Assembly: GCF_900142515.1 (NCBI RefSeq)
Contig: NZ_FRBC01000025.1
Location: 1-44,458, forward strand
DNA: 44,458 nucleotides
DNA from: Pseudoselenomonas ruminantium
Lineage (GTDB): Bacteria; Bacillota; Negativicutes; Selenomonadales; Selenomonadaceae
Direction: 5' to 3'
Within the stretch, counting starts at the first letter, position 1; each line of letters opens with the position of its first letter. Shown piece after piece: positions 1-44,458 of this stretch. Position numbers and translations under genes: made by a program. The notes beneath the pieces are model-generated. The model had not been told where the DNA came from, did no database searches, and saw only the letters and a program-made list of their open reading frames with translations.

Positions 1-123
1 CGCCATCACGACGCTAGAAGTTACGCCTTCAAGCATTCAGTGTTAAAATCCACCTCGTTCGACTTGCATGTGTTAAGCACGCCGCCAGCGTTCGTCCTGA
101 GCCAGGATCAAACTCTCCATAAA
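1..123 (-). rRNA. rrs: 16S ribosomal RNA, 5' end (partial)
   Basis: The reverse complement of 97-116 is the universal bacterial 8F/27F primer site at the start of 16S rRNA, followed by the conserved GACGAACGCTGGCGGC and then the first variable region. Counting from E. coli position 8 puts the mature 5' end near 123. The gene reads leftward out of the window, so the rest of the rRNA operon lies to the left. Small-subunit rRNA, component of the 30S ribosome. Confidence 0.98.
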
Positions 124-274
124 ATTTATGAAGAACTTAATCAAGCTCTCAATTATCTATTAAAGAAATTGCCGATTGCTATGTTGTTCATACCAATCGA
201 TGTTTATTAAGAAACTAAAAGTTTCTTCAAACATCTGGCTTAATCATGTTGCATGATTATTTTGCATTGTTTAG

Positions 275-287
275 TTTTCAAAGAACA
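275..287 (-). promoter_or_regulatory. rRNA leader boxA antitermination element
   Basis: Read on the minus strand this is TGTTCTTTGAAAA, the NusB/NusE-binding boxA form found in Firmicute rRNA leaders, followed by the usual CTAAACAATGC-type continuation. It lies about 150 nt upstream of mature 16S. nusB itself is encoded at 33352-33777. Confidence 0.85.
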
Positions 288-336
288 ATCATTGTCGCAC
301 TCTTCAGAAGTGCCTGTCGCTTCAAGCGACTCATTT

Positions 337-365
337 ATCATATCGCATCGGGTCTGACTTGTCAA
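337..365 (-). promoter_or_regulatory. rRNA operon promoter P2
   Basis: On the minus strand: -35 TTGACA at 360-365, 17-nt spacer, -10 TATGAT at 337-342. Near-perfect sigma-70/sigma-A spacing. It is the 16S-proximal one of two tandem promoters, a common rRNA operon design. Confidence 0.88.
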
Positions 366-480
366 GAACTTTTTTAATTTTTCTTTTTTGTCTTGATTCG
401 AAAGCAACCTGTTACAATCCCTTGCCAATCAAGGCTTGCTGAACTGTGTTTTTTTGCTCTCGCTCCCGGCGACTTGTATT

Positions 481-509
481 ATATTACACGACAAAGACGT
501 CCCTGTCAA
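481..509 (-). promoter_or_regulatory. rRNA operon promoter P1
   Basis: On the minus strand: -35 TTGACA at 504-509, 17-nt spacer, -10 TAATAT at 481-486, predicted start near 474. A run of T and A just upstream (511-526) resembles an UP element for the RNA polymerase alpha subunit. Confidence 0.88.
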
Positions 510-663
510 CACCTTTTTTAAAAAAGTTGTAATTTCTGATGAGAACTTATTTGGATCACAGGAAGGATATTCACTCCCCCTGTCGAAGTATTGCAATAAA
601 TAATGGATTATCCTGCCGTAAGTAAATGGGATTTGCTAAATCAGTTGGGAGTGTGAGTCACGA

Positions 664-948
664 ATGATTAAGAACATCACCATCTATGTCATCCTCAAAC
701 TGGAATATGGCAAAGGTCAGGAAAATGTCTATTCCAGTATCCTCAATGTATCCTCCAGCAAAAGCACAGCGGAAACCTTCAAGGAGCATTATGAAGAATT
801 ATTCGCTGATGAAATCCAGAACGAACACGATGGCCGTTTTGTTTCTATCCATATGCACAAGGCTCTGATCCAATTAGACGATGAAATCATCGCGCCAGAT
901 ATGTTTATCCGCTTTATTGGTGATAAAAAAATCAAAGATACATTCTAA
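664..948 (+). CDS. Unknown 94-aa protein
   Basis: I do not recognise this family. The product is small, acidic and soluble, with no signal peptide, membrane segment, cysteine cluster or obvious motif. A GGGAG about 12 bases before the ATG is an acceptable ribosome-binding site. The frame is long and clean for an intergenic zone and runs away from the rRNA promoters, so I consider it real. It is followed by hairpins at 971-1004 and 1112-1167. It stands alone between the rRNA promoters and tRNA-Pro, so the neighbours say nothing about its job. Confidence 0.6.
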   Translation: MIKNITIYVILKLEYGKGQENVYSSILNVSSSKSTAETFKEHYEELFADEIQNEHDGRFVSIHMHKALIQLDDEIIAPDMFIRFIGDKKIKDTF

Positions 949-970
949 GGTTCATATCCATACAACAAAA

Positions 971-1004
971 ATTCCCCGCTGAAGATAAATCCTCAGCGGG
1001 GAAT
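971..1004 (-). terminator. Terminator downstream of tRNA-Pro
   Basis: A 12-bp perfect stem (971-982 with 993-1004) around a 10-nt loop. On the minus strand it is followed by a TTTTTGTTGT tract, so it ends the tRNA transcript. On the plus strand the T tract is weak. Confidence 0.85.
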
Positions 1005-1019
1005 GCCATTTTCTAATAA

Positions 1020-1096
<77 letters not shown>

Positions 1097-1108
1097 GCAA
1101 CGAATAAT

Positions 1109-1137
1109 AGTATAGCGCAGATTGAAACATAATGCAA
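1109..1137 (-). promoter_or_regulatory. tRNA-Pro promoter
   Basis: Minus strand: -35 TTGCAT at 1132-1137, 17-nt spacer, -10 TATACT at 1109-1114, 12 bases before the mature tRNA. The spacer and part of the -10 form one arm of the inverted repeat at 1112-1161. Confidence 0.8.
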
Positions 1138-1167
1138 GTACTTTTTTTCAATCTGCGCTATTTTTTT
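1112..1167 (+). terminator. 16-bp stem-loop with T7 tract
   Basis: A perfect 16-bp inverted repeat (1112-1127 with 1146-1161, loop 18 nt) followed on the plus strand by seven T. It would stop plus-strand transcription from the 94-aa gene before it runs antisense into the RND operon. On the minus strand the same stem lies 3' of the RND gene but lacks a T tract, so its use there is uncertain. Confidence 0.75.
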
Positions 1168-1176
1168 GCAAAAATT

Positions 1177-4100
1177 TTAAGAACCCGCTATGGACGGGCC
1201 ATTTGACTGGTCAATACTGCGTCGTTTTTCCTTTCCCTGATAGAAATACAGGAAGATTATCGGAATCACCAACAGAGTAAACACGGTAGACGTCAAGAGC
1301 CCGCCGATAATCACCCAAGCCATCGATACACGCGTCTCTGCGCCATCCGTAAGCGCCAGTGCCATAGGCATCATCCCGACCATCATGGTAATGGTAGTCA
1401 TGAATATGGGTTTCAAGCGCACACAGCCAGCTTCCACAATGGCTTCCAAAGCGGTATGCCCCCTGTCCATCAACGTCAGCGTATAATCAATCAGCAAAGT
1501 GCCATTCTTGGCCACGATACCGTCCATAACCAATATGCCGATCATGGAATAAAGATTCAGGGTATTATGTGTCAACAATAACAGCAGTACCGAGCCAATC
1601 AGCCCCAATGGCAGGGAGAACATGCGGATGAAAGGCGTCAGCACGGATTCGTAAAGCACTGACAATAACATATAGATCAGCACTAACGCCAGGAACAGCG
1701 CACTCAGCAATTCACTGAAGGTTTCATTCATGCGGCTGGCTTGGCCTTTGAAACGATACGTAATGCCTTCACCCAAATTCTCTGCCTGCAAAGCCTTACT
1801 GGCATCCCGCATGACATCTCCGACAGGGCGCCCCCGCAAATTGGCACCGATCTGGATAGAACGCTGCTTATCCACCCGCCGGATACTGACCGGCCCCCGG
1901 CCGTCTTTGATATCGGCCACATCTCCCAGATATGCCAATTTTCCATTGGCCCACACAGGAACGCGCGCTACATCCGAAGCCTTATATGCATCAGCATCTT
2001 TCAAACGGACTTTGATATTGGTATCCTGTCCACCATTCAGAGCATCATTTTTCAACTGCCCCGCTGATAATCCAGAGATAGCCGAAGAAAAAGCGGTATC
2101 GATATCGGCCAGGCTGGTGTTGAAGGCCTTGAGCTTATCCCGGTTGACAGTCAGCTGCAGTTCCGGCATGCCTTCTGTATAGGAACTGTTGACATCACTT
2201 ACCCCTTTCACATCCCGTCGCAAAATCCGTTCTACTTTTCCCTCAGCTGCTATCAATTCCTGCATATTGTTGCCTCGGAGCTCGACCTGCAAGGCTCCAC
2301 TGCCGCCACGGCCACCGCCGCCCCCGGAAATCCCTGCTACGTTGGACTGAGTTTCCGTCACCCGAATATCTGCGTTCTTGATCTCTCGGGCAAAATCCCG
2401 CACTTCTTTGGTAATCTCCCAGATTGTACGGCTGCGATCACGCCGCCCTACCAATTCCACCTTGATGCGGCCTTCATTGGCATTGCTTGCTCCTCCTGCC
2501 TGCGTCATATAATATTTCACTTCAGGAATTTCTGCCAATTTCTGTTCCAGCTGCAAAGCAACCTTATTGGTTTCCTCCGAAGCCGAACGCACCGGGCATT
2601 GAATGTTGATGGTGAAACTGGACTCATCCGTCTGCGGCATATATTCCATGCCCACAACGCCTAAGGGAACCAGCGCAATCGTCCCCACAAAAATAACCAG
2701 AATGGTCAAAAGAAGTTTTTTCTGATTTCCCAAACTCCAATAAAGTGTTTTACGGTATAATCCGATAGCCCGCTGTTCCATGTTGTCCATAAATGCCCAC
2801 AAGGGACGATTCTCCACATGATAGCCTTTACGGTAGAACTTCGAGGCCAGCATAGGAGTCAGTGTAAATGACACAAACAGGGAAAAAGCCCCCGCAAAAA
2901 CGATGGTCAGACCAAACTGCCGGAAAAACTGCCCTGTCATGCCTTCCATAAAGGCAATGGGCATGAATACGGCCGCATCGCAAAGTGTGATAGCAATGGC
3001 CGCCATCCCGATTTCCATGCGCCCCTTCTCTGCAGCCTCTTCCGGCGGAGCACCATTTTTCAGATAGCGGATGATGTTTTCCAGTACCACAATACTGTCA
3101 TCCACCAGTATCCCCACACAGAGGGTCATCCCCATCAGGGACATCATATTGAACGTAAACCCCGCCAGATACATGACAAAGAATGTGGAAATCAGAGAGG
3201 TCGGAATGGCAATCATGACCGCTGCCGTGGAACGCCAGCCCCGCAAGAACAGGAACAACACCAATCCGGTGGTAATCAGCCCTTCAACTAATGTCCCCAA
3301 AGTATTATGCAGTGAAGTTTCCACATAATCGGCATCATTCGAGACTTCAATAAACTGATACTCCGGGTAATCCCGACGCAGCTTTTCTACAGCGGCTTTG
3401 ATATTCTCCGCGGTTTCCACTACATTGGCGTCGCTGTTCTTGTAAATCAGCACATTGATGGCAGGTTCACCGTTGAGACGCCCGTAACGCAGCTGTTTCG
3501 CATCTTTTTCCCTGACTGTAGCTACCGCAATCAGGGGAATCATTTCCCCTGCGGCATTTGTCACCCGAACCTTTTCGATATCAGCTGCTGTCTTATACTC
3601 TGCTACCACCCGCACATCAGACTTTGTAGTCTCTGTGTAGATGGGGCCAGATGGCAGCAGCTGATTTTCGTTGCGAATGGCATTGGCTATTTTAGGCAGG
3701 GTCAATTTATAGGCGGCAAGTTTTTCCCGATCCACTTCCACGGCGACTTCCTTATCCCGCCCGCCATGCAGTTCGATTTCCGATACACCACCCGCCTGCT
3801 GCAACACATCCTGAAAGACATTTTCTGTCATAGAATATGTGCTCGCCAGGCTGTGCTGGCTCATGACCGCTAATTCCATGATGGGCTTGGCATTGATATC
3901 CCGCTTGATGACCACAGGCGCATCCGCTTCATCAGGCAGCCTGTTTTTTATAGCCTCCACTTTTTTAGTCGCTTCAATGGCCGCCATATCCGCATCCGCA
4001 TCAAAGTTCAGTTCCATCATCACCCGGCCGCGCTCATAACCAGCAATAGATGTGATGGTCTTGACATTGGACACGGAGGACACCGCATCTTCCACCGGCT

Positions 4101-4293
4101 TGACGATTTCCTGCTCCACAGATTCTGCACTGGCCCCCGGATATTTGACGGTCACCGTCACATAGGGTGTATTAAGCGCCGGCAAGAGTTCTACACCGAT
4201 ACGATAATAGCTGTATAACCCCAATACCACAAAAAAAGCCACAATCATCGAAATCCCAACGGGACGCAGAATCGATAAACGGGTGATATTCAT
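1177..4293 (-). CDS. RND efflux transporter, AcrB/HAE1-like permease
   Basis: Inner-membrane proton-driven pump of the resistance-nodulation-division superfamily. At 1038 aa it has the usual length: a first membrane segment at about residues 10-30, a large periplasmic loop, a membrane bundle at about 335-540, a second periplasmic loop and a second bundle at the C-terminus. TM4 carries the paired aspartates D398 and D399 (GILVDDSIVVLEN), the proton-relay residues of this family. A Gly-rich loop lies near residue 650. Its start overlaps the stop of the adaptor gene by 4 bases (ATGA), so the two are translationally coupled. No outer-membrane channel gene accompanies them. Substrates cannot be deduced from the sequence; the family also has non-drug roles. 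Confidence 0.93.
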   Translation of the reverse strand: MNITRLSILRPVGISMIVAFFVVLGLYSYYRIGVELLPALNTPYVTVTVKYPGASAESVEQEIVKPVEDAVSSVSNVKTITSIAGYERGRVMMELNFDADADMAAIEATKKVEAIKNRLPDEADAPVVIKRDINAKPIMELAVMSQHSLASTYSMTENVFQDVLQQAGGVSEIELHGGRDKEVAVEVDREKLAAYKLTLPKIANAIRNENQLLPSGPIYTETTKSDVRVVAEYKTAADIEKVRVTNAAGEMIPLIAVATVREKDAKQLRYGRLNGEPAINVLIYKNSDANVVETAENIKAAVEKLRRDYPEYQFIEVSNDADYVETSLHNTLGTLVEGLITTGLVLFLFLRGWRSTAAVMIAIPTSLISTFFVMYLAGFTFNMMSLMGMTLCVGILVDDSIVVLENIIRYLKNGAPPEEAAEKGRMEIGMAAIAITLCDAAVFMPIAFMEGMTGQFFRQFGLTIVFAGAFSLFVSFTLTPMLASKFYRKGYHVENRPLWAFMDNMEQRAIGLYRKTLYWSLGNQKKLLLTILVIFVGTIALVPLGVVGMEYMPQTDESSFTINIQCPVRSASEETNKVALQLEQKLAEIPEVKYYMTQAGGASNANEGRIKVELVGRRDRSRTIWEITKEVRDFAREIKNADIRVTETQSNVAGISGGGGGRGGSGALQVELRGNNMQELIAAEGKVERILRRDVKGVSDVNSSYTEGMPELQLTVNRDKLKAFNTSLADIDTAFSSAISGLSAGQLKNDALNGGQDTNIKVRLKDADAYKASDVARVPVWANGKLAYLGDVADIKDGRGPVSIRRVDKQRSIQIGANLRGRPVGDVMRDASKALQAENLGEGITYRFKGQASRMNETFSELLSALFLALVLIYMLLSVLYESVLTPFIRMFSLPLGLIGSVLLLLLTHNTLNLYSMIGILVMDGIVAKNGTLLIDYTLTLMDRGHTALEAIVEAGCVRLKPIFMTTITMMVGMMPMALALTDGAETRVSMAWVIIGGLLTSTVFTLLVIPIIFLYFYQGKEKRRSIDQSNGPSIAGS

Positions 4294-5525
4294 AATTCCG
4301 CCACCTTGACTTTCATGCCATTCTGCAATTTATCCTGATTGCTAAGAATAACCGTTTCACCCTCGTTTAATCCCTCTATGATCTCCTCACTATCATCATT
4401 CATAAGGCCGATCTTTACTAATCGCTGTTCTACCTTGTCTTCTTTTCCCAATACAAAAACATAGGTTTCGCCATTGCGGGTAACCACTGCTTCCTGAGGG
4501 ACAAAGATCGTTTGGGGCCGCTGCAAAATATCCACCGCCGTATGGGCAAAAAGCCCGGCTTTTATCGCATCATCCATTTCATCCAAGACCAGACGCACCT
4601 GATAGCTCTTGCTATCCTCTCCCATAGCGGGGCTCACAAAAACGATCCGACCACTGAAATTCCTGCCCAGAGCATCGATTGCCACACTAACCACCATACC
4701 GGGCTGCAGCACAGCCGCATCATTTTCCGCAATGTTGCAATCGATATTGATATGACTGTTATCCACCAATGTGAATACTTTGCTGTTCGCAGCAGCCAGT
4801 GCCCCCACTTCTGCATTACGATAAGTGATAACGCCACTGCGCGGGGCTCTCAATACCATATCATCCCTCTGCTTTTTCAGGGCTTCTGTTGCATAATCCT
4901 GCTTGGCAGCGGTCAATTCCTTCGATTCAATCGCTGCTGCTGCCCCATCACTCACCTGATTGGCCAGGATTTCATAGGCAGCCTTGCTGGCTGTATATTC
5001 CTTCTCCGCACTATCTAATGTATCCTGAGAAATGGCACCAATGGAAAACAAGTATTGCTGCCGCTCATACTTTCCCTTAGCCAGATCATAGGCATTTTTC
5101 TTGCTGATGATGTTGGCATGATAAGAAGCCGAAGCTTCCCGTGCATCTGCCCAGGCAGCACCTGCCGCAGCGGTGTTCTGGGCAATGGAAATATCCAAGT
5201 CTCCCAGATCCTGTACCATAAGTACCTGGCCTTCCTCCACCTGATCACCTAAATCCACATTCACTGCTGTAATGCGGCCGCTATACTTAGGTGCCAGATT
5301 GATGCTGGCATTAGCTACAGTCTGCCCCGACAAGACAATATGGCGCAGCATATCACGCCGTTCTACTTCCATCACACGCACCTCCGGGATACTGCGGCGC
5401 ACCTGTTGTCCAGTATCTTTTCCCAGTCCCATATAAAAGTATAAAGCCACTGCCAGCAGGCAGAAACACATTCCACCAGCCAACAATTTTTGCCTGTTTG
5501 TCAAGGTTGTAAATTTGTGGCGCAT
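4290..5525 (-). CDS. RND periplasmic adaptor (membrane fusion protein)
   Basis: 411-aa AcrA/HlyD-type adaptor bridging the inner-membrane pump and an outer-membrane channel. An N-terminal membrane anchor at about residues 14-32 replaces a lipobox. Next come a half lipoyl/barrel-sandwich motif near residues 60-110 (VDLGDQVEEGQVL), an alpha-hairpin of about 110 residues rich in Ala, Lys and Gln, the second lipoyl half (LRAPRSGVITYRNAEVG), a beta-barrel and a membrane-proximal domain. GAGGAAG precedes the ATG. It is first in a two-gene operon with the RND permease. The promoter must lie in the 178-bp gap shared with divergent lgt, where I see no clear minus-strand -35/-10 pair. Confidence 0.92.
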   Translation of the reverse strand: MRHKFTTLTNRQKLLAGGMCFCLLAVALYFYMGLGKDTGQQVRRSIPEVRVMEVERRDMLRHIVLSGQTVANASINLAPKYSGRITAVNVDLGDQVEEGQVLMVQDLGDLDISIAQNTAAAGAAWADAREASASYHANIISKKNAYDLAKGKYERQQYLFSIGAISQDTLDSAEKEYTASKAAYEILANQVSDGAAAAIESKELTAAKQDYATEALKKQRDDMVLRAPRSGVITYRNAEVGALAAANSKVFTLVDNSHINIDCNIAENDAAVLQPGMVVSVAIDALGRNFSGRIVFVSPAMGEDSKSYQVRLVLDEMDDAIKAGLFAHTAVDILQRPQTIFVPQEAVVTRNGETYVFVLGKEDKVEQRLVKIGLMNDDSEEIIEGLNEGETVILSNQDKLQNGMKVKVAEL

Positions 5526-5662
5526 CTTTCTTCCTCATTTCCTTTTGTCTCTAAATTGTGTATCCTAAACTATATTCGTGCTCTTATTCCCAAAATCCTT
5601 TAGTACAATCAAAAAGAATTAGATTATTTCCGAAAAAAATGGAAAAAAAAAGTCCCTTACGC

Positions 5663-5668
5663 TATAAT
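5663..5668 (+). promoter_or_regulatory. Candidate -10 box for lgt
   Basis: TATAAT about 35 bases before the lgt ATG. The hexamer 17 bases upstream (TGGAAA) is a poor -35, so only the -10 is supported. Confidence 0.4.
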
Positions 5669-5703
5669 GTGAAGAGCAGATTAGATATTAGGAGTAGAAT
5701 CAT

Positions 5704-6504
5704 ATGCATCAATATTTATTTTTCCTAGGGGATTTTCCTATCCGCTCTTACGGACTGGTGATCTCCCTATCCATTATCCTGGCCACTGGCGCAGGCTATT
5801 TCTTCGTCAAGCAAGAGCATACAGGCCAGGAAAAGCATATTGTCGATTTAGGAATTTACTGCGGGCTGGCTGGCCTTTTGGGTGCCAGGCTATGGGATGT
5901 TTTCTTTTTTGACTGGAATTATTACTCTCATCACCTTACCGAAATCTTAAATGTCTGGCAGGGCGGTATGGCCATTCAAGGCGGTGTATCACTCGGCGTG
6001 CTCACCGGTATCGCTTATTGCCGCTATCATAAACTGGATACCCTGCATCTGATGGATGTGCTGGCACCGGCAATCATCCTAGGTCAGGCCTTAGGACGCT
6101 GTGCCAACCTTTTAAACGGCGATGCCTTTGGAGCTCCCACTGGCAGCAGCTTCGGCATTGTCTATCCTGCCACAACACTGGCCGCCCACACCTATGGTGC
6201 CCAGCCCCTGTGGCCAGCAGAAATCTGGGAAGGTCAGCTGGATATGGTCATCTTCGCTCTACTGCTGATTTTCCGCGGAACCGTGAACCATGCCAAGGGT
6301 CAATGCTTCGCCCTCTATGTGATGCTATACTGTGCCGCCCGCTTCGCTTTGGAATTTCTACGCGGGGATTATGCAGAAAAGGTGCTGGGCTTTATGACCA
6401 GCGGCCAGACCACCAGCGCTTTTGGCTTTACGCTGGCCCTGCTCGCCTTTTTATACCTGCAGCACAAAAAGAATCCTGCCACCAAAAAAGGGACTGCATC
6501 TTGA
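5704..6504 (+). CDS. lgt: Prolipoprotein diacylglyceryl transferase
   Basis: First enzyme of lipoprotein maturation: it transfers diacylglycerol from phosphatidylglycerol to the lipobox cysteine of prelipoproteins at the inner membrane. The 266-aa protein has about seven hydrophobic segments and the Lgt signature near residues 135-150 (LGQALGRCANLLNGDAFG, with the conserved Arg and Asn residues). AGGAG lies 9 bases before the ATG. A likely client in this window is the lipoprotein at 39066-40004. The gene is monocistronic; its stop codon lies within the loop of the terminator at 6484-6516. Confidence 0.95.
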   Translation: MHQYLFFLGDFPIRSYGLVISLSIILATGAGYFFVKQEHTGQEKHIVDLGIYCGLAGLLGARLWDVFFFDWNYYSHHLTEILNVWQGGMAIQGGVSLGVLTGIAYCRYHKLDTLHLMDVLAPAIILGQALGRCANLLNGDAFGAPTGSSFGIVYPATTLAAHTYGAQPLWPAEIWEGQLDMVIFALLLIFRGTVNHAKGQCFALYVMLYCAARFALEFLRGDYAEKVLGFMTSGQTTSAFGFTLALLAFLYLQHKKNPATKKGTAS

Positions 6505-6516
6505 CAGTCCCTTTTT
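6484..6516 (+). terminator. Bidirectional terminator of lgt
   Basis: A stem of AAAAAGGGACTG with CAGTCCCTTTTT around an 8-nt loop, overlapping the lgt stop codon. Tracts of A and T on both sides allow it to serve lgt and also the convergent gene ending at 6518. Confidence 0.9.
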
Positions 6517-6517
6517 C

Positions 6518-6883
6518 TTATATCGCTACAGCCCACTCATCCTCCGGCACAGCTACAAAGCTGTCACCTTTCAATGGCAGATTCAACGGACGCAAATCCA
6601 ACTCTCTGGGCCGCCATTTTCGGAGGGGCGCTTCGTCCTGTTCTACATAATGGGGTGCAGAAATGCAGGACAACTGGCAGTATCCCAGGTCACGAATCCA
6701 CTCGTCAAGCCTGGTCTGCACGACTAACATCTGACTCTTTGACATAGCAGGGTTTTCCTTGCATATTCTGGTATTCCCCAATGGGTCGAGCAATATCTCC
6801 CCTTTAACCGCATCAGGAGACAAACCAAAGCCAAACAAATCCTCTTCTCCCATGCGCCCTAAACGCTCAATCCAAACCAGCAT
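6518..6883 (-). CDS. Unknown 121-aa protein
   Basis: Family not recognised. The protein is soluble, rich in Leu, Asp, Glu and Arg, with two Cys near residue 70 and no signal peptide. The frame can be extended 9 bases to a TTG at 6892, but GAGGAG then abuts the start; the ATG at 6883 has the same box at 9-base spacing and is preferred. It is convergent with lgt and shares its terminator. It lies downstream of metK but is separated from it by the terminator at 6983-7008, so it is probably transcribed on its own. Confidence 0.65.
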   Translation of the reverse strand: MLVWIERLGRMGEEDLFGFGLSPDAVKGEILLDPLGNTRICKENPAMSKSQMLVVQTRLDEWIRDLGYCQLSCISAPHYVEQDEAPLRKWRPRELDLRPLNLPLKGDSFVAVPEDEWAVAI

Positions 6884-6982
6884 AGCAATCAACTCCTCTC
6901 ATTTACGGAATATATGAAATAGTCCCCGTCTCAATGTATTATGATTAGACATTTTCCCTGAATATCCTTCATTTGCGTACAA

Positions 6983-7008
6983 AAAAACCTCCCCGCAGGG
7001 AGGTTTTT
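6983..7008 (-). terminator. Terminator of metK
   Basis: An 11-bp perfect stem (6983-6993 with 6998-7008), loop CGCA, with T tracts on the exit side of either strand. It lies 17 bases beyond the metK stop codon. Confidence 0.92.
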
Positions 7009-7024
7009 CCTATAGGCTTGAAAA

Positions 7025-8215
7025 TCAAAGGCCAGCTTCCTGTTTCAGGACATCTGCCTTGTCCGTGTGTTCCCAAGGCAGGTCCACATCGGTACGGCCA
7101 AAATGGCCATAGGCAGCCGTCTGCTTGTAGATAGGACGACGCAAGTCGAGCATCTTGATGATGCCAGCAGGACGCAGGTCGAAGTGCTTGCTTACCAGTT
7201 CCTCGATCTTTTCCTCAGCGACCTTATGGGTGCCAAAGGTGTCAACCATGACAGAAACCGGATAAGCTACGCCAATTGCATAAGCCAGCTGGATTTCGCA
7301 CTTATCGGCCAGACCGGCAGCCACGATATTCTTGGCCACATAACGGGCAGCATAAGCGGCACTGCGGTCAACCTTCGTGGGATCCTTGCCGGAGAAAGCA
7401 CCGCCGCCATGGCGTGCCCAGCCGCCATAGGTATCCACGATGATCTTGCGGCCCGTAAGACCGGAGTCACCCTGCGGGCCGCCAATCACGAACTTGCCCG
7501 TGGGGTTGACGAAGATACGGGTTTCTTCCTTGAGCAGGTCAGCAGGTACAACCGGCTTGATGACATGCTCGATAAGGTCTTTGCGAATCTGTTCCAGCGT
7601 CACCTCTTCATCATGCTGGGTGGAGATAACAATGGTATCCACAGCCACAGCCTTACCATCTTCGTAGGCAATGGTAACCTGAGTCTTGCCATCCGGACGA
7701 AGGTACGGCAGGGTGCCATTCTTGCGGACTTCTGTCAGGCGGCGTGCCAGACGATGAGCCAAGGCAATGGGCAGGGGCATGAATTCCGGCGTCTCGTTCG
7801 TTGCATACCCGAACATCATGCCCTGGTCACCAGCACCGATAGCTTCAGCAGCATCCATCCCGCCTTCACGCGACTCAATGGCCTCATTGACCCCCTGCGC
7901 AATATCCGGCGACTGCTCGTCAAGGGATACGAGAATACCACAAGTAGCGGCATCAAAACCATATTTTGCACGCGTATAACCGATTTCCTTTACCGTATCA
8001 CGGATAATCTTCGGAATATCGACATAACACTGCGTGGAAATCTCGCCAACGACATGAACCTGTCCCGTCGTTACCATCGTCTCGCAAGCAACACGGCCCA
8101 TCGGATCCTCAGTCAGGATGGCGTCAAGTATGCTGTCGGAGATCTGGTCAGCCATTTTATCCGGGTGACCTTCCGTCACAGATTCCGACGTGAACAGCAT
8201 GCGTTTCTTACTCAT
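7025..8215 (-). CDS. metK: S-adenosylmethionine synthase
   Basis: Makes S-adenosylmethionine from methionine and ATP, the universal methyl donor (needed for instance by the TlyA methyltransferase encoded at 28137-28946). The 396-aa length is standard. Visible signatures are [12 protein letters not shown] near residue 16, the hexapeptide GAGDQG in the middle, and the P-loop-like [16 protein letters not shown] near residue 265. A strong AAGGAGG precedes the ATG. The 5' leader carries a SAM-I riboswitch with its own terminator, so the gene is shut off when its product is plentiful. Confidence 0.98.
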
Positions 8216-8275
8216 AAGCTTTCCTCCTTAAAGGTTACGTTATCTGCTGCGTTGAATCTCCCCATCGGCAAAAGG

Positions 8276-8301
8276 AAAAAGCCCTCATAAACATGAGAGC
8301 T
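8276..8301 (-). terminator. SAM riboswitch expression-platform terminator
   Basis: On the minus strand AGCTCTCAT and ATGAGGGCT pair and are followed by five T. The 5' arm (CTCTCAT) can alternatively pair with the GATGAGAG at the 3' side of aptamer helix P1, giving the usual antiterminator switch. Confidence 0.88.
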
Positions 8302-8313
8302 TTTATCTTTACT

Positions 8314-8413
8314 CTCATCTTCTAGGACTTTGCCTAAAGGAATTGGCACCGTTTCACGTTCATGATGGTTGCCGCAGCTTCATCGGGCCTATCCCTCCAC
8401 TGCTCTGGATGAG
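8314..8413 (-). promoter_or_regulatory. SAM-I (S-box) riboswitch aptamer
   Basis: Read on the minus strand it begins with CTCATCCAGAGCAGTGGAGG, continues with the S-box core GGCCCGATGAAGC and GGCAACC, then GGTGCCAATTCC, AGGCAAAG and the closing GATGAG of helix P1. This conserved order defines SAM-I. When SAM binds, P1 is stabilised and the terminator at 8276-8301 forms, turning metK off. Confidence 0.97.
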
Positions 8414-8441
8414 TTTCTATTCAGCTATGATTGATACTTCA

Positions 8442-8470
8442 ATTTTACATAATTATTTTCCCAATGTCAA
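8442..8470 (-). promoter_or_regulatory. metK / riboswitch promoter
   Basis: Minus strand: -35 TTGACA at 8465-8470, 17-nt spacer, -10 TAAAAT at 8442-8447. Predicted start is near 8435, about 20 nt before the aptamer. The -35 lies only 8 bases past the ilvD stop codon. Confidence 0.87.
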
Positions 8471-8478
8471 GGAAAAGA

Positions 8479-10131
8479 TTATTTCACCACAGCGCCTGTG
8501 CTGGCGGATGTAGTCATGCGGGCATAACGAGCCAGATAGCCATGCTTGATTTTCGGTTCTGGCTTCTGCCAATTCTTGCGGCGCTCTGCCAATTCTTCAT
8601 CACTGACATTAAGCTCCAGCTTGCGGTTGGGAATATCGATGGTGATTTCATCGCCGTCCTCAATCAAGGCAATGGGACCGCCCTCCATCGCTTCCGGAGA
8701 AACGTGGCCGACGCAGGCTCCCTGGCTGGCACCGCTGAAACGACCATCCGTAATCAGGCCGACTTTCAGACCACGTCCCGTGATGACTGCCGTCGGATTG
8801 AGCATTTCCTGCATGCCCGGGCCGCCCTTGGGACCTTCGTAGCGGATAACCACCACATCACCATCATGGATCTCACCGTTCATGATGGCATCGCAAGCTT
8901 CAGGTTCCGAATCATAGCACTTGGCCTTACCCGTATAGGTCAGCATATCCTCAGCCACAGCCGAAGCCTTGACCACAGCATAATCCGGTGCTAGATTACC
9001 CTTGAGCACGGCAATGCCGCCTTCCGGACGATAGGGCGTCTCAACAGAATGAATTACCGTGTTGTCCTCCACCGGCGTATTCTTGATGCGGTCGCCCATG
9101 GTGCCCGTTACCGTCAGGGCATCCAGATGGATGAGATCCTTCTTCGCCAATTCGTTCATGACAGCCGAAATGCCACCCGCTTCGTTGAGGTCCACCATAT
9201 GATGCTTGCCGGCAGGGCTTAGTTTTGCGATATACGGCGTACGGCGGGAAATCTCGTCAAAGAGAGGTGCCGGAATCTCAATGCCTGCTTCATGGGCAAT
9301 TGCCGTCAGATGCAGGACCGTATTAGAAGAACCGCCAATACCCATATCCACCGTAATGGCATTTTCAAAGGCCTTCTTGGTCAGGATATCGCGGGGACGG
9401 ATATTGTTTTTGAGCAGTTCCATGACCACCGCACCGGCCCGCTTGGCCAGCAGACGGCGTGCCCCCGTGTAAGCGGCGGGAATCGTGCCATTGCCCGGCA
9501 GAGCCATGCCCAGCACTTCCGACAGGGAATTCATGGTATTGGCCGTGAAGAGGCCTGCACAGGAACCACAGCCCGGACAGCATTTTGCTTCCAGGTCTTC
9601 CATTTCCTCTGCGCTCATATCGCCAGCAGCGAATTTGCCTGCTGCCTCAAAAGCCTGACTGACGCTGACATCGCGGCCTTTGTAACGGCCGGGCAGCATC
9701 GGGCCGCCAGACACGACAACAGCCGGGATATTCAAGCGAGCCGCCGCCATCAGCATGCCGGGCACGACCTTGTCGCAGTTCGGGATCAGGATCAGTGCGT
9801 CGAAGCCGGAGGCCATGGTCACAGCTTCCACAGAATCAGCGATAAGTTCCCGGCTGGCCAGGGAATACTTCATGCCCGTATGCCCCATGGCAATGCCATC
9901 GCAGACGCCAATAGCCGGAAATTCAATGGGCGTACCACCGGCAGCAGCTACTCCCAGTTTCGCAGCCTCTGCGATTTCTCGCAGGTGGATATGGCCAGGA
10001 ATGATCTCATTGAAGGAATTACAGATACCAATAAGCGGCTTGTTGAGATCCTCGGGACCATAGCCATTGGCATGGAACAGGGAACGGTGGGCGCAGCGGG
10101 TGGCACCTTTTTTTACATTATCGCTAATCAT
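8479..10131 (-). CDS. ilvD: Dihydroxy-acid dehydratase
   Basis: Iron-sulfur dehydratase of branched-chain amino acid synthesis: converts dihydroxy-isovalerate and dihydroxy-methylvalerate to the 2-keto acids. The 550-aa length is typical. Family signatures visible are [20 protein letters not shown] near residue 100 and the cluster-binding [19 protein letters not shown] near residue 190, together with the C-terminal GRFSGA. TAGGAGAG precedes the ATG. No other ilv or leu genes are adjacent. No terminator lies between ilvD and the metK promoter, so read-through would meet the SAM-riboswitch terminator. Confidence 0.97.
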
Positions 10132-10160
10132 CTTTCCACTCTCCTAAGATATTGAATCTA

Positions 10161-10189
10161 AATATAGTTACAAGTTTACAACTTTACAA
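10161..10189 (-). promoter_or_regulatory. ilvD promoter with tandem TTGTAA repeats
   Basis: Minus strand: -35 TTGTAA at 10184-10189, 17-nt spacer, -10 TATATT at 10161-10166. The spacer contains two further TTGTAA copies, at about 8-9-base steps. Confidence 0.7.
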
Positions 10190-10209
10190 GCAAAAATGCA
10201 AGTAATGTG

Positions 10210-10746
10210 TTAAAATTCGATACCTTTTTGTGCCTTAATGCCTTTTTGATACGGATGCTTGATTTCCTTCATCTCCGTGACCAGATCCGCCCGCTCAATC
10301 AGAGCTTCACAAGCATCCCGGCCCGTCATGACCAGATGCAGTTCCTCCGGACGCAAGTCCAGAAGTTCCAGCATATCCGCTTCCGTGACCAGTTCATATT
10401 TTACCGCATAGTTGATTTCATCAAGAATGATCAAATCCCATTTGCCACTCTGGATTTCTTCCTTAGCGCGCTTTAAAGTTTCCTGCGCCGCCGCTTCATG
10501 TTCCTCCTTGGTCGTTGGCCCCTTGTTGGTAAAACCTAAGCCGCATTGGTCGATCTCTATGCGGTCATCGATGTTTTTCAGCGTTTCGATGGTCTTGAGC
10601 TCACCATAAGTACAGCCACCTTTGATAAACTGCAGGATCAGCACCCGGAAACCATCGCCCCATGCACGAACAGCCAGCCCTAACGCAGCTGTTGTCTTAC
10701 CCTTGCCATTCCCCGTGTGCACAATTACTAAACCTTGCTTTTTCAT
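10210..10746 (-). CDS. cobO: Corrinoid adenosyltransferase
   Basis: Transfers the 5'-deoxyadenosyl group of ATP to cob(I)alamin or cobyrinate diamide (CobA/CobO/BtuR family), giving the coenzyme form of vitamin B12. About 178 aa. The family's modified P-loop GNGKGKTTAALG lies near the N-terminus, followed by VLILQFIKGG, and LIILDEINYA in the middle. The ATG at 10746 has better spacing from GAGGTGAT than the GTG two codons upstream. It stands alone 78 bases upstream of ilvD; no cobalamin riboswitch or other cob gene is seen nearby. Confidence 0.93.
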   Translation of the reverse strand: MKKQGLVIVHTGNGKGKTTAALGLAVRAWGDGFRVLILQFIKGGCTYGELKTIETLKNIDDRIEIDQCGLGFTNKGPTTKEEHEAAAQETLKRAKEEIQSGKWDLIILDEINYAVKYELVTEADMLELLDLRPEELHLVMTGRDACEALIERADLVTEMKEIKHPYQKGIKAQKGIEF

Positions 10747-10747
10747 T

Positions 10748-10776
10748 TTCACATCACCTCAAAAATATGCTATACT
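10748..10776 (+). promoter_or_regulatory. Candidate promoter of SGNH hydrolase gene
   Basis: Plus strand: TTCACA at 10748-10753, 17-nt spacer, TATACT at 10771-10776. It overlaps the start region of the divergent cobO gene. Confidence 0.6.
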
Positions 10777-10831
10777 AATTATTATAATTATAGGTAATTA
10801 AAAAAAATCCTGTTAGTGTTGGTGTTATTTT

Positions 10832-12451
10832 ATGAAGAAATTTTTGTTATTCACGCTTATTATTTTAAGCTTTACCATATTATCAGCCTTTGTAGCGGAA
10901 AAAACAGACGTGTTAGGCCTGCGCTCCATGACGCTTTCTTCCTCCTTCGATGAACAGGATGGCAAGCTTGTCCTCTCTTGGGACCCACTTCCTTACCCAT
11001 GTATCTACAAAGTAGACACCTATAGTCCTACCACCGGACTTGTCGAGGGCGAACCCGCCCAGCATTTCTGGGGCAGTGAATATACTATGAACGCCTCTTA
11101 TACGGTTCCTGGCGGAGCCATTCCCATGAATTACCGGGTAACAGCCTATGGTATGTTCGGCCAGTTGACGGAACCATCCGAACCAATCCTGAATCCCTTG
11201 CATAACAAGGAGCCCTTGAGCCCCAGCATAATCTATCATTACCGTGAGGATCAGCCGGCCAGCCTGATGCCTTTCCTGGTCTGGCATTCTGTCCCCAATG
11301 CCGTCTGCTATGAGGTGGAACTGTTAGCGGGCAAACCGGCTCAGGAAGGCGGCACAGCCCCGGACAAGAACAATCACCTGGAAAGTACGCAACAAATCTT
11401 CACCAATGGATGGCAGGCTGATTTAAAAAAATACGCGAATCGAAAGTTCATCTACTGGCGGGTACGGGCTTTGGACATCCACCATCAGCCCATTGGTGAA
11501 TTCTCTCCAGCAGAGGAACTCTATATCGATCCAACCTTGCCCCAGCCTGACCACCCTCTGTTGAATGAATTCGATCAGATGCCAAACTTTACTATGCCCG
11601 TTTATCCTGTCTATCAGTGGATTCCCTTGCATAATGTGGAACGCTATGAAGTCGAAATGATGATTCATCCCCCTTCCAGGGAAAATGACAATCAGCCCAC
11701 CGCTGATGCTGCCTGGCGTAATGTGACGAATTCGGCTACAGCCTGTTATGATGAATACCCCCGCCCCTATGCAGGCGATTATTACTGGCGGGTACGCGGC
11801 GTGGACAAGACCGGTAATCCCATCGGCGTCTGGTCCGATACCGCCCATTTTACAGTAAAGCAGCAACCAGAACGGGTGCCAGTAGCTGTTCTGGGCGACA
11901 GCATCACACATGGTGGCGGTGCCGTATCCAACTCTCCGGCTGCGCTCGAATACAGCTACACCACCTATTTTGATTTTCCCTGCCTGAATCTGGGTCGCAG
12001 CGGTGACACCTCCACCATGACCCTGCAGCGATTCGAACAGGATGTACTGCCTTTCAAACCACTAAACCTCATCATCCTTACGGGCACCAACAGCCTGCGT
12101 GCTTCAGACATCCAACCGGGAGTCATCATCAACGATTTGGAAGCAATCCGGCAAAAATGTGAAAGTAACGATATCCGGCCCATTTTCCTTACCCTGATGC
12201 CCATCAATCCTGCCAATATCCAATTTGCCTTCCATACCCCCACAGACAAGCAGTGGAATGTAAAACTGAACCAGGTCAATACCTGGATACGCAATCAGCC
12301 TTACCATATCGATCTGGAACCCTATTTCTATGATACCACCCATCAGGTCATGGATACCAGCTTCAGTATCGACGGCCTGCATCCGGACGTACGCGGCAAG
12401 ATGCTGATGGGCGAAATCATCAATCAGCATAAAGATTTGTTCAAAAAATAA
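10832..12451 (+). CDS. Secreted SGNH/GDSL hydrolase with Fn3-like modules
   Basis: 539-aa protein with an N-terminal signal or anchor (residues 5-20), three beta-rich, fibronectin-III-like stretches (about 30-125, 140-240, 250-345; the last two share a YWRVR...D...P-IG pattern) and a C-terminal SGNH hydrolase domain. The catalytic blocks are GDSITHGGG with Ser357, GRSGDT near 389-393, GTN with Asn420, and DGLHPD with Asp514 and His517. It probably removes acyl or acetyl esters from extracellular or envelope polysaccharide; the substrate cannot be read from the sequence. The gene is monocistronic with its own terminator. Confidence 0.85.
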   Translation: MKKFLLFTLIILSFTILSAFVAEKTDVLGLRSMTLSSSFDEQDGKLVLSWDPLPYPCIYKVDTYSPTTGLVEGEPAQHFWGSEYTMNASYTVPGGAIPMNYRVTAYGMFGQLTEPSEPILNPLHNKEPLSPSIIYHYREDQPASLMPFLVWHSVPNAVCYEVELLAGKPAQEGGTAPDKNNHLESTQQIFTNGWQADLKKYANRKFIYWRVRALDIHHQPIGEFSPAEELYIDPTLPQPDHPLLNEFDQMPNFTMPVYPVYQWIPLHNVERYEVEMMIHPPSRENDNQPTADAAWRNVTNSATACYDEYPRPYAGDYYWRVRGVDKTGNPIGVWSDTAHFTVKQQPERVPVAVLGDSITHGGGAVSNSPAALEYSYTTYFDFPCLNLGRSGDTSTMTLQRFEQDVLPFKPLNLIILTGTNSLRASDIQPGVIINDLEAIRQKCESNDIRPIFLTLMPINPANIQFAFHTPTDKQWNVKLNQVNTWIRNQPYHIDLEPYFYDTTHQVMDTSFSIDGLHPDVRGKMLMGEIINQHKDLFKK

Positions 12452-12503
12452 ATTCTAAAAACAGGGCGTGTTGAGTATTTCAACACGCCCTGTTTTTTAG
12501 AAT
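12452..12503. terminator. Bidirectional terminator, SGNH gene and chemoreceptor
   Basis: A 23-bp stem with a 5-nt loop (12452-12474 with 12480-12503, one bulged T), with A/T tracts on both flanks. It serves the two convergent genes; the stop codon of the chemoreceptor lies within its right arm. Confidence 0.95.
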
Positions 12504-14206
12504 TTGAATTGTTTGAGTGCCTGCTGCTGTTCATGCGCCATGTTAGACAAAGTCTCACTGGCAGAAGCAATTTCCTCAGAGGAAGCAGACTGTTCTTCCG
12601 TTGCAGCTGATACCGACTCCATATGCTGGGAAATAACCTGTCCCTTGGCATTGATATCAGACACCGATTGGGATATGTTCTGTGCGTCTTCATCGACAAC
12701 ACTGATAGCCCGATCCATCTGCACCGTCTTTTCTGCACCATTTTCGACCAAATCGCGGATCTGGTCGAAGACCCGCTGCAAATCTTCCACAGATTGAGCA
12801 CCAGCCACCACAGCTTCGCAGCCCTGATTCATAGACTTGACTGCCTCTTCCGTATCTTTTTGCATGGTCATGATCAGCTGGGAAATCTTTTCTGCAGCTT
12901 CTTCCGACTGTTCGGCCAGTTTCCGGACTTCTTCAGCCACAACCGAGAACCCTCTTCCCTGCTCTCCTGCCCGGGCAGCTTCTATGGCCGCATTCAAGGC
13001 CAAGAGATTCGTCTGGCTAGCAATATTGGAGATGGTATCCACAATCGCACCGATCTCTTCCGAACGAGCCCCCAGCTTGCCCACAATTTCTGAAGTATCA
13101 CTGACTGTCTTTTCCACGCCACGGATTTCAGCTACGGATTTCTCCAATACATCATGCCCACGCTCTGCCTCTTCGGCAGCCTGTTTCGAATTCCGGGACA
13201 CATCACCAGCATGAGAACGCATCTCCTGGATGGAGCCATTGATTTTCTCCAACAGTTCCTGGTTCTCATTGAGCGCCTGCTCCTGATTCATGACCAGCTG
13301 GGCGGATTCACCTACAGATTCTGCAGATTGGACCGCTGCCTGTGCCGACTGAAGCGAAGCTTCCTTCAGATTAGCAGATGCCTCATTGATATTCTGGACA
13401 GTCTTATAAATCCCTTTCATATAAGATGCCAGATTATCCTGCATTTCCATAAGCGTTCTGGCCAAATGACCGAATTCATCCTGACGTTCAAAACGCACGC
13501 CGCTGGACCGGAAATCACCATCGCGCAGCTTTTCACATCCAGATTCCATGAATTTCAAAGCGTTCGTGACACTGTTGGCAATAACCTGGCTGAAAACCGC
13601 CTGGATCAGCAATGCCGCAATCGTTACAATCAGGATGGTCATAGCAGCCGTGTTATTATCATCTGTGCTGATTGCATTCTTGGCAGCAGCCGCTTCATTG
13701 ATCTTAGCCTGCTGTCCATGTAAAGCATCCCGTAATGCCACAGTCGCCGGAGAACCTTCTTTTTCATACACGACCATCGCTTCTTCAGAGTTACCTGCTG
13801 CCGACAACGTTATAACCTTATTCATAACGCCTTGATACTTCTGCCATTGGCTGTCAATCTCCGGTATATTAGCCAGTTCCGAATCTTTCATTGCGGTCTT
13901 ATAATCGCTAATGGCCTTATCGAAATCCTGCTGGGCTTTCTGTTGCTGTTCCTTGACCCGCTGCAGATGTTCCGGATTATCCTTGAGCATCACAGCCTGC
14001 AAGGTCTTCACCATCATGACACGGCTCTGTTCCACCGCAGTCCCCAGATGCTGTACCCCTTGCATTTCCCGGTTATACATATTCTCCATGGCTTTATCCG
14101 CATTATCCAGAGACCGATAGCCCACCAGACTGATAACGATCATTGCCACCGCCGCCACTGCTACAATCAGCAATAACTTGATAGACACCCGGATATTATC
14201 AAACAT
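12497..14206 (-). CDS. Methyl-accepting chemotaxis protein
   Basis: 569-aa chemoreceptor. Membrane segment 1 is at residues 10-31, a four-helix-bundle periplasmic sensor of about 155 residues follows, membrane segment 2 is near 190-210, then a HAMP linker and a long coiled-coil signalling domain. The hairpin tip that binds CheA/CheW is intact ([24 protein letters not shown] and [17 protein letters not shown]). The Glu/Gln-rich flanks hold candidate methylation sites. The C-terminus lacks the NWETF-type tether for CheR. The sensor resembles 4HB_MCP domains; the ligand is unknown. It implies a motile cell. Monocistronic. Confidence 0.95.
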
Positions 14207-14295
14207 ATCCTATTCCCCCATTTCTTCACATAAAAATACAAAACACTAAGCCAGAATCCCCCTAGCCTCTATAATACGTTATTTCGTTAAATATC

Positions 14296-15201
14296 TCATT
14301 CTCCCTGCAACAACTCAATAAATTTTCGTGCTGCCTGGGATAGATGCTTATTTTTTCCATAAGCTGCCACCAGCTGCCGGTCCTCCACTTCTTCTTCCAG
14401 ATAGAAGAAACGTGGCTGCTCTGACCAACGGCCATTATTCACAACCATGTCCGTAACCAGAGTAGCTCCCATTCCCGCTGCACAGAGTTCCGCTGCATCA
14501 ATGATGCTATTAGCTTCGAAGACCACATCCGGACTGCATTGGGTTTCCATGCATAAATTGTTATACAGCTGCGACATCCGCCGGCTTTCCTGCAAGCGGA
14601 TAAAGGGCTGGCCATGCATCCGCGCAAAAGACATGGTTGGATATGGTTCGCCATCGATATTGCCATATTTTTGCACAAAGGGATGATGAGCTGGCAACGC
14701 TAACAAGGTCCGTTCCCGCAACAAGGGAATCCGTTCATAAGCACCTTCCAATGGCTCGTAAAGCAAAGCAAAATCCACCTCGCCTGCCGCCACCGCCATT
14801 TTGAGCTCATTGACACTATGTTCCTTCACTATCAGGCGGATTCCCGGATATCGGCGATGAAATTCAATGATGGGCTTCGTCAGATAACAGGACGAGCGGG
14901 TACGGGAACTGCCAATGACCAGCGTTCCCGTCTTCAGCCCTGTAAGGTCAGCAGTTTCCTGCAACAATTCATGATAGATCCGTTGCAATTCCCTGGCCTT
15001 GCGCACATAGATTTCTCCTGCTGCCGTAAGCTGTAAAGGTGTCTGGCTGCGATCAAATAAAGTCAGCCCGATTTCTCCTTCAATTTTCTTTATCGATTGT
15101 GATAATGACGGCTGCGACACAAAAAGCCGCTTTGCCGCCGCCGAAAAAGTCCCTTCGCTGGCTGCCTGCAATACATATTTCCACTCATGCTCATCTATCA
15201 A
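14296..15201 (-). CDS. LysR-family transcriptional regulator
   Basis: 301 aa, usual LysR length: an N-terminal winged helix-turn-helix (residues 1-62, FSAAAKRLFVSQPSLSQSIKKIE) and a C-terminal two-lobed effector-binding domain. It starts at TTG, placed 6 bases after a strong AGGAGGG; no nearer ATG fits. It lies alone, on the same strand as the genes on both sides and with its own promoter, so there is no divergent partner gene to suggest a target. The effector is unknown. Confidence 0.93.
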   Translation of the reverse strand: MIDEHEWKYVLQAASEGTFSAAAKRLFVSQPSLSQSIKKIEGEIGLTLFDRSQTPLQLTAAGEIYVRKARELQRIYHELLQETADLTGLKTGTLVIGSSRTRSSCYLTKPIIEFHRRYPGIRLIVKEHSVNELKMAVAAGEVDFALLYEPLEGAYERIPLLRERTLLALPAHHPFVQKYGNIDGEPYPTMSFARMHGQPFIRLQESRRMSQLYNNLCMETQCSPDVVFEANSIIDAAELCAAGMGATLVTDMVVNNGRWSEQPRFFYLEEEVEDRQLVAAYGKNKHLSQAARKFIELLQGE

Positions 15202-15238
15202 GGCAATCCCTCCTCATTCCTCAACAATCCCTGTCTAT

Positions 15239-15267
15239 ATTTTACTCAATCTATCCCTTTCATGCAA
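15239..15267 (-). promoter_or_regulatory. Promoter of the LysR gene
   Basis: Minus strand: -35 TTGCAT at 15262-15267, 17-nt spacer, -10 TAAAAT at 15239-15244. Confidence 0.75.
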
Positions 15268-15281
15268 ATTTTTAATATAGG

Positions 15282-15308
15282 AAAAGACCAGCCCCAAACG
15301 GACTGGTC
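15282..15308 (-). terminator. Terminator of the LPP20-TPR operon
   Basis: On the minus strand GACCAG and CTGGTC pair around an 11-nt loop, followed by TTTTCC. Located 37 bases after the TPR gene stop. Confidence 0.75.
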
Positions 15309-15344
15309 ATCTCTCCTATTCGATATTGCACCAGCAAATTCGAC

Positions 15345-16316
15345 TCAGCGGCGGCGTTCCTTGGCTGCATAAGCAGACTGGAGGCCTTCCAATGCCGGGC
15401 GGAAATTCTGGTTGATGGACAAAGCACAGGTGTAGGCATCTATCGCTTCATCATACTGCCCCACAGAATAATACGCTGTTCCCAAATTAGTATAAGTATA
15501 CATTGAGCCATCACCGTTATCTATGGCCTTTTTAAAATCGCGAATTGCCCAATCATACTTTTCCTGATTCAGATAGATATGTCCCCTATTATTATAGGCT
15601 AATCCCTCATTTGGATTTATCTCTATAGCTTTATTGTAATCAGCCATTGCTAAATCATATTTCTCCAAAGCATCATAAGATGTCCCGCGGCTGACATACG
15701 CATCATAATTTGTCGGATCCAACTCTATTGTACGTGTATAATCAGAAATTGCCTCTTGCTCATGGTTGAAAATACTACGTAAACCACCACGATTAAGATA
15801 AGCTTCCTTATAATCCGGCTTTAATTCAATAGCCTTGCTGAAATCGCGTAATGCCTCTGCATAATATTTATCAGCATAAGCTTTTTGCTCACTATGATGA
15901 TAATAATCTGCCAGATGTGCTTCTATATGACCACGATTATTGTAGGCCACAAAATTGTTAGGATCATATTGAATCGCCTTGTTATAATCAGCCATAGCCT
16001 GTTTATCTTCGCCCTTGTGCTGATAAGCATTGCCACGATTGTTATAAGCATCTGCATAATCCGGACGCAACTCTATAGCTCGACTCAAATCACTGATTGC
16101 CTTATCCAACTCCCCTTTGCGCAGGTACGCAGCACCACGATTCTGATAAGCCGTAGCATTATTTGCATCATTAGCTATTCTATTGGTATATTCCTGAATA
16201 ACAGCATCTGCGTTCCAGTCCTGATTTGCCGCCATAGCCGTCATTGGCATCCCTGTAAGCACTGCGCCTACGATACCAGCCAAAAAGAGTTTACGCCATT
16301 TAAAATCATATTTCAT
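15345..16316 (-). CDS. Secreted tetratricopeptide-repeat protein
   Basis: 323 aa with a signal peptide (cleavage probably after AMA, residues 28-30) and then seven or more TPR units of 34 residues that fill the mature protein. Most units carry the AYNNRG...Y..A..DY.KAI..dP.. pattern; the third has a 14-residue insertion rich in Tyr, His and Ala. Such repeats form a protein-binding superhelix, here in the periplasm or envelope. The gene lies 21 bases behind the LPP20-like gene with a good AAGGAGGATC site, so the two are an operon. The codons are more AT-rich than in the neighbouring genes. The partner protein is unknown. Confidence 0.88.
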   Translation of the reverse strand: MKYDFKWRKLFLAGIVGAVLTGMPMTAMAANQDWNADAVIQEYTNRIANDANNATAYQNRGAAYLRKGELDKAISDLSRAIELRPDYADAYNNRGNAYQHKGEDKQAMADYNKAIQYDPNNFVAYNNRGHIEAHLADYYHHSEQKAYADKYYAEALRDFSKAIELKPDYKEAYLNRGGLRSIFNHEQEAISDYTRTIELDPTNYDAYVSRGTSYDALEKYDLAMADYNKAIEINPNEGLAYNNRGHIYLNQEKYDWAIRDFKKAIDNGDGSMYTYTNLGTAYYSVGQYDEAIDAYTCALSINQNFRPALEGLQSAYAAKERRR

Positions 16317-16337
16317 TTCAAGATCCTCCTTTCGGCC

Positions 16338-17225
16338 TTAACGTAAAAATACCACACTCGTCTTATTCAGGAAGCCCGTTGAGCCATTTTCAATCAGGAC
16401 GCGATTTGCATCAGCTACGGACAATACCGGATTAGCACCATTATCGCTAAGAGAAACAGCCTTCAATACCAGCGGATGGCCGCCAGCACGACCAGCACGG
16501 CTCATATCAGAAGCATAATCCACCATACCATCACGAACCACTAAATCATAATTGAGATTTTCATGTCCATAAATGGAAATCCCACGCTCATTCTTGATAA
16601 CCGGTGACATAACAGACTTTAAGCCCAAGCCACGACAGTCAACAATCAAACCAGTGTAGCCACCAATCGGAGACATCGATGACGACATATTGTTATCTAC
16701 AGTTGAAAATCTTGCTACATTAGATGCTGCACTATCTGCCGGCAAGGATGGAATCACTTCCGGAACCGGCTGCGGGAATTCCACCGGCTGTGCAGGCGGT
16801 TCGATTACCGCACCTGCCAGCGAATTGCTGATACCAAACAGCGGAGCCTCCAAAACGACTTCGTAGCCGCCACCGGGGATCTCTCTTTCGCTGACGACAC
16901 GTGCACCACGGACGACAGCACTTACCTTCGTCTTCACCACATCGCTAGTGACTTCCAGCATCCCAACATTGGATTCACCAGTAACATCTACACCGCTGAT
17001 CGTTTCGGCCAACATACGATAACCATCGACGATTGCAGCCCGGCGAGCCAGCATACGTCCCTGAACCGGAGTCCTGGCCGTAGCAGGTGGAACCCCCGTA
17101 CCAGTCACACGAATGACCTTGTTTTCCCAGTCCACATTCTCCGCAGCAAAAACGGATACCGTCATTGCCAGCAACATCATGCAGACAGTCAAACACACTG
17201 TTAATTTCCTGCAAATTTTCTTCAT
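16338..17225 (-). CDS. Secreted LPP20-like protein
   Basis: 295 aa with a signal peptide (cleavage after VFA-A, about residue 28) and no lipobox cysteine. Residues about 40-130 contain RRAAIVDGYRMLAETISGV followed by a conserved beta-strand pattern, which I associate with the LPP20 family of envelope proteins. A Pro-rich linker and a second domain of about 120 residues follow. The frame extends to a TTG at 17243, but GGGGAGG fits the ATG at 17225 (MKK start, 9-base spacing). First gene of an operon with the TPR protein. Function unknown; the pairing suggests an envelope assembly. Confidence 0.75.
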   Translation of the reverse strand: MKKICRKLTVCLTVCMMLLAMTVSVFAAENVDWENKVIRVTGTGVPPATARTPVQGRMLARRAAIVDGYRMLAETISGVDVTGESNVGMLEVTSDVVKTKVSAVVRGARVVSEREIPGGGYEVVLEAPLFGISNSLAGAVIEPPAQPVEFPQPVPEVIPSLPADSAASNVARFSTVDNNMSSSMSPIGGYTGLIVDCRGLGLKSVMSPVIKNERGISIYGHENLNYDLVVRDGMVDYASDMSRAGRAGGHPLVLKAVSLSDNGANPVLSVADANRVLIENGSTGFLNKTSVVFLR

Positions 17226-17284
17226 TACATTCATCCTCCCCAAATCTAATCTTCCTATAATTTTTCTAAAAATTATCTTATTTT

Positions 17285-17313
17285 ATTATACAATATGTTC
17301 TTTTTACTGACAA
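17285..17313 (-). promoter_or_regulatory. Promoter of the LPP20-TPR operon
   Basis: Minus strand: -35 TTGTCA at 17308-17313, 17-nt spacer, -10 TATAAT at 17285-17290. This separates the operon from aroB upstream. Confidence 0.85.
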
Positions 17314-17368
17314 GCATTATTAATCTGTATCTGAAGTAATTTGGGTATGGATTTTGTATTGATTGGGA

Positions 17369-18454
17369 CTAAACGCTTATTGCCTGCATAGCCTGTTTTA
17401 CGATCTCTTCCGGCACATCATTTTTACAGCAAACTCCACCGATGCTCTCCATCAGCACCCAGTTCACTTTACCGCCAATGGTCTTTTTGTCATGAAAGAT
17501 ATCCGCATACATGGCATCCACTGTCACGCCAGCAGCCTGCAAGGGCAGATTGTAGGCTGCCACCAGTTCCTTCACCCGGCCATAGGCAGCCTCATCAATC
17601 AAGCCCAAAGCCTTGCTGATATACGCTGCCCCCACCATGCCAGTTGCTACTGCTTCACCATGATTATACCGGATATAAGCGGTTTCTTTTTCGATAGCGT
17701 GCCCAATGGTATGACCGAAGTTCAGGATTCGACGCAGGCCAGCCTCTTTTTCATCCTGACTGACCACAGCAGCCTTGATCTCACAGGAGCGGGCAATCAT
17801 ATGCGTCAGCTTTTCCGGTTCCAAAGACAGCACATCTGCCTGATGCTCCTCCAAAAACGCAAAGAATTCTGCATCATAGATAATACCGTATTTGATGATT
17901 TCCCCTAAGCCTGTGTAAATTTCCCGCTTGGGCAAGGTCTGCATACAATCAAGGTCCATGAAAACAGCCTGTGGCTGATAGAAGGCACCGATGAGATTCT
18001 TGCCCAGTTCATGATTCACCGCAACCTTGCCGCCCACGCTGGAATCCACCTGCGCCAACAGGCTGGTCGGAATCTGCACAAAGGGGACTCCCCGCATATA
18101 AGTTGCCGCCACGAAACCAGCCAGATCTCCAACTACACCGCCCCCCAAGGCGAAAACAGGCGACTTTCGGTCAAGTCCCCACTCAATAGCCTTGGTGAAA
18201 GCCTCATTGGCTACTTCCAGAGTCTTCGACTGTTCTCCGGCTTTTATCTGCACAACGGCAATATCCAGCCCAGCCTGGGTCAATATATCCTGCATCTTCC
18301 TGCTATACAAAGGCCCCACATTGGTATCCGTAACCAACAACCCTTTAGCTGAATAATCCTTTTGTTGGATAAAATCGATGATTTCCTGTTCAATATTATA
18401 ACCGATCACAATATCATAACTATCCGATCCTAAATCCACCCGTACCTTACGCAT
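17369..18454 (-). CDS. aroB: 3-dehydroquinate synthase
   Basis: Second step of the shikimate pathway: cyclises DAHP to 3-dehydroquinate using NAD and a divalent metal. 361 aa, normal length. Signatures: GGGVVGDLAGFVAATYMRG and PTSLLAQVDSSVGGK in the N-terminal nucleotide domain, and the metal ligands in LNFGHTIGHAIE and YNHGEAVATGM. It overlaps aroK by 8 bases, so aroC, aroK and aroB are one tightly packed unit transcribed in that order. Confidence 0.97.
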   Translation of the reverse strand: MRKVRVDLGSDSYDIVIGYNIEQEIIDFIQQKDYSAKGLLVTDTNVGPLYSRKMQDILTQAGLDIAVVQIKAGEQSKTLEVANEAFTKAIEWGLDRKSPVFALGGGVVGDLAGFVAATYMRGVPFVQIPTSLLAQVDSSVGGKVAVNHELGKNLIGAFYQPQAVFMDLDCMQTLPKREIYTGLGEIIKYGIIYDAEFFAFLEEHQADVLSLEPEKLTHMIARSCEIKAAVVSQDEKEAGLRRILNFGHTIGHAIEKETAYIRYNHGEAVATGMVGAAYISKALGLIDEAAYGRVKELVAAYNLPLQAAGVTVDAMYADIFHDKKTIGGKVNWVLMESIGGVCCKNDVPEEIVKQAMQAISV

Positions 18455-18977
18455 GCAATACTCCCCTTGTCTTAAGCGCCTTCACGATGATTTCCACCAC
18501 CTGCAGTGGCGACAGATCACTAGTATCCACGGCAAAATCCGCCTGAGCATAAAATTGCTCCCGTTCAGCCAATAACTTAGCCACAGCCTGCCGCCGGTCT
18601 CCCTTATCCTCTTTATCCAGCACAGGACGGGTTCCCCTGCAGCTCGTACGTTCCAGCACTGTATCAACGTCAGCCTTCAGGCACACCACCGTGCCACCAG
18701 TCTTAAGCGCTTCGATATTGGCAGGATTCTTCACCGTGCCGCCCCCCGTGGCAATCACTGCATTGCGGCGCTTTCCCAGACGCACTGCCCATTCATGTTC
18801 TAATCTGCGGAAGTGCTCTTCACCAAATCGAGCAAAAATCTGGGGTATGGTCAATCCCGTATCTTCCTCAATCTTCGCATCCATATCAATAAAAGCACAG
18901 CCTAATCTTTGCGCCAGCATCTTGCCCGTGCTGGTTTTACCCGTGCCCATGAAACCAATCAATACCACATTACGCAT
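18447..18977 (-). CDS. aroK: Shikimate kinase
   Basis: Phosphorylates shikimate with ATP. 176 aa from the ATG at 18977, matching the family. Walker A GFMGTGKTSTGK near residue 8, shikimate-binding DMDAKIEEDTG, RRLEHE and ATGGGTVKNP, and the lid arginine in RGTRPVL. A longer frame reaches 19034 but would only add residues encoded by the overlapping aroC end; GGTGG precedes the chosen ATG. Overlaps aroC by 8 bases and aroB by 8 bases. Confidence 0.96.
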   Translation of the reverse strand: MRNVVLIGFMGTGKTSTGKMLAQRLGCAFIDMDAKIEEDTGLTIPQIFARFGEEHFRRLEHEWAVRLGKRRNAVIATGGGTVKNPANIEALKTGGTVVCLKADVDTVLERTSCRGTRPVLDKEDKGDRRQAVAKLLAEREQFYAQADFAVDTSDLSPLQVVEIIVKALKTRGVLHA

Positions 18978-20142
18978 GGAGCCACCAAACCTTCCCCAAG
19001 CGTTCATTATATGCCTGCAATGATGCCTTGACATCCGTCAAAGCATCAGCACCGAATTTCTCACACAACGCCTGCGCGATGACAAACGCCGTCATCGCCT
19101 CTCCCACAACAGAAGCTGCTGAAACGGCACAGGTATCACTGCGCTCCTTGCAGGCCAAAACGGCTTCCCGGCTGGCAATATCAATGGATTTCAGTGGTGT
19201 CATCAAGGTGGGAATAGGTTTCATCGCGGCCCGCACGACCAATTCTTCCCCATTCGTCATACCACCTTCCAGTCCACCAGCCCGATTGGTTGTACGGTAG
19301 ATCCTGCCATCATCATCCGTAAAAACTTCATCATGGATCTGGCTGCCAGGCAAGTGTGCGCAGGCAAAACCTGCGCCGATTTCCACCCCCTTGATTGCCT
19401 GTATGGACATCATAGCAGCAGACAGACGGGCATCCAGCCGCTTATCCCACTGGATATGGCTGCCCAAACCAATTGGCAGGCCCCGCACCAGCACTTCGAA
19501 GATCCCGCCCAACGTATCACCTGCTTTTTTGGCCTCGTCAATACGTTGCTTCATTTGACATTCTGCATCTGCATCATAACAATTGAGTTCTGAATCTGTG
19601 GGCGTACCGATTTTTGACCGGTCAATATTGGCTGGATCAACCTTTATACCGCCAATATTGGTCACATGAGAGACCACCTCTATCCCCAGCTCCCGCAGGA
19701 AAGACTTGCAGACAGCGCCTACAGCCACTCTCATGGTCGTTTCCCGGGCACTGGAGCGTTCCAATATATCCCGCACATCCTGCCGGTCATATTTCATCAC
19801 ACCAGTCAGATCCGCATGGCCGGGACGAGCCGCCGTTACTTTTTCTCCCTCCGGATTGCCAAAGGCAGCCATACGCCCATTCCAATTGGCAAAATCCTTG
19901 TTGATGACCTGCAAGGTGATGGGGCCGCCCAAGGTCTCATTAAAGCGTACGCCGGACAAGACTTCTATTTTATCCGTTTCAATCTTCATGCGTCCGCCAC
20001 GGCCATACCCCTGCTGTCTCCTAGCCAATTCTTTATCTATCGCAGCTTTTTCCAATCGCAAGCCTGCAGGTATCCCTTCCAAAATAGCTGTAAGTCTGGG
20101 ACCGTGGGATTCTCCTGCCGTCATAAAACGCAATTCACTCAT
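18970..20142 (-). CDS. aroC: Chorismate synthase
   Basis: Last step to chorismate: a trans-1,4 elimination of phosphate from EPSP that requires reduced FMN. About 390 aa. Signatures: TAGESHGPRLTAILEGIP at the N-terminus, RPGHADLTGVMKY, RSSARETTMRVAVGAV, and GGMTNGEELVVRAAMKPI toward the end. GAGG is 7 bases from the ATG at 20142; the GTG two codons upstream is less well placed. It is 92 bases downstream of the last pilus gene with no clear terminator between, so read-through from the pilus operon is possible. Confidence 0.97.
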   Translation of the reverse strand: MSELRFMTAGESHGPRLTAILEGIPAGLRLEKAAIDKELARRQQGYGRGGRMKIETDKIEVLSGVRFNETLGGPITLQVINKDFANWNGRMAAFGNPEGEKVTAARPGHADLTGVMKYDRQDVRDILERSSARETTMRVAVGAVCKSFLRELGIEVVSHVTNIGGIKVDPANIDRSKIGTPTDSELNCYDADAECQMKQRIDEAKKAGDTLGGIFEVLVRGLPIGLGSHIQWDKRLDARLSAAMMSIQAIKGVEIGAGFACAHLPGSQIHDEVFTDDDGRIYRTTNRAGGLEGGMTNGEELVVRAAMKPIPTLMTPLKSIDIASREAVLACKERSDTCAVSAASVVGEAMTAFVIAQALCEKFGADALTDVKASLQAYNERLGKVWWLHA

Positions 20143-20234
20143 AAACACACCTCAATTAGTATCAAATTTAAACCGTTATTACTAGTTTAGATTATCATAG
20201 TGTATAAATCAAGCCTCCAAATACGTATTTTTGT

Positions 20235-20804
20235 CTATTTTTCGGGTACAGCATAAATATTCAGCGCTAAATCCGTCGACAATTGGTCGTTTTCCACTTT
20301 AACGCCCAGCTCCCGCACAGATGCCAGCCGTTCCCCCGCTTGCAATTCCCGCATGAATTTCAACAACGCGAAGTAACTTCCCTGCACGCGGATATGAATC
20401 GTCAACGACTGCCACCCCTCATGTTGTACCAAAGCTCCCGGCTTTATCTGTTTCAGCTGCAACTGAGACTGTCTGGCCAACCGTTCCAATTCCAGCAAAA
20501 AAGAGGCCTGCCCCATTGTTTCCGGCAGTGCGCGGAATACTCTCTCCTTACGCTCATCCATTTCCTTGCGAAACGATTTCTGATCGAGATGGGCATTATG
20601 AAAATTAACCACATCATTGATCTCGCTTCTTGCCTGCTCAGCTTCCCTGCGATATCCATCAGCCGCCCGCTGTAAGGGAATATGAACGGTCACCACAAAC
20701 AGCAGGTACAAAAAGCCACATCCGGCCGCTCCTGCCGCAGCCAGTTGCCACATCTTCATCCTGCCATTACAGGCTCTTAGTTTCGCGATTATCGTCTGCC
20801 CCAT
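20235..20804 (-). CDS. PilO/GspM-like pilus assembly protein
   Basis: 189-aa bitopic protein: short cytoplasmic tail, membrane segment near residues 20-42, a periplasmic coiled coil, then a ferredoxin-like alpha/beta domain near 95-180 (LTIHIRVQGSYFALLKFMRELQ), the PilO layout. It would pair with the PilN-like protein encoded just before it to form the inner-membrane alignment complex. The ATG at 20804 follows CAGGA; an earlier ATG six codons upstream is less likely. It is the last gene of the pilus operon, overlapping the preceding gene by 38 bases. Confidence 0.78.
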   Translation of the reverse strand: MGQTIIAKLRACNGRMKMWQLAAAGAAGCGFLYLLFVVTVHIPLQRAADGYRREAEQARSEINDVVNFHNAHLDQKSFRKEMDERKERVFRALPETMGQASFLLELERLARQSQLQLKQIKPGALVQHEGWQSLTIHIRVQGSYFALLKFMRELQAGERLASVRELGVKVENDQLSTDLALNIYAVPEK

Positions 20805-21954
20805 CGTTTTCCTGCCCCTCATTGGCTACCAAAGAAAAATCTATCCTTTCCCTCTTCTCATCTGTCCCCTTGCGCAAAGCCGAATCTTCCAATCTCACCC
20901 CATGCGGAAAAATATCCGGATCTTTTTCAATACATCCGATAAACTCAGCCAGAGCATCATACGTGACAGCCTGCCCATTAAGCCGCAGGCACCTGCCATC
21001 ATCCGTAACCGTAAATCCCGTAAGGAACACGCCTTCGCAAGTATCCATTCCCAAATGCACCAACAGACTATACCAGGATGTCGATGTGTCCTGCAAGCTT
21101 CGCCATAATTGCTCCCGCTCTTCCACACAACGGCGCTGCGCTACCGCCTCTTCCATCTCCTGTTTTTCCGGTCTCAAGCGGTTGAGTTCCTCCCTCTGCA
21201 TACACGCTGCATTTTGCGCCTGTTCATAATCATAAACATCAAAAGCCAGCCATAGCAGCAAAGGGAAAAACAACAACAATAAGCAACCGCTCACCAGACG
21301 TCCTGCAGCTAATGACCTTGCCGGATGATGACAAAAGCCCTGCTGCCGTTGAGGATCTGCTAAATACGCAGCCACCCCCTGTCCTGCACCACCCGTCTTT
21401 TCGCCAGCAGCAGTTCCTCCGGCAATCACATCTGCAATGGTCAGTTCCACTGAAGCAAAGTCATTCTTTATCTCCTGCAGATATTCCCGACGCACTCCCC
21501 AAATCACACAGCGCGTTCCCTCTGCCAGTTCCGCCAATGGCATACATATACAAGCAAAATCTGTTGCGCTGAGCCCTTTGTCCGCCAACCTGTCATCCAA
21601 TTCCCAAAAAGCCGCCTCAGTCTGCTGTTCTGCATTCAAATGTGGCGGCAGATTAAACACATAGCCCAGCAAATCATCTTCCGGTATCACATATAGGAGT
21701 GGTACATCCTGCCAGCCTCTTTTTGCCAGTTCCAACGCTGCCAGATCTGCCAGCTGCGCCCTGGAAATCTCTGCCTCACTCCCTGTCAGGCTGCAAGCTT
21801 CATCCATCTGCTGCCAGCTGTTCTCCTGCCAAATAAAATGCAGCAAGCGCCAAGGACCATCTCCTTCTTGTTCAATCACCGTATATTCTCTATCCTGTGG
21901 ATAAAAAAATGTCTTAATCCGTCCACCCCAGCCACTTATAATGTTCCTTGTCAT
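20767..21954 (-). CDS. PilM/PilN-like (GspL-like) fusion protein
   Basis: 395 aa. Residues 1-200 form a cytoplasmic region reminiscent of a worn PilM/GspL actin-like domain, with no nucleotide-binding motif I can see. A membrane segment lies at about 220-238, a coiled coil at about 240-280, and a periplasmic PilN-type domain at about 285-350 (GFTVTDDGRCLRLNGQAV). This is the architecture of GspL in type II secretion, where PilM and PilN functions are joined in one chain. Weak ribosome-binding site; its start overlaps the upstream gene by 41 bases. The assignment of the first half is an inference from topology and position. Confidence 0.65.
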   Translation of the reverse strand: MTRNIISGWGGRIKTFFYPQDREYTVIEQEGDGPWRLLHFIWQENSWQQMDEACSLTGSEAEISRAQLADLAALELAKRGWQDVPLLYVIPEDDLLGYVFNLPPHLNAEQQTEAAFWELDDRLADKGLSATDFACICMPLAELAEGTRCVIWGVRREYLQEIKNDFASVELTIADVIAGGTAAGEKTGGAGQGVAAYLADPQRQQGFCHHPARSLAAGRLVSGCLLLLFFPLLLWLAFDVYDYEQAQNAACMQREELNRLRPEKQEMEEAVAQRRCVEEREQLWRSLQDTSTSWYSLLVHLGMDTCEGVFLTGFTVTDDGRCLRLNGQAVTYDALAEFIGCIEKDPDIFPHGVRLEDSALRKGTDEKRERIDFSLVANEGQENDGADDNRETKSL

Positions 21955-22372
21955 TTACTTTTTCTATAACTCCCTTAGCAAAACGATGTGATTCCAAGAT
22001 ATCGTTTTCTTCTGTGCCGCGCTGAAACGCACAAGCTATCAGATACACCTTTTTCACTTTCCGCAAAGCGTATACCCGCGTTTCGATATCGGCATCACGG
22101 ACAGCGACTTGCTCAGACAGATCAATCTTCTGCCCATCTGACAAAGAATCAAACCTGCTTTCATAATCCGTTATATCTCCCCATACCGTCTCTACGGCAC
22201 TCTCCGCTGCAAGCCGCAAGCGCATTTCTTCCCTATATTGCCGAAGGTTTTCCCCTTCCTGCCAGCCAAAATTACATAATCCCCGCCCCATAAACAGCAG
22301 TGCCATAAGCAGGCATAACATGATGACAGACACCGTGCCCCTCTGCCTATTCACGCTTTTCACCTGTTTCAC
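21914..22372 (-). CDS. GspK/PilX-like minor pilin
   Basis: About 152 aa beginning with a type III signal: charged leader, NRQRG cleavage site, then about 20 hydrophobic residues (TVSVIMLCLLMALLFMG). The fifth mature residue is Ile rather than Glu, as is usual in tip-pilins of the GspK class. The rest is a hydrophilic domain with AAESAVETVWGDI, resembling the PilX/GspK start. Start is uncertain: GTG codons at 22372, 22363 and 22354 are all possible, and the frame extends to an ATG at 22417. It overlaps genes at both ends. Confidence 0.65.
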   Translation of the reverse strand: MKQVKSVNRQRGTVSVIMLCLLMALLFMGRGLCNFGWQEGENLRQYREEMRLRLAAESAVETVWGDITDYESRFDSLSDGQKIDLSEQVAVRDADIETRVYALRKVKKVYLIACAFQRGTEENDILESHRFAKGVIEKVNDKEHYKWLGWTD

Positions 22373-22895
22373 TGCAACCTGCCGGCAGGTAAACGCAGCT
22401 GGATAATCTGTATTCATGTTGAGTCACCATACTTTGCGCTGCTATCTCCAAATGATAGATCCCAGGATTTTCTATATCCTCATCAATGTCAAACGCTATG
22501 ATTTTCACGCCAGCTAATGCATGATCTCCGGTCATAGGTGCATCATCCGTGCCAGCCACCAGCTTATCCAGACCATACATGGAATGCAGCCAATAACTGC
22601 TCTCAAAAGTAGGTTTATCCTCTTTGGATCTTTTCAATGGATCCTGTTTTTTCACGAAGGCATACCCCTGCCAATAGATCAGTTTCCGGATTCTCTCAGA
22701 CTCCAATGCCTCTTCCATGATCCGCTGAAAGGCCATCTGCACTTCCTGCTCCATCTCCATATCTGCCAGCTGGACAAAATAGAAATGCACCGTCCAGGAA
22801 AATATGGTCACAGCTGTCATCATAAGCAAAGCCAGCAAGGGAATGGATACCGCTGCCTCAAGCAGGACGGTTCCCCGTTCCCGCTTGGACTTCAT
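22347..22895 (-). CDS. Minor pseudopilin (GspJ/PilW-like)
   Basis: About 182 aa with a prepilin signal: leader KSKRERG, cleavage after Gly, mature start TVLLE with Glu at position 5, and a hydrophobic stretch (AAVSIPLLALLMMTAVTIF). The 140-residue C-terminal domain would sit at the pilus tip. A frame extends to 22934, but the ATG at 22895 gives a leader of normal length. It is the fourth gene of five consecutive overlapping prepilin-like genes. Confidence 0.7.
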   Translation of the reverse strand: MKSKRERGTVLLEAAVSIPLLALLMMTAVTIFSWTVHFYFVQLADMEMEQEVQMAFQRIMEEALESERIRKLIYWQGYAFVKKQDPLKRSKEDKPTFESSYWLHSMYGLDKLVAGTDDAPMTGDHALAGVKIIAFDIDEDIENPGIYHLEIAAQSMVTQHEYRLSSCVYLPAGCSETGEKRE

Positions 22896-23280
22896 GTCTT
22901 GACAAAACTCGCTTAAACGCCACGTTCTTGTCACAGCCTTGCACCTCCCATCTGACAGTCACCTGCAATTCATAATGCCTGCCTTTCTGTGAGATATGGC
23001 TCTCGATTTGATAGGTACGATTGTTCTGCCTCAAATCCTGCTCATTCCCCAGATAAGGCAAATCCGGCGGCAATATTCCATCCCGGTCCAGCCTGCACTG
23101 AGCATACGAAATCTGTGCCCGAGCCAAAAACACAGCAGCCGTCTGCTCTGCTGCAGTATTCTTTACCGACACCGCTTTGGCATAGAGTCCCAAGGAACTG
23201 GCCATCAGCAACAGAAACACGCCCGTCAGCAGAGTCTCCAACATAAAATAGCCTTCCTGAGCCTGGCTACTTTTTTTCAT
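22858..23280 (-). CDS. Minor pseudopilin (GspI/PilV-like)
   Basis: About 140 aa. Leader KKSSQAQEG, cleavage after Gly, mature start YFMLE with Glu5, hydrophobic segment to about residue 33, then a small beta-rich domain with CRLDRDG and an internal Cys pair. The frame is open to 23355, but the ATG at 23280 gives a normal prepilin leader and follows GGAGCG. Overlaps both neighbours. Confidence 0.7.
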   Translation of the reverse strand: MKKSSQAQEGYFMLETLLTGVFLLLMASSLGLYAKAVSVKNTAAEQTAAVFLARAQISYAQCRLDRDGILPPDLPYLGNEQDLRQNNRTYQIESHISQKGRHYELQVTVRWEVQGCDKNVAFKRVLSRHEVQAGTGNRPA

Positions 23281-23800
23281 GATTGTCACGCTCCATTCTG
23301 ATACGCCCCCCTTTACTGACCATGATCCTGCATCCTTCCTGTTCATAACCGCCAAAAAAAATCAACAGCGTGATCATACCTTCCGTAAGCTGCGGACTGC
23401 CATCAGCCCTGAAACCAACCTGTATCTTATCATCACCTGCAATATAATCCTGCTGCTCATCTAATTTTGCCACCTGTATGCCAGGCAAATATAGATGACG
23501 CTCAATGATATAGGCCCCGCCTGCCGTGATCCTATTGCCCCCAGGAAAAAGGTCCAGCCGGGCATACCTGCGCCGAAGGTCCTTAGCACCATACCCCCAT
23601 GCCGGTTCTGCAATCGTCCGACTAAGTGACTGGCAACGGCGAATATCCGTCAACAGGTATTCCGCCTCAAATTCCACCGCCACCTGCCGATAGAATTTGA
23701 ACATAGCAGGCAATGCCTGTGCGGAAAACAGCAGGATCAATGCGAGGAAAAGCAATAATTCCAGCATGATAAAGCCTTTCTGCTTTTCTCTTACCACCAT
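23267..23800 (-). CDS. Minor pseudopilin (GspH/FimT/ComGD-like)
   Basis: About 177 aa. Leader ends KQKG, mature start FIMLE with Glu5, then a hydrophobic segment (LLLFLALILLFSAQALPA). The globular part has the GspH-like run of a basic central helix (LLTDIRRCQSLSR) and beta-strands. The ATG at 23800 is 8 bases from AAGG; a GTG lies two codons upstream. It overlaps the prepilin peptidase by 10 bases, which implies coupled synthesis of pilin and processing enzyme. Confidence 0.72.
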   Translation of the reverse strand: MVVREKQKGFIMLELLLFLALILLFSAQALPAMFKFYRQVAVEFEAEYLLTDIRRCQSLSRTIAEPAWGYGAKDLRRRYARLDLFPGGNRITAGGAYIIERHLYLPGIQVAKLDEQQDYIAGDDKIQVGFRADGSPQLTEGMITLLIFFGGYEQEGCRIMVSKGGRIRMERDNHEKK

Positions 23801-24387
23801 AACCACAACCTTACGACTTCCCCGCAGCGATCAGCCAGTGCAAACGCAACAATCGCGCCAAGGGCCAGGAACGGTCCAAAGGGTACTACAGACTCTTTGC
23901 TGAGTCTGTGCCGTAGAAGCAAATATACACTGCAAAGCCCGCCACTCATAAAAGCAACATAAAGCGCTACGCATACACCCATGCCCCCCAGCCACCAGCC
24001 GAGAAGCATGGCCAGCTTTATATCGCCCCATCCCATGCCTTTGGGAACCAACCAGCGCAAAAATCCCAATACCCCGCCTCCCAGCACCACTCCCAGACCA
24101 GCATCCATCCAGCTCAGCCTGCCTGTCAGCAACGGAATCCCTCCTAAGATCAATAGACCAGCCAGCAATCTGTCATAAATAAGCAGATAACGGAAATCCA
24201 GGATGGCCAGCAGCAGCAGCCAGGCAGCGAACAAAAGCCCTAACAGTATTTCCTGACGATTGAATCCGTATAATAATCCGCCAGAAATCAGCATTCCCGC
24301 TAACCAGGGCCATTGCATCCCCCGGCACAAGGACCAGGAAAAGACCTCGGGAACTTCATGAAGATCATGGCTGGCTTGATTGTCCAT
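23791..24387 (-). CDS. Prepilin peptidase (A24 family)
   Basis: About 198 aa, almost wholly membrane-embedded. It holds the two aspartates of this aspartyl protease class: the first in LDFRYLLIYDR near residue 70 and the second in GMGWGDIKLA near residue 132 (GxGD). The N-terminal methyltransferase region with its CxxC pairs, present in full-length PilD, is absent, so this is the short form. It cuts the leader of the adjacent pilins after Gly. GGGAG and spacing favour the ATG at 24387 rather than an earlier one at 24432. Overlaps the major pilin gene by 23 bases. Confidence 0.85.
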   Translation of the reverse strand: MDNQASHDLHEVPEVFSWSLCRGMQWPWLAGMLISGGLLYGFNRQEILLGLLFAAWLLLLAILDFRYLLIYDRLLAGLLILGGIPLLTGRLSWMDAGLGVVLGGGVLGFLRWLVPKGMGWGDIKLAMLLGWWLGGMGVCVALYVAFMSGGLCSVYLLLRHRLSKESVVPFGPFLALGAIVAFALADRCGEVVRLWLWW

Positions 24388-24799
24388 TTTTAGCACTCCC
24401 ATAGCCAAACTCTCCTGCAGTATGCCCTTCACAAGTTGCCCGCATACTGCTCAGCGCAATCCCTTCTTCATTCACGGATTTCAATATATAGGAAGTGCTG
24501 TTCACGGTCAATTCCGTACCATCGGACAGCTTGCATTTACCATGAGGAGGTTTCAGCTTATCAGCATCATTGATATATTCTTTCAAATCCGATACAGTCT
24601 GTGGATTTCTTCCCATTTCCAATTGATAAACTGCAATCGCTGCGTCCAGTGTTGACAGATCGCTCTGCACTTTAGCCGTATTAGCCGTAATCATAGTCGA
24701 TGCAAACCTCGGTACAGCCATAGAGGCCATCACACCTACAATCATCACGGCAATCAACATGCCTAAAAGCGAAAAACCTGATTGTCCATTGATACGCAT
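24365..24799 (-). CDS. Major prepilin, GspG/ComGC-like, Gly at position 5
   Basis: 144 aa: leader MRINGQSG, then FSLLGMLIAVMIVGVMASMA and a GspG-type continuation (VQSDLSTLDAAIAVYQLEMG) with two Cys in the C-terminal half. It is first in the operon with an excellent TAAGGAGG site, consistent with the major subunit. Position +5 of the mature protein, nearly always Glu in major pilins, is Gly here (codon GGC). A weak promoter may lie around 24860-24895; the recN terminator at 24956-24996 isolates the operon from upstream. Confidence 0.82.
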   Translation of the reverse strand: MRINGQSGFSLLGMLIAVMIVGVMASMAVPRFASTMITANTAKVQSDLSTLDAAIAVYQLEMGRNPQTVSDLKEYINDADKLKPPHGKCKLSDGTELTVNSTSYILKSVNEEGIALSSMRATCEGHTAGEFGYGSAKNGQSSQP

Positions 24800-24955
24800 A
24801 CAAATACCTCCTTAACTAGTCATTTTGTGTATCTTTTTATTAAGCTTTTCTACGTGAGCCAAAATTATCCTGCATTTTTGAAAAATATTAAAGATTTTTC
24901 TGCCAAAATACGTGCTTCCCTGCATCATATCTGTGATCATCCGGAACCTTTCGCC

Positions 24956-24996
24956 AAAAAGGGCCTTACATTCCTCTCACGAGTTATGTAAGGCCC
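24956..24996 (-). terminator. Terminator of recN
   Basis: On the minus strand GGGCCTTACAT pairs perfectly with ATGTAAGGCCC (24986-24996 with 24961-24971, loop 14 nt), followed by five T. It lies 14 bases after the recN stop. Confidence 0.92.
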
Positions 24997-25009
24997 ATCG
25001 GCTATGCTA

Positions 25010-26731
25010 TTATTGTCCCTTCGTCTCTGCCACAAAGTTCTTTTTGATCAATTTCGCATGGCTGACCATTTCCTTGGCATTATCCAAAGATGCCGTGGTT
25101 ACGTCCACGCCTGAGGCCATGCGGGCAATCTCGCTGATGCGTTCGCGTTCCGTCAGCGGGCGCACCTGTGTGACGGTTGATTCGCCAGCGCTGGTCTTAG
25201 CAATATAAAGATGATTGTCGGCCATGCAGGCAATCTGCGGCAAGTGCGTGATACAAAGCACCTGCTTATACTGCGCCACCAACGCAATGCGCTCAGCCAC
25301 CATCTGAGCCGTACGGCCACCGATGCCTGTATCGATCTCGTCAAAGACCATACTGGGAACAGAAGAATCCCGCGAAGCCGCCACCGTCTTGATAGCCAGC
25401 GCAATACGGGAAAGTTCACCGCCGGAGGCTACCTTGGATAAAAGCTTTTCTTCCTCACCCGGGTTGGCTGAGAAATACATCGCCACATTATCAGCACCGT
25501 TAGCCAGGTACCTTTCCGCAGGTGTAACCCTTATATGGAAAGCCGCCTGCAGCATGCCCAGCGCTGTCAGCTGGCTGCCAATAGCAGCAGCCAGTTCTCC
25601 TGCCGCCCGCTGGCGCATCTTGGTCAGATTGTCCGCCTTGGCCCGCAGTTTTTCTTCCAAAGCCGCAATCTCTTTTTCCAGTCTGGCCATATCGTCATCA
25701 TAATTTTCGATGTCGAGCAATTCCTGCTGTACTTTCTGCTGGTGATCCAGCACGTCAGCTATCGTAGCACCATATTTCCGGCAGAGCCGGTCAATCACGT
25801 CCATACGATTCTGCAGACGGTCGAGTTTGGCCGGCTGGAATTCCAGCGACTCGCCATAATCCCGTAAATCCGAAGCTGCTTCCTGCAAGGAAATATACGC
25901 TTCTTCCACCATCGAGTAAGTATTTTCCAAGGAATCATCATAGCGGCTCATATCCTCAAGATTTTTCTTGACCCTGGCTACTGCCGCCAGAACGGCCTGT
26001 CCTCCGCCCGCTCCCACATCCAGAAGATTATAGGATTCCTCCACGAAACCGGCAATCTTTTCAGCATGGGAAAGCTTACGGATTTCAGCATCCAACTCCT
26101 CATCCTCATTTTCCCTGAGTTCCGCTTCACTGATTTCCTTGTCCTGCCAGCGCAGCATATCGAGCCGCTGAGCATATTCCCGGGCGGCCTGCTCCTTTTC
26201 CCTGTGTTCCTGCTGCTTGTCCCGCCAAGCGGTATAGATTTGCTTATAACCTGCCAGTGCTTCGGTCAGGTCCGGATCATATTCATCCAGCAGGGCAAAC
26301 TGGCTTTCTTCCTTCAACAAGGCCAGATTCTCATTCTGTCCATGAATATCGACCAGGAACGCGCCGATCTGTTTCAGTATGGTCAGGGTCACGTGACAGC
26401 CATTGACCAATACCATGCTGCGCCCCCCTCGGGTCACCTGGCGGGTGATGATCAGCATGCCCTCCGAATCATCAATAGCCTGCCCGGAAAGCAATTCATG
26501 GAGACCCAAGGATTCATCATCCAGCGTAAAAACCGCTTCCACCCGCAGCCAATCACAGCCAGTACGGATTGCATCCGAAGACACCCGCTGTCCCAGGATT
26601 GCTCCCAGCGCATCAATCAGGATAGATTTGCCAGCACCGGTTTCTCCCGTGAGGATGTTAAGCCCTTCACCGAATTCCACCTGCACATGTTCCAATAGTG
26701 CAAAATTCCAAACCGTTAATGTTTTCAGCAT
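25010..26731 (-). CDS. recN: DNA repair protein RecN
   Basis: SMC-like ATPase that gathers DNA ends during recombinational repair of double-strand breaks. 573 aa, standard. Walker A GETGAGKSILIDALG is at residues 28-42, long coiled-coil arms occupy about 150-380, the ABC signature is in ASGGELSRIALA near 455, and Walker B in MVFDEIDTGIGG near 490. It is the last gene of the long housekeeping block, 15 bases behind argR, the same order as in Bacillus (ahrC-recN). Confidence 0.97.
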   Translation of the reverse strand: MLKTLTVWNFALLEHVQVEFGEGLNILTGETGAGKSILIDALGAILGQRVSSDAIRTGCDWLRVEAVFTLDDESLGLHELLSGQAIDDSEGMLIITRQVTRGGRSMVLVNGCHVTLTILKQIGAFLVDIHGQNENLALLKEESQFALLDEYDPDLTEALAGYKQIYTAWRDKQQEHREKEQAAREYAQRLDMLRWQDKEISEAELRENEDEELDAEIRKLSHAEKIAGFVEESYNLLDVGAGGGQAVLAAVARVKKNLEDMSRYDDSLENTYSMVEEAYISLQEAASDLRDYGESLEFQPAKLDRLQNRMDVIDRLCRKYGATIADVLDHQQKVQQELLDIENYDDDMARLEKEIAALEEKLRAKADNLTKMRQRAAGELAAAIGSQLTALGMLQAAFHIRVTPAERYLANGADNVAMYFSANPGEEEKLLSKVASGGELSRIALAIKTVAASRDSSVPSMVFDEIDTGIGGRTAQMVAERIALVAQYKQVLCITHLPQIACMADNHLYIAKTSAGESTVTQVRPLTERERISEIARMASGVDVTTASLDNAKEMVSHAKLIKKNFVAETKGQ

Positions 26732-26746
26732 TGCTCAGCTGCTCCT

Positions 26747-27199
26747 TTACTGCAAAAAAGATAAGAGCCTTTCGGTAACAATAGCAGCGGCACTTTTCGG
26801 TTTGACGATAATGAAAATATTGTCATCTCCAGCCACCGTTCCCAGTACTTCCGGCCAGTTGGCATGATCCAGAGCAGAAGCCACCGTATTGGCTCCACCG
26901 GGCAATGTCTTGACCACCACGATATTCTCACTGTAATCACAATTCACTACTGTATCCTGAAAGAGCCGCTGCATGCGTTCTTCCGTAAAGATAACTGTAT
27001 TTTTCATGGGATAGGCATAACGATACCGCCCATCACCACTGGGAACCTTTATCAGCATCATTTCCTTGATATCCCGTGACACCGTGGCCTGAGTTACCTT
27101 GATGCGCTGCTGACGCAGAGCATCGGCCAGTTCCTCCTGTGTTTCGATGATCTGAGTCTCGATGATATTTTTTATCACCGCCTGACGCACACTTTTCAC
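26747..27199 (-). CDS. argR: Arginine repressor
   Basis: Arginine-responsive DNA-binding hexamer controlling arginine synthesis and breakdown. N-terminal winged helix (IIETQEELADALRQQRIKVTQATVSRDIKEM) and C-terminal arginine-binding domain (GANTVASALDHANWPEVLGTVAGDDNIFII). The frame runs to 27262, overlapping nadK, but GGGAGG fits the GTG at 27199 (8-base spacing), giving 150 aa as usual for the family. No target operator was identified in this window. Confidence 0.94.
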   Translation of the reverse strand: MKSVRQAVIKNIIETQIIETQEELADALRQQRIKVTQATVSRDIKEMMLIKVPSGDGRYRYAYPMKNTVIFTEERMQRLFQDTVVNCDYSENIVVVKTLPGGANTVASALDHANWPEVLGTVAGDDNIFIIVKPKSAAAIVTERLLSFLQ

Positions 27200-27234
27200 G
27201 CTTTCACCCTCCCGTCTGTTCATCTTTATCCGAC

Positions 27235-28104
27235 TCATGATTCCACCCCATAATTTTTCCATAGTTTGGTTCTTAGAATCTGATAATAGTCTTTATCCTC
27301 AAATTTGATAATCCCGGCCCGGGCCGTAGACTTCATTACCGTCACTTCATCTCCTGGAAGCAGCCGAAAACTCTCCTGCCCATCAAAGGTCACGAGGATA
27401 TCCTGATGGATGGCTGCAATCTTGATATGCACCACATCATCTTCCCCCACCACCAGCGGACGCATATTAAACGTATGCGCACAAATCGGCGTTACCAGCA
27501 ATGCCTGAATGGACGGACTCATGATAGGGCCGCCTGCGGACAGGGAATAGGCCGTGGAGCCGGTGGGCGAGGATATGATAACGCCATCTGCCTTGTAATC
27601 CATCAGATGGGATTCATTGATGGACAGTCCCAGATGCAGCATGCGCGCCACACCGCCCTTGGTCACCACCACATCATTGATGGCATGGCCAAGGAAGCGC
27701 TCCTCCCCATCGGACTTGGCAAAGCCAGCCAAAAGCAGGCGATGTTCAATGCGGTAATCGCCATCCAGCAGCTTTTGCAGTTTCGTTTCCAGCTCGCCCA
27801 GCTCGATATCGGCCATAAAGCCCAGTGTGCCGATGTTGATGCCGCAGACAGGTACCGCGCTGGCACCATAGCGGCGGCAGACCCCCAGCAATGTGCCATC
27901 ACCGCCAATGGACAGGGCAATATCCGCCTGCTGTTTTTCGATATCCGGCACCCCTAAATATTCCAGTTCAAAGTATCGCGACTCATCTACAGGAAGCATC
28001 AAGCGCACATCTTTATCCTGATAAAACTGCAAGATCCGCCGCAGCACTTCCGGTGACTGCGGTTTGCTCACATTGGGAAATATGGCAATGGTCTTGATTG
28101 GCAT
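27235..28104 (-). CDS. nadK: NAD kinase
   Basis: Makes NADP from NAD with ATP or polyphosphate. 289 aa. The family motif GGDGTLL is near residue 68 and the NE/D-type motif lies around GHAINDVVV; SSPTGSTAYSLSAGGPI in the second domain is the conserved Gly-rich part. AAGGAGCG precedes the ATG. Sits between tlyA and argR. Confidence 0.96.
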   Translation of the reverse strand: MPIKTIAIFPNVSKPQSPEVLRRILQFYQDKDVRLMLPVDESRYFELEYLGVPDIEKQQADIALSIGGDGTLLGVCRRYGASAVPVCGINIGTLGFMADIELGELETKLQKLLDGDYRIEHRLLLAGFAKSDGEERFLGHAINDVVVTKGGVARMLHLGLSINESHLMDYKADGVIISSPTGSTAYSLSAGGPIMSPSIQALLVTPICAHTFNMRPLVVGEDDVVHIKIAAIHQDILVTFDGQESFRLLPGDEVTVMKSTARAGIIKFEDKDYYQILRTKLWKNYGVES

Positions 28105-28136
28105 AACACATCGCTCCTTAATTGGCCCTTTTTCGT

Positions 28137-28946
28137 TTATTTATCCAGTTCGCCGTGGGCTTCGGCCACTACCTGAAGAATGCGCTCTTCAGTGACCGTG
28201 TCCTCTTTCGTCTGGTCTTTTGACAAGCGGACGAGATATTCAATGTTGCCCTCCGGCCCTTTGACTGGCGAGAATGTCAGCGCCATCGTACAAAAACCGA
28301 TTTCGCGGGCAAAAGCCGTGACCTTGCGGATAACATCCTCATGCACCTTGGGATCGCGTACCACACCCTTCTTGCCGACATTTTCTCTGCCAGCTTCAAA
28401 TTGGGGCTTGATAAGTGCCACGACTTCACCATTATCATTCAGCAAGGTATGGGTGACAGGTAATACCTTAGTCAGGGAGATAAACGCCACATCAATCGAG
28501 GCAAAATCCAACAAAGTACCGATATCATCCGGTGTCACATTACGGATATTCGTGCGTTCCATATTGACCACGCGTTCATCGGTACGCAGTTTCCATGCCA
28601 GCTGACCATAGCCCACATCGATGGCGAAGACCTGCACGGCGCCATTCTGCAACATGCAGTCGGTAAAGCCGCCGGTGGAAGCGCCGATATCCGCACAGCG
28701 CTTGCCTGTGATTTCCACGCCGAATTCAGCCATAGCCTTGGCCAGTTTCAGGCCGCCGCGGCTCACATAGGGAATGTCATTGCCCAGCAGGCGGATTTCC
28801 GCCTCGGCTTTGACCGTAGCACCGGCCTTATCCACTTTCTGATTATCCACGAGGACCTCGCCTGCCATAATCATGCGCTTGGCCCGTTCCCGGCTGCCAG
28901 CCAGTCCGCGTTCGACCAAAAGTATATCTAATCTCTGTTTTGCCAT
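28137..28946 (-). CDS. tlyA: TlyA-family rRNA methyltransferase
   Basis: 269 aa. An S4 RNA-binding domain at residues 1-60 (RLDILLVERGLAGSRERAKR) is followed by an FtsJ-like SAM-binding domain (CADIGASTGGFTDCML near 85, then D and K residues of the active site). Family members 2'-O-methylate ribose in 16S/23S rRNA; older annotations call them hemolysin A. The ATG overlaps the dxs stop codon by one base (TAATG), so translation is coupled. Confidence 0.94.
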   Translation of the reverse strand: MAKQRLDILLVERGLAGSRERAKRMIMAGEVLVDNQKVDKAGATVKAEAEIRLLGNDIPYVSRGGLKLAKAMAEFGVEITGKRCADIGASTGGFTDCMLQNGAVQVFAIDVGYGQLAWKLRTDERVVNMERTNIRNVTPDDIGTLLDFASIDVAFISLTKVLPVTHTLLNDNGEVVALIKPQFEAGRENVGKKGVVRDPKVHEDVIRKVTAFAREIGFCTMALTFSPVKGPEGNIEYLVRLSKDQTKEDTVTEERILQVVAEAHGELDK

Positions 28947-30823
28947 TACTTCAATCTTTCCTTTATTCGTTCTGCCATCTGTTCCGGCTGCAAGCCGCAG
29001 AGCGTTAAGAGCTCTTCCTGTGTGCCCTGCTCCACAAACCGATCCGGCAAGCCCAGGCGCAATAAATCCACGCTGCGCGCCAGGCCACTGTCTGTCAGGT
29101 ATTCGGCCACGCCAGAGCCAAAACCGCCTACCAACGAGTTTTCTTCCACGGTTACCAAAAGGTTCACATGGCGCAGCCGCTGAATCATCTCCGTATCCAA
29201 AGGCTTGGCAAAGCGCATGTTCACGACAGCAGCGGAAATCCCTTGTTGCTGCAGAAGCTGCGCTGTTTCCATAGCCTTATACGTAATCGGCCCTAACGCC
29301 AGGATCGCCACATCACTGCCATCCCGCAAGATCTCAGCCTTCCCCACCGGGACATCACGGAACCCAGCCTGCAGTTCCACACCTTTGCCATTGCCACGGG
29401 GATAACGTACTGCTGTGGGTCTCTCCATTTTGACCGCCGTAGCCAGCATATCCCGTAGCTCTGCCTCATCTTTAGGCACGAAGATTGTCATGTTGGGCAT
29501 ATGCCGCAGGTAGGACAGGTCAAAGGCGCCATGATGAGTGGGCCCGTCGGCACCGACCAACCCGGCCCGGTCCAGGCACAACGTCACCGGTAGGTTCTGC
29601 AGGCACACATCGTGCATGAGCTGGTCATAAGCCCGCTGGGCAAAGGTGGAATAGAGTGCCACCACCGGATGCTTGCCATCCGCAGCCATGCCAGCCGCCA
29701 ACGTCACTGCATGTTCCTCGGCGATTCCCACATCAAAGAAGCGGGCGGGATATTCCTGGCCGAAGGCCTTGAGGCCTGTGCCGCTGGGCATAGCCGCTGT
29801 GATAGCCGTGATATTGCTGTCCTTGTCCGCCAGTTCAATCAGCGCCTTGCTGAAGACCGAAGTATAAGACGGCGCACCCTCTTTCGGCAGGCATTTGCCT
29901 GTTTCCTTATTGAATCTGCCGATGCCATGGAACTTATCCGGTTCCATTTCTGCAGGCACATATCCCTTGCCCTTTGTCGTATGGATATGGATCAGTACCG
30001 GGCCATTCATTTCCCGGGCACTTTGCAGGATTTCCTGCAACAGGCTGATATTGTGCCCATCTACCGGCCCGATGTAGTGAAAGCCCAATTCCTCAAAAAT
30101 GCCGCCGGGCACCAGCGCAGCCCGGACACTGTCCTTGACCACCTGCGCCGTGCGGAATGCCTTGTCCCCGATATGAGGAATGCTCATGAGCAGGCTGCCC
30201 ATGTCCTTTTTGGCCTTATTGTATTGCGGCGTGATGCGGATGCGGGACAAGTATTCGCTGAGACCGCCGACATTCTTGTCAATGGACATTTCATTGTCAT
30301 TCAGGATGACAATCAGTTTCTTGCCCAAATCGCCCGCCTGATTCAGTGCTTCAAAAGCTTCTCCGCCAGTCAGGGCGCCATCGCCGATTACGGCAATCAC
30401 TTCATTGTTCCGGCCGCTCAAGTCCCGCGATATCGCCATCCCCAGAGCGGCAGAAATCGACGTGCTGGCATGGCCGACACCGAAAGCATCATAATTCGAT
30501 TCAAAGCGGTTGGGAAAACCGGTGATCCCACCCTTCTGGCGCAGGGTATGGAACCTGTCCCGGCGGCCTGTGAGTATCTTGTGGCTGTAAGCCTGATGCC
30601 CCACATCCCAAATCAGCTTATCCTTAGGAAAGTTGAAGACGCTGTAAAGAGCCAATGTCAGCTCCACCGTCCCCAGACTCGGTGCCAGATGTCCCCCATT
30701 ATCGGCCACCGTCTCCACGATAAACTCCCGCAATTCCTTAGCGAGCCGCTCCAATTCGCTGACGCTGTAACGTTTGACGTCAGCTGCTTCCTTGATTTTT
30801 TCTAAAAGTGGATACATGATCAT
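28946..30823 (-). CDS. dxs: 1-deoxy-D-xylulose-5-phosphate synthase
   Basis: Thiamine-diphosphate enzyme that joins pyruvate and glyceraldehyde-3-phosphate, entry to the MEP isoprenoid pathway. About 625 aa. GHQAYSHKILTGR near residue 75, the TPP-binding motif GDGALTGGEAFEALN...LNDNEMSID around 150-185, and DRAGLVGADGPTHHGAFDLSYL near 420. The start is ambiguous among GTG 30829, ATG 30823 and ATG 30817; GGGGAAG favours one of the ATGs. It follows ispA by about 13 bases, so isoprenoid genes are co-expressed. Confidence 0.97.
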   Translation of the reverse strand: MIMYPLLEKIKEAADVKRYSVSELERLAKELREFIVETVADNGGHLAPSLGTVELTLALYSVFNFPKDKLIWDVGHQAYSHKILTGRRDRFHTLRQKGGITGFPNRFESNYDAFGVGHASTSISAALGMAISRDLSGRNNEVIAVIGDGALTGGEAFEALNQAGDLGKKLIVILNDNEMSIDKNVGGLSEYLSRIRITPQYNKAKKDMGSLLMSIPHIGDKAFRTAQVVKDSVRAALVPGGIFEELGFHYIGPVDGHNISLLQEILQSAREMNGPVLIHIHTTKGKGYVPAEMEPDKFHGIGRFNKETGKCLPKEGAPSYTSVFSKALIELADKDSNITAITAAMPSGTGLKAFGQEYPARFFDVGIAEEHAVTLAAGMAADGKHPVVALYSTFAQRAYDQLMHDVCLQNLPVTLCLDRAGLVGADGPTHHGAFDLSYLRHMPNMTIFVPKDEAELRDMLATAVKMERPTAVRYPRGNGKGVELQAGFRDVPVGKAEILRDGSDVAILALGPITYKAMETAQLLQQQGISAAVVNMRFAKPLDTEMIQRLRHVNLLVTVEENSLVGGFGSGVAEYLTDSGLARSVDLLRLGLPDRFVEQGTQEELLTLCGLQPEQMAERIKERLK

Positions 30824-30836
30824 CCGCACTTCCCCA

Positions 30837-31724
30837 TTATTTATTGCGTTTTACCAGATAGGCCACCAGTTCCCGCAGGAAATCTGCCTCATCCCCAAAC
30901 ATCTGCAAGGCATTCACAGCCGTATCCACAGCCTCCTGCGCCAGTTTCTGTGCTTCTTCCAGCGAAGTCAGCGTCACATAAGTGGACTTATGGTTCTTCT
31001 CATCACTGCCCACCGGCTTGCCAATCACGGCTTCATCACCGATGACATCCAGGATATCGTCGGTAATCTGGAAAGCCAGGCCGAAGTTATCCGCATATAC
31101 CGTCAGAGCCTGCAAAGCTTCCTCGCTGGCACCGCCCAGGATAGCGCCGCTGCGGATAGCGGCCCGGAACAGCGCCCCGGTCTTGCCCAAATGGATTTTT
31201 TTCATGGTCTCCATGGAAATCTGCTTATTTTCCGACTCCAGGTCAAGTGCCTGTCCACCGCCCATGCCATCGGGACCGGCAGCAATGCTGATTTCCCGTA
31301 CCACCTGTACCAGCGTTTCAGCCTTGACTCCCTGCTGGCGCAACATGACTTCAAAGGCCAGAGTCAGCAAGGCATCCCCGGCCAAAGTGGCCATGCCTGC
31401 ACCATAGACCTTATGGTTGGTGAGTTTGCCCCGGCGGTAATCATCATCATCCATGGCCGGCAGGTCATCATGAATCAGCGAATAGGTATGAATCATCTCC
31501 AGAGCGCAGGCTGTGGTCAGATAGTCCGTCCCCTTTGCCCCCACTGCATCGGCTGCGGCCATCAGCATCACCGGGCGCAGGCGTTTGCCGCCAGCCATCA
31601 GGCTGTATTTCATGGACTCACAGAGCGTCTTGTCCAAAGGATTTTCTTCATTCAATTCTTTTACCAGCTGCGCCTCTACCAAAGCACTGCGTTCCTGCCA
31701 GATTTTCTTCAATTCCATGGTCAT
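30837..31724 (-). CDS. ispA: Polyprenyl (farnesyl/geranylgeranyl) diphosphate synthase
   Basis: Condenses isopentenyl diphosphate with allylic diphosphates. 295 aa. The first aspartate-rich motif is in DDLPAMDDDDYRRG and the second in FQITDDILDVIGD. The residues before the first motif (YSLIH) bear on chain length, but I cannot decide between C15 and C20 products. Its ATG overlaps the xseB stop by four bases. Confidence 0.95.
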   Translation of the reverse strand: MTMELKKIWQERSALVEAQLVKELNEENPLDKTLCESMKYSLMAGGKRLRPVMLMAAADAVGAKGTDYLTTACALEMIHTYSLIHDDLPAMDDDDYRRGKLTNHKVYGAGMATLAGDALLTLAFEVMLRQQGVKAETLVQVVREISIAAGPDGMGGGQALDLESENKQISMETMKKIHLGKTGALFRAAIRSGAILGGASEEALQALTVYADNFGLAFQITDDILDVIGDEAVIGKPVGSDEKNHKSTYVTLTSLEEAQKLAQEAVDTAVNALQMFGDEADFLRELVAYLVKRNK

Positions 31725-31960
31725 TCCCCTTCTATGTTCAATTCTGCTTCCGCAATCTTATTGCCGTCTTTTTTGATTACCAGATCCATGGCCGCTTCGG
31801 CCTTGGCCAGTTCCTGCAGGCAGGCTTCGCCAAGCTTCATGCCCTCCGTGTAATTGGCCATCAGCTCCTTGAGGCTGGTATCGCTCTGTTCCATCGCTTC
31901 CACGATGGCTTCCAGCTTGTCCAGCGATTCCTCAAAGGAAAGTTCTTTTTTTCTTGGCAT
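31721..31960 (-). CDS. xseB: Exodeoxyribonuclease VII small subunit
   Basis: 79 aa helical protein with the family core SFEESLDKLEAIVEAMEQSD and YTEGMKLGEACLQEL. Forms exonuclease VII, a single-strand-specific nuclease, with XseA. The ATG overlaps the xseA stop by one base (TAATG), as expected for subunits made together. Confidence 0.95.
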   Translation of the reverse strand: MPRKKELSFEESLDKLEAIVEAMEQSDTSLKELMANYTEGMKLGEACLQELAKAEAAMDLVIKKDGNKIAEAELNIEGE

Positions 31961-33165
31961 TACCTGTCACCCTTTTCCTTTATTGCAAGTGTCCGCACGA
32001 AGATACTACCGTCCCTGAGCGTCACCTTCAGTTCATCATTCACCGCCACATCCCTTACACTCGTGATGAGTTTATCCTGCCTAGTCAGGAGGCCATAGCC
32101 CCGGCCCATCACGGCGGCCGGATTGATGGCCGCCAGACGGTTCAGAAGCAGGCCCAGACGGTGCCGTTTGGCCTGCATATCCGCCTGCGCCGATTTCTGC
32201 AAACCGGCCAGCAGGAAGTCCAGCCGCTGGCGCCGTTCTGCCAGCATGGCCTGCGGCTCCCGCAGCACACGGCTTTGCAGGATATTTTCGAGCCTTGCCC
32301 GGCGGGCGGCGATGGCCCCCTGCATCTGACGGGTCAGTTGCCCGGTCAGGTTCTCCACCTGACGTCTGACTTCTGCCCGGTCAGGCACGGCCAGCTCCGC
32401 AGCCTGCGACGGTGTGGCTGCCCGCACATCAGCGGCAAAATCTGCCAACGTGAAGTCCGTCTCATGGCCTACGGCGGAAATCAGCGGCACCTTCGCCGCC
32501 GCAATGGCCCTGACCACCACTTCCTCATTGAAGGCCCATAAATCCTCCATCGAACCGCCGCCACGTCCCGCAATGATCACATCCACGGGATATTTGCGGG
32601 AGAAAAAGCCAATGCCGGCGGCAATCTGTCCTGCGGCGCCTTCCCCCTGTACCTGCACAGGATAAAGCACCAACTGCACCTGTGGCCAGCGCCGCTTGGA
32701 TACCCGGTAGATATCTCGAAGCACCGCGCCAGCGGAGCTGGTCACGACGCCGATCTTTTTGGGAAATGCCGGCAGGACTCGTTTTCTTGACGCGTCAAAC
32801 AGACCCTCCGCGGCCAACTTTTCCTTGAGCTGTTCAAAGGCCAGAGCCAGATCTCCCGTCCCTTCAGGCAGGAGGCTTTCGACATAGAGCTGATAAACGC
32901 CGTCCCGCTCATAGACCGAGATGCTGCCACCTGCCACTGCCTGCATGCCGTTCTGAGGCACGAAGCGCAAGGCTCCCGCATAACTGCGGAACATCACGCA
33001 TTTCAGCGCGGAATTTGCATCCTTCAGCGTGAAATAGCAATGGCCGGAAGGATATCTCTTGAAATTGGAAATCTCTCCCCGCACGGCAATGCCCCTAAGC
33101 ACCGGTTCTCCAGCCAGCAGATCTTTTATATAGCGATTCACATCGCTGACGGAATGAACAGTCAC
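31960..33165 (-). CDS. xseA: Exodeoxyribonuclease VII large subunit
   Basis: Catalytic subunit of exonuclease VII. N-terminal OB fold (RGEISNFKRYPSGHCYFTLKD) followed by the catalytic core with IAAGRGGGSMEDLWAFNEE and SAVGHETDFTLADFAADVRAATPSQAAE, then a coiled-coil tail. The open frame reaches 33288, but the extra residues are encoded by the palindromic repeat at 33215-33330 and do not resemble the family; the GTG at 33165, 10 bases past a G6 tract, gives about 401 aa beginning just before the OB fold. An ATG at 33183 is the alternative. In many Firmicutes folD lies between nusB and xseA; here the repeat does. Confidence 0.93.
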   Translation of the reverse strand: MTVHSVSDVNRYIKDLLAGEPVLRGIAVRGEISNFKRYPSGHCYFTLKDANSALKCVMFRSYAGALRFVPQNGMQAVAGGSISVYERDGVYQLYVESLLPEGTGDLALAFEQLKEKLAAEGLFDASRKRVLPAFPKKIGVVTSSAGAVLRDIYRVSKRRWPQVQLVLYPVQVQGEGAAGQIAAGIGFFSRKYPVDVIIAGRGGGSMEDLWAFNEEVVVRAIAAAKVPLISAVGHETDFTLADFAADVRAATPSQAAELAVPDRAEVRRQVENLTGQLTRQMQGAIAARRARLENILQSRVLREPQAMLAERRQRLDFLLAGLQKSAQADMQAKRHRLGLLLNRLAAINPAAVMGRGYGLLTRQDKLITSVRDVAVNDELKVTLRDGSIFVRTLAIKEKGDR

Positions 33166-33214
33166 AACACGCAAGCCCCCCATACGCACGAAACTGGAGC
33201 TATGAACAGCCTGC

Positions 33215-33330
33215 ACCCTGGGGAAGGTGTCAGCTATCGGCTGACGGAAAGGGCATAAGGCACATCTGTCCTCAAAAGCCCCTTCCACCGCTTACGCGGT
33301 CCCCCTCCCCCCATAGGGGGCGGCTCTTTT
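33215..33330. repeat. GC-rich palindromic repeat elements
   Basis: Two adjacent inverted-repeat units. Unit 1 has GTCAGC-TATCG-GCTGAC at 33229-33245, flanked by GGGGAAGG and GGAAAGGG. Unit 2 has ACCGC-TTAC-GCGGT at 33287-33300, a C5-ATA-G5 hairpin at 33308-33320, and outer arms AAAAGCC / GGCTCTTTT (33274-33280, 33322-33330). The style (small hairpins within C/G-rich flanks, extending into a gene start) is that of short interspersed bacterial repeats. Copy number must be checked outside this window. Confidence 0.7.
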
Positions 33331-33351
33331 CACAGCTCCAGTATTGGTCAA

Positions 33352-33777
33352 TCACTGAGCCTTCATCATGGCTCCGAGTATGCCGTTGACATAACGGCTG
33401 GAATCATCCGTACCATACTTTTTCGCCAGTTCCACAGCTTCATTAATCGCAATATTCGGTGTGAGCTTTTCCTCCGCGAAACGAATCTCAAAGGTTGCCA
33501 ATCGCGTGATATTGCGGTCCACCGTTGCCATACGCTCAATTTTCCAATCCTTGGAACTGGTGGCAATCAGGCTGTCGATGTCTGCTATATGTGCTCTGGT
33601 TCCATGTACCAGCGCCTTTACAAACTCCCGGTCATGAGCACTCATTTTTTCGGCCTCGCCCAAAACCGTATCGATAGCGAGCGTTTCATACTGCTCCTGC
33701 TGATCTGCCTCGCCCGGATTCAAATCTAATTGGAAAAGCGCCTGCAGGGCTGCTTCCCTTGCTTGTCTACGACTCAT
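33352..33777 (-). CDS. nusB: Transcription antitermination factor NusB
   Basis: 141-aa all-helical RNA-binding protein that with NusE/S10 binds boxA in rRNA leaders. Signatures RRQAREAALQALFQLD at the N-terminus, and FAEEKLTPNIAINEAVELAKKYG and RYVNGILGAM near the C-terminus. AAGGAAGG precedes the ATG. A boxA site it could act on is at 275-287. Confidence 0.96.
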   Translation of the reverse strand: MSRRQAREAALQALFQLDLNPGEADQQEQYETLAIDTVLGEAEKMSAHDREFVKALVHGTRAHIADIDSLIATSSKDWKIERMATVDRNITRLATFEIRFAEEKLTPNIAINEAVELAKKYGTDDSSRYVNGILGAMMKAQ

Positions 33778-33818
33778 TACTTACCTTCCTTAAATCCTTA
33801 CTTTTCACAAACACGTCT

Positions 33819-34064
33819 TCATCGCTGAAAACGTTCAAACAACTGCCATGCCTTTTCACGTACACGTTCTACGGCATCTTCTCCGTTATCCAGCTGACAC
33901 CCGATAAACAGGCCAATCAGGCCGCAACAGATTACGAAAAAGGTATGCCAAAAACCAAAGATCAGAACGGCTGTACCCAGAAGCATGCCAATCCCAAAAC
34001 CTAAGGTCTTTCCGCGGTGATCCTGCCATAACCGGGTCAGCATATGCTCAAATTCTTCCTTCAC
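33819..34064 (-). CDS. DUF2273 small membrane protein
   Basis: 81 aa with two closely spaced hydrophobic segments (GKTLGFGIGMLLGTAVLIFG and FVICCGLIGLFIGC), the pattern of DUF2273 proteins that accompany amaP and Asp23 genes in Firmicutes. Starts at GTG, 4 bases after GAGG, and 14 bases after amaP. Probably part of the Asp23 envelope-stress group; the exact role is unknown. Confidence 0.85.
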   Translation of the reverse strand: MKEEFEHMLTRLWQDHRGKTLGFGIGMLLGTAVLIFGFWHTFFVICCGLIGLFIGCQLDNGEDAVERVREKAWQLFERFQR

Positions 34065-34078
34065 TATGCCTCACCGCC

Positions 34079-34654
34079 TTAAACCACACGATGTTTCTTT
34101 TCTGGCTCCGCATCAGAAACTTCCGATACCACCACATTCACAGGAACATCTTCCAATGCCATAGTACGACGGAAATGTTCCTGTACCCGGTCTGTAAGCG
34201 TCTTAGCCACTTGAGAAACGTCCGCCTCCCGGCCCACGGATAGATCCACATCCAAGGACAGGCTGGCCGCTCCTCCCTTCTGAGTCTTAGCCTTGATCTT
34301 CACCCGGGCATCACGCACGCCATGGACTTCCCGCGCCATGCGGTCAGCCAGGCTGCGCATAGCCTCCAGTGCCACCCGGACCTCACCACGCGGGCCCGCA
34401 TCAATGACATACTCACCTTTGCTGATTGATGTGTCACCTGGCTTGCGCGAAAAAACTGCCAACAACAGTTTCACCGAAATCAGCAAAAACACCATACAGA
34501 CTGCCAGTGTCTCCTGCTGAGCCAAAACATAATGAAGCTGCTTGAGCCATACATTCTCCGGCAAGATCTGCACAAATGCCGCCAACACTGCTCCCGACAA
34601 CGCAAGCCCTGCCAACGAAAGCAGCAACAACAAAAACCGATTGATTACGCTCAT
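34079..34654 (-). CDS. amaP: Asp23 membrane anchor protein AmaP
   Basis: 191 aa with membrane segments at about residues 6-27 and 46-66, then a cytoplasmic domain related to Asp23 (GEVRVALEAMRSLADRMAREVHGVRDARVKIK). AmaP proteins tether Asp23 to the membrane. Sits directly downstream of the Asp23 gene. Confidence 0.87.
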   Translation of the reverse strand: MSVINRFLLLLLSLAGLALSGAVLAAFVQILPENVWLKQLHYVLAQQETLAVCMVFLLISVKLLLAVFSRKPGDTSISKGEYVIDAGPRGEVRVALEAMRSLADRMAREVHGVRDARVKIKAKTQKGGAASLSLDVDLSVGREADVSQVAKTLTDRVQEHFRRTMALEDVPVNVVVSEVSDAEPEKKHRVV

Positions 34655-34682
34655 AGATTACGCCTCTTCCGCCATACGGCCC

Positions 34683-35084
34683 TTAGCGGACGCGCACCTC
34701 TTCCGCCTTTTCCTCTTCATCGGGGAAACCTACGCCCTGCACATGGACATTGACTTCCACTACGGAAAGGCCCGTCATATTCTCAATGGCCTGTTTGACA
34801 TTTTCCTGCGCAGCCAATGCCACATCCGGTATGCGCACACCGTATTTTACGATGATATAGAGGTCAACGGCAGCTTCCTTCTCTCCGACTTCAACCTTTA
34901 CACCTTTGGCGAAGTTCTTGCGCCCCAGCATCTCAGCAATACCGCCGGCAATGCCACCGCTCATGCCGGCAATGCCTTCCACTTCCGTAGCAGCAAGGCC
35001 AGCAATAATGCTGACAACTTCATCAGCAATGCGAATCGAGCCCAGAGAATTGTCTTTTTTTACCATTTCTTTTGCCTGTTCCAT
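34683..35084 (-). CDS. Asp23/Gls24 envelope stress protein
   Basis: 133 aa with the DUF322 pattern: SIRIADEVVSIIAGLAATEVEGIAGM at the N-terminus and DLYIIVKYGVRIPDVALAAQENVKQAIE in the middle. Cytoplasmic protein that polymerises at the membrane via AmaP in cell-wall stress. GGAGG fits the ATG at 35084 rather than the one five codons upstream (35099). Corresponds in position to yqhY upstream of nusB in Bacillus. Confidence 0.92.
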   Translation of the reverse strand: MEQAKEMVKKDNSLGSIRIADEVVSIIAGLAATEVEGIAGMSGGIAGGIAEMLGRKNFAKGVKVEVGEKEAAVDLYIIVKYGVRIPDVALAAQENVKQAIENMTGLSVVEVNVHVQGVGFPDEEEKAEEVRVR

Positions 35085-35136
35085 TACAAATCCCTCCATA
35101 CCATCTGACTCACAAAATAATATCTGTGTCTATTAT

Positions 35137-35164
35137 ATCATATCTTTCGCGAATAAATAGGCAA
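35137..35164 (-). promoter_or_regulatory. Candidate promoter of the Asp23 operon
   Basis: Minus strand: -35 TTGCCT at 35159-35164, 16-nt spacer, -10 TATGAT at 35137-35142; an overlapping TATAAT at 35132-35137 is an alternative -10. Confidence 0.6.
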
Positions 35165-35210
35165 AATCCTGCAAATTTATGCAAGTTTATGGGAAATTAC
35201 ATGCAACGCT

Positions 35211-35243
35211 AAAAACTGCCGCACCATTGAAATGATGCGGCAG
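35211..35243 (-). terminator. Terminator of efp
   Basis: CTGCCGCA pairs with TGCGGCAG (35216-35223 with 35236-35243) and on the minus strand is followed by five T. It lies 22 bases after the efp stop. Confidence 0.9.
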
Positions 35244-35265
35244 TAACCGAACATCTTGAACTTAA

Positions 35266-35823
35266 TTATGCACGTTCGATGTAGTTACCCGTGCGGGTAT
35301 CGATGCGCAGCACATCGCCCTCGTTGATGAAGAGCGGTACGCGAACTTCGTAGCCAGTCTCGAGCTTAGCCATCTTCGTTGCGCCCGTAGCCGTGTTACC
35401 CTTTACGCTGGGTTCGCATTCCGTAACTTCGAGGTTAACGGAGTTCGGCAGGCTGATGCCGATGATGCGACCCTTGAAAGTCTGGAGATTCACTTCCATG
35501 TTTTCTTTCAGGTAGTTCAGAGCATCGCCGAGCGTCTCGGTGTTGAGTTCGCTCTGTTCATAGGTTTCCGTATCCATGAACGTATACATGCCATCCGCTT
35601 CATAGAGATACTGCATCGTGCGGGTCTCGAGGTGAGCAGCCGGCATCTTTTCATTCGGGTTGAACGTACGTTCTACCACTGCACCAGTCTCAACGTTCTT
35701 GATTTTCGTGCGCACAAAAGCAGCGCCCTTACCCGGCTTTACATGCTGGAAGTCCACAATCTGCCATACGTTGCCATCGATTTCAATGGTCAAACCCGTG
35801 CGAAAATCAGTACTATTAATCAT
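35266..35823 (-). CDS. efp: Elongation factor P
   Basis: 185-aa three-domain translation factor that relieves ribosome stalling at polyproline. The N-terminal KOW domain has FQHVKPGKGAAFVRTK; the tip Lys that may be modified is in this loop. Then GNTATGATKMAKLETGYEVRVP and the C-terminal RIDTRTGNYIERA. The frame runs up to 35889 but the promoter -10 overlaps that point; GGAGGG fits the ATG at 35823 and the family's length. Monocistronic. Confidence 0.97.
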   Translation of the reverse strand: MINSTDFRTGLTIEIDGNVWQIVDFQHVKPGKGAAFVRTKIKNVETGAVVERTFNPNEKMPAAHLETRTMQYLYEADGMYTFMDTETYEQSELNTETLGDALNYLKENMEVNLQTFKGRIIGISLPNSVNLEVTECEPSVKGNTATGATKMAKLETGYEVRVPLFINEGDVLRIDTRTGNYIERA

Positions 35824-35888
35824 TAACTTACGCCCTCCAATAAATTTGAATGCTTTTCTAAGCGGTTCAATTTCAATATAACGATACA

Positions 35889-35918
35889 ATTATAGCACAA
35901 CTGCCTGCTACTGTTCAA
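35889..35918 (-). promoter_or_regulatory. efp promoter
   Basis: Minus strand: -35 TTGAAC at 35913-35918, 18-nt spacer, -10 TATAAT at 35889-35894. Begins only 20 bases past the stop codon of the metallopeptidase gene. Confidence 0.85.
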
Positions 35919-35938
35919 GGGAATTTTAATCGGCCTTT

Positions 35939-37549
35939 TCAGTAAACCATCCGATGTACCTGAGCGGCAAAATCCGTTACGCTGACACCAAAGACATTGG
36001 CAAAAGCTTTTTTGCCATCGCCGCTGGCTCGAGCTGCCTGTGCCCAGATATACAAACTCTGCCAGCCATAACGCTGCACAAGTTCTGCTGTCCCATATTC
36101 GCTGAGCCGCGCCACTTCATTGCTATCATACTGCTTGTCCATATCACGCACAGCATCTGCTGTAAGCATCTTATCCAGCGCGGGCAATGGTGTCTGCCGG
36201 CGCAGCTCCTTGCGCCAGCTGCGCTGATAAGCCGACAGGTCCCCCTGTCCACTTTCAATGAGACAAGCAACGCCTGCCAGATAACTGCTGCCACGGAACA
36301 ACCATTCCACGCCGCTTTCTTCTCCCCCGAGCTCCTGGATAAGCAACAGACGAGCCACCAGGCTGCTACTGGCAAAAATCAGCTGCTGCGTATCATCAGC
36401 CTTGCTGATATTGAAAAAAATCGTACTGCCATTCTCTGCCCAGATACTGCCAGATGCCATCTGCCGAGCAGAATCCAGCCCCACCTGAGCATATTCCTGC
36501 ATCGCTGCGACAAAATCATCTTCACTGCCTACCAAAACGACCTGATAATCGCCATGCAAATCGCGCCCCCAATGCGTGCGCAGCCATTTCCGCCCCGCTG
36601 ACAGATGCGCAGCAAAATCCTGCCGCTGTCCTTCCGTCACGCCATTCCGCGCAATCAGCTTGATATCTGCCGGCCTGCTGCGTTCCTGCTGCCACCATGC
36701 CACAAACTCCTGCAAAAACGCCTGCATCTCTATGCCAAAGGTCTTGGCAAAAGCGTCCTCTGCACTATCCTTCTTCAAGGTCTGATAGTACGTTACGATC
36801 TTCTTGTCCGGCTGCCCTGCACCATAATGCTGCAATAAATAATAGGTCATCACATCCGACAGGCTATAAGAACGCATATCCGCATTCAAAAGCTGCAATC
36901 TTTCCTCTTCCGAAATATGCTGCAGACAGCTTATATCTGCCATCTGCTTAGCTGTAAAAAGCGAAAACCTAGCATCCAGATACCATTTCTCGACAGAACG
37001 CCCGCCAAGTTTTTCGCAAAGCTGCGCCCCTACATAATCCGCCGATCCCTCATCAAGCCAAAACAGGGCTTTCTTCTCTTCATGACTCCCATCACTCAGC
37101 TCATACTGAATTTGATGAAAGAGCTCATGCCCCGTCGTACTATATCGGTCACTTACCGTTTTCAATGAGTTTTTATCGCCATTGATCGCACAAAGCTGTT
37201 TGCCGGCTAAAGCCTGCCCGCTGGTATACTGCGCCTTTTGCCGGGCAGACTCAGCAGACTCGTGCATACGGCCTGTCATCAGTTCCTCATACTTTTTCCG
37301 GTCTGCACCGACCCAGACATCAACCGTGCGCTTCATTTTCAGCTGCATGGCCCCTTCAAGGAACTGGGGAAAATATGCACTGGCCTTTTGGACATCCTGC
37401 AGGATTTCCACATCCGTCTCTCCAAAACTGTGCACGTTCACTACAGCATCCCCCTGTTGCCCTGTCCACATATCACAGGAAAACTGCGCCCCCATAAGCA
37501 GTCCCAGCAGCACCATCGGCAACAGCACTATTATTCCTAACGTCTTCAT
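35939..37549 (-). CDS. Gluzincin (MA-like) metallopeptidase with decayed tandem copy
   Basis: 536 aa with an N-terminal signal/anchor (residues 4-20). Residues about 35-290 form a zinc peptidase domain: HELFH at 141-145 and WLDEGSADY at 164-172, with Glu167 as likely third ligand. Residues about 295-536 appear to be a second copy: the region aligned with HELFH reads VARLL (398-402), and that aligned with WLDEGSADY reads WLFRGSSYL (416-424), so the catalytic residues are gone; both copies end in a similar (D/K)AFA..FG segment. The ATG is 7 bases after the ABC permease stop, after TGAGG, so it is the last gene of that operon. The active domain would face outside the membrane. Substrate unknown. 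Confidence 0.8.
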   Translation of the reverse strand: MKTLGIIVLLPMVLLGLLMGAQFSCDMWTGQQGDAVVNVHSFGETDVEILQDVQKASAYFPQFLEGAMQLKMKRTVDVWVGADRKKYEELMTGRMHESAESARQKAQYTSGQALAGKQLCAINGDKNSLKTVSDRYSTTGHELFHQIQYELSDGSHEEKKALFWLDEGSADYVGAQLCEKLGGRSVEKWYLDARFSLFTAKQMADISCLQHISEEERLQLLNADMRSYSLSDVMTYYLLQHYGAGQPDKKIVTYYQTLKKDSAEDAFAKTFGIEMQAFLQEFVAWWQQERSRPADIKLIARNGVTEGQRQDFAAHLSAGRKWLRTHWGRDLHGDYQVVLVGSEDDFVAAMQEYAQVGLDSARQMASGSIWAENGSTIFFNISKADDTQQLIFASSSLVARLLLIQELGGEESGVEWLFRGSSYLAGVACLIESGQGDLSAYQRSWRKELRRQTPLPALDKMLTADAVRDMDKQYDSNEVARLSEYGTAELVQRYGWQSLYIWAQAARASGDGKKAFANVFGVSVTDFAAQVHRMVY

Positions 37550-37556
37550 GATAACC

Positions 37557-38309
37557 TCATTTCATCTGCCACCGGCAAACATGTCCTTCGATAAGATCCA
37601 AAACCCCAAAAAGCAATAACCCCATGAGGCTGAGAATCACAATTCCCGTATACATCTCCAGATAGTTTACCCGCAGCCAGGCATCCATGATAAAATACCC
37701 CATACCATACTGTGTACCAAAGGTCTCCGTAAAAAACAGCACGGACACCGCTGTGGCCATCGCCACCCGGATTGCCGTGATAAAGTTAGGCAAAGTCGCG
37801 GGCACAAGTATGTAACGGAATACTTGCCAGAATCCAGCCCCCAGCGAATACAAGGGATAATACGTTTCTGCTGGGATTGCACGAATGCCGTCCCGCAATG
37901 CCACGACGATCTGAAATACCACAATCAAGAAGATCATGATGATCTTCGACAATTCACCTACGCCCGCCAAGAGCATCAACACCGGCAACAAAGCAATCTT
38001 GGGAACCGGATATGTCAGATATACCAACGGTGCCAGATAACGATCTGCCCGCATAAAATATCCCATAATCAAGCCTAACGGATAGCCGATTGTCACAGCC
38101 AACAATATTCCTGCCACGATCCGCCACAGGCTGTAAGCTGCATGGATGGCTATTTTGTCAGCAAAAATCTCACTGAGCCGTCCAAATACCAGATCTGGTG
38201 CAGGGATAATCGGTAACTGTATCCAAAAAGCTGCTGCCTGCCATAACACGAGCAGGAAAACCAGTCCACATAGATAGGCTTGGAATACCACTTTACTCTT
38301 TTTCATCAT
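37557..38309 (-). CDS. ABC transporter permease, NitT/TauT (SsuC) type
   Basis: 250 aa with about six membrane segments and the permease EAA loop near residues 160-180 (LRDGIRAIPAETYYPLYSLGAG). The ATG at 38309 overlaps the ATPase stop by four bases (ATGA); the longer open frame to 38405 lies within the ATPase gene and is discarded. With the next two genes it forms an importer of the nitrate/sulfonate/taurine/thiamine-precursor class. Confidence 0.9.
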   Translation of the reverse strand: MMKKSKVVFQAYLCGLVFLLVLWQAAAFWIQLPIIPAPDLVFGRLSEIFADKIAIHAAYSLWRIVAGILLAVTIGYPLGLIMGYFMRADRYLAPLVYLTYPVPKIALLPVLMLLAGVGELSKIIMIFLIVVFQIVVALRDGIRAIPAETYYPLYSLGAGFWQVFRYILVPATLPNFITAIRVAMATAVSVLFFTETFGTQYGMGYFIMDAWLRVNYLEMYTGIVILSLMGLLLFGVLDLIEGHVCRWQMK

Positions 38310-39064
38310 ACTGGCCTTGCCCCCATGGCTTTGATTTTTTCCCGCAGCTCCTGTCCCTTGACAAAAAAATCCGGTAAATCCTCCCAGCTTCGGCTGCCCT
38401 GCCACCTGTTATCCATGACTTCCGCTACAGTGCCAGGACTGCTGGACATCAGCACGATCTGCTGTCCCAGGTACAATGCCTCTTCCACATAATGGGTCAC
38501 CAACATAGTGGTAATGCCCGCATCTTCCCATAAATCCCGGAACACATCCTGCATCTCTTCCCGCGTAATGGCATCCAGCGCGGAGAACGGTTCATCCATC
38601 AGCAAGATATCCGGTTCCAGCAGGAACACCCTGGCCAGGCTTACCCGTTGTTGCTGCCCACCACTCAGCTCCTGCGGATAGCGGTTGAGCAGATTCTCAA
38701 TCCCCAGCTTCTGGCAGAGGTCGTGCATTTGTTCCTTCTTGTCCGCAGACCAGCCACCTTTCAATCGGCAGGCCAAACGGATGTTTTCGCCTGCCGTCTG
38801 CCAAGGCAGGAGGCCATAATTTTGAGGCATAAAACCAATGCACAGTTTCTGCGGGTTTACCTTTTCGCCATTGATACGCACGGAGCCGGTGTAATTCCGG
38901 ATCAATCCCGCCACCACTTTCAACAGCGTAGATTTGCCACAGCCAGAAGGTCCGATAACAGCACAAACCGTTCCTTGCGGAACGGTCAGGCTGACATCTT
39001 GCAATGCCATATTCTCTTGTCGTGCGCTTTGATAAGCTACTGCCAAATTTTCTATTGCAATCAT
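38306..39064 (-). CDS. ABC transporter ATP-binding protein, SsuB type
   Basis: 252 aa. Walker A GPSGCGKSTLLK near residue 38, Q-loop in MPQNYGLLPW, ABC signature LSGGQQQRVSLARVF near 133, Walker B DILLMDEPFSALD, and switch His in LVTHYVEEAL. Closest in style to SsuB/TauB. One base separates its ATG from the TGA of the binding-protein gene. Confidence 0.94.
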   Translation of the reverse strand: MIAIENLAVAYQSARQENMALQDVSLTVPQGTVCAVIGPSGCGKSTLLKVVAGLIRNYTGSVRINGEKVNPQKLCIGFMPQNYGLLPWQTAGENIRLACRLKGGWSADKKEQMHDLCQKLGIENLLNRYPQELSGGQQQRVSLARVFLLEPDILLMDEPFSALDAITREEMQDVFRDLWEDAGITTMLVTHYVEEALYLGQQIVLMSSSPGTVAEVMDNRWQGSRSWEDLPDFFVKGQELREKIKAMGARPV

Positions 39065-39065
39065 A

Positions 39066-40004
39066 TCACTTATTCAGAACATCTACTACAAAATCAGCAT
39101 AAGTATAATTTTTCTTAATCAAGCCCTTGGCCTGCAGCCACTTCACACAGTCCACCACATCGCTTTCCTTGGGCAGGGCAGCATGATGATACTCAGGCAG
39201 TTTCATTGCCTCTTTGGCCGCTGGCGGGAATCCGCCTTTTTCTATGACTAAATCCATGTATTCTTCCCGCGGCGTGTTATTGAGATAATCCACCGCCTTG
39301 TTATAAGCCCGGTACATGGCCGCGAGTTCTGCCCGGCAATCATTGGTGGTCTTGGCCGTGAACATGATCACGCCGGGATTGATGCCCAATTCATCAGAAC
39401 CTGTTATGAACTGACAGCCATTGTGCACCGCGATGCTAGCCATGGGTTCCGGCAACGTTGCCGCTGCCAGTTTACCATTCTGCAGCATTTCCAACCTGGC
39501 AGGAATCTGCGGGATGATCACCTTATTGATGCTGTCCCCGCTCATGTTTTCTTTGGCAAGGATCTGATCTGTAACATATTCAATGATCGTGTTGCGGGAA
39601 ACCGCCACGTCCTGCCCCTTAAGGTCCGCCACAGATTTTGCAGCAGACTGGCTGCCTGCCACCAGTTTATAACTGCCATCTGTAAAAGAAGTCACCTTCA
39701 CGTTAAACCCGCCATCTTTGGCAAAAGCTACCGCCAGCATATCAGAAACAGCCCCATCCAGATTTCCGCTCTGCAAAGCTGAATCCCTGTCCATGGCACT
39801 CTTATACTGCTGGATATTAACCTCCAGCCCCTCTTCTTTAAAGTATCCTTTTTCCTGAGCAATGATAAAGGGCAGGGAATCCGTATCCGGCATCAGGCCA
39901 ATATTCAAAGGCTGTCGTGCTTTTTCTGCCGTCTTATCTGCACCGCACCCTGTGAGAGCACCTATAGACAATAGCACCACCAGTAAAACAAATAGCTTTT
40001 TCAA
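39066..40004 (-). CDS. ABC substrate-binding lipoprotein (NMT1/SsuA-like)
   Basis: 312 aa. Signal peptide with lipobox LTGC (Cys20). The mature protein has the NMT1/SsuA fold pattern: NIGLMPDTDSLPFIIAQEKGYFKEEGLEV at the N-terminus, then DLKGQDVAVSRNTIIEYV and a hinge region. It starts at TTG, 6 bases after AAGAAGGA. The ligand is not evident: nitrate, sulfonates, pyrimidine precursors and others are all handled by this family, and no metabolic gene accompanies it. Confidence 0.88.
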   Translation of the reverse strand: MKKLFVLLVVLLSIGALTGCGADKTAEKARQPLNIGLMPDTDSLPFIIAQEKGYFKEEGLEVNIQQYKSAMDRDSALQSGNLDGAVSDMLAVAFAKDGGFNVKVTSFTDGSYKLVAGSQSAAKSVADLKGQDVAVSRNTIIEYVTDQILAKENMSGDSINKVIIPQIPARLEMLQNGKLAAATLPEPMASIAVHNGCQFITGSDELGINPGVIMFTAKTTNDCRAELAAMYRAYNKAVDYLNNTPREEYMDLVIEKGGFPPAAKEAMKLPEYHHAALPKESDVVDCVKWLQAKGLIKKNYTYADFVVDVLNK

Positions 40005-40032
40005 CGCAAATCCTTCTTTCCATTTTTTGTGG

Positions 40033-40866
40033 TCATTTTGTGGTCAGCCAATCCGACAGGACATCTGCACCGATCTGAACATAATGTACGGCTTTATCGA
40101 TTACGTCCTTATTTTCCACATAGGCACTTTCAGCCTTAGCTTTTATCCGGCTGGCTTCTTGCTGCATCTCCGCAACAGTATCAAGCTTGGCATCCACATC
40201 ATCCAGCATGTTCTGTGCCTCAGCAATGGACTGTTTAAGCTTGGCCACATCGCTATCGGCCTGAGCAGAAACCTTCTCATTTTCCTGTATCTGCTCCTTG
40301 CGCTTAGCCTCTTTGCCCGTGACCCGGTCCATCAACTTACCAAAAGCAGAATCCGGCATATTTTCCTGAATGGCTTCATTGCGTCCCTTTGCCCGGCTGG
40401 ACTGAGCTTCCAGTTCCCGTTCCCGGCTTTGGAGTTCCTGTTTCTGCCGTTCCAGTTCCTGCCGCCGCGCTTTGAGATCAGCTTCCTGATCCGCCAGTTT
40501 CTGCTCCCGTTCCCGGAATTGCTGTTGTTCCATGGCATGCTGATTCTGTCTGGCTTCAGACTGATCCTGACTGTACCCGGCCAACAGGAAACCGCCCAAA
40601 AGCGCCACCGCGAAGCTGATTGCCAGGATCAGCCCCCGCTTCCTGCCCGGCGTAAAAATCGTTCCAGAGGAAACCTGCTCCTTGCGTGGCAATGCTGGTT
40701 CAGGAGGTAATTCGCGCACACCAGCGGGCTTTTCCGTCTTACTCATTTGCTGCGGAAATGCGGGCTGGATTGTTTCCGTATCTTCCGTAACCCGTGGCAA
40801 CGGCTGCGTATCAGACTCCTTTAGCTGTGGCATCAGCTGTGTTTTATCCAAATCATTTTGTTTCAT
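40033..40866 (-). CDS. One-pass membrane coiled-coil protein, unknown
   Basis: 277 aa, family not recognised. The N-terminal ~75 residues are polar, Pro-rich and probably disordered, with three related Thr/Gln/Pro motifs (TQLMP, TQPLP, TIQPAF). One membrane segment (about 79-98, GLILAISFAVALLGGFLLAG) is followed by a coiled coil of Glu, Gln and Arg (about 105-165) and a second helical stretch to the end. The ATG at 40866 is used (AGGA at 6 bases). It lies 7 bases behind the DUF3783 gene and 28 bases before the binding lipoprotein gene, so it belongs to the same operon. A scaffold role is possible but unproven. Confidence 0.7.
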   Translation of the reverse strand: MKQNDLDKTQLMPQLKESDTQPLPRVTEDTETIQPAFPQQMSKTEKPAGVRELPPEPALPRKEQVSSGTIFTPGRKRGLILAISFAVALLGGFLLAGYSQDQSEARQNQHAMEQQQFREREQKLADQEADLKARRQELERQKQELQSRERELEAQSSRAKGRNEAIQENMPDSAFGKLMDRVTGKEAKRKEQIQENEKVSAQADSDVAKLKQSIAEAQNMLDDVDAKLDTVAEMQQEASRIKAKAESAYVENKDVIDKAVHYVQIGADVLSDWLTTK

Positions 40867-40873
40867 TAATGTC

Positions 40874-41272
40874 CTACTCCACTTTCTCACGTTCTGTCAG
40901 AGCGCCATGCTCTCTTTGCATTGTCTCACATAAACGCCGAAGTGTCCATAGTGTATTGAAAGGTGTCACCACCGCCTTGAAACGGATATGAGGCACACCA
41001 GCATCCTTCAGAGCCATCAGTACCTCATCCAGCCGCTTGTTCCGGATATTCTGCAGGACCATTACCTCATGTGGAAAAACGAAATCATCCTCCCCCTTGG
41101 ACTTAGCTGGCTGAAAGCCTTTCGCTCCCAGCAAATAACCTACTTTTTCCCGCCAGGCATCTGCCGGCAGAACTTTTGTGATGATTCCCAGCTTATGCAG
41201 AGTCTTGCAGGCCACAGCCAATTTATCTTCATCTTGGAATCGATAGAACAATACCTGTTCCTGACGTTTCAT
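40874..41272 (-). CDS. DUF3783 protein
   Basis: 132 aa, soluble. The order of its motifs (VLFYRF at the start, LHKLGIITKVLPADAW, VGYLLGAKGF, EVMVLQNI, LDEVLMALKDAGVPHIRFKAVVTPFNTLWTL) matches what I recall of DUF3783, a family without known function. GGAGG precedes the ATG, 4 bases after the NYN gene stop. Confidence 0.75.
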   Translation of the reverse strand: MKRQEQVLFYRFQDEDKLAVACKTLHKLGIITKVLPADAWREKVGYLLGAKGFQPAKSKGEDDFVFPHEVMVLQNIRNKRLDEVLMALKDAGVPHIRFKAVVTPFNTLWTLRRLCETMQREHGALTEREKVE

Positions 41273-41276
41273 TGAC

Positions 41277-42071
41277 TCAATCCTCCACCCAACGGGCTAT
41301 CCCCCGCATCAACAAATAAGTTACTAATTCGTCCATCGACACACCTTCCGCAGCCTGCCGTTCCGTCAAAGCCTGCCGCAAAGTACGGGGCAGATTGACC
41401 ATCAGGATCCCCTCTTCCAGCGAGGCTTCCTTGACTTTTTTCACCGTTTTGGCGGCCTTAGTGGTTTTAGCTGTTTTAGCAGATTTTGGCGCGGTCACTT
41501 CCTTCATTGCCTTTTCTGCTGTTTCATCAGATACGGCCTTGACCGTTTTCTTGGCTCTTGGTTTTTTTTCCGTTACAGCCCTGGGCTCCGCAATCTCCTT
41601 GGCCACACTTTTCTTACGGGTTGTCTTTTTTTCCTCCGGAGGATAGACGAAGAATTCATCATAGGCATTGCGCAAAGCTTCACTAGCCTGCTTAGTCCCC
41701 ACACCAATGATATAAGATGGCGTGTCTGAATTAAGATATTCCGCAATCTTCACAAAATCTGAATCCGTAGTAATGATGAAAAAACGCCGCACCCCTTCGT
41801 CATAAAGCAGCTTGGCAGAATCATAGATAGCTGAATCCAGAGAATTCTTCCCCTGATAGGTCCGGCTGATTTGCCGGAAGGTAAAGCCTGGCCGCCGCAG
41901 CAATCTTTCCCAGCGCTTCTGTTCCGGCCGCGCTTCCCAGTCAGATACCACGATCGTGCGGCAAGGCTGATACCGCCGTGCCTTGCTCAGAGTGAAATTC
42001 AGCATTTCAAAGGGAGCATTTTCGATGTCATATAAAATTGCTACAACTTCATTATTAGAAACCAATGTCAT
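41277..42071 (-). CDS. NYN-domain protein with RHH-like tail
   Basis: 264 aa. Residues about 8-145 form an NYN/PIN-like nuclease domain: ILYDIENAP with first Asp, then DSAIYDSAKLLY, and ITTDSDFVKIAEYL with the acidic cluster, as in LabA/DUF88 proteins. A linker of about 70 residues is almost all Lys, Ala, Thr, Glu and Val. The last ~40 residues (MVNLPRTLRQALTERQAAEGVSMDELVTYLLMRGI) look like a ribbon-helix-helix DNA-binding unit. AAGGAAGG precedes the ATG, and a TATAAT lies at 42092-42097. First gene of the run down to the metallopeptidase. RNA or DNA processing is likely; the target is unknown. Confidence 0.82.
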   Translation of the reverse strand: MTLVSNNEVVAILYDIENAPFEMLNFTLSKARRYQPCRTIVVSDWEARPEQKRWERLLRRPGFTFRQISRTYQGKNSLDSAIYDSAKLLYDEGVRRFFIITTDSDFVKIAEYLNSDTPSYIIGVGTKQASEALRNAYDEFFVYPPEEKKTTRKKSVAKEIAEPRAVTEKKPRAKKTVKAVSDETAEKAMKEVTAPKSAKTAKTTKAAKTVKKVKEASLEEGILMVNLPRTLRQALTERQAAEGVSMDELVTYLLMRGIARWVED

Positions 42072-42140
42072 AAAATCCTTCCTTCAATGTCATTATACAT
42101 ATATTTTATTGTATTCGCTGCCAAAAGAAAAAATCCTACT

Positions 42141-42182
42141 AAAAAATTGCCTGACTAGTCAAGATATGACTGGTCAGGCAAT
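42141..42182 (-). terminator. Terminator of the ldc operon
   Basis: On the minus strand ATTGCCTGACCAGTC pairs with GACTAGTCAGGCAAT (one mismatch), followed by TTTTTT. It ends the ldc-Nif11-like transcript. Confidence 0.92.
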
Positions 42183-42185
42183 CTG

Positions 42186-42368
42186 TCAAGCTTCTTCCTG
42201 CATAGCCTTTATGCCCTGCTGAAATTCTTCCATACTCAGCGTAAAGTAAGAGAGCTCCTGCAGGATCTCATACACTTCCTGCTGGCTTTTTGCCGCATCC
42301 AGCCGCATCGCTAAAGATTCCTCGGTCAAGGCATGGAACAGCATATGCTTGATTTCTTCGATATCCAT
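42186..42368 (-). CDS. Nif11-like 60-aa protein coupled to ldc
   Basis: 60-aa helical protein. The pattern IEEIKHMLFHALTEESLA...LDAAKSQQEVYEILQELSYF-TLSMEEFQQGI resembles the Nif11 domain (leader-like or nitrogen-fixation-associated small proteins), but only by inspection. The ATG overlaps the ldc stop by one base (TAATG), with no separate ribosome-binding site needed; the terminator follows 4 bases after its stop. Translation coupling suggests a stoichiometric link to the decarboxylase. It has no cysteine-rich core, so it is not an obvious precursor peptide. Confidence 0.72.
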   Translation of the reverse strand: MDIEEIKHMLFHALTEESLAMRLDAAKSQQEVYEILQELSYFTLSMEEFQQGIKAMQEEA

Positions 42369-43549
42369 TATACAGCCGCCCTTTTCTTCACATCATCATC
42401 TTCCGTCAGACGGGCCGCATATTCCGGCTGGTCCTCAAAGATGATGGTCGGAGCCAGATAGAAACCGTTGAACCGCGTAGCGCTGACGCTGGTATAGGAA
42501 CCCATTTCCGTCACGAGCACCTTGTCCCCGATCTTGAGTTCCGGTGCCATGAAATCACGATAGAGCACGTCGATGCCATCACAGCTCGGGCCACCGAAAG
42601 TCGACGGCTTCCTGGCGCCCTTGCCAAAGCAATGGAGCGGATAAGTCCAATGGTCATACATGATGCCAGAGAAGCAGCCATAGATGCCTTCATCCAAAAT
42701 ATACCAGGGCTGCTCTCCACGGGTCTTCGTACCGATGACAGAAGTAACAAGATTCACGGCCGTACCGCACATATAACGGCCCGGTTCCGTCCAGACTTCC
42801 GTATCCGGGAACAGACGGTCAATCTGCTTGTTGATTGCTTCCATCATGGCCGCCAGATCCACATTGAGACCCTTGGCATCGGGAACGGGGAACCCACCGC
42901 CGATGTCGAGGTCTGTCAGATGCATGCCCATTTCCTCAGCCTCATCAAAGAGCCTGCGGGCCACCAGCAGGGCTTCCTCATAAGCTGCCGTAGACAGGGA
43001 CTGGCTGCCCACATGGAAGCAGATGCCCATCGCGTGCAAGCCGGCCTCCTGTGCAGCCTTGAGCAGATCCAATGCCTCTTCCACGGGTGCACCGAACTTC
43101 GTATTCAAATCTACCAAAGCCTTGTTGTTGCGGACAGCAATGCGCACCAGCACATCGGCCCCCGGCACAGCCTTGGCCATCTTGTCGATTTCCGACGGAT
43201 CATCAAAGGTAAAACGGCGTACATTGAAATCCCTGGCCGCTTTCAGCCCCCGGGCATCCTTTACCGGGTTGGCATATATCATCTGCGAACCATCTACGCC
43301 CAGCTCATGGAGCATCTCCATCTCACCAGCCGAAGCCACATCAAAGTGTGAGCCAAGGCCAGCCAGCAGAGATAAGATCTCCGGCGTAGGATTCGCCTTC
43401 ATCGCATAGAACACTCCCGCCCGCGGCAAATGACGGCGCATAAACTGGTAGTTTTCCTCAACCTTGTCCAGTGAAGCCACCAAAAAGGGCGTCGGGATAC
43501 GCTTGGCAAGCGTTTTTACTTCTTTTTCGCTAAGTCTGAAATTTTTCAT
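42368..43549 (-). CDS. ldc: Lysine/ornithine decarboxylase
   Basis: PLP-dependent fold type III enzyme (the alanine racemase-like eukaryotic-ODC class) making cadaverine or putrescine. 393 aa from the ATG at 43549, the length of the S. ruminantium enzyme, which the sequence resembles almost throughout as I recall it. The PLP lysine is in VFYAMKANP near residue 51, with the glycine loop in DLDIGGGFP and EPGRYM, and the C-terminal Cys of the dimer active site in GPSCDGIDV. In S. ruminantium cadaverine is attached to peptidoglycan and tethers the outer membrane, and the enzyme is degraded after binding an antizyme-like protein. GGAATGGG precedes the ATG. An upstream start at 43591 is less likely. 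Confidence 0.96.
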   Translation of the reverse strand: MKNFRLSEKEVKTLAKRIPTPFLVASLDKVEENYQFMRRHLPRAGVFYAMKANPTPEILSLLAGLGSHFDVASAGEMEMLHELGVDGSQMIYANPVKDARGLKAARDFNVRRFTFDDPSEIDKMAKAVPGADVLVRIAVRNNKALVDLNTKFGAPVEEALDLLKAAQEAGLHAMGICFHVGSQSLSTAAYEEALLVARRLFDEAEEMGMHLTDLDIGGGFPVPDAKGLNVDLAAMMEAINKQIDRLFPDTEVWTEPGRYMCGTAVNLVTSVIGTKTRGEQPWYILDEGIYGCFSGIMYDHWTYPLHCFGKGARKPSTFGGPSCDGIDVLYRDFMAPELKIGDKVLVTEMGSYTSVSATRFNGFYLAPTIIFEDQPEYAARLTEDDDVKKRAAV

Positions 43550-43577
43550 AACACAACCCATTCCGATAATAGATTTA

Positions 43578-43601
43578 AGATGAATTGACAACTGTTCATC
43601 T
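43578..43601 (-). other. Hairpin in the ldc leader
   Basis: AGATGAA and TTCATCT (7 bp) around a 10-nt loop in the 5' untranslated region between the promoter and the ATG at 43549. It could influence translation; no sequence match to a known riboswitch was seen. Confidence 0.5.
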
Positions 43602-43611
43602 CATAGGTTAC

Positions 43612-43640
43612 ATTGTAATATAAATGATACAAATTAACAA
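43612..43640 (-). promoter_or_regulatory. ldc promoter
   Basis: Minus strand: -35 TTGTTA at 43635-43640, 17-nt spacer, -10 TACAAT at 43612-43617. Gives a leader of about 55 nt. Confidence 0.7.
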
Positions 43641-43710
43641 TATAAAATGAAAATAAAAGCTGCATTCTCCCAAAACTGCGCAATAACTACAATACGGAAA
43701 AATTTTTTCA

Positions 43711-43739
43711 GGGGTGTCAAGTAAAAATACTTGCACCCC
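43711..43739. repeat. Inverted repeat over the rpmB -35 box
   Basis: GGGGTG-(T)-CAAGTA, loop AAAA, TACTTG-CACCCC: a 12-bp palindrome with one bulge. The right arm contains the rpmB -35 hexamer. Could be a repressor operator, or a terminator-like structure. Confidence 0.6.
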
Positions 43740-43759
43740 CCTGCTTTTTGTGCTAAAAT
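43731..43759 (+). promoter_or_regulatory. rpmB promoter
   Basis: Plus strand: -35 TTGCAC at 43731-43736, 17-nt spacer, -10 TAAAAT at 43754-43759; the ATG is 56 bases further. Confidence 0.82.
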
Positions 43760-43815
43760 ACCATTATTGTGTGTTAGGAGCAGTAGGCTCCCACAGGTTT
43801 AAGGAGGTGTAACAC

Positions 43816-44007
43816 ATGGCAAGTGTTTGCGAAATCTGCGCTAAAGGCGAACTGTCTGGCAACAATGTCAGCCATTCCCATCTGAAGACGAGACGCACTT
43901 GGAAGCCGAACATCCAGCGTGTACGCGCTGTCGTTGAAGGCGAAGTTAAGCGTGTCAACGTCTGCACGCGTTGCCTGCGTTCTGGTAAGGTTCAGCGTGC
44001 CCTTTAA
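43816..44007 (+). CDS. rpmB: 50S ribosomal protein L28, zinc-binding form
   Basis: 63 aa. CEICAKG at the N-terminus and CTRCLRSGKV near the C-terminus make a four-cysteine zinc knuckle, the C+ form of L28. The rest (SHSHLKTRRTWKPNIQRVRA) is the usual rRNA-binding body. Strong GGAGG before the ATG. Monocistronic with its own promoter and terminator. Confidence 0.97.
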   Translation: MASVCEICAKGELSGNNVSHSHLKTRRTWKPNIQRVRAVVEGEVKRVNVCTRCLRSGKVQRAL

Positions 44008-44042
44008 TTTGCGCATAATATCACCAAAAGCTGATATATCAT

Positions 44043-44080
44043 AAAATAACCCTATCGCGATTGCGGTAGGGTTATTTTAT
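44043..44080 (+). terminator. Terminator of rpmB
   Basis: AAAATAACCCTA pairs with TAGGGTTATTTT around a short GC-rich loop; T tract follows. Confidence 0.9.
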
Positions 44081-44083
44081 TTC

Positions 44084-44458
44084 CTGTCCAAATGTTGTAA
44101 GATAATGGTATGCTGTATTTATAAACAAACTTAGCAATATATGTTAAATATCTTTATAAATTTTGTTGCTCATTAACTGCTCTCGACAAGCCGAGTATCG
44201 GATTAGTCCGAACCAAGCAAGCGGTCTACGCAGCAACTACCACAACTGGACGCAGCACTACGCCCTCTACCTCATAGGCTTATGCTATTTGAGGTTACTT
44301 GTTTTTGCTATTTTCATGTAGGCGGCTTTGCCGCTGAACGAGGTGTCTACGTCAACCTTGGACATTTTTACAAGCCGTAAGGGCGATGTCTCCTCGAATA
44401 CGTAGAAACGAGGCTCTTTTCTCGGCTCAACCTTTCTAAAGTGCAGTTCCCGTAGGTT
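44084..44458. other. Repeat-rich structured region, possible mobile-element end
   Basis: No confident gene. 44084-44168 is plain AT-rich spacer. From 44169 the base composition shifts and hairpins crowd together: CTCG...CGAG at 44182-44195, TCGGA-TTAG-TCCGA at 44198-44211, ACCTCA...TGAGGT at 44269-44295, GCGGC-TTT-GCCGC at 44322-44334. A direct repeat ACGCAGCA(A)CTAC occurs at 44228-44240 and 44250-44261. On the minus strand an open frame of 57 codons enters from the right edge and stops at 44285, so it may be the 3' end of a protein gene followed by a structured tail. I do not recognise the peptide. Confidence 0.4.

Follow-up and report, generated by a model that had tools for sequence, protein, structure and literature searches.

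A predicted operon in Pseudoselenomonas ruminantium places genes for a NYN-domain protein, a DUF3783 protein and a membrane coiled-coil protein in front of an ABC importer, which raises the question of whether the cluster forms one undescribed system or consists of neighbours without joint work. The window analysed here is a stretch of 44,458 bases of contig NZ_FRBC01000025.1. The original prediction, made from the sequence alone, described a tight run of seven genes with no terminator between them and regarded the combination as a candidate for a new system. The layout was confirmed: seven minus-strand genes extend from position 42071 to 35939 with intergenic gaps of 4, 7, 28, 1, −4 and 7 bases, i.e. 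−4 to +28 (Table 1), and the terminator-like sites listed by the scan within this interval all fall inside genes. The proposed order of NYN, DUF3783, one-pass coiled-coil protein and ABC transporter likewise agrees with Pfam matches and a single predicted transmembrane helix. For the coiled-coil gene the ATG at 40866 is the preferred start, a GTG at 40890 being less likely. No riboswitch or other RNA family reached the gathering score in the operon.

Table 1. Features of the operon and its upstream region (positions refer to the window).
Feature	Position	Strand	Basis
NYN nuclease (aa 9–145), K/A-rich disordered linker (~148–220), ribbon-helix-helix-like tail (~221–263)	41277..42071	-	Pfam, model
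DUF3783 protein, two beta-alpha-beta units	40874..41272	-	Pfam 56.2 bits, cut-off 27; model
Single-pass membrane coiled-coil protein; N-terminal tail with two TQx(L/M)P motifs	40033..40866	-	Sequence, TM prediction
Lipoprotein substrate-binding protein, NMT1/SsuA-like	39066..40004	-	Pfam; lipobox LTGC in sequence
ABC ATPase, Ssu/Tau/nitrate-like	38306..39064	-	Profile matches
ABC permease	37557..38309	-	Profile matches
Putative zinc peptidase (HELFHQ), membrane-anchored/secreted, fast evolving	35939..37549	-	DUF1570 20.3 bits, below cut-off 22
Intrinsic terminator, end of decarboxylase/Nif11-like unit upstream of operon	42144..42184	-	Folding vs shuffles
SigH (Spo0H)-type promoter, AGGA - 17 nt - GAAT	42113..42139	-	Consensus match

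The upstream hairpin (−24.7 kcal/mol, z −7.74; none of 200 shuffles equally stable) is followed by a U-run and separates the decarboxylase/Nif11-like unit from the operon. Between it and the NYN gene lies the SigH-type site, the sole match to the consensus in the window, where 0.25 would be expected. The site agrees with the Sporomusa SigH consensus AGGA – 17/18 nt – GAAT as given in PMC12456013. Of 18 Selenomonas loci, 14 keep it in strict and 2 in loose form (16 in total), starting 66–104 bases upstream of NYN, and the SigH family scores above its cut-off in 20 of the 22 genomes of the genus. A sigma-70-type TATAAT near 42095, picked out by eye, was discarded: it is not kept in most of the relatives compared and is absent from the scan list.

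The NYN domain (PF01936; 55.5 bits, cut-off 24.2) is intact-looking, of the MARF1 type and under strong conservation. The structures most similar to its predicted model were those of the MARF1 NYN domain, 5yaa (Z 14.1, rmsd 3.6, 137 aligned) and 6fdl (Z 13.6, rmsd 3.1, 134 aligned), and the bacterial NYN-fold protein VPA0982 (2qip; Z 12.9, rmsd 3.5, 138 aligned, 19% identity), with non-NYN folds at Z 10.5 or lower. Residues D15, N18, D79, D103 and D105 are identical in 26 of 26 sequences. MARF1 NYN is an endoribonuclease, the pocket of which is described as D358, D426, D427 and D452 (PMC6294520); judged by position, the conserved acidic residues of the Selenomonas NYN probably occupy equivalent places, with one Asp only at that of 426/427. 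The fold that the model shares with human and mouse MARF1 NYN comes with 17–18% identity and with different companions: MARF1 has RRM and LOTUS domains (PMC6294520), whereas the Selenomonas protein has the K/A-rich linker and the ribbon-helix-helix-like tail. The chain of VPA0982, of unknown function per its title, is with 162 residues too short for a comparable linker and tail. An OST-HTH/LOTUS tail, suspected in NYN relatives of other families (L126, L127), was not reported there by Pfam. Searches of PDB sequences with NYN and DUF3783 gave no meaningful match. Median identity of the NYN domain is 90% across 17 loci of the genus and 81% across 13 loci of other genera, compared with 77% and 57% for DUF3783, 57% and 36% for the coiled-coil protein and 80% and 70% for the binding protein.

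The tail of the NYN protein received no ribbon-helix-helix call from Pfam when the full-length window protein was scanned, and the isolated window tail stays below every ribbon-helix-helix cut-off (FitA-like, 14.7 against 27; RHH_5, 13.0 against 26). Among 24 tails, RHH_5 was matched by 17 and HicB by 11 at E ≤ 0.1, alongside non-ribbon-helix-helix models such as HTH_WhiA (6 tails); when ten tails were rescanned, two exceeded the HicB cut-off of 21 (22.0 and 22.3) and five had no match at E ≤ 0.01. The model contains confident helices at 229–242 and 246–263, and the strand is not formed in the monomer model. The tail that the original prediction had proposed is there as a ribbon-helix-helix-like one, and its fusion to NYN was seen, in the genomes searched, only in Selenomonadaceae. 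Since the tails resemble the HicB, RHH_5, FitA and CopG models typical of DNA-binding antitoxins, and short proteins are picked up via the tail in profile searches, the protein might mainly be a DNA-binding autoregulator or a toxin-antitoxin-like fusion, with the HicB/CopG-like tail on the operon promoter and NYN as a regulatory nuclease. Such a role is unlikely: the gene is kept in 21 of the 22 genomes of the genus and has no PADLOC match. Compared with HicB antitoxins, the resembling segment is here fused to NYN, and a Pfam scan of the seven operon products, EF-P and both upstream genes revealed no HicA toxin.

The second gene encodes a clear member of DUF3783 (PF12646), a domain for which a literature search found no paper and no described function. 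Its predicted model is a duplicated beta-alpha-beta protein with no good match in the PDB (best Z 4.4). A tautomerase/MIF-type fold was rejected, the similarity being weak and not significant (Z ≤ 4.4 and Foldseek TM ≤ 0.42 among the 50 matches listed). A PII-like fold may still apply, although PII proteins are absent from the matches listed in two structure comparisons, 50 of them in the first. DUF3783 is also found in other families, with other neighbouring genes. The third protein has one predicted transmembrane helix (residues 78–96) followed by a long coiled coil. The motif T[QRK]x[LMIV] occurs 27 times in the N-terminal tails of such proteins, against 5.6 expected from shuffles, and is present in 17 of 20 proteins. 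Outside Selenomonadaceae a coiled-coil neighbour was detected in one of 13 fetched DUF3783 loci (G116), where a weak relative without the TQ motif adjoins DUF3783, the order of the two being reversed (best blastp E 1e-6 over 39 residues).

The importer proteins pass the NMT1 (binding protein, 76.3 bits against 20.5), ABC_tran (ATPase, 120.5 against 25) and BPD_transp_1 (permease, 75.2 against 26.4) cut-offs, and share their superfamily with NMT1/SsuA/TauA-type importers. All three are, however, far below the cut-offs of the curated taurine/sulfonate families TIGR01728 (80.6 against 163.5), NF008421 (194.5 against 357) and NF007545 (90 against 342). For this reason a sulfur theme, linking mnmA to a sulfonate-type importer, is not claimed. 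The peptidase-like protein is below the Pfam cut-offs for both DUF1570 and Peptidase_MA_2 (16.7 against 32.4 for the latter). The binding-protein profile gave weak matches to nitrate/bicarbonate transporter chains, and relatives of these transporters are controlled by PII proteins. By analogy, DUF3783 might control the importer in a PII-like manner, as a small ligand- or phospho-signal protein, with NYN tuning the importer mRNA. Consistent with this are the duplicated beta-alpha-beta model and the fact that, of 65 genomes having both DUF3783 and the binding protein, 60 have them colinear. We nevertheless regard such control as rather improbable, given the lack of PII proteins among the structural matches listed, the 11 of 76 genomes in which DUF3783 has no binding-protein orthologue and its different neighbours in other families.

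The distribution of the genes was followed in 107 genomes of the family. NYN was found in 55 of them, all of which also contain DUF3783 (colinear in 54), and 21 further genomes have DUF3783 without NYN. In the genus, the single genome lacking NYN is a 68% complete assembly, and the NYN–DUF3783 step recurs in 20 of the 21 genomes with NYN, the last one being interrupted by a contig end. The two genes adjoin in 39 of 41 named loci; one exception is a contig edge and the other is L157 (genome G022), where NYN, together with mnmA and the DUF2939-like gene, lies 88 kb from DUF3783. Colinearity is similarly high for DUF3783 and the coiled coil (55/56 genomes) and for the coiled coil and the binding protein (54/57), albeit the co-occurrence of NYN with the coiled coil is not significant (P 0.08; the P values ignore phylogeny). 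Because the NYN–DUF3783 step recurs throughout the genus and the DUF3783–binding protein step in most genera of the family, the gene order is conserved beyond chance. In relatives, mnmA is often found before NYN. The older order was likely mnmA – DUF2939-like – NYN – DUF3783 – membrane coiled coil – binding protein – ATPase – permease, in many cases with a putative peptidase after the permease. In the window mnmA is absent, and the gene upstream of the operon encodes a lysine/ornithine decarboxylase, no counterpart of which was found in the available sequence flanking 100 other loci.

The cluster is a modular, vertically kept, family-level neighbourhood, since subsets of its genes occur apart. 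NYN–DUF3783 is found without a coiled-coil match (E ≤ 1e-10) in all 14 genomes of genus g5 and, with no binding-protein orthologue either, in G023 and G024; tethering by the coiled coil would therefore not be universal. In S. bovis, NYN–DUF3783 lacks an adjacent transporter in two genomes, L175 and the one represented by both L102 and L164, and g8 (5 genomes) and G106 have DUF3783–coiled coil without a binding-protein orthologue. Conversely, L089, L098, L101 and L105 are among the loci with DUF3783, coiled coil and transporter but no NYN, and G099 and several genera lack NYN but keep the remaining genes. In 8 of 10 g3 genomes DUF3783 was not found but the coiled coil and binding protein are kept, and at two fetched g5 loci the binding protein has no neighbouring ATPase and permease. 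Where inner genes are lost, the gene order closes up again. Independence of the first genes from the transporter, which the original prediction had named as evidence against its proposal, is thus partly observed, in G023, G024, the two S. bovis genomes, g8 and G106. As the transporter is separable, the evidence supports the idea of one new system only in part, whereas its novelty agrees with the literature search, which found no paper on DUF3783 and none combining the NYN domain and Selenomonadaceae.

These many separations, as well as the decarboxylase in the place of mnmA, fit slow-to-break synteny, in which mnmA, the DUF2939-like gene, NYN, DUF3783, coiled coil, importer and peptidase are co-transcribed neighbours without joint work, except perhaps DUF3783 with NYN or the coiled coil. 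The constant association and close adjacency of NYN and DUF3783 and the closing up of the order after inner gene losses speak against it, and we consider it quite possible, though short of probable.

A nuclease combined with a membrane protein is a shape known from some defence systems, and distant NYN matches occur on 97 of 72,556 plasmid records, while DUF3783 has one match (34% identity) on a 7,677-base phage-collection record. An anti-phage defence or mobile system is nonetheless very improbable and was rejected. PADLOC, run on five of the operon proteins, gave no match for NYN, DUF3783, the binding protein or the peptidase, and its matches for the fifth, the coiled coil (LmuB, JetC, PbeC) look like generic coiled-coil stretches. 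The NYN matches on plasmid (97) and phage (3) records are all below 60% identity, none covering 80% of the query, DUF3783 has no match in the 72,556 plasmids, and NYN is kept in nearly every genome of the genus. In Selenomonas, a rumen bacterium, and its relatives the cluster looks less like a mobile or defence system than like an ordinary, unstudied region of the chromosome.

Equally likely as conserved synteny, and put forward here tentatively, is a chromosomal Selenomonadaceae operon with an RNA-turnover front, consisting of a housekeeping NYN and DUF3783 linked to the membrane coiled coil, and an envelope/uptake rear. NYN would be a metal-dependent endoribonuclease that may dimerise via its ribbon-helix-helix-like tail. 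DUF3783 would serve as its partner or adaptor and connect it with the coiled-coil protein through the latter's cytosolic tail, which would place RNA cleavage at the inner membrane. The importer genes for binding protein, ATPase and permease, presumably co-transcribed, may be the regulatory context of the RNase unit. A more far-reaching proposal, which we find decidedly improbable, is an undescribed lineage-specific RNA-decay machine, in which NYN has a ribbon-helix-helix dimerisation or nucleic-acid-binding tail and is docked by DUF3783 on a phosphorylatable TQxLP tail of the membrane-spanning coiled-coil protein, under SigH control. If this were true, specific RNA cleavage would be coupled to the growth phase, the state of the envelope and the uptake of nutrients, with tRNAs or mRNAs as possible targets in view of the linked mnmA, a tRNA-thiolation gene.

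For a predicted RNase, the fusion of NYN to a ribbon-helix-helix-like tail is an unusual architecture. To our knowledge, RNA turnover in Selenomonas and Mitsuokella has been little studied; the stronger conservation of the NYN domain than of the adjacent transporter suggests that NYN has a core role in these bacteria. The pairing of DUF3783 with NYN in all 55 genomes with NYN, together with its link to the coiled coil, provides a first concrete and testable lead on DUF3783.

The original prediction of a tight run of seven genes on the minus strand, from 42071 to 35939, is confirmed: successive spacings are 4, 7, 28, 1, −4 and 7 bases, and no gap falls outside the range of −4 to 28. EF-P, downstream of the cluster, has its own promoter-like site, and the decarboxylase/Nif11-like unit upstream ends in a hairpin followed by a U-run (−24.7 kcal/mol, z −7.7).

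Features of the cluster and of its surroundings in the window
Feature	Position	Strand	Support or remark
NYN protein, 264 aa	gene 1, starts 42071	minus	Pfam, over curated cut-off
DUF3783 protein, 132 aa	gene 2	minus	Pfam, over curated cut-off
One-pass coiled-coil protein, 277 aa	gene 3, ATG 40866	minus	without Pfam support over curated cut-off
NMT1/SsuA-like lipoprotein binding protein	gene 4	minus	Pfam, over curated cut-off
ABC ATPase	gene 5	minus	Pfam, over curated cut-off
Permease	gene 6	minus	Pfam, over curated cut-off
Large secreted putative zinc peptidase	gene 7, ends 35939	minus	without Pfam support over curated cut-off
SigH-type site, AGGA – 17 – GAAT	42113–42139	minus	sole match in window
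Nif11-like 60-aa ORF	42186-42368		below Pfam cut-off; decarboxylase unit, overlaps decarboxylase
Lysine/ornithine decarboxylase	42368-43591	minus	matches PDB 5gjm, E 8e-265; upstream of cluster
SAM riboswitch	8312-8415	minus	85.8 bits
tRNA-Pro	1020-1096	minus
16S rRNA, 5' part	1-123	minus	window edge

The model of the NYN protein consists of the NYN domain (pLDDT about 70–91 over residues 11–150), a low-confidence linker (residues 151–220, pLDDT 45–52) and a tail of two helices (pLDDT 75–88). The closest solved structure is the NYN domain of MARF1 (5yaa, Z 14.1, rmsd 3.6, 137 aligned positions; 6fdl, Z 13.6, rmsd 3.1, 134 aligned), followed by VPA0982 (2qip, Z 12.9, rmsd 3.5, 138 aligned); the next match is a glycosyltransferase (Z 10.5). 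RNA cleavage by MARF1 NYN uses an acidic pocket, as described in PMC6294520. D15, D79, D103 and D105 are retained in all 26 aligned NYN proteins, and no other part of the operon is as well conserved as this domain: its median identity is 90% across 17 loci of the genus and 81% across 13 loci of other genera. Over the same two sets the linker reaches 41% and 34%, and the tail 65% and 61%. Matches of the tail to ribbon-helix-helix models are weak (at E ≤ 0.1, RHH_5 in 17 and HicB in 11 of 24 tails), and HTH_WhiA also matches six of the 24 at this threshold; when ten tails were rescanned, two passed the HicB cut-off and five had no match at E ≤ 0.01. By profile, the ribbon-helix-helix tail is absent from NYN relatives in two other families of Negativicutes (L126:5277-5978 and L127:4816-5565), for whose C-terminal parts no convincing Pfam domain was reported.

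The DUF3783 protein is modelled as two beta-alpha-beta units (pLDDT 81, pTM 0.73), and comparison of this model with the PDB retrieved nothing beyond Z 4.4. Among 250 genomes of the class, 116 have a PF12646 (DUF3783) match, which exceeds the cut-off in 114; 14 control genomes have none. The coiled-coil protein combines a basic N-side with a single transmembrane helix and a long coil that presumably lies outside the cytoplasm. Its N-terminal tails contain 27 T[QRK]x[LMIV] motifs against 5.6 expected from shuffling, distributed over 17 of 20 proteins, which are related sequences; we take these motifs to resemble phosphothreonine sites. Thirteen DUF3783 loci from other families were retrieved (L113–L125). 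One of them, L118, has a weak coiled-coil relative directly before DUF3783, in reversed order with respect to the family (blastp E 1e-6 across 39 residues; a score of 120 bits against a profile in which it is possibly included), and no coiled-coil neighbour was detected at the other 12. At L115–L117, all from one family, the gene after DUF3783 encodes a conserved YajQ-family protein of 163-168 aa, over the cut-off in L115.

The SigH-type site in front of the cluster is unremarkable on its own, since 0.25 matches are expected in the window. Nor is such control rare, as SigH-type motifs lie at 322 start sites in Sporomusa, another genus of Negativicutes, according to PMC12456013. Among 18 Selenomonas loci, the strict pattern picks out a counterpart 66–104 bases before NYN in 14, and a loose one does so in two more; none was found within 200 bases upstream of NYN in the remaining two (L146 and L148) or in the 23 other named loci. 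A SigH-family gene scores over the cut-off in 20 of 22 genus genomes. The presence of the site in most Selenomonas loci suggests a mappable SigH regulon in the genus.

The closest named relatives are Selenomonas ruminantium genomes. NYN is present in 21 of the 22 genus genomes, the one miss being a 68% complete assembly, and DUF3783 adjoins it in 20 of these 21; in the last the contig ends. Scanning named genomes with two peptide patterns yielded 41 NYN loci, titled Selenomonas, Mitsuokella, Selenomonadaceae or related uncultured bacteria, with one MAG titled Megamonas. DUF3783 is adjacent in 39 (the misses being L142, where the contig ends, and L157). Each match listed outside the family covers either the NYN part or the tail, never both, in 299 phylum genomes (E ≤ 1e-6) and likewise in 250 class genomes.

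Gene order was surveyed in 107 genomes of the family, each at least 90% complete, using strong matches for NYN, E ≤ 1e-10 for the coiled coil and E ≤ 1e-60 for the binding-protein orthologue. NYN was found in 55, DUF3783 in 76, the coiled coil in 66 and the binding protein in 79. NYN and DUF3783 co-occur in 55 genomes and are colinear in 54; in the exception (G022), NYN, mnmA and a DUF2939-like gene lie 88 kb from DUF3783. Colinearity also holds for DUF3783 and coiled coil (55/56), coiled coil and binding protein (54/57), DUF3783 and binding protein (60/65), and NYN and binding protein (46/50). Uncorrected for phylogeny, the hypergeometric P is 2.4e-13 for co-occurrence of NYN and DUF3783 and a non-significant 0.08 for NYN and the coiled coil. 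The cluster had been proposed to form a single new system. Several results speak against one fixed system: DUF3783 occurs without NYN in 21 genomes, and the coiled coil and the binding protein occur without DUF3783 in 10 and 14, respectively. In two S. bovis genomes the coiled coil is followed directly by the peptidase. No coiled coil was detectable in any of the 14 genomes of one genus (g5), nor a binding-protein orthologue in five of five of another (g8), at the thresholds given. In two g5 genomes (L090:6404-9584 and L111) the binding protein stands without ATPase and permease beside it, and the next gene is Orn/Lys/Arg-decarboxylase-like (below cut-offs in L090); in L090, spermidine synthase and agmatinase, both over the cut-off, come after it.

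Of 100 retrieved loci, in which some genomes are counted twice, 52 have a gene for MnmA (over cut-off for the query, 450.8 versus 284) 9–198 bases ahead of NYN or of the DUF2939-like gene (Pfam match below cut-off, 19.9 versus 24.8); of the 41 named NYN loci, 28 do. In the window's own genome mnmA sits on another contig, C29, so the front of the cluster has probably been rearranged. The older order is likely to have been mnmA – DUF2939-like – NYN – DUF3783 – coiled coil – binding protein – ATPase – permease, with the peptidase in many cases coming next.

DUF3783 had no match in 72,556 plasmids and one among 50,697 phage-collection records (MT837114.1:6582-6944, 34% identity, 95% of the query); this record, of 7,677 bases and from human faeces, may be a bacterial fragment. 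NYN matched three phage and 97 plasmid records, all below 60% identity and all spanning less than 80% of the query, as expected for such a widespread domain. Among the open-licence papers searched, none contained DUF3783 and none joined the NYN domain with Selenomonadaceae; two came up for the NYN domain together with ribbon-helix-helix.

Our best guess is that NYN and DUF3783 form a predicted RNase unit, which would dock onto the membrane coiled coil in genomes that have one; that plain conserved synteny accounts for the cluster is about equally likely. The unit belongs to a known kind of predicted RNase and is not a new category; its new features are the ribbon-helix-helix-like tail of NYN and the pairing with DUF3783. 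Within the biology of Selenomonadaceae, the cluster is a conserved element that has received little study.
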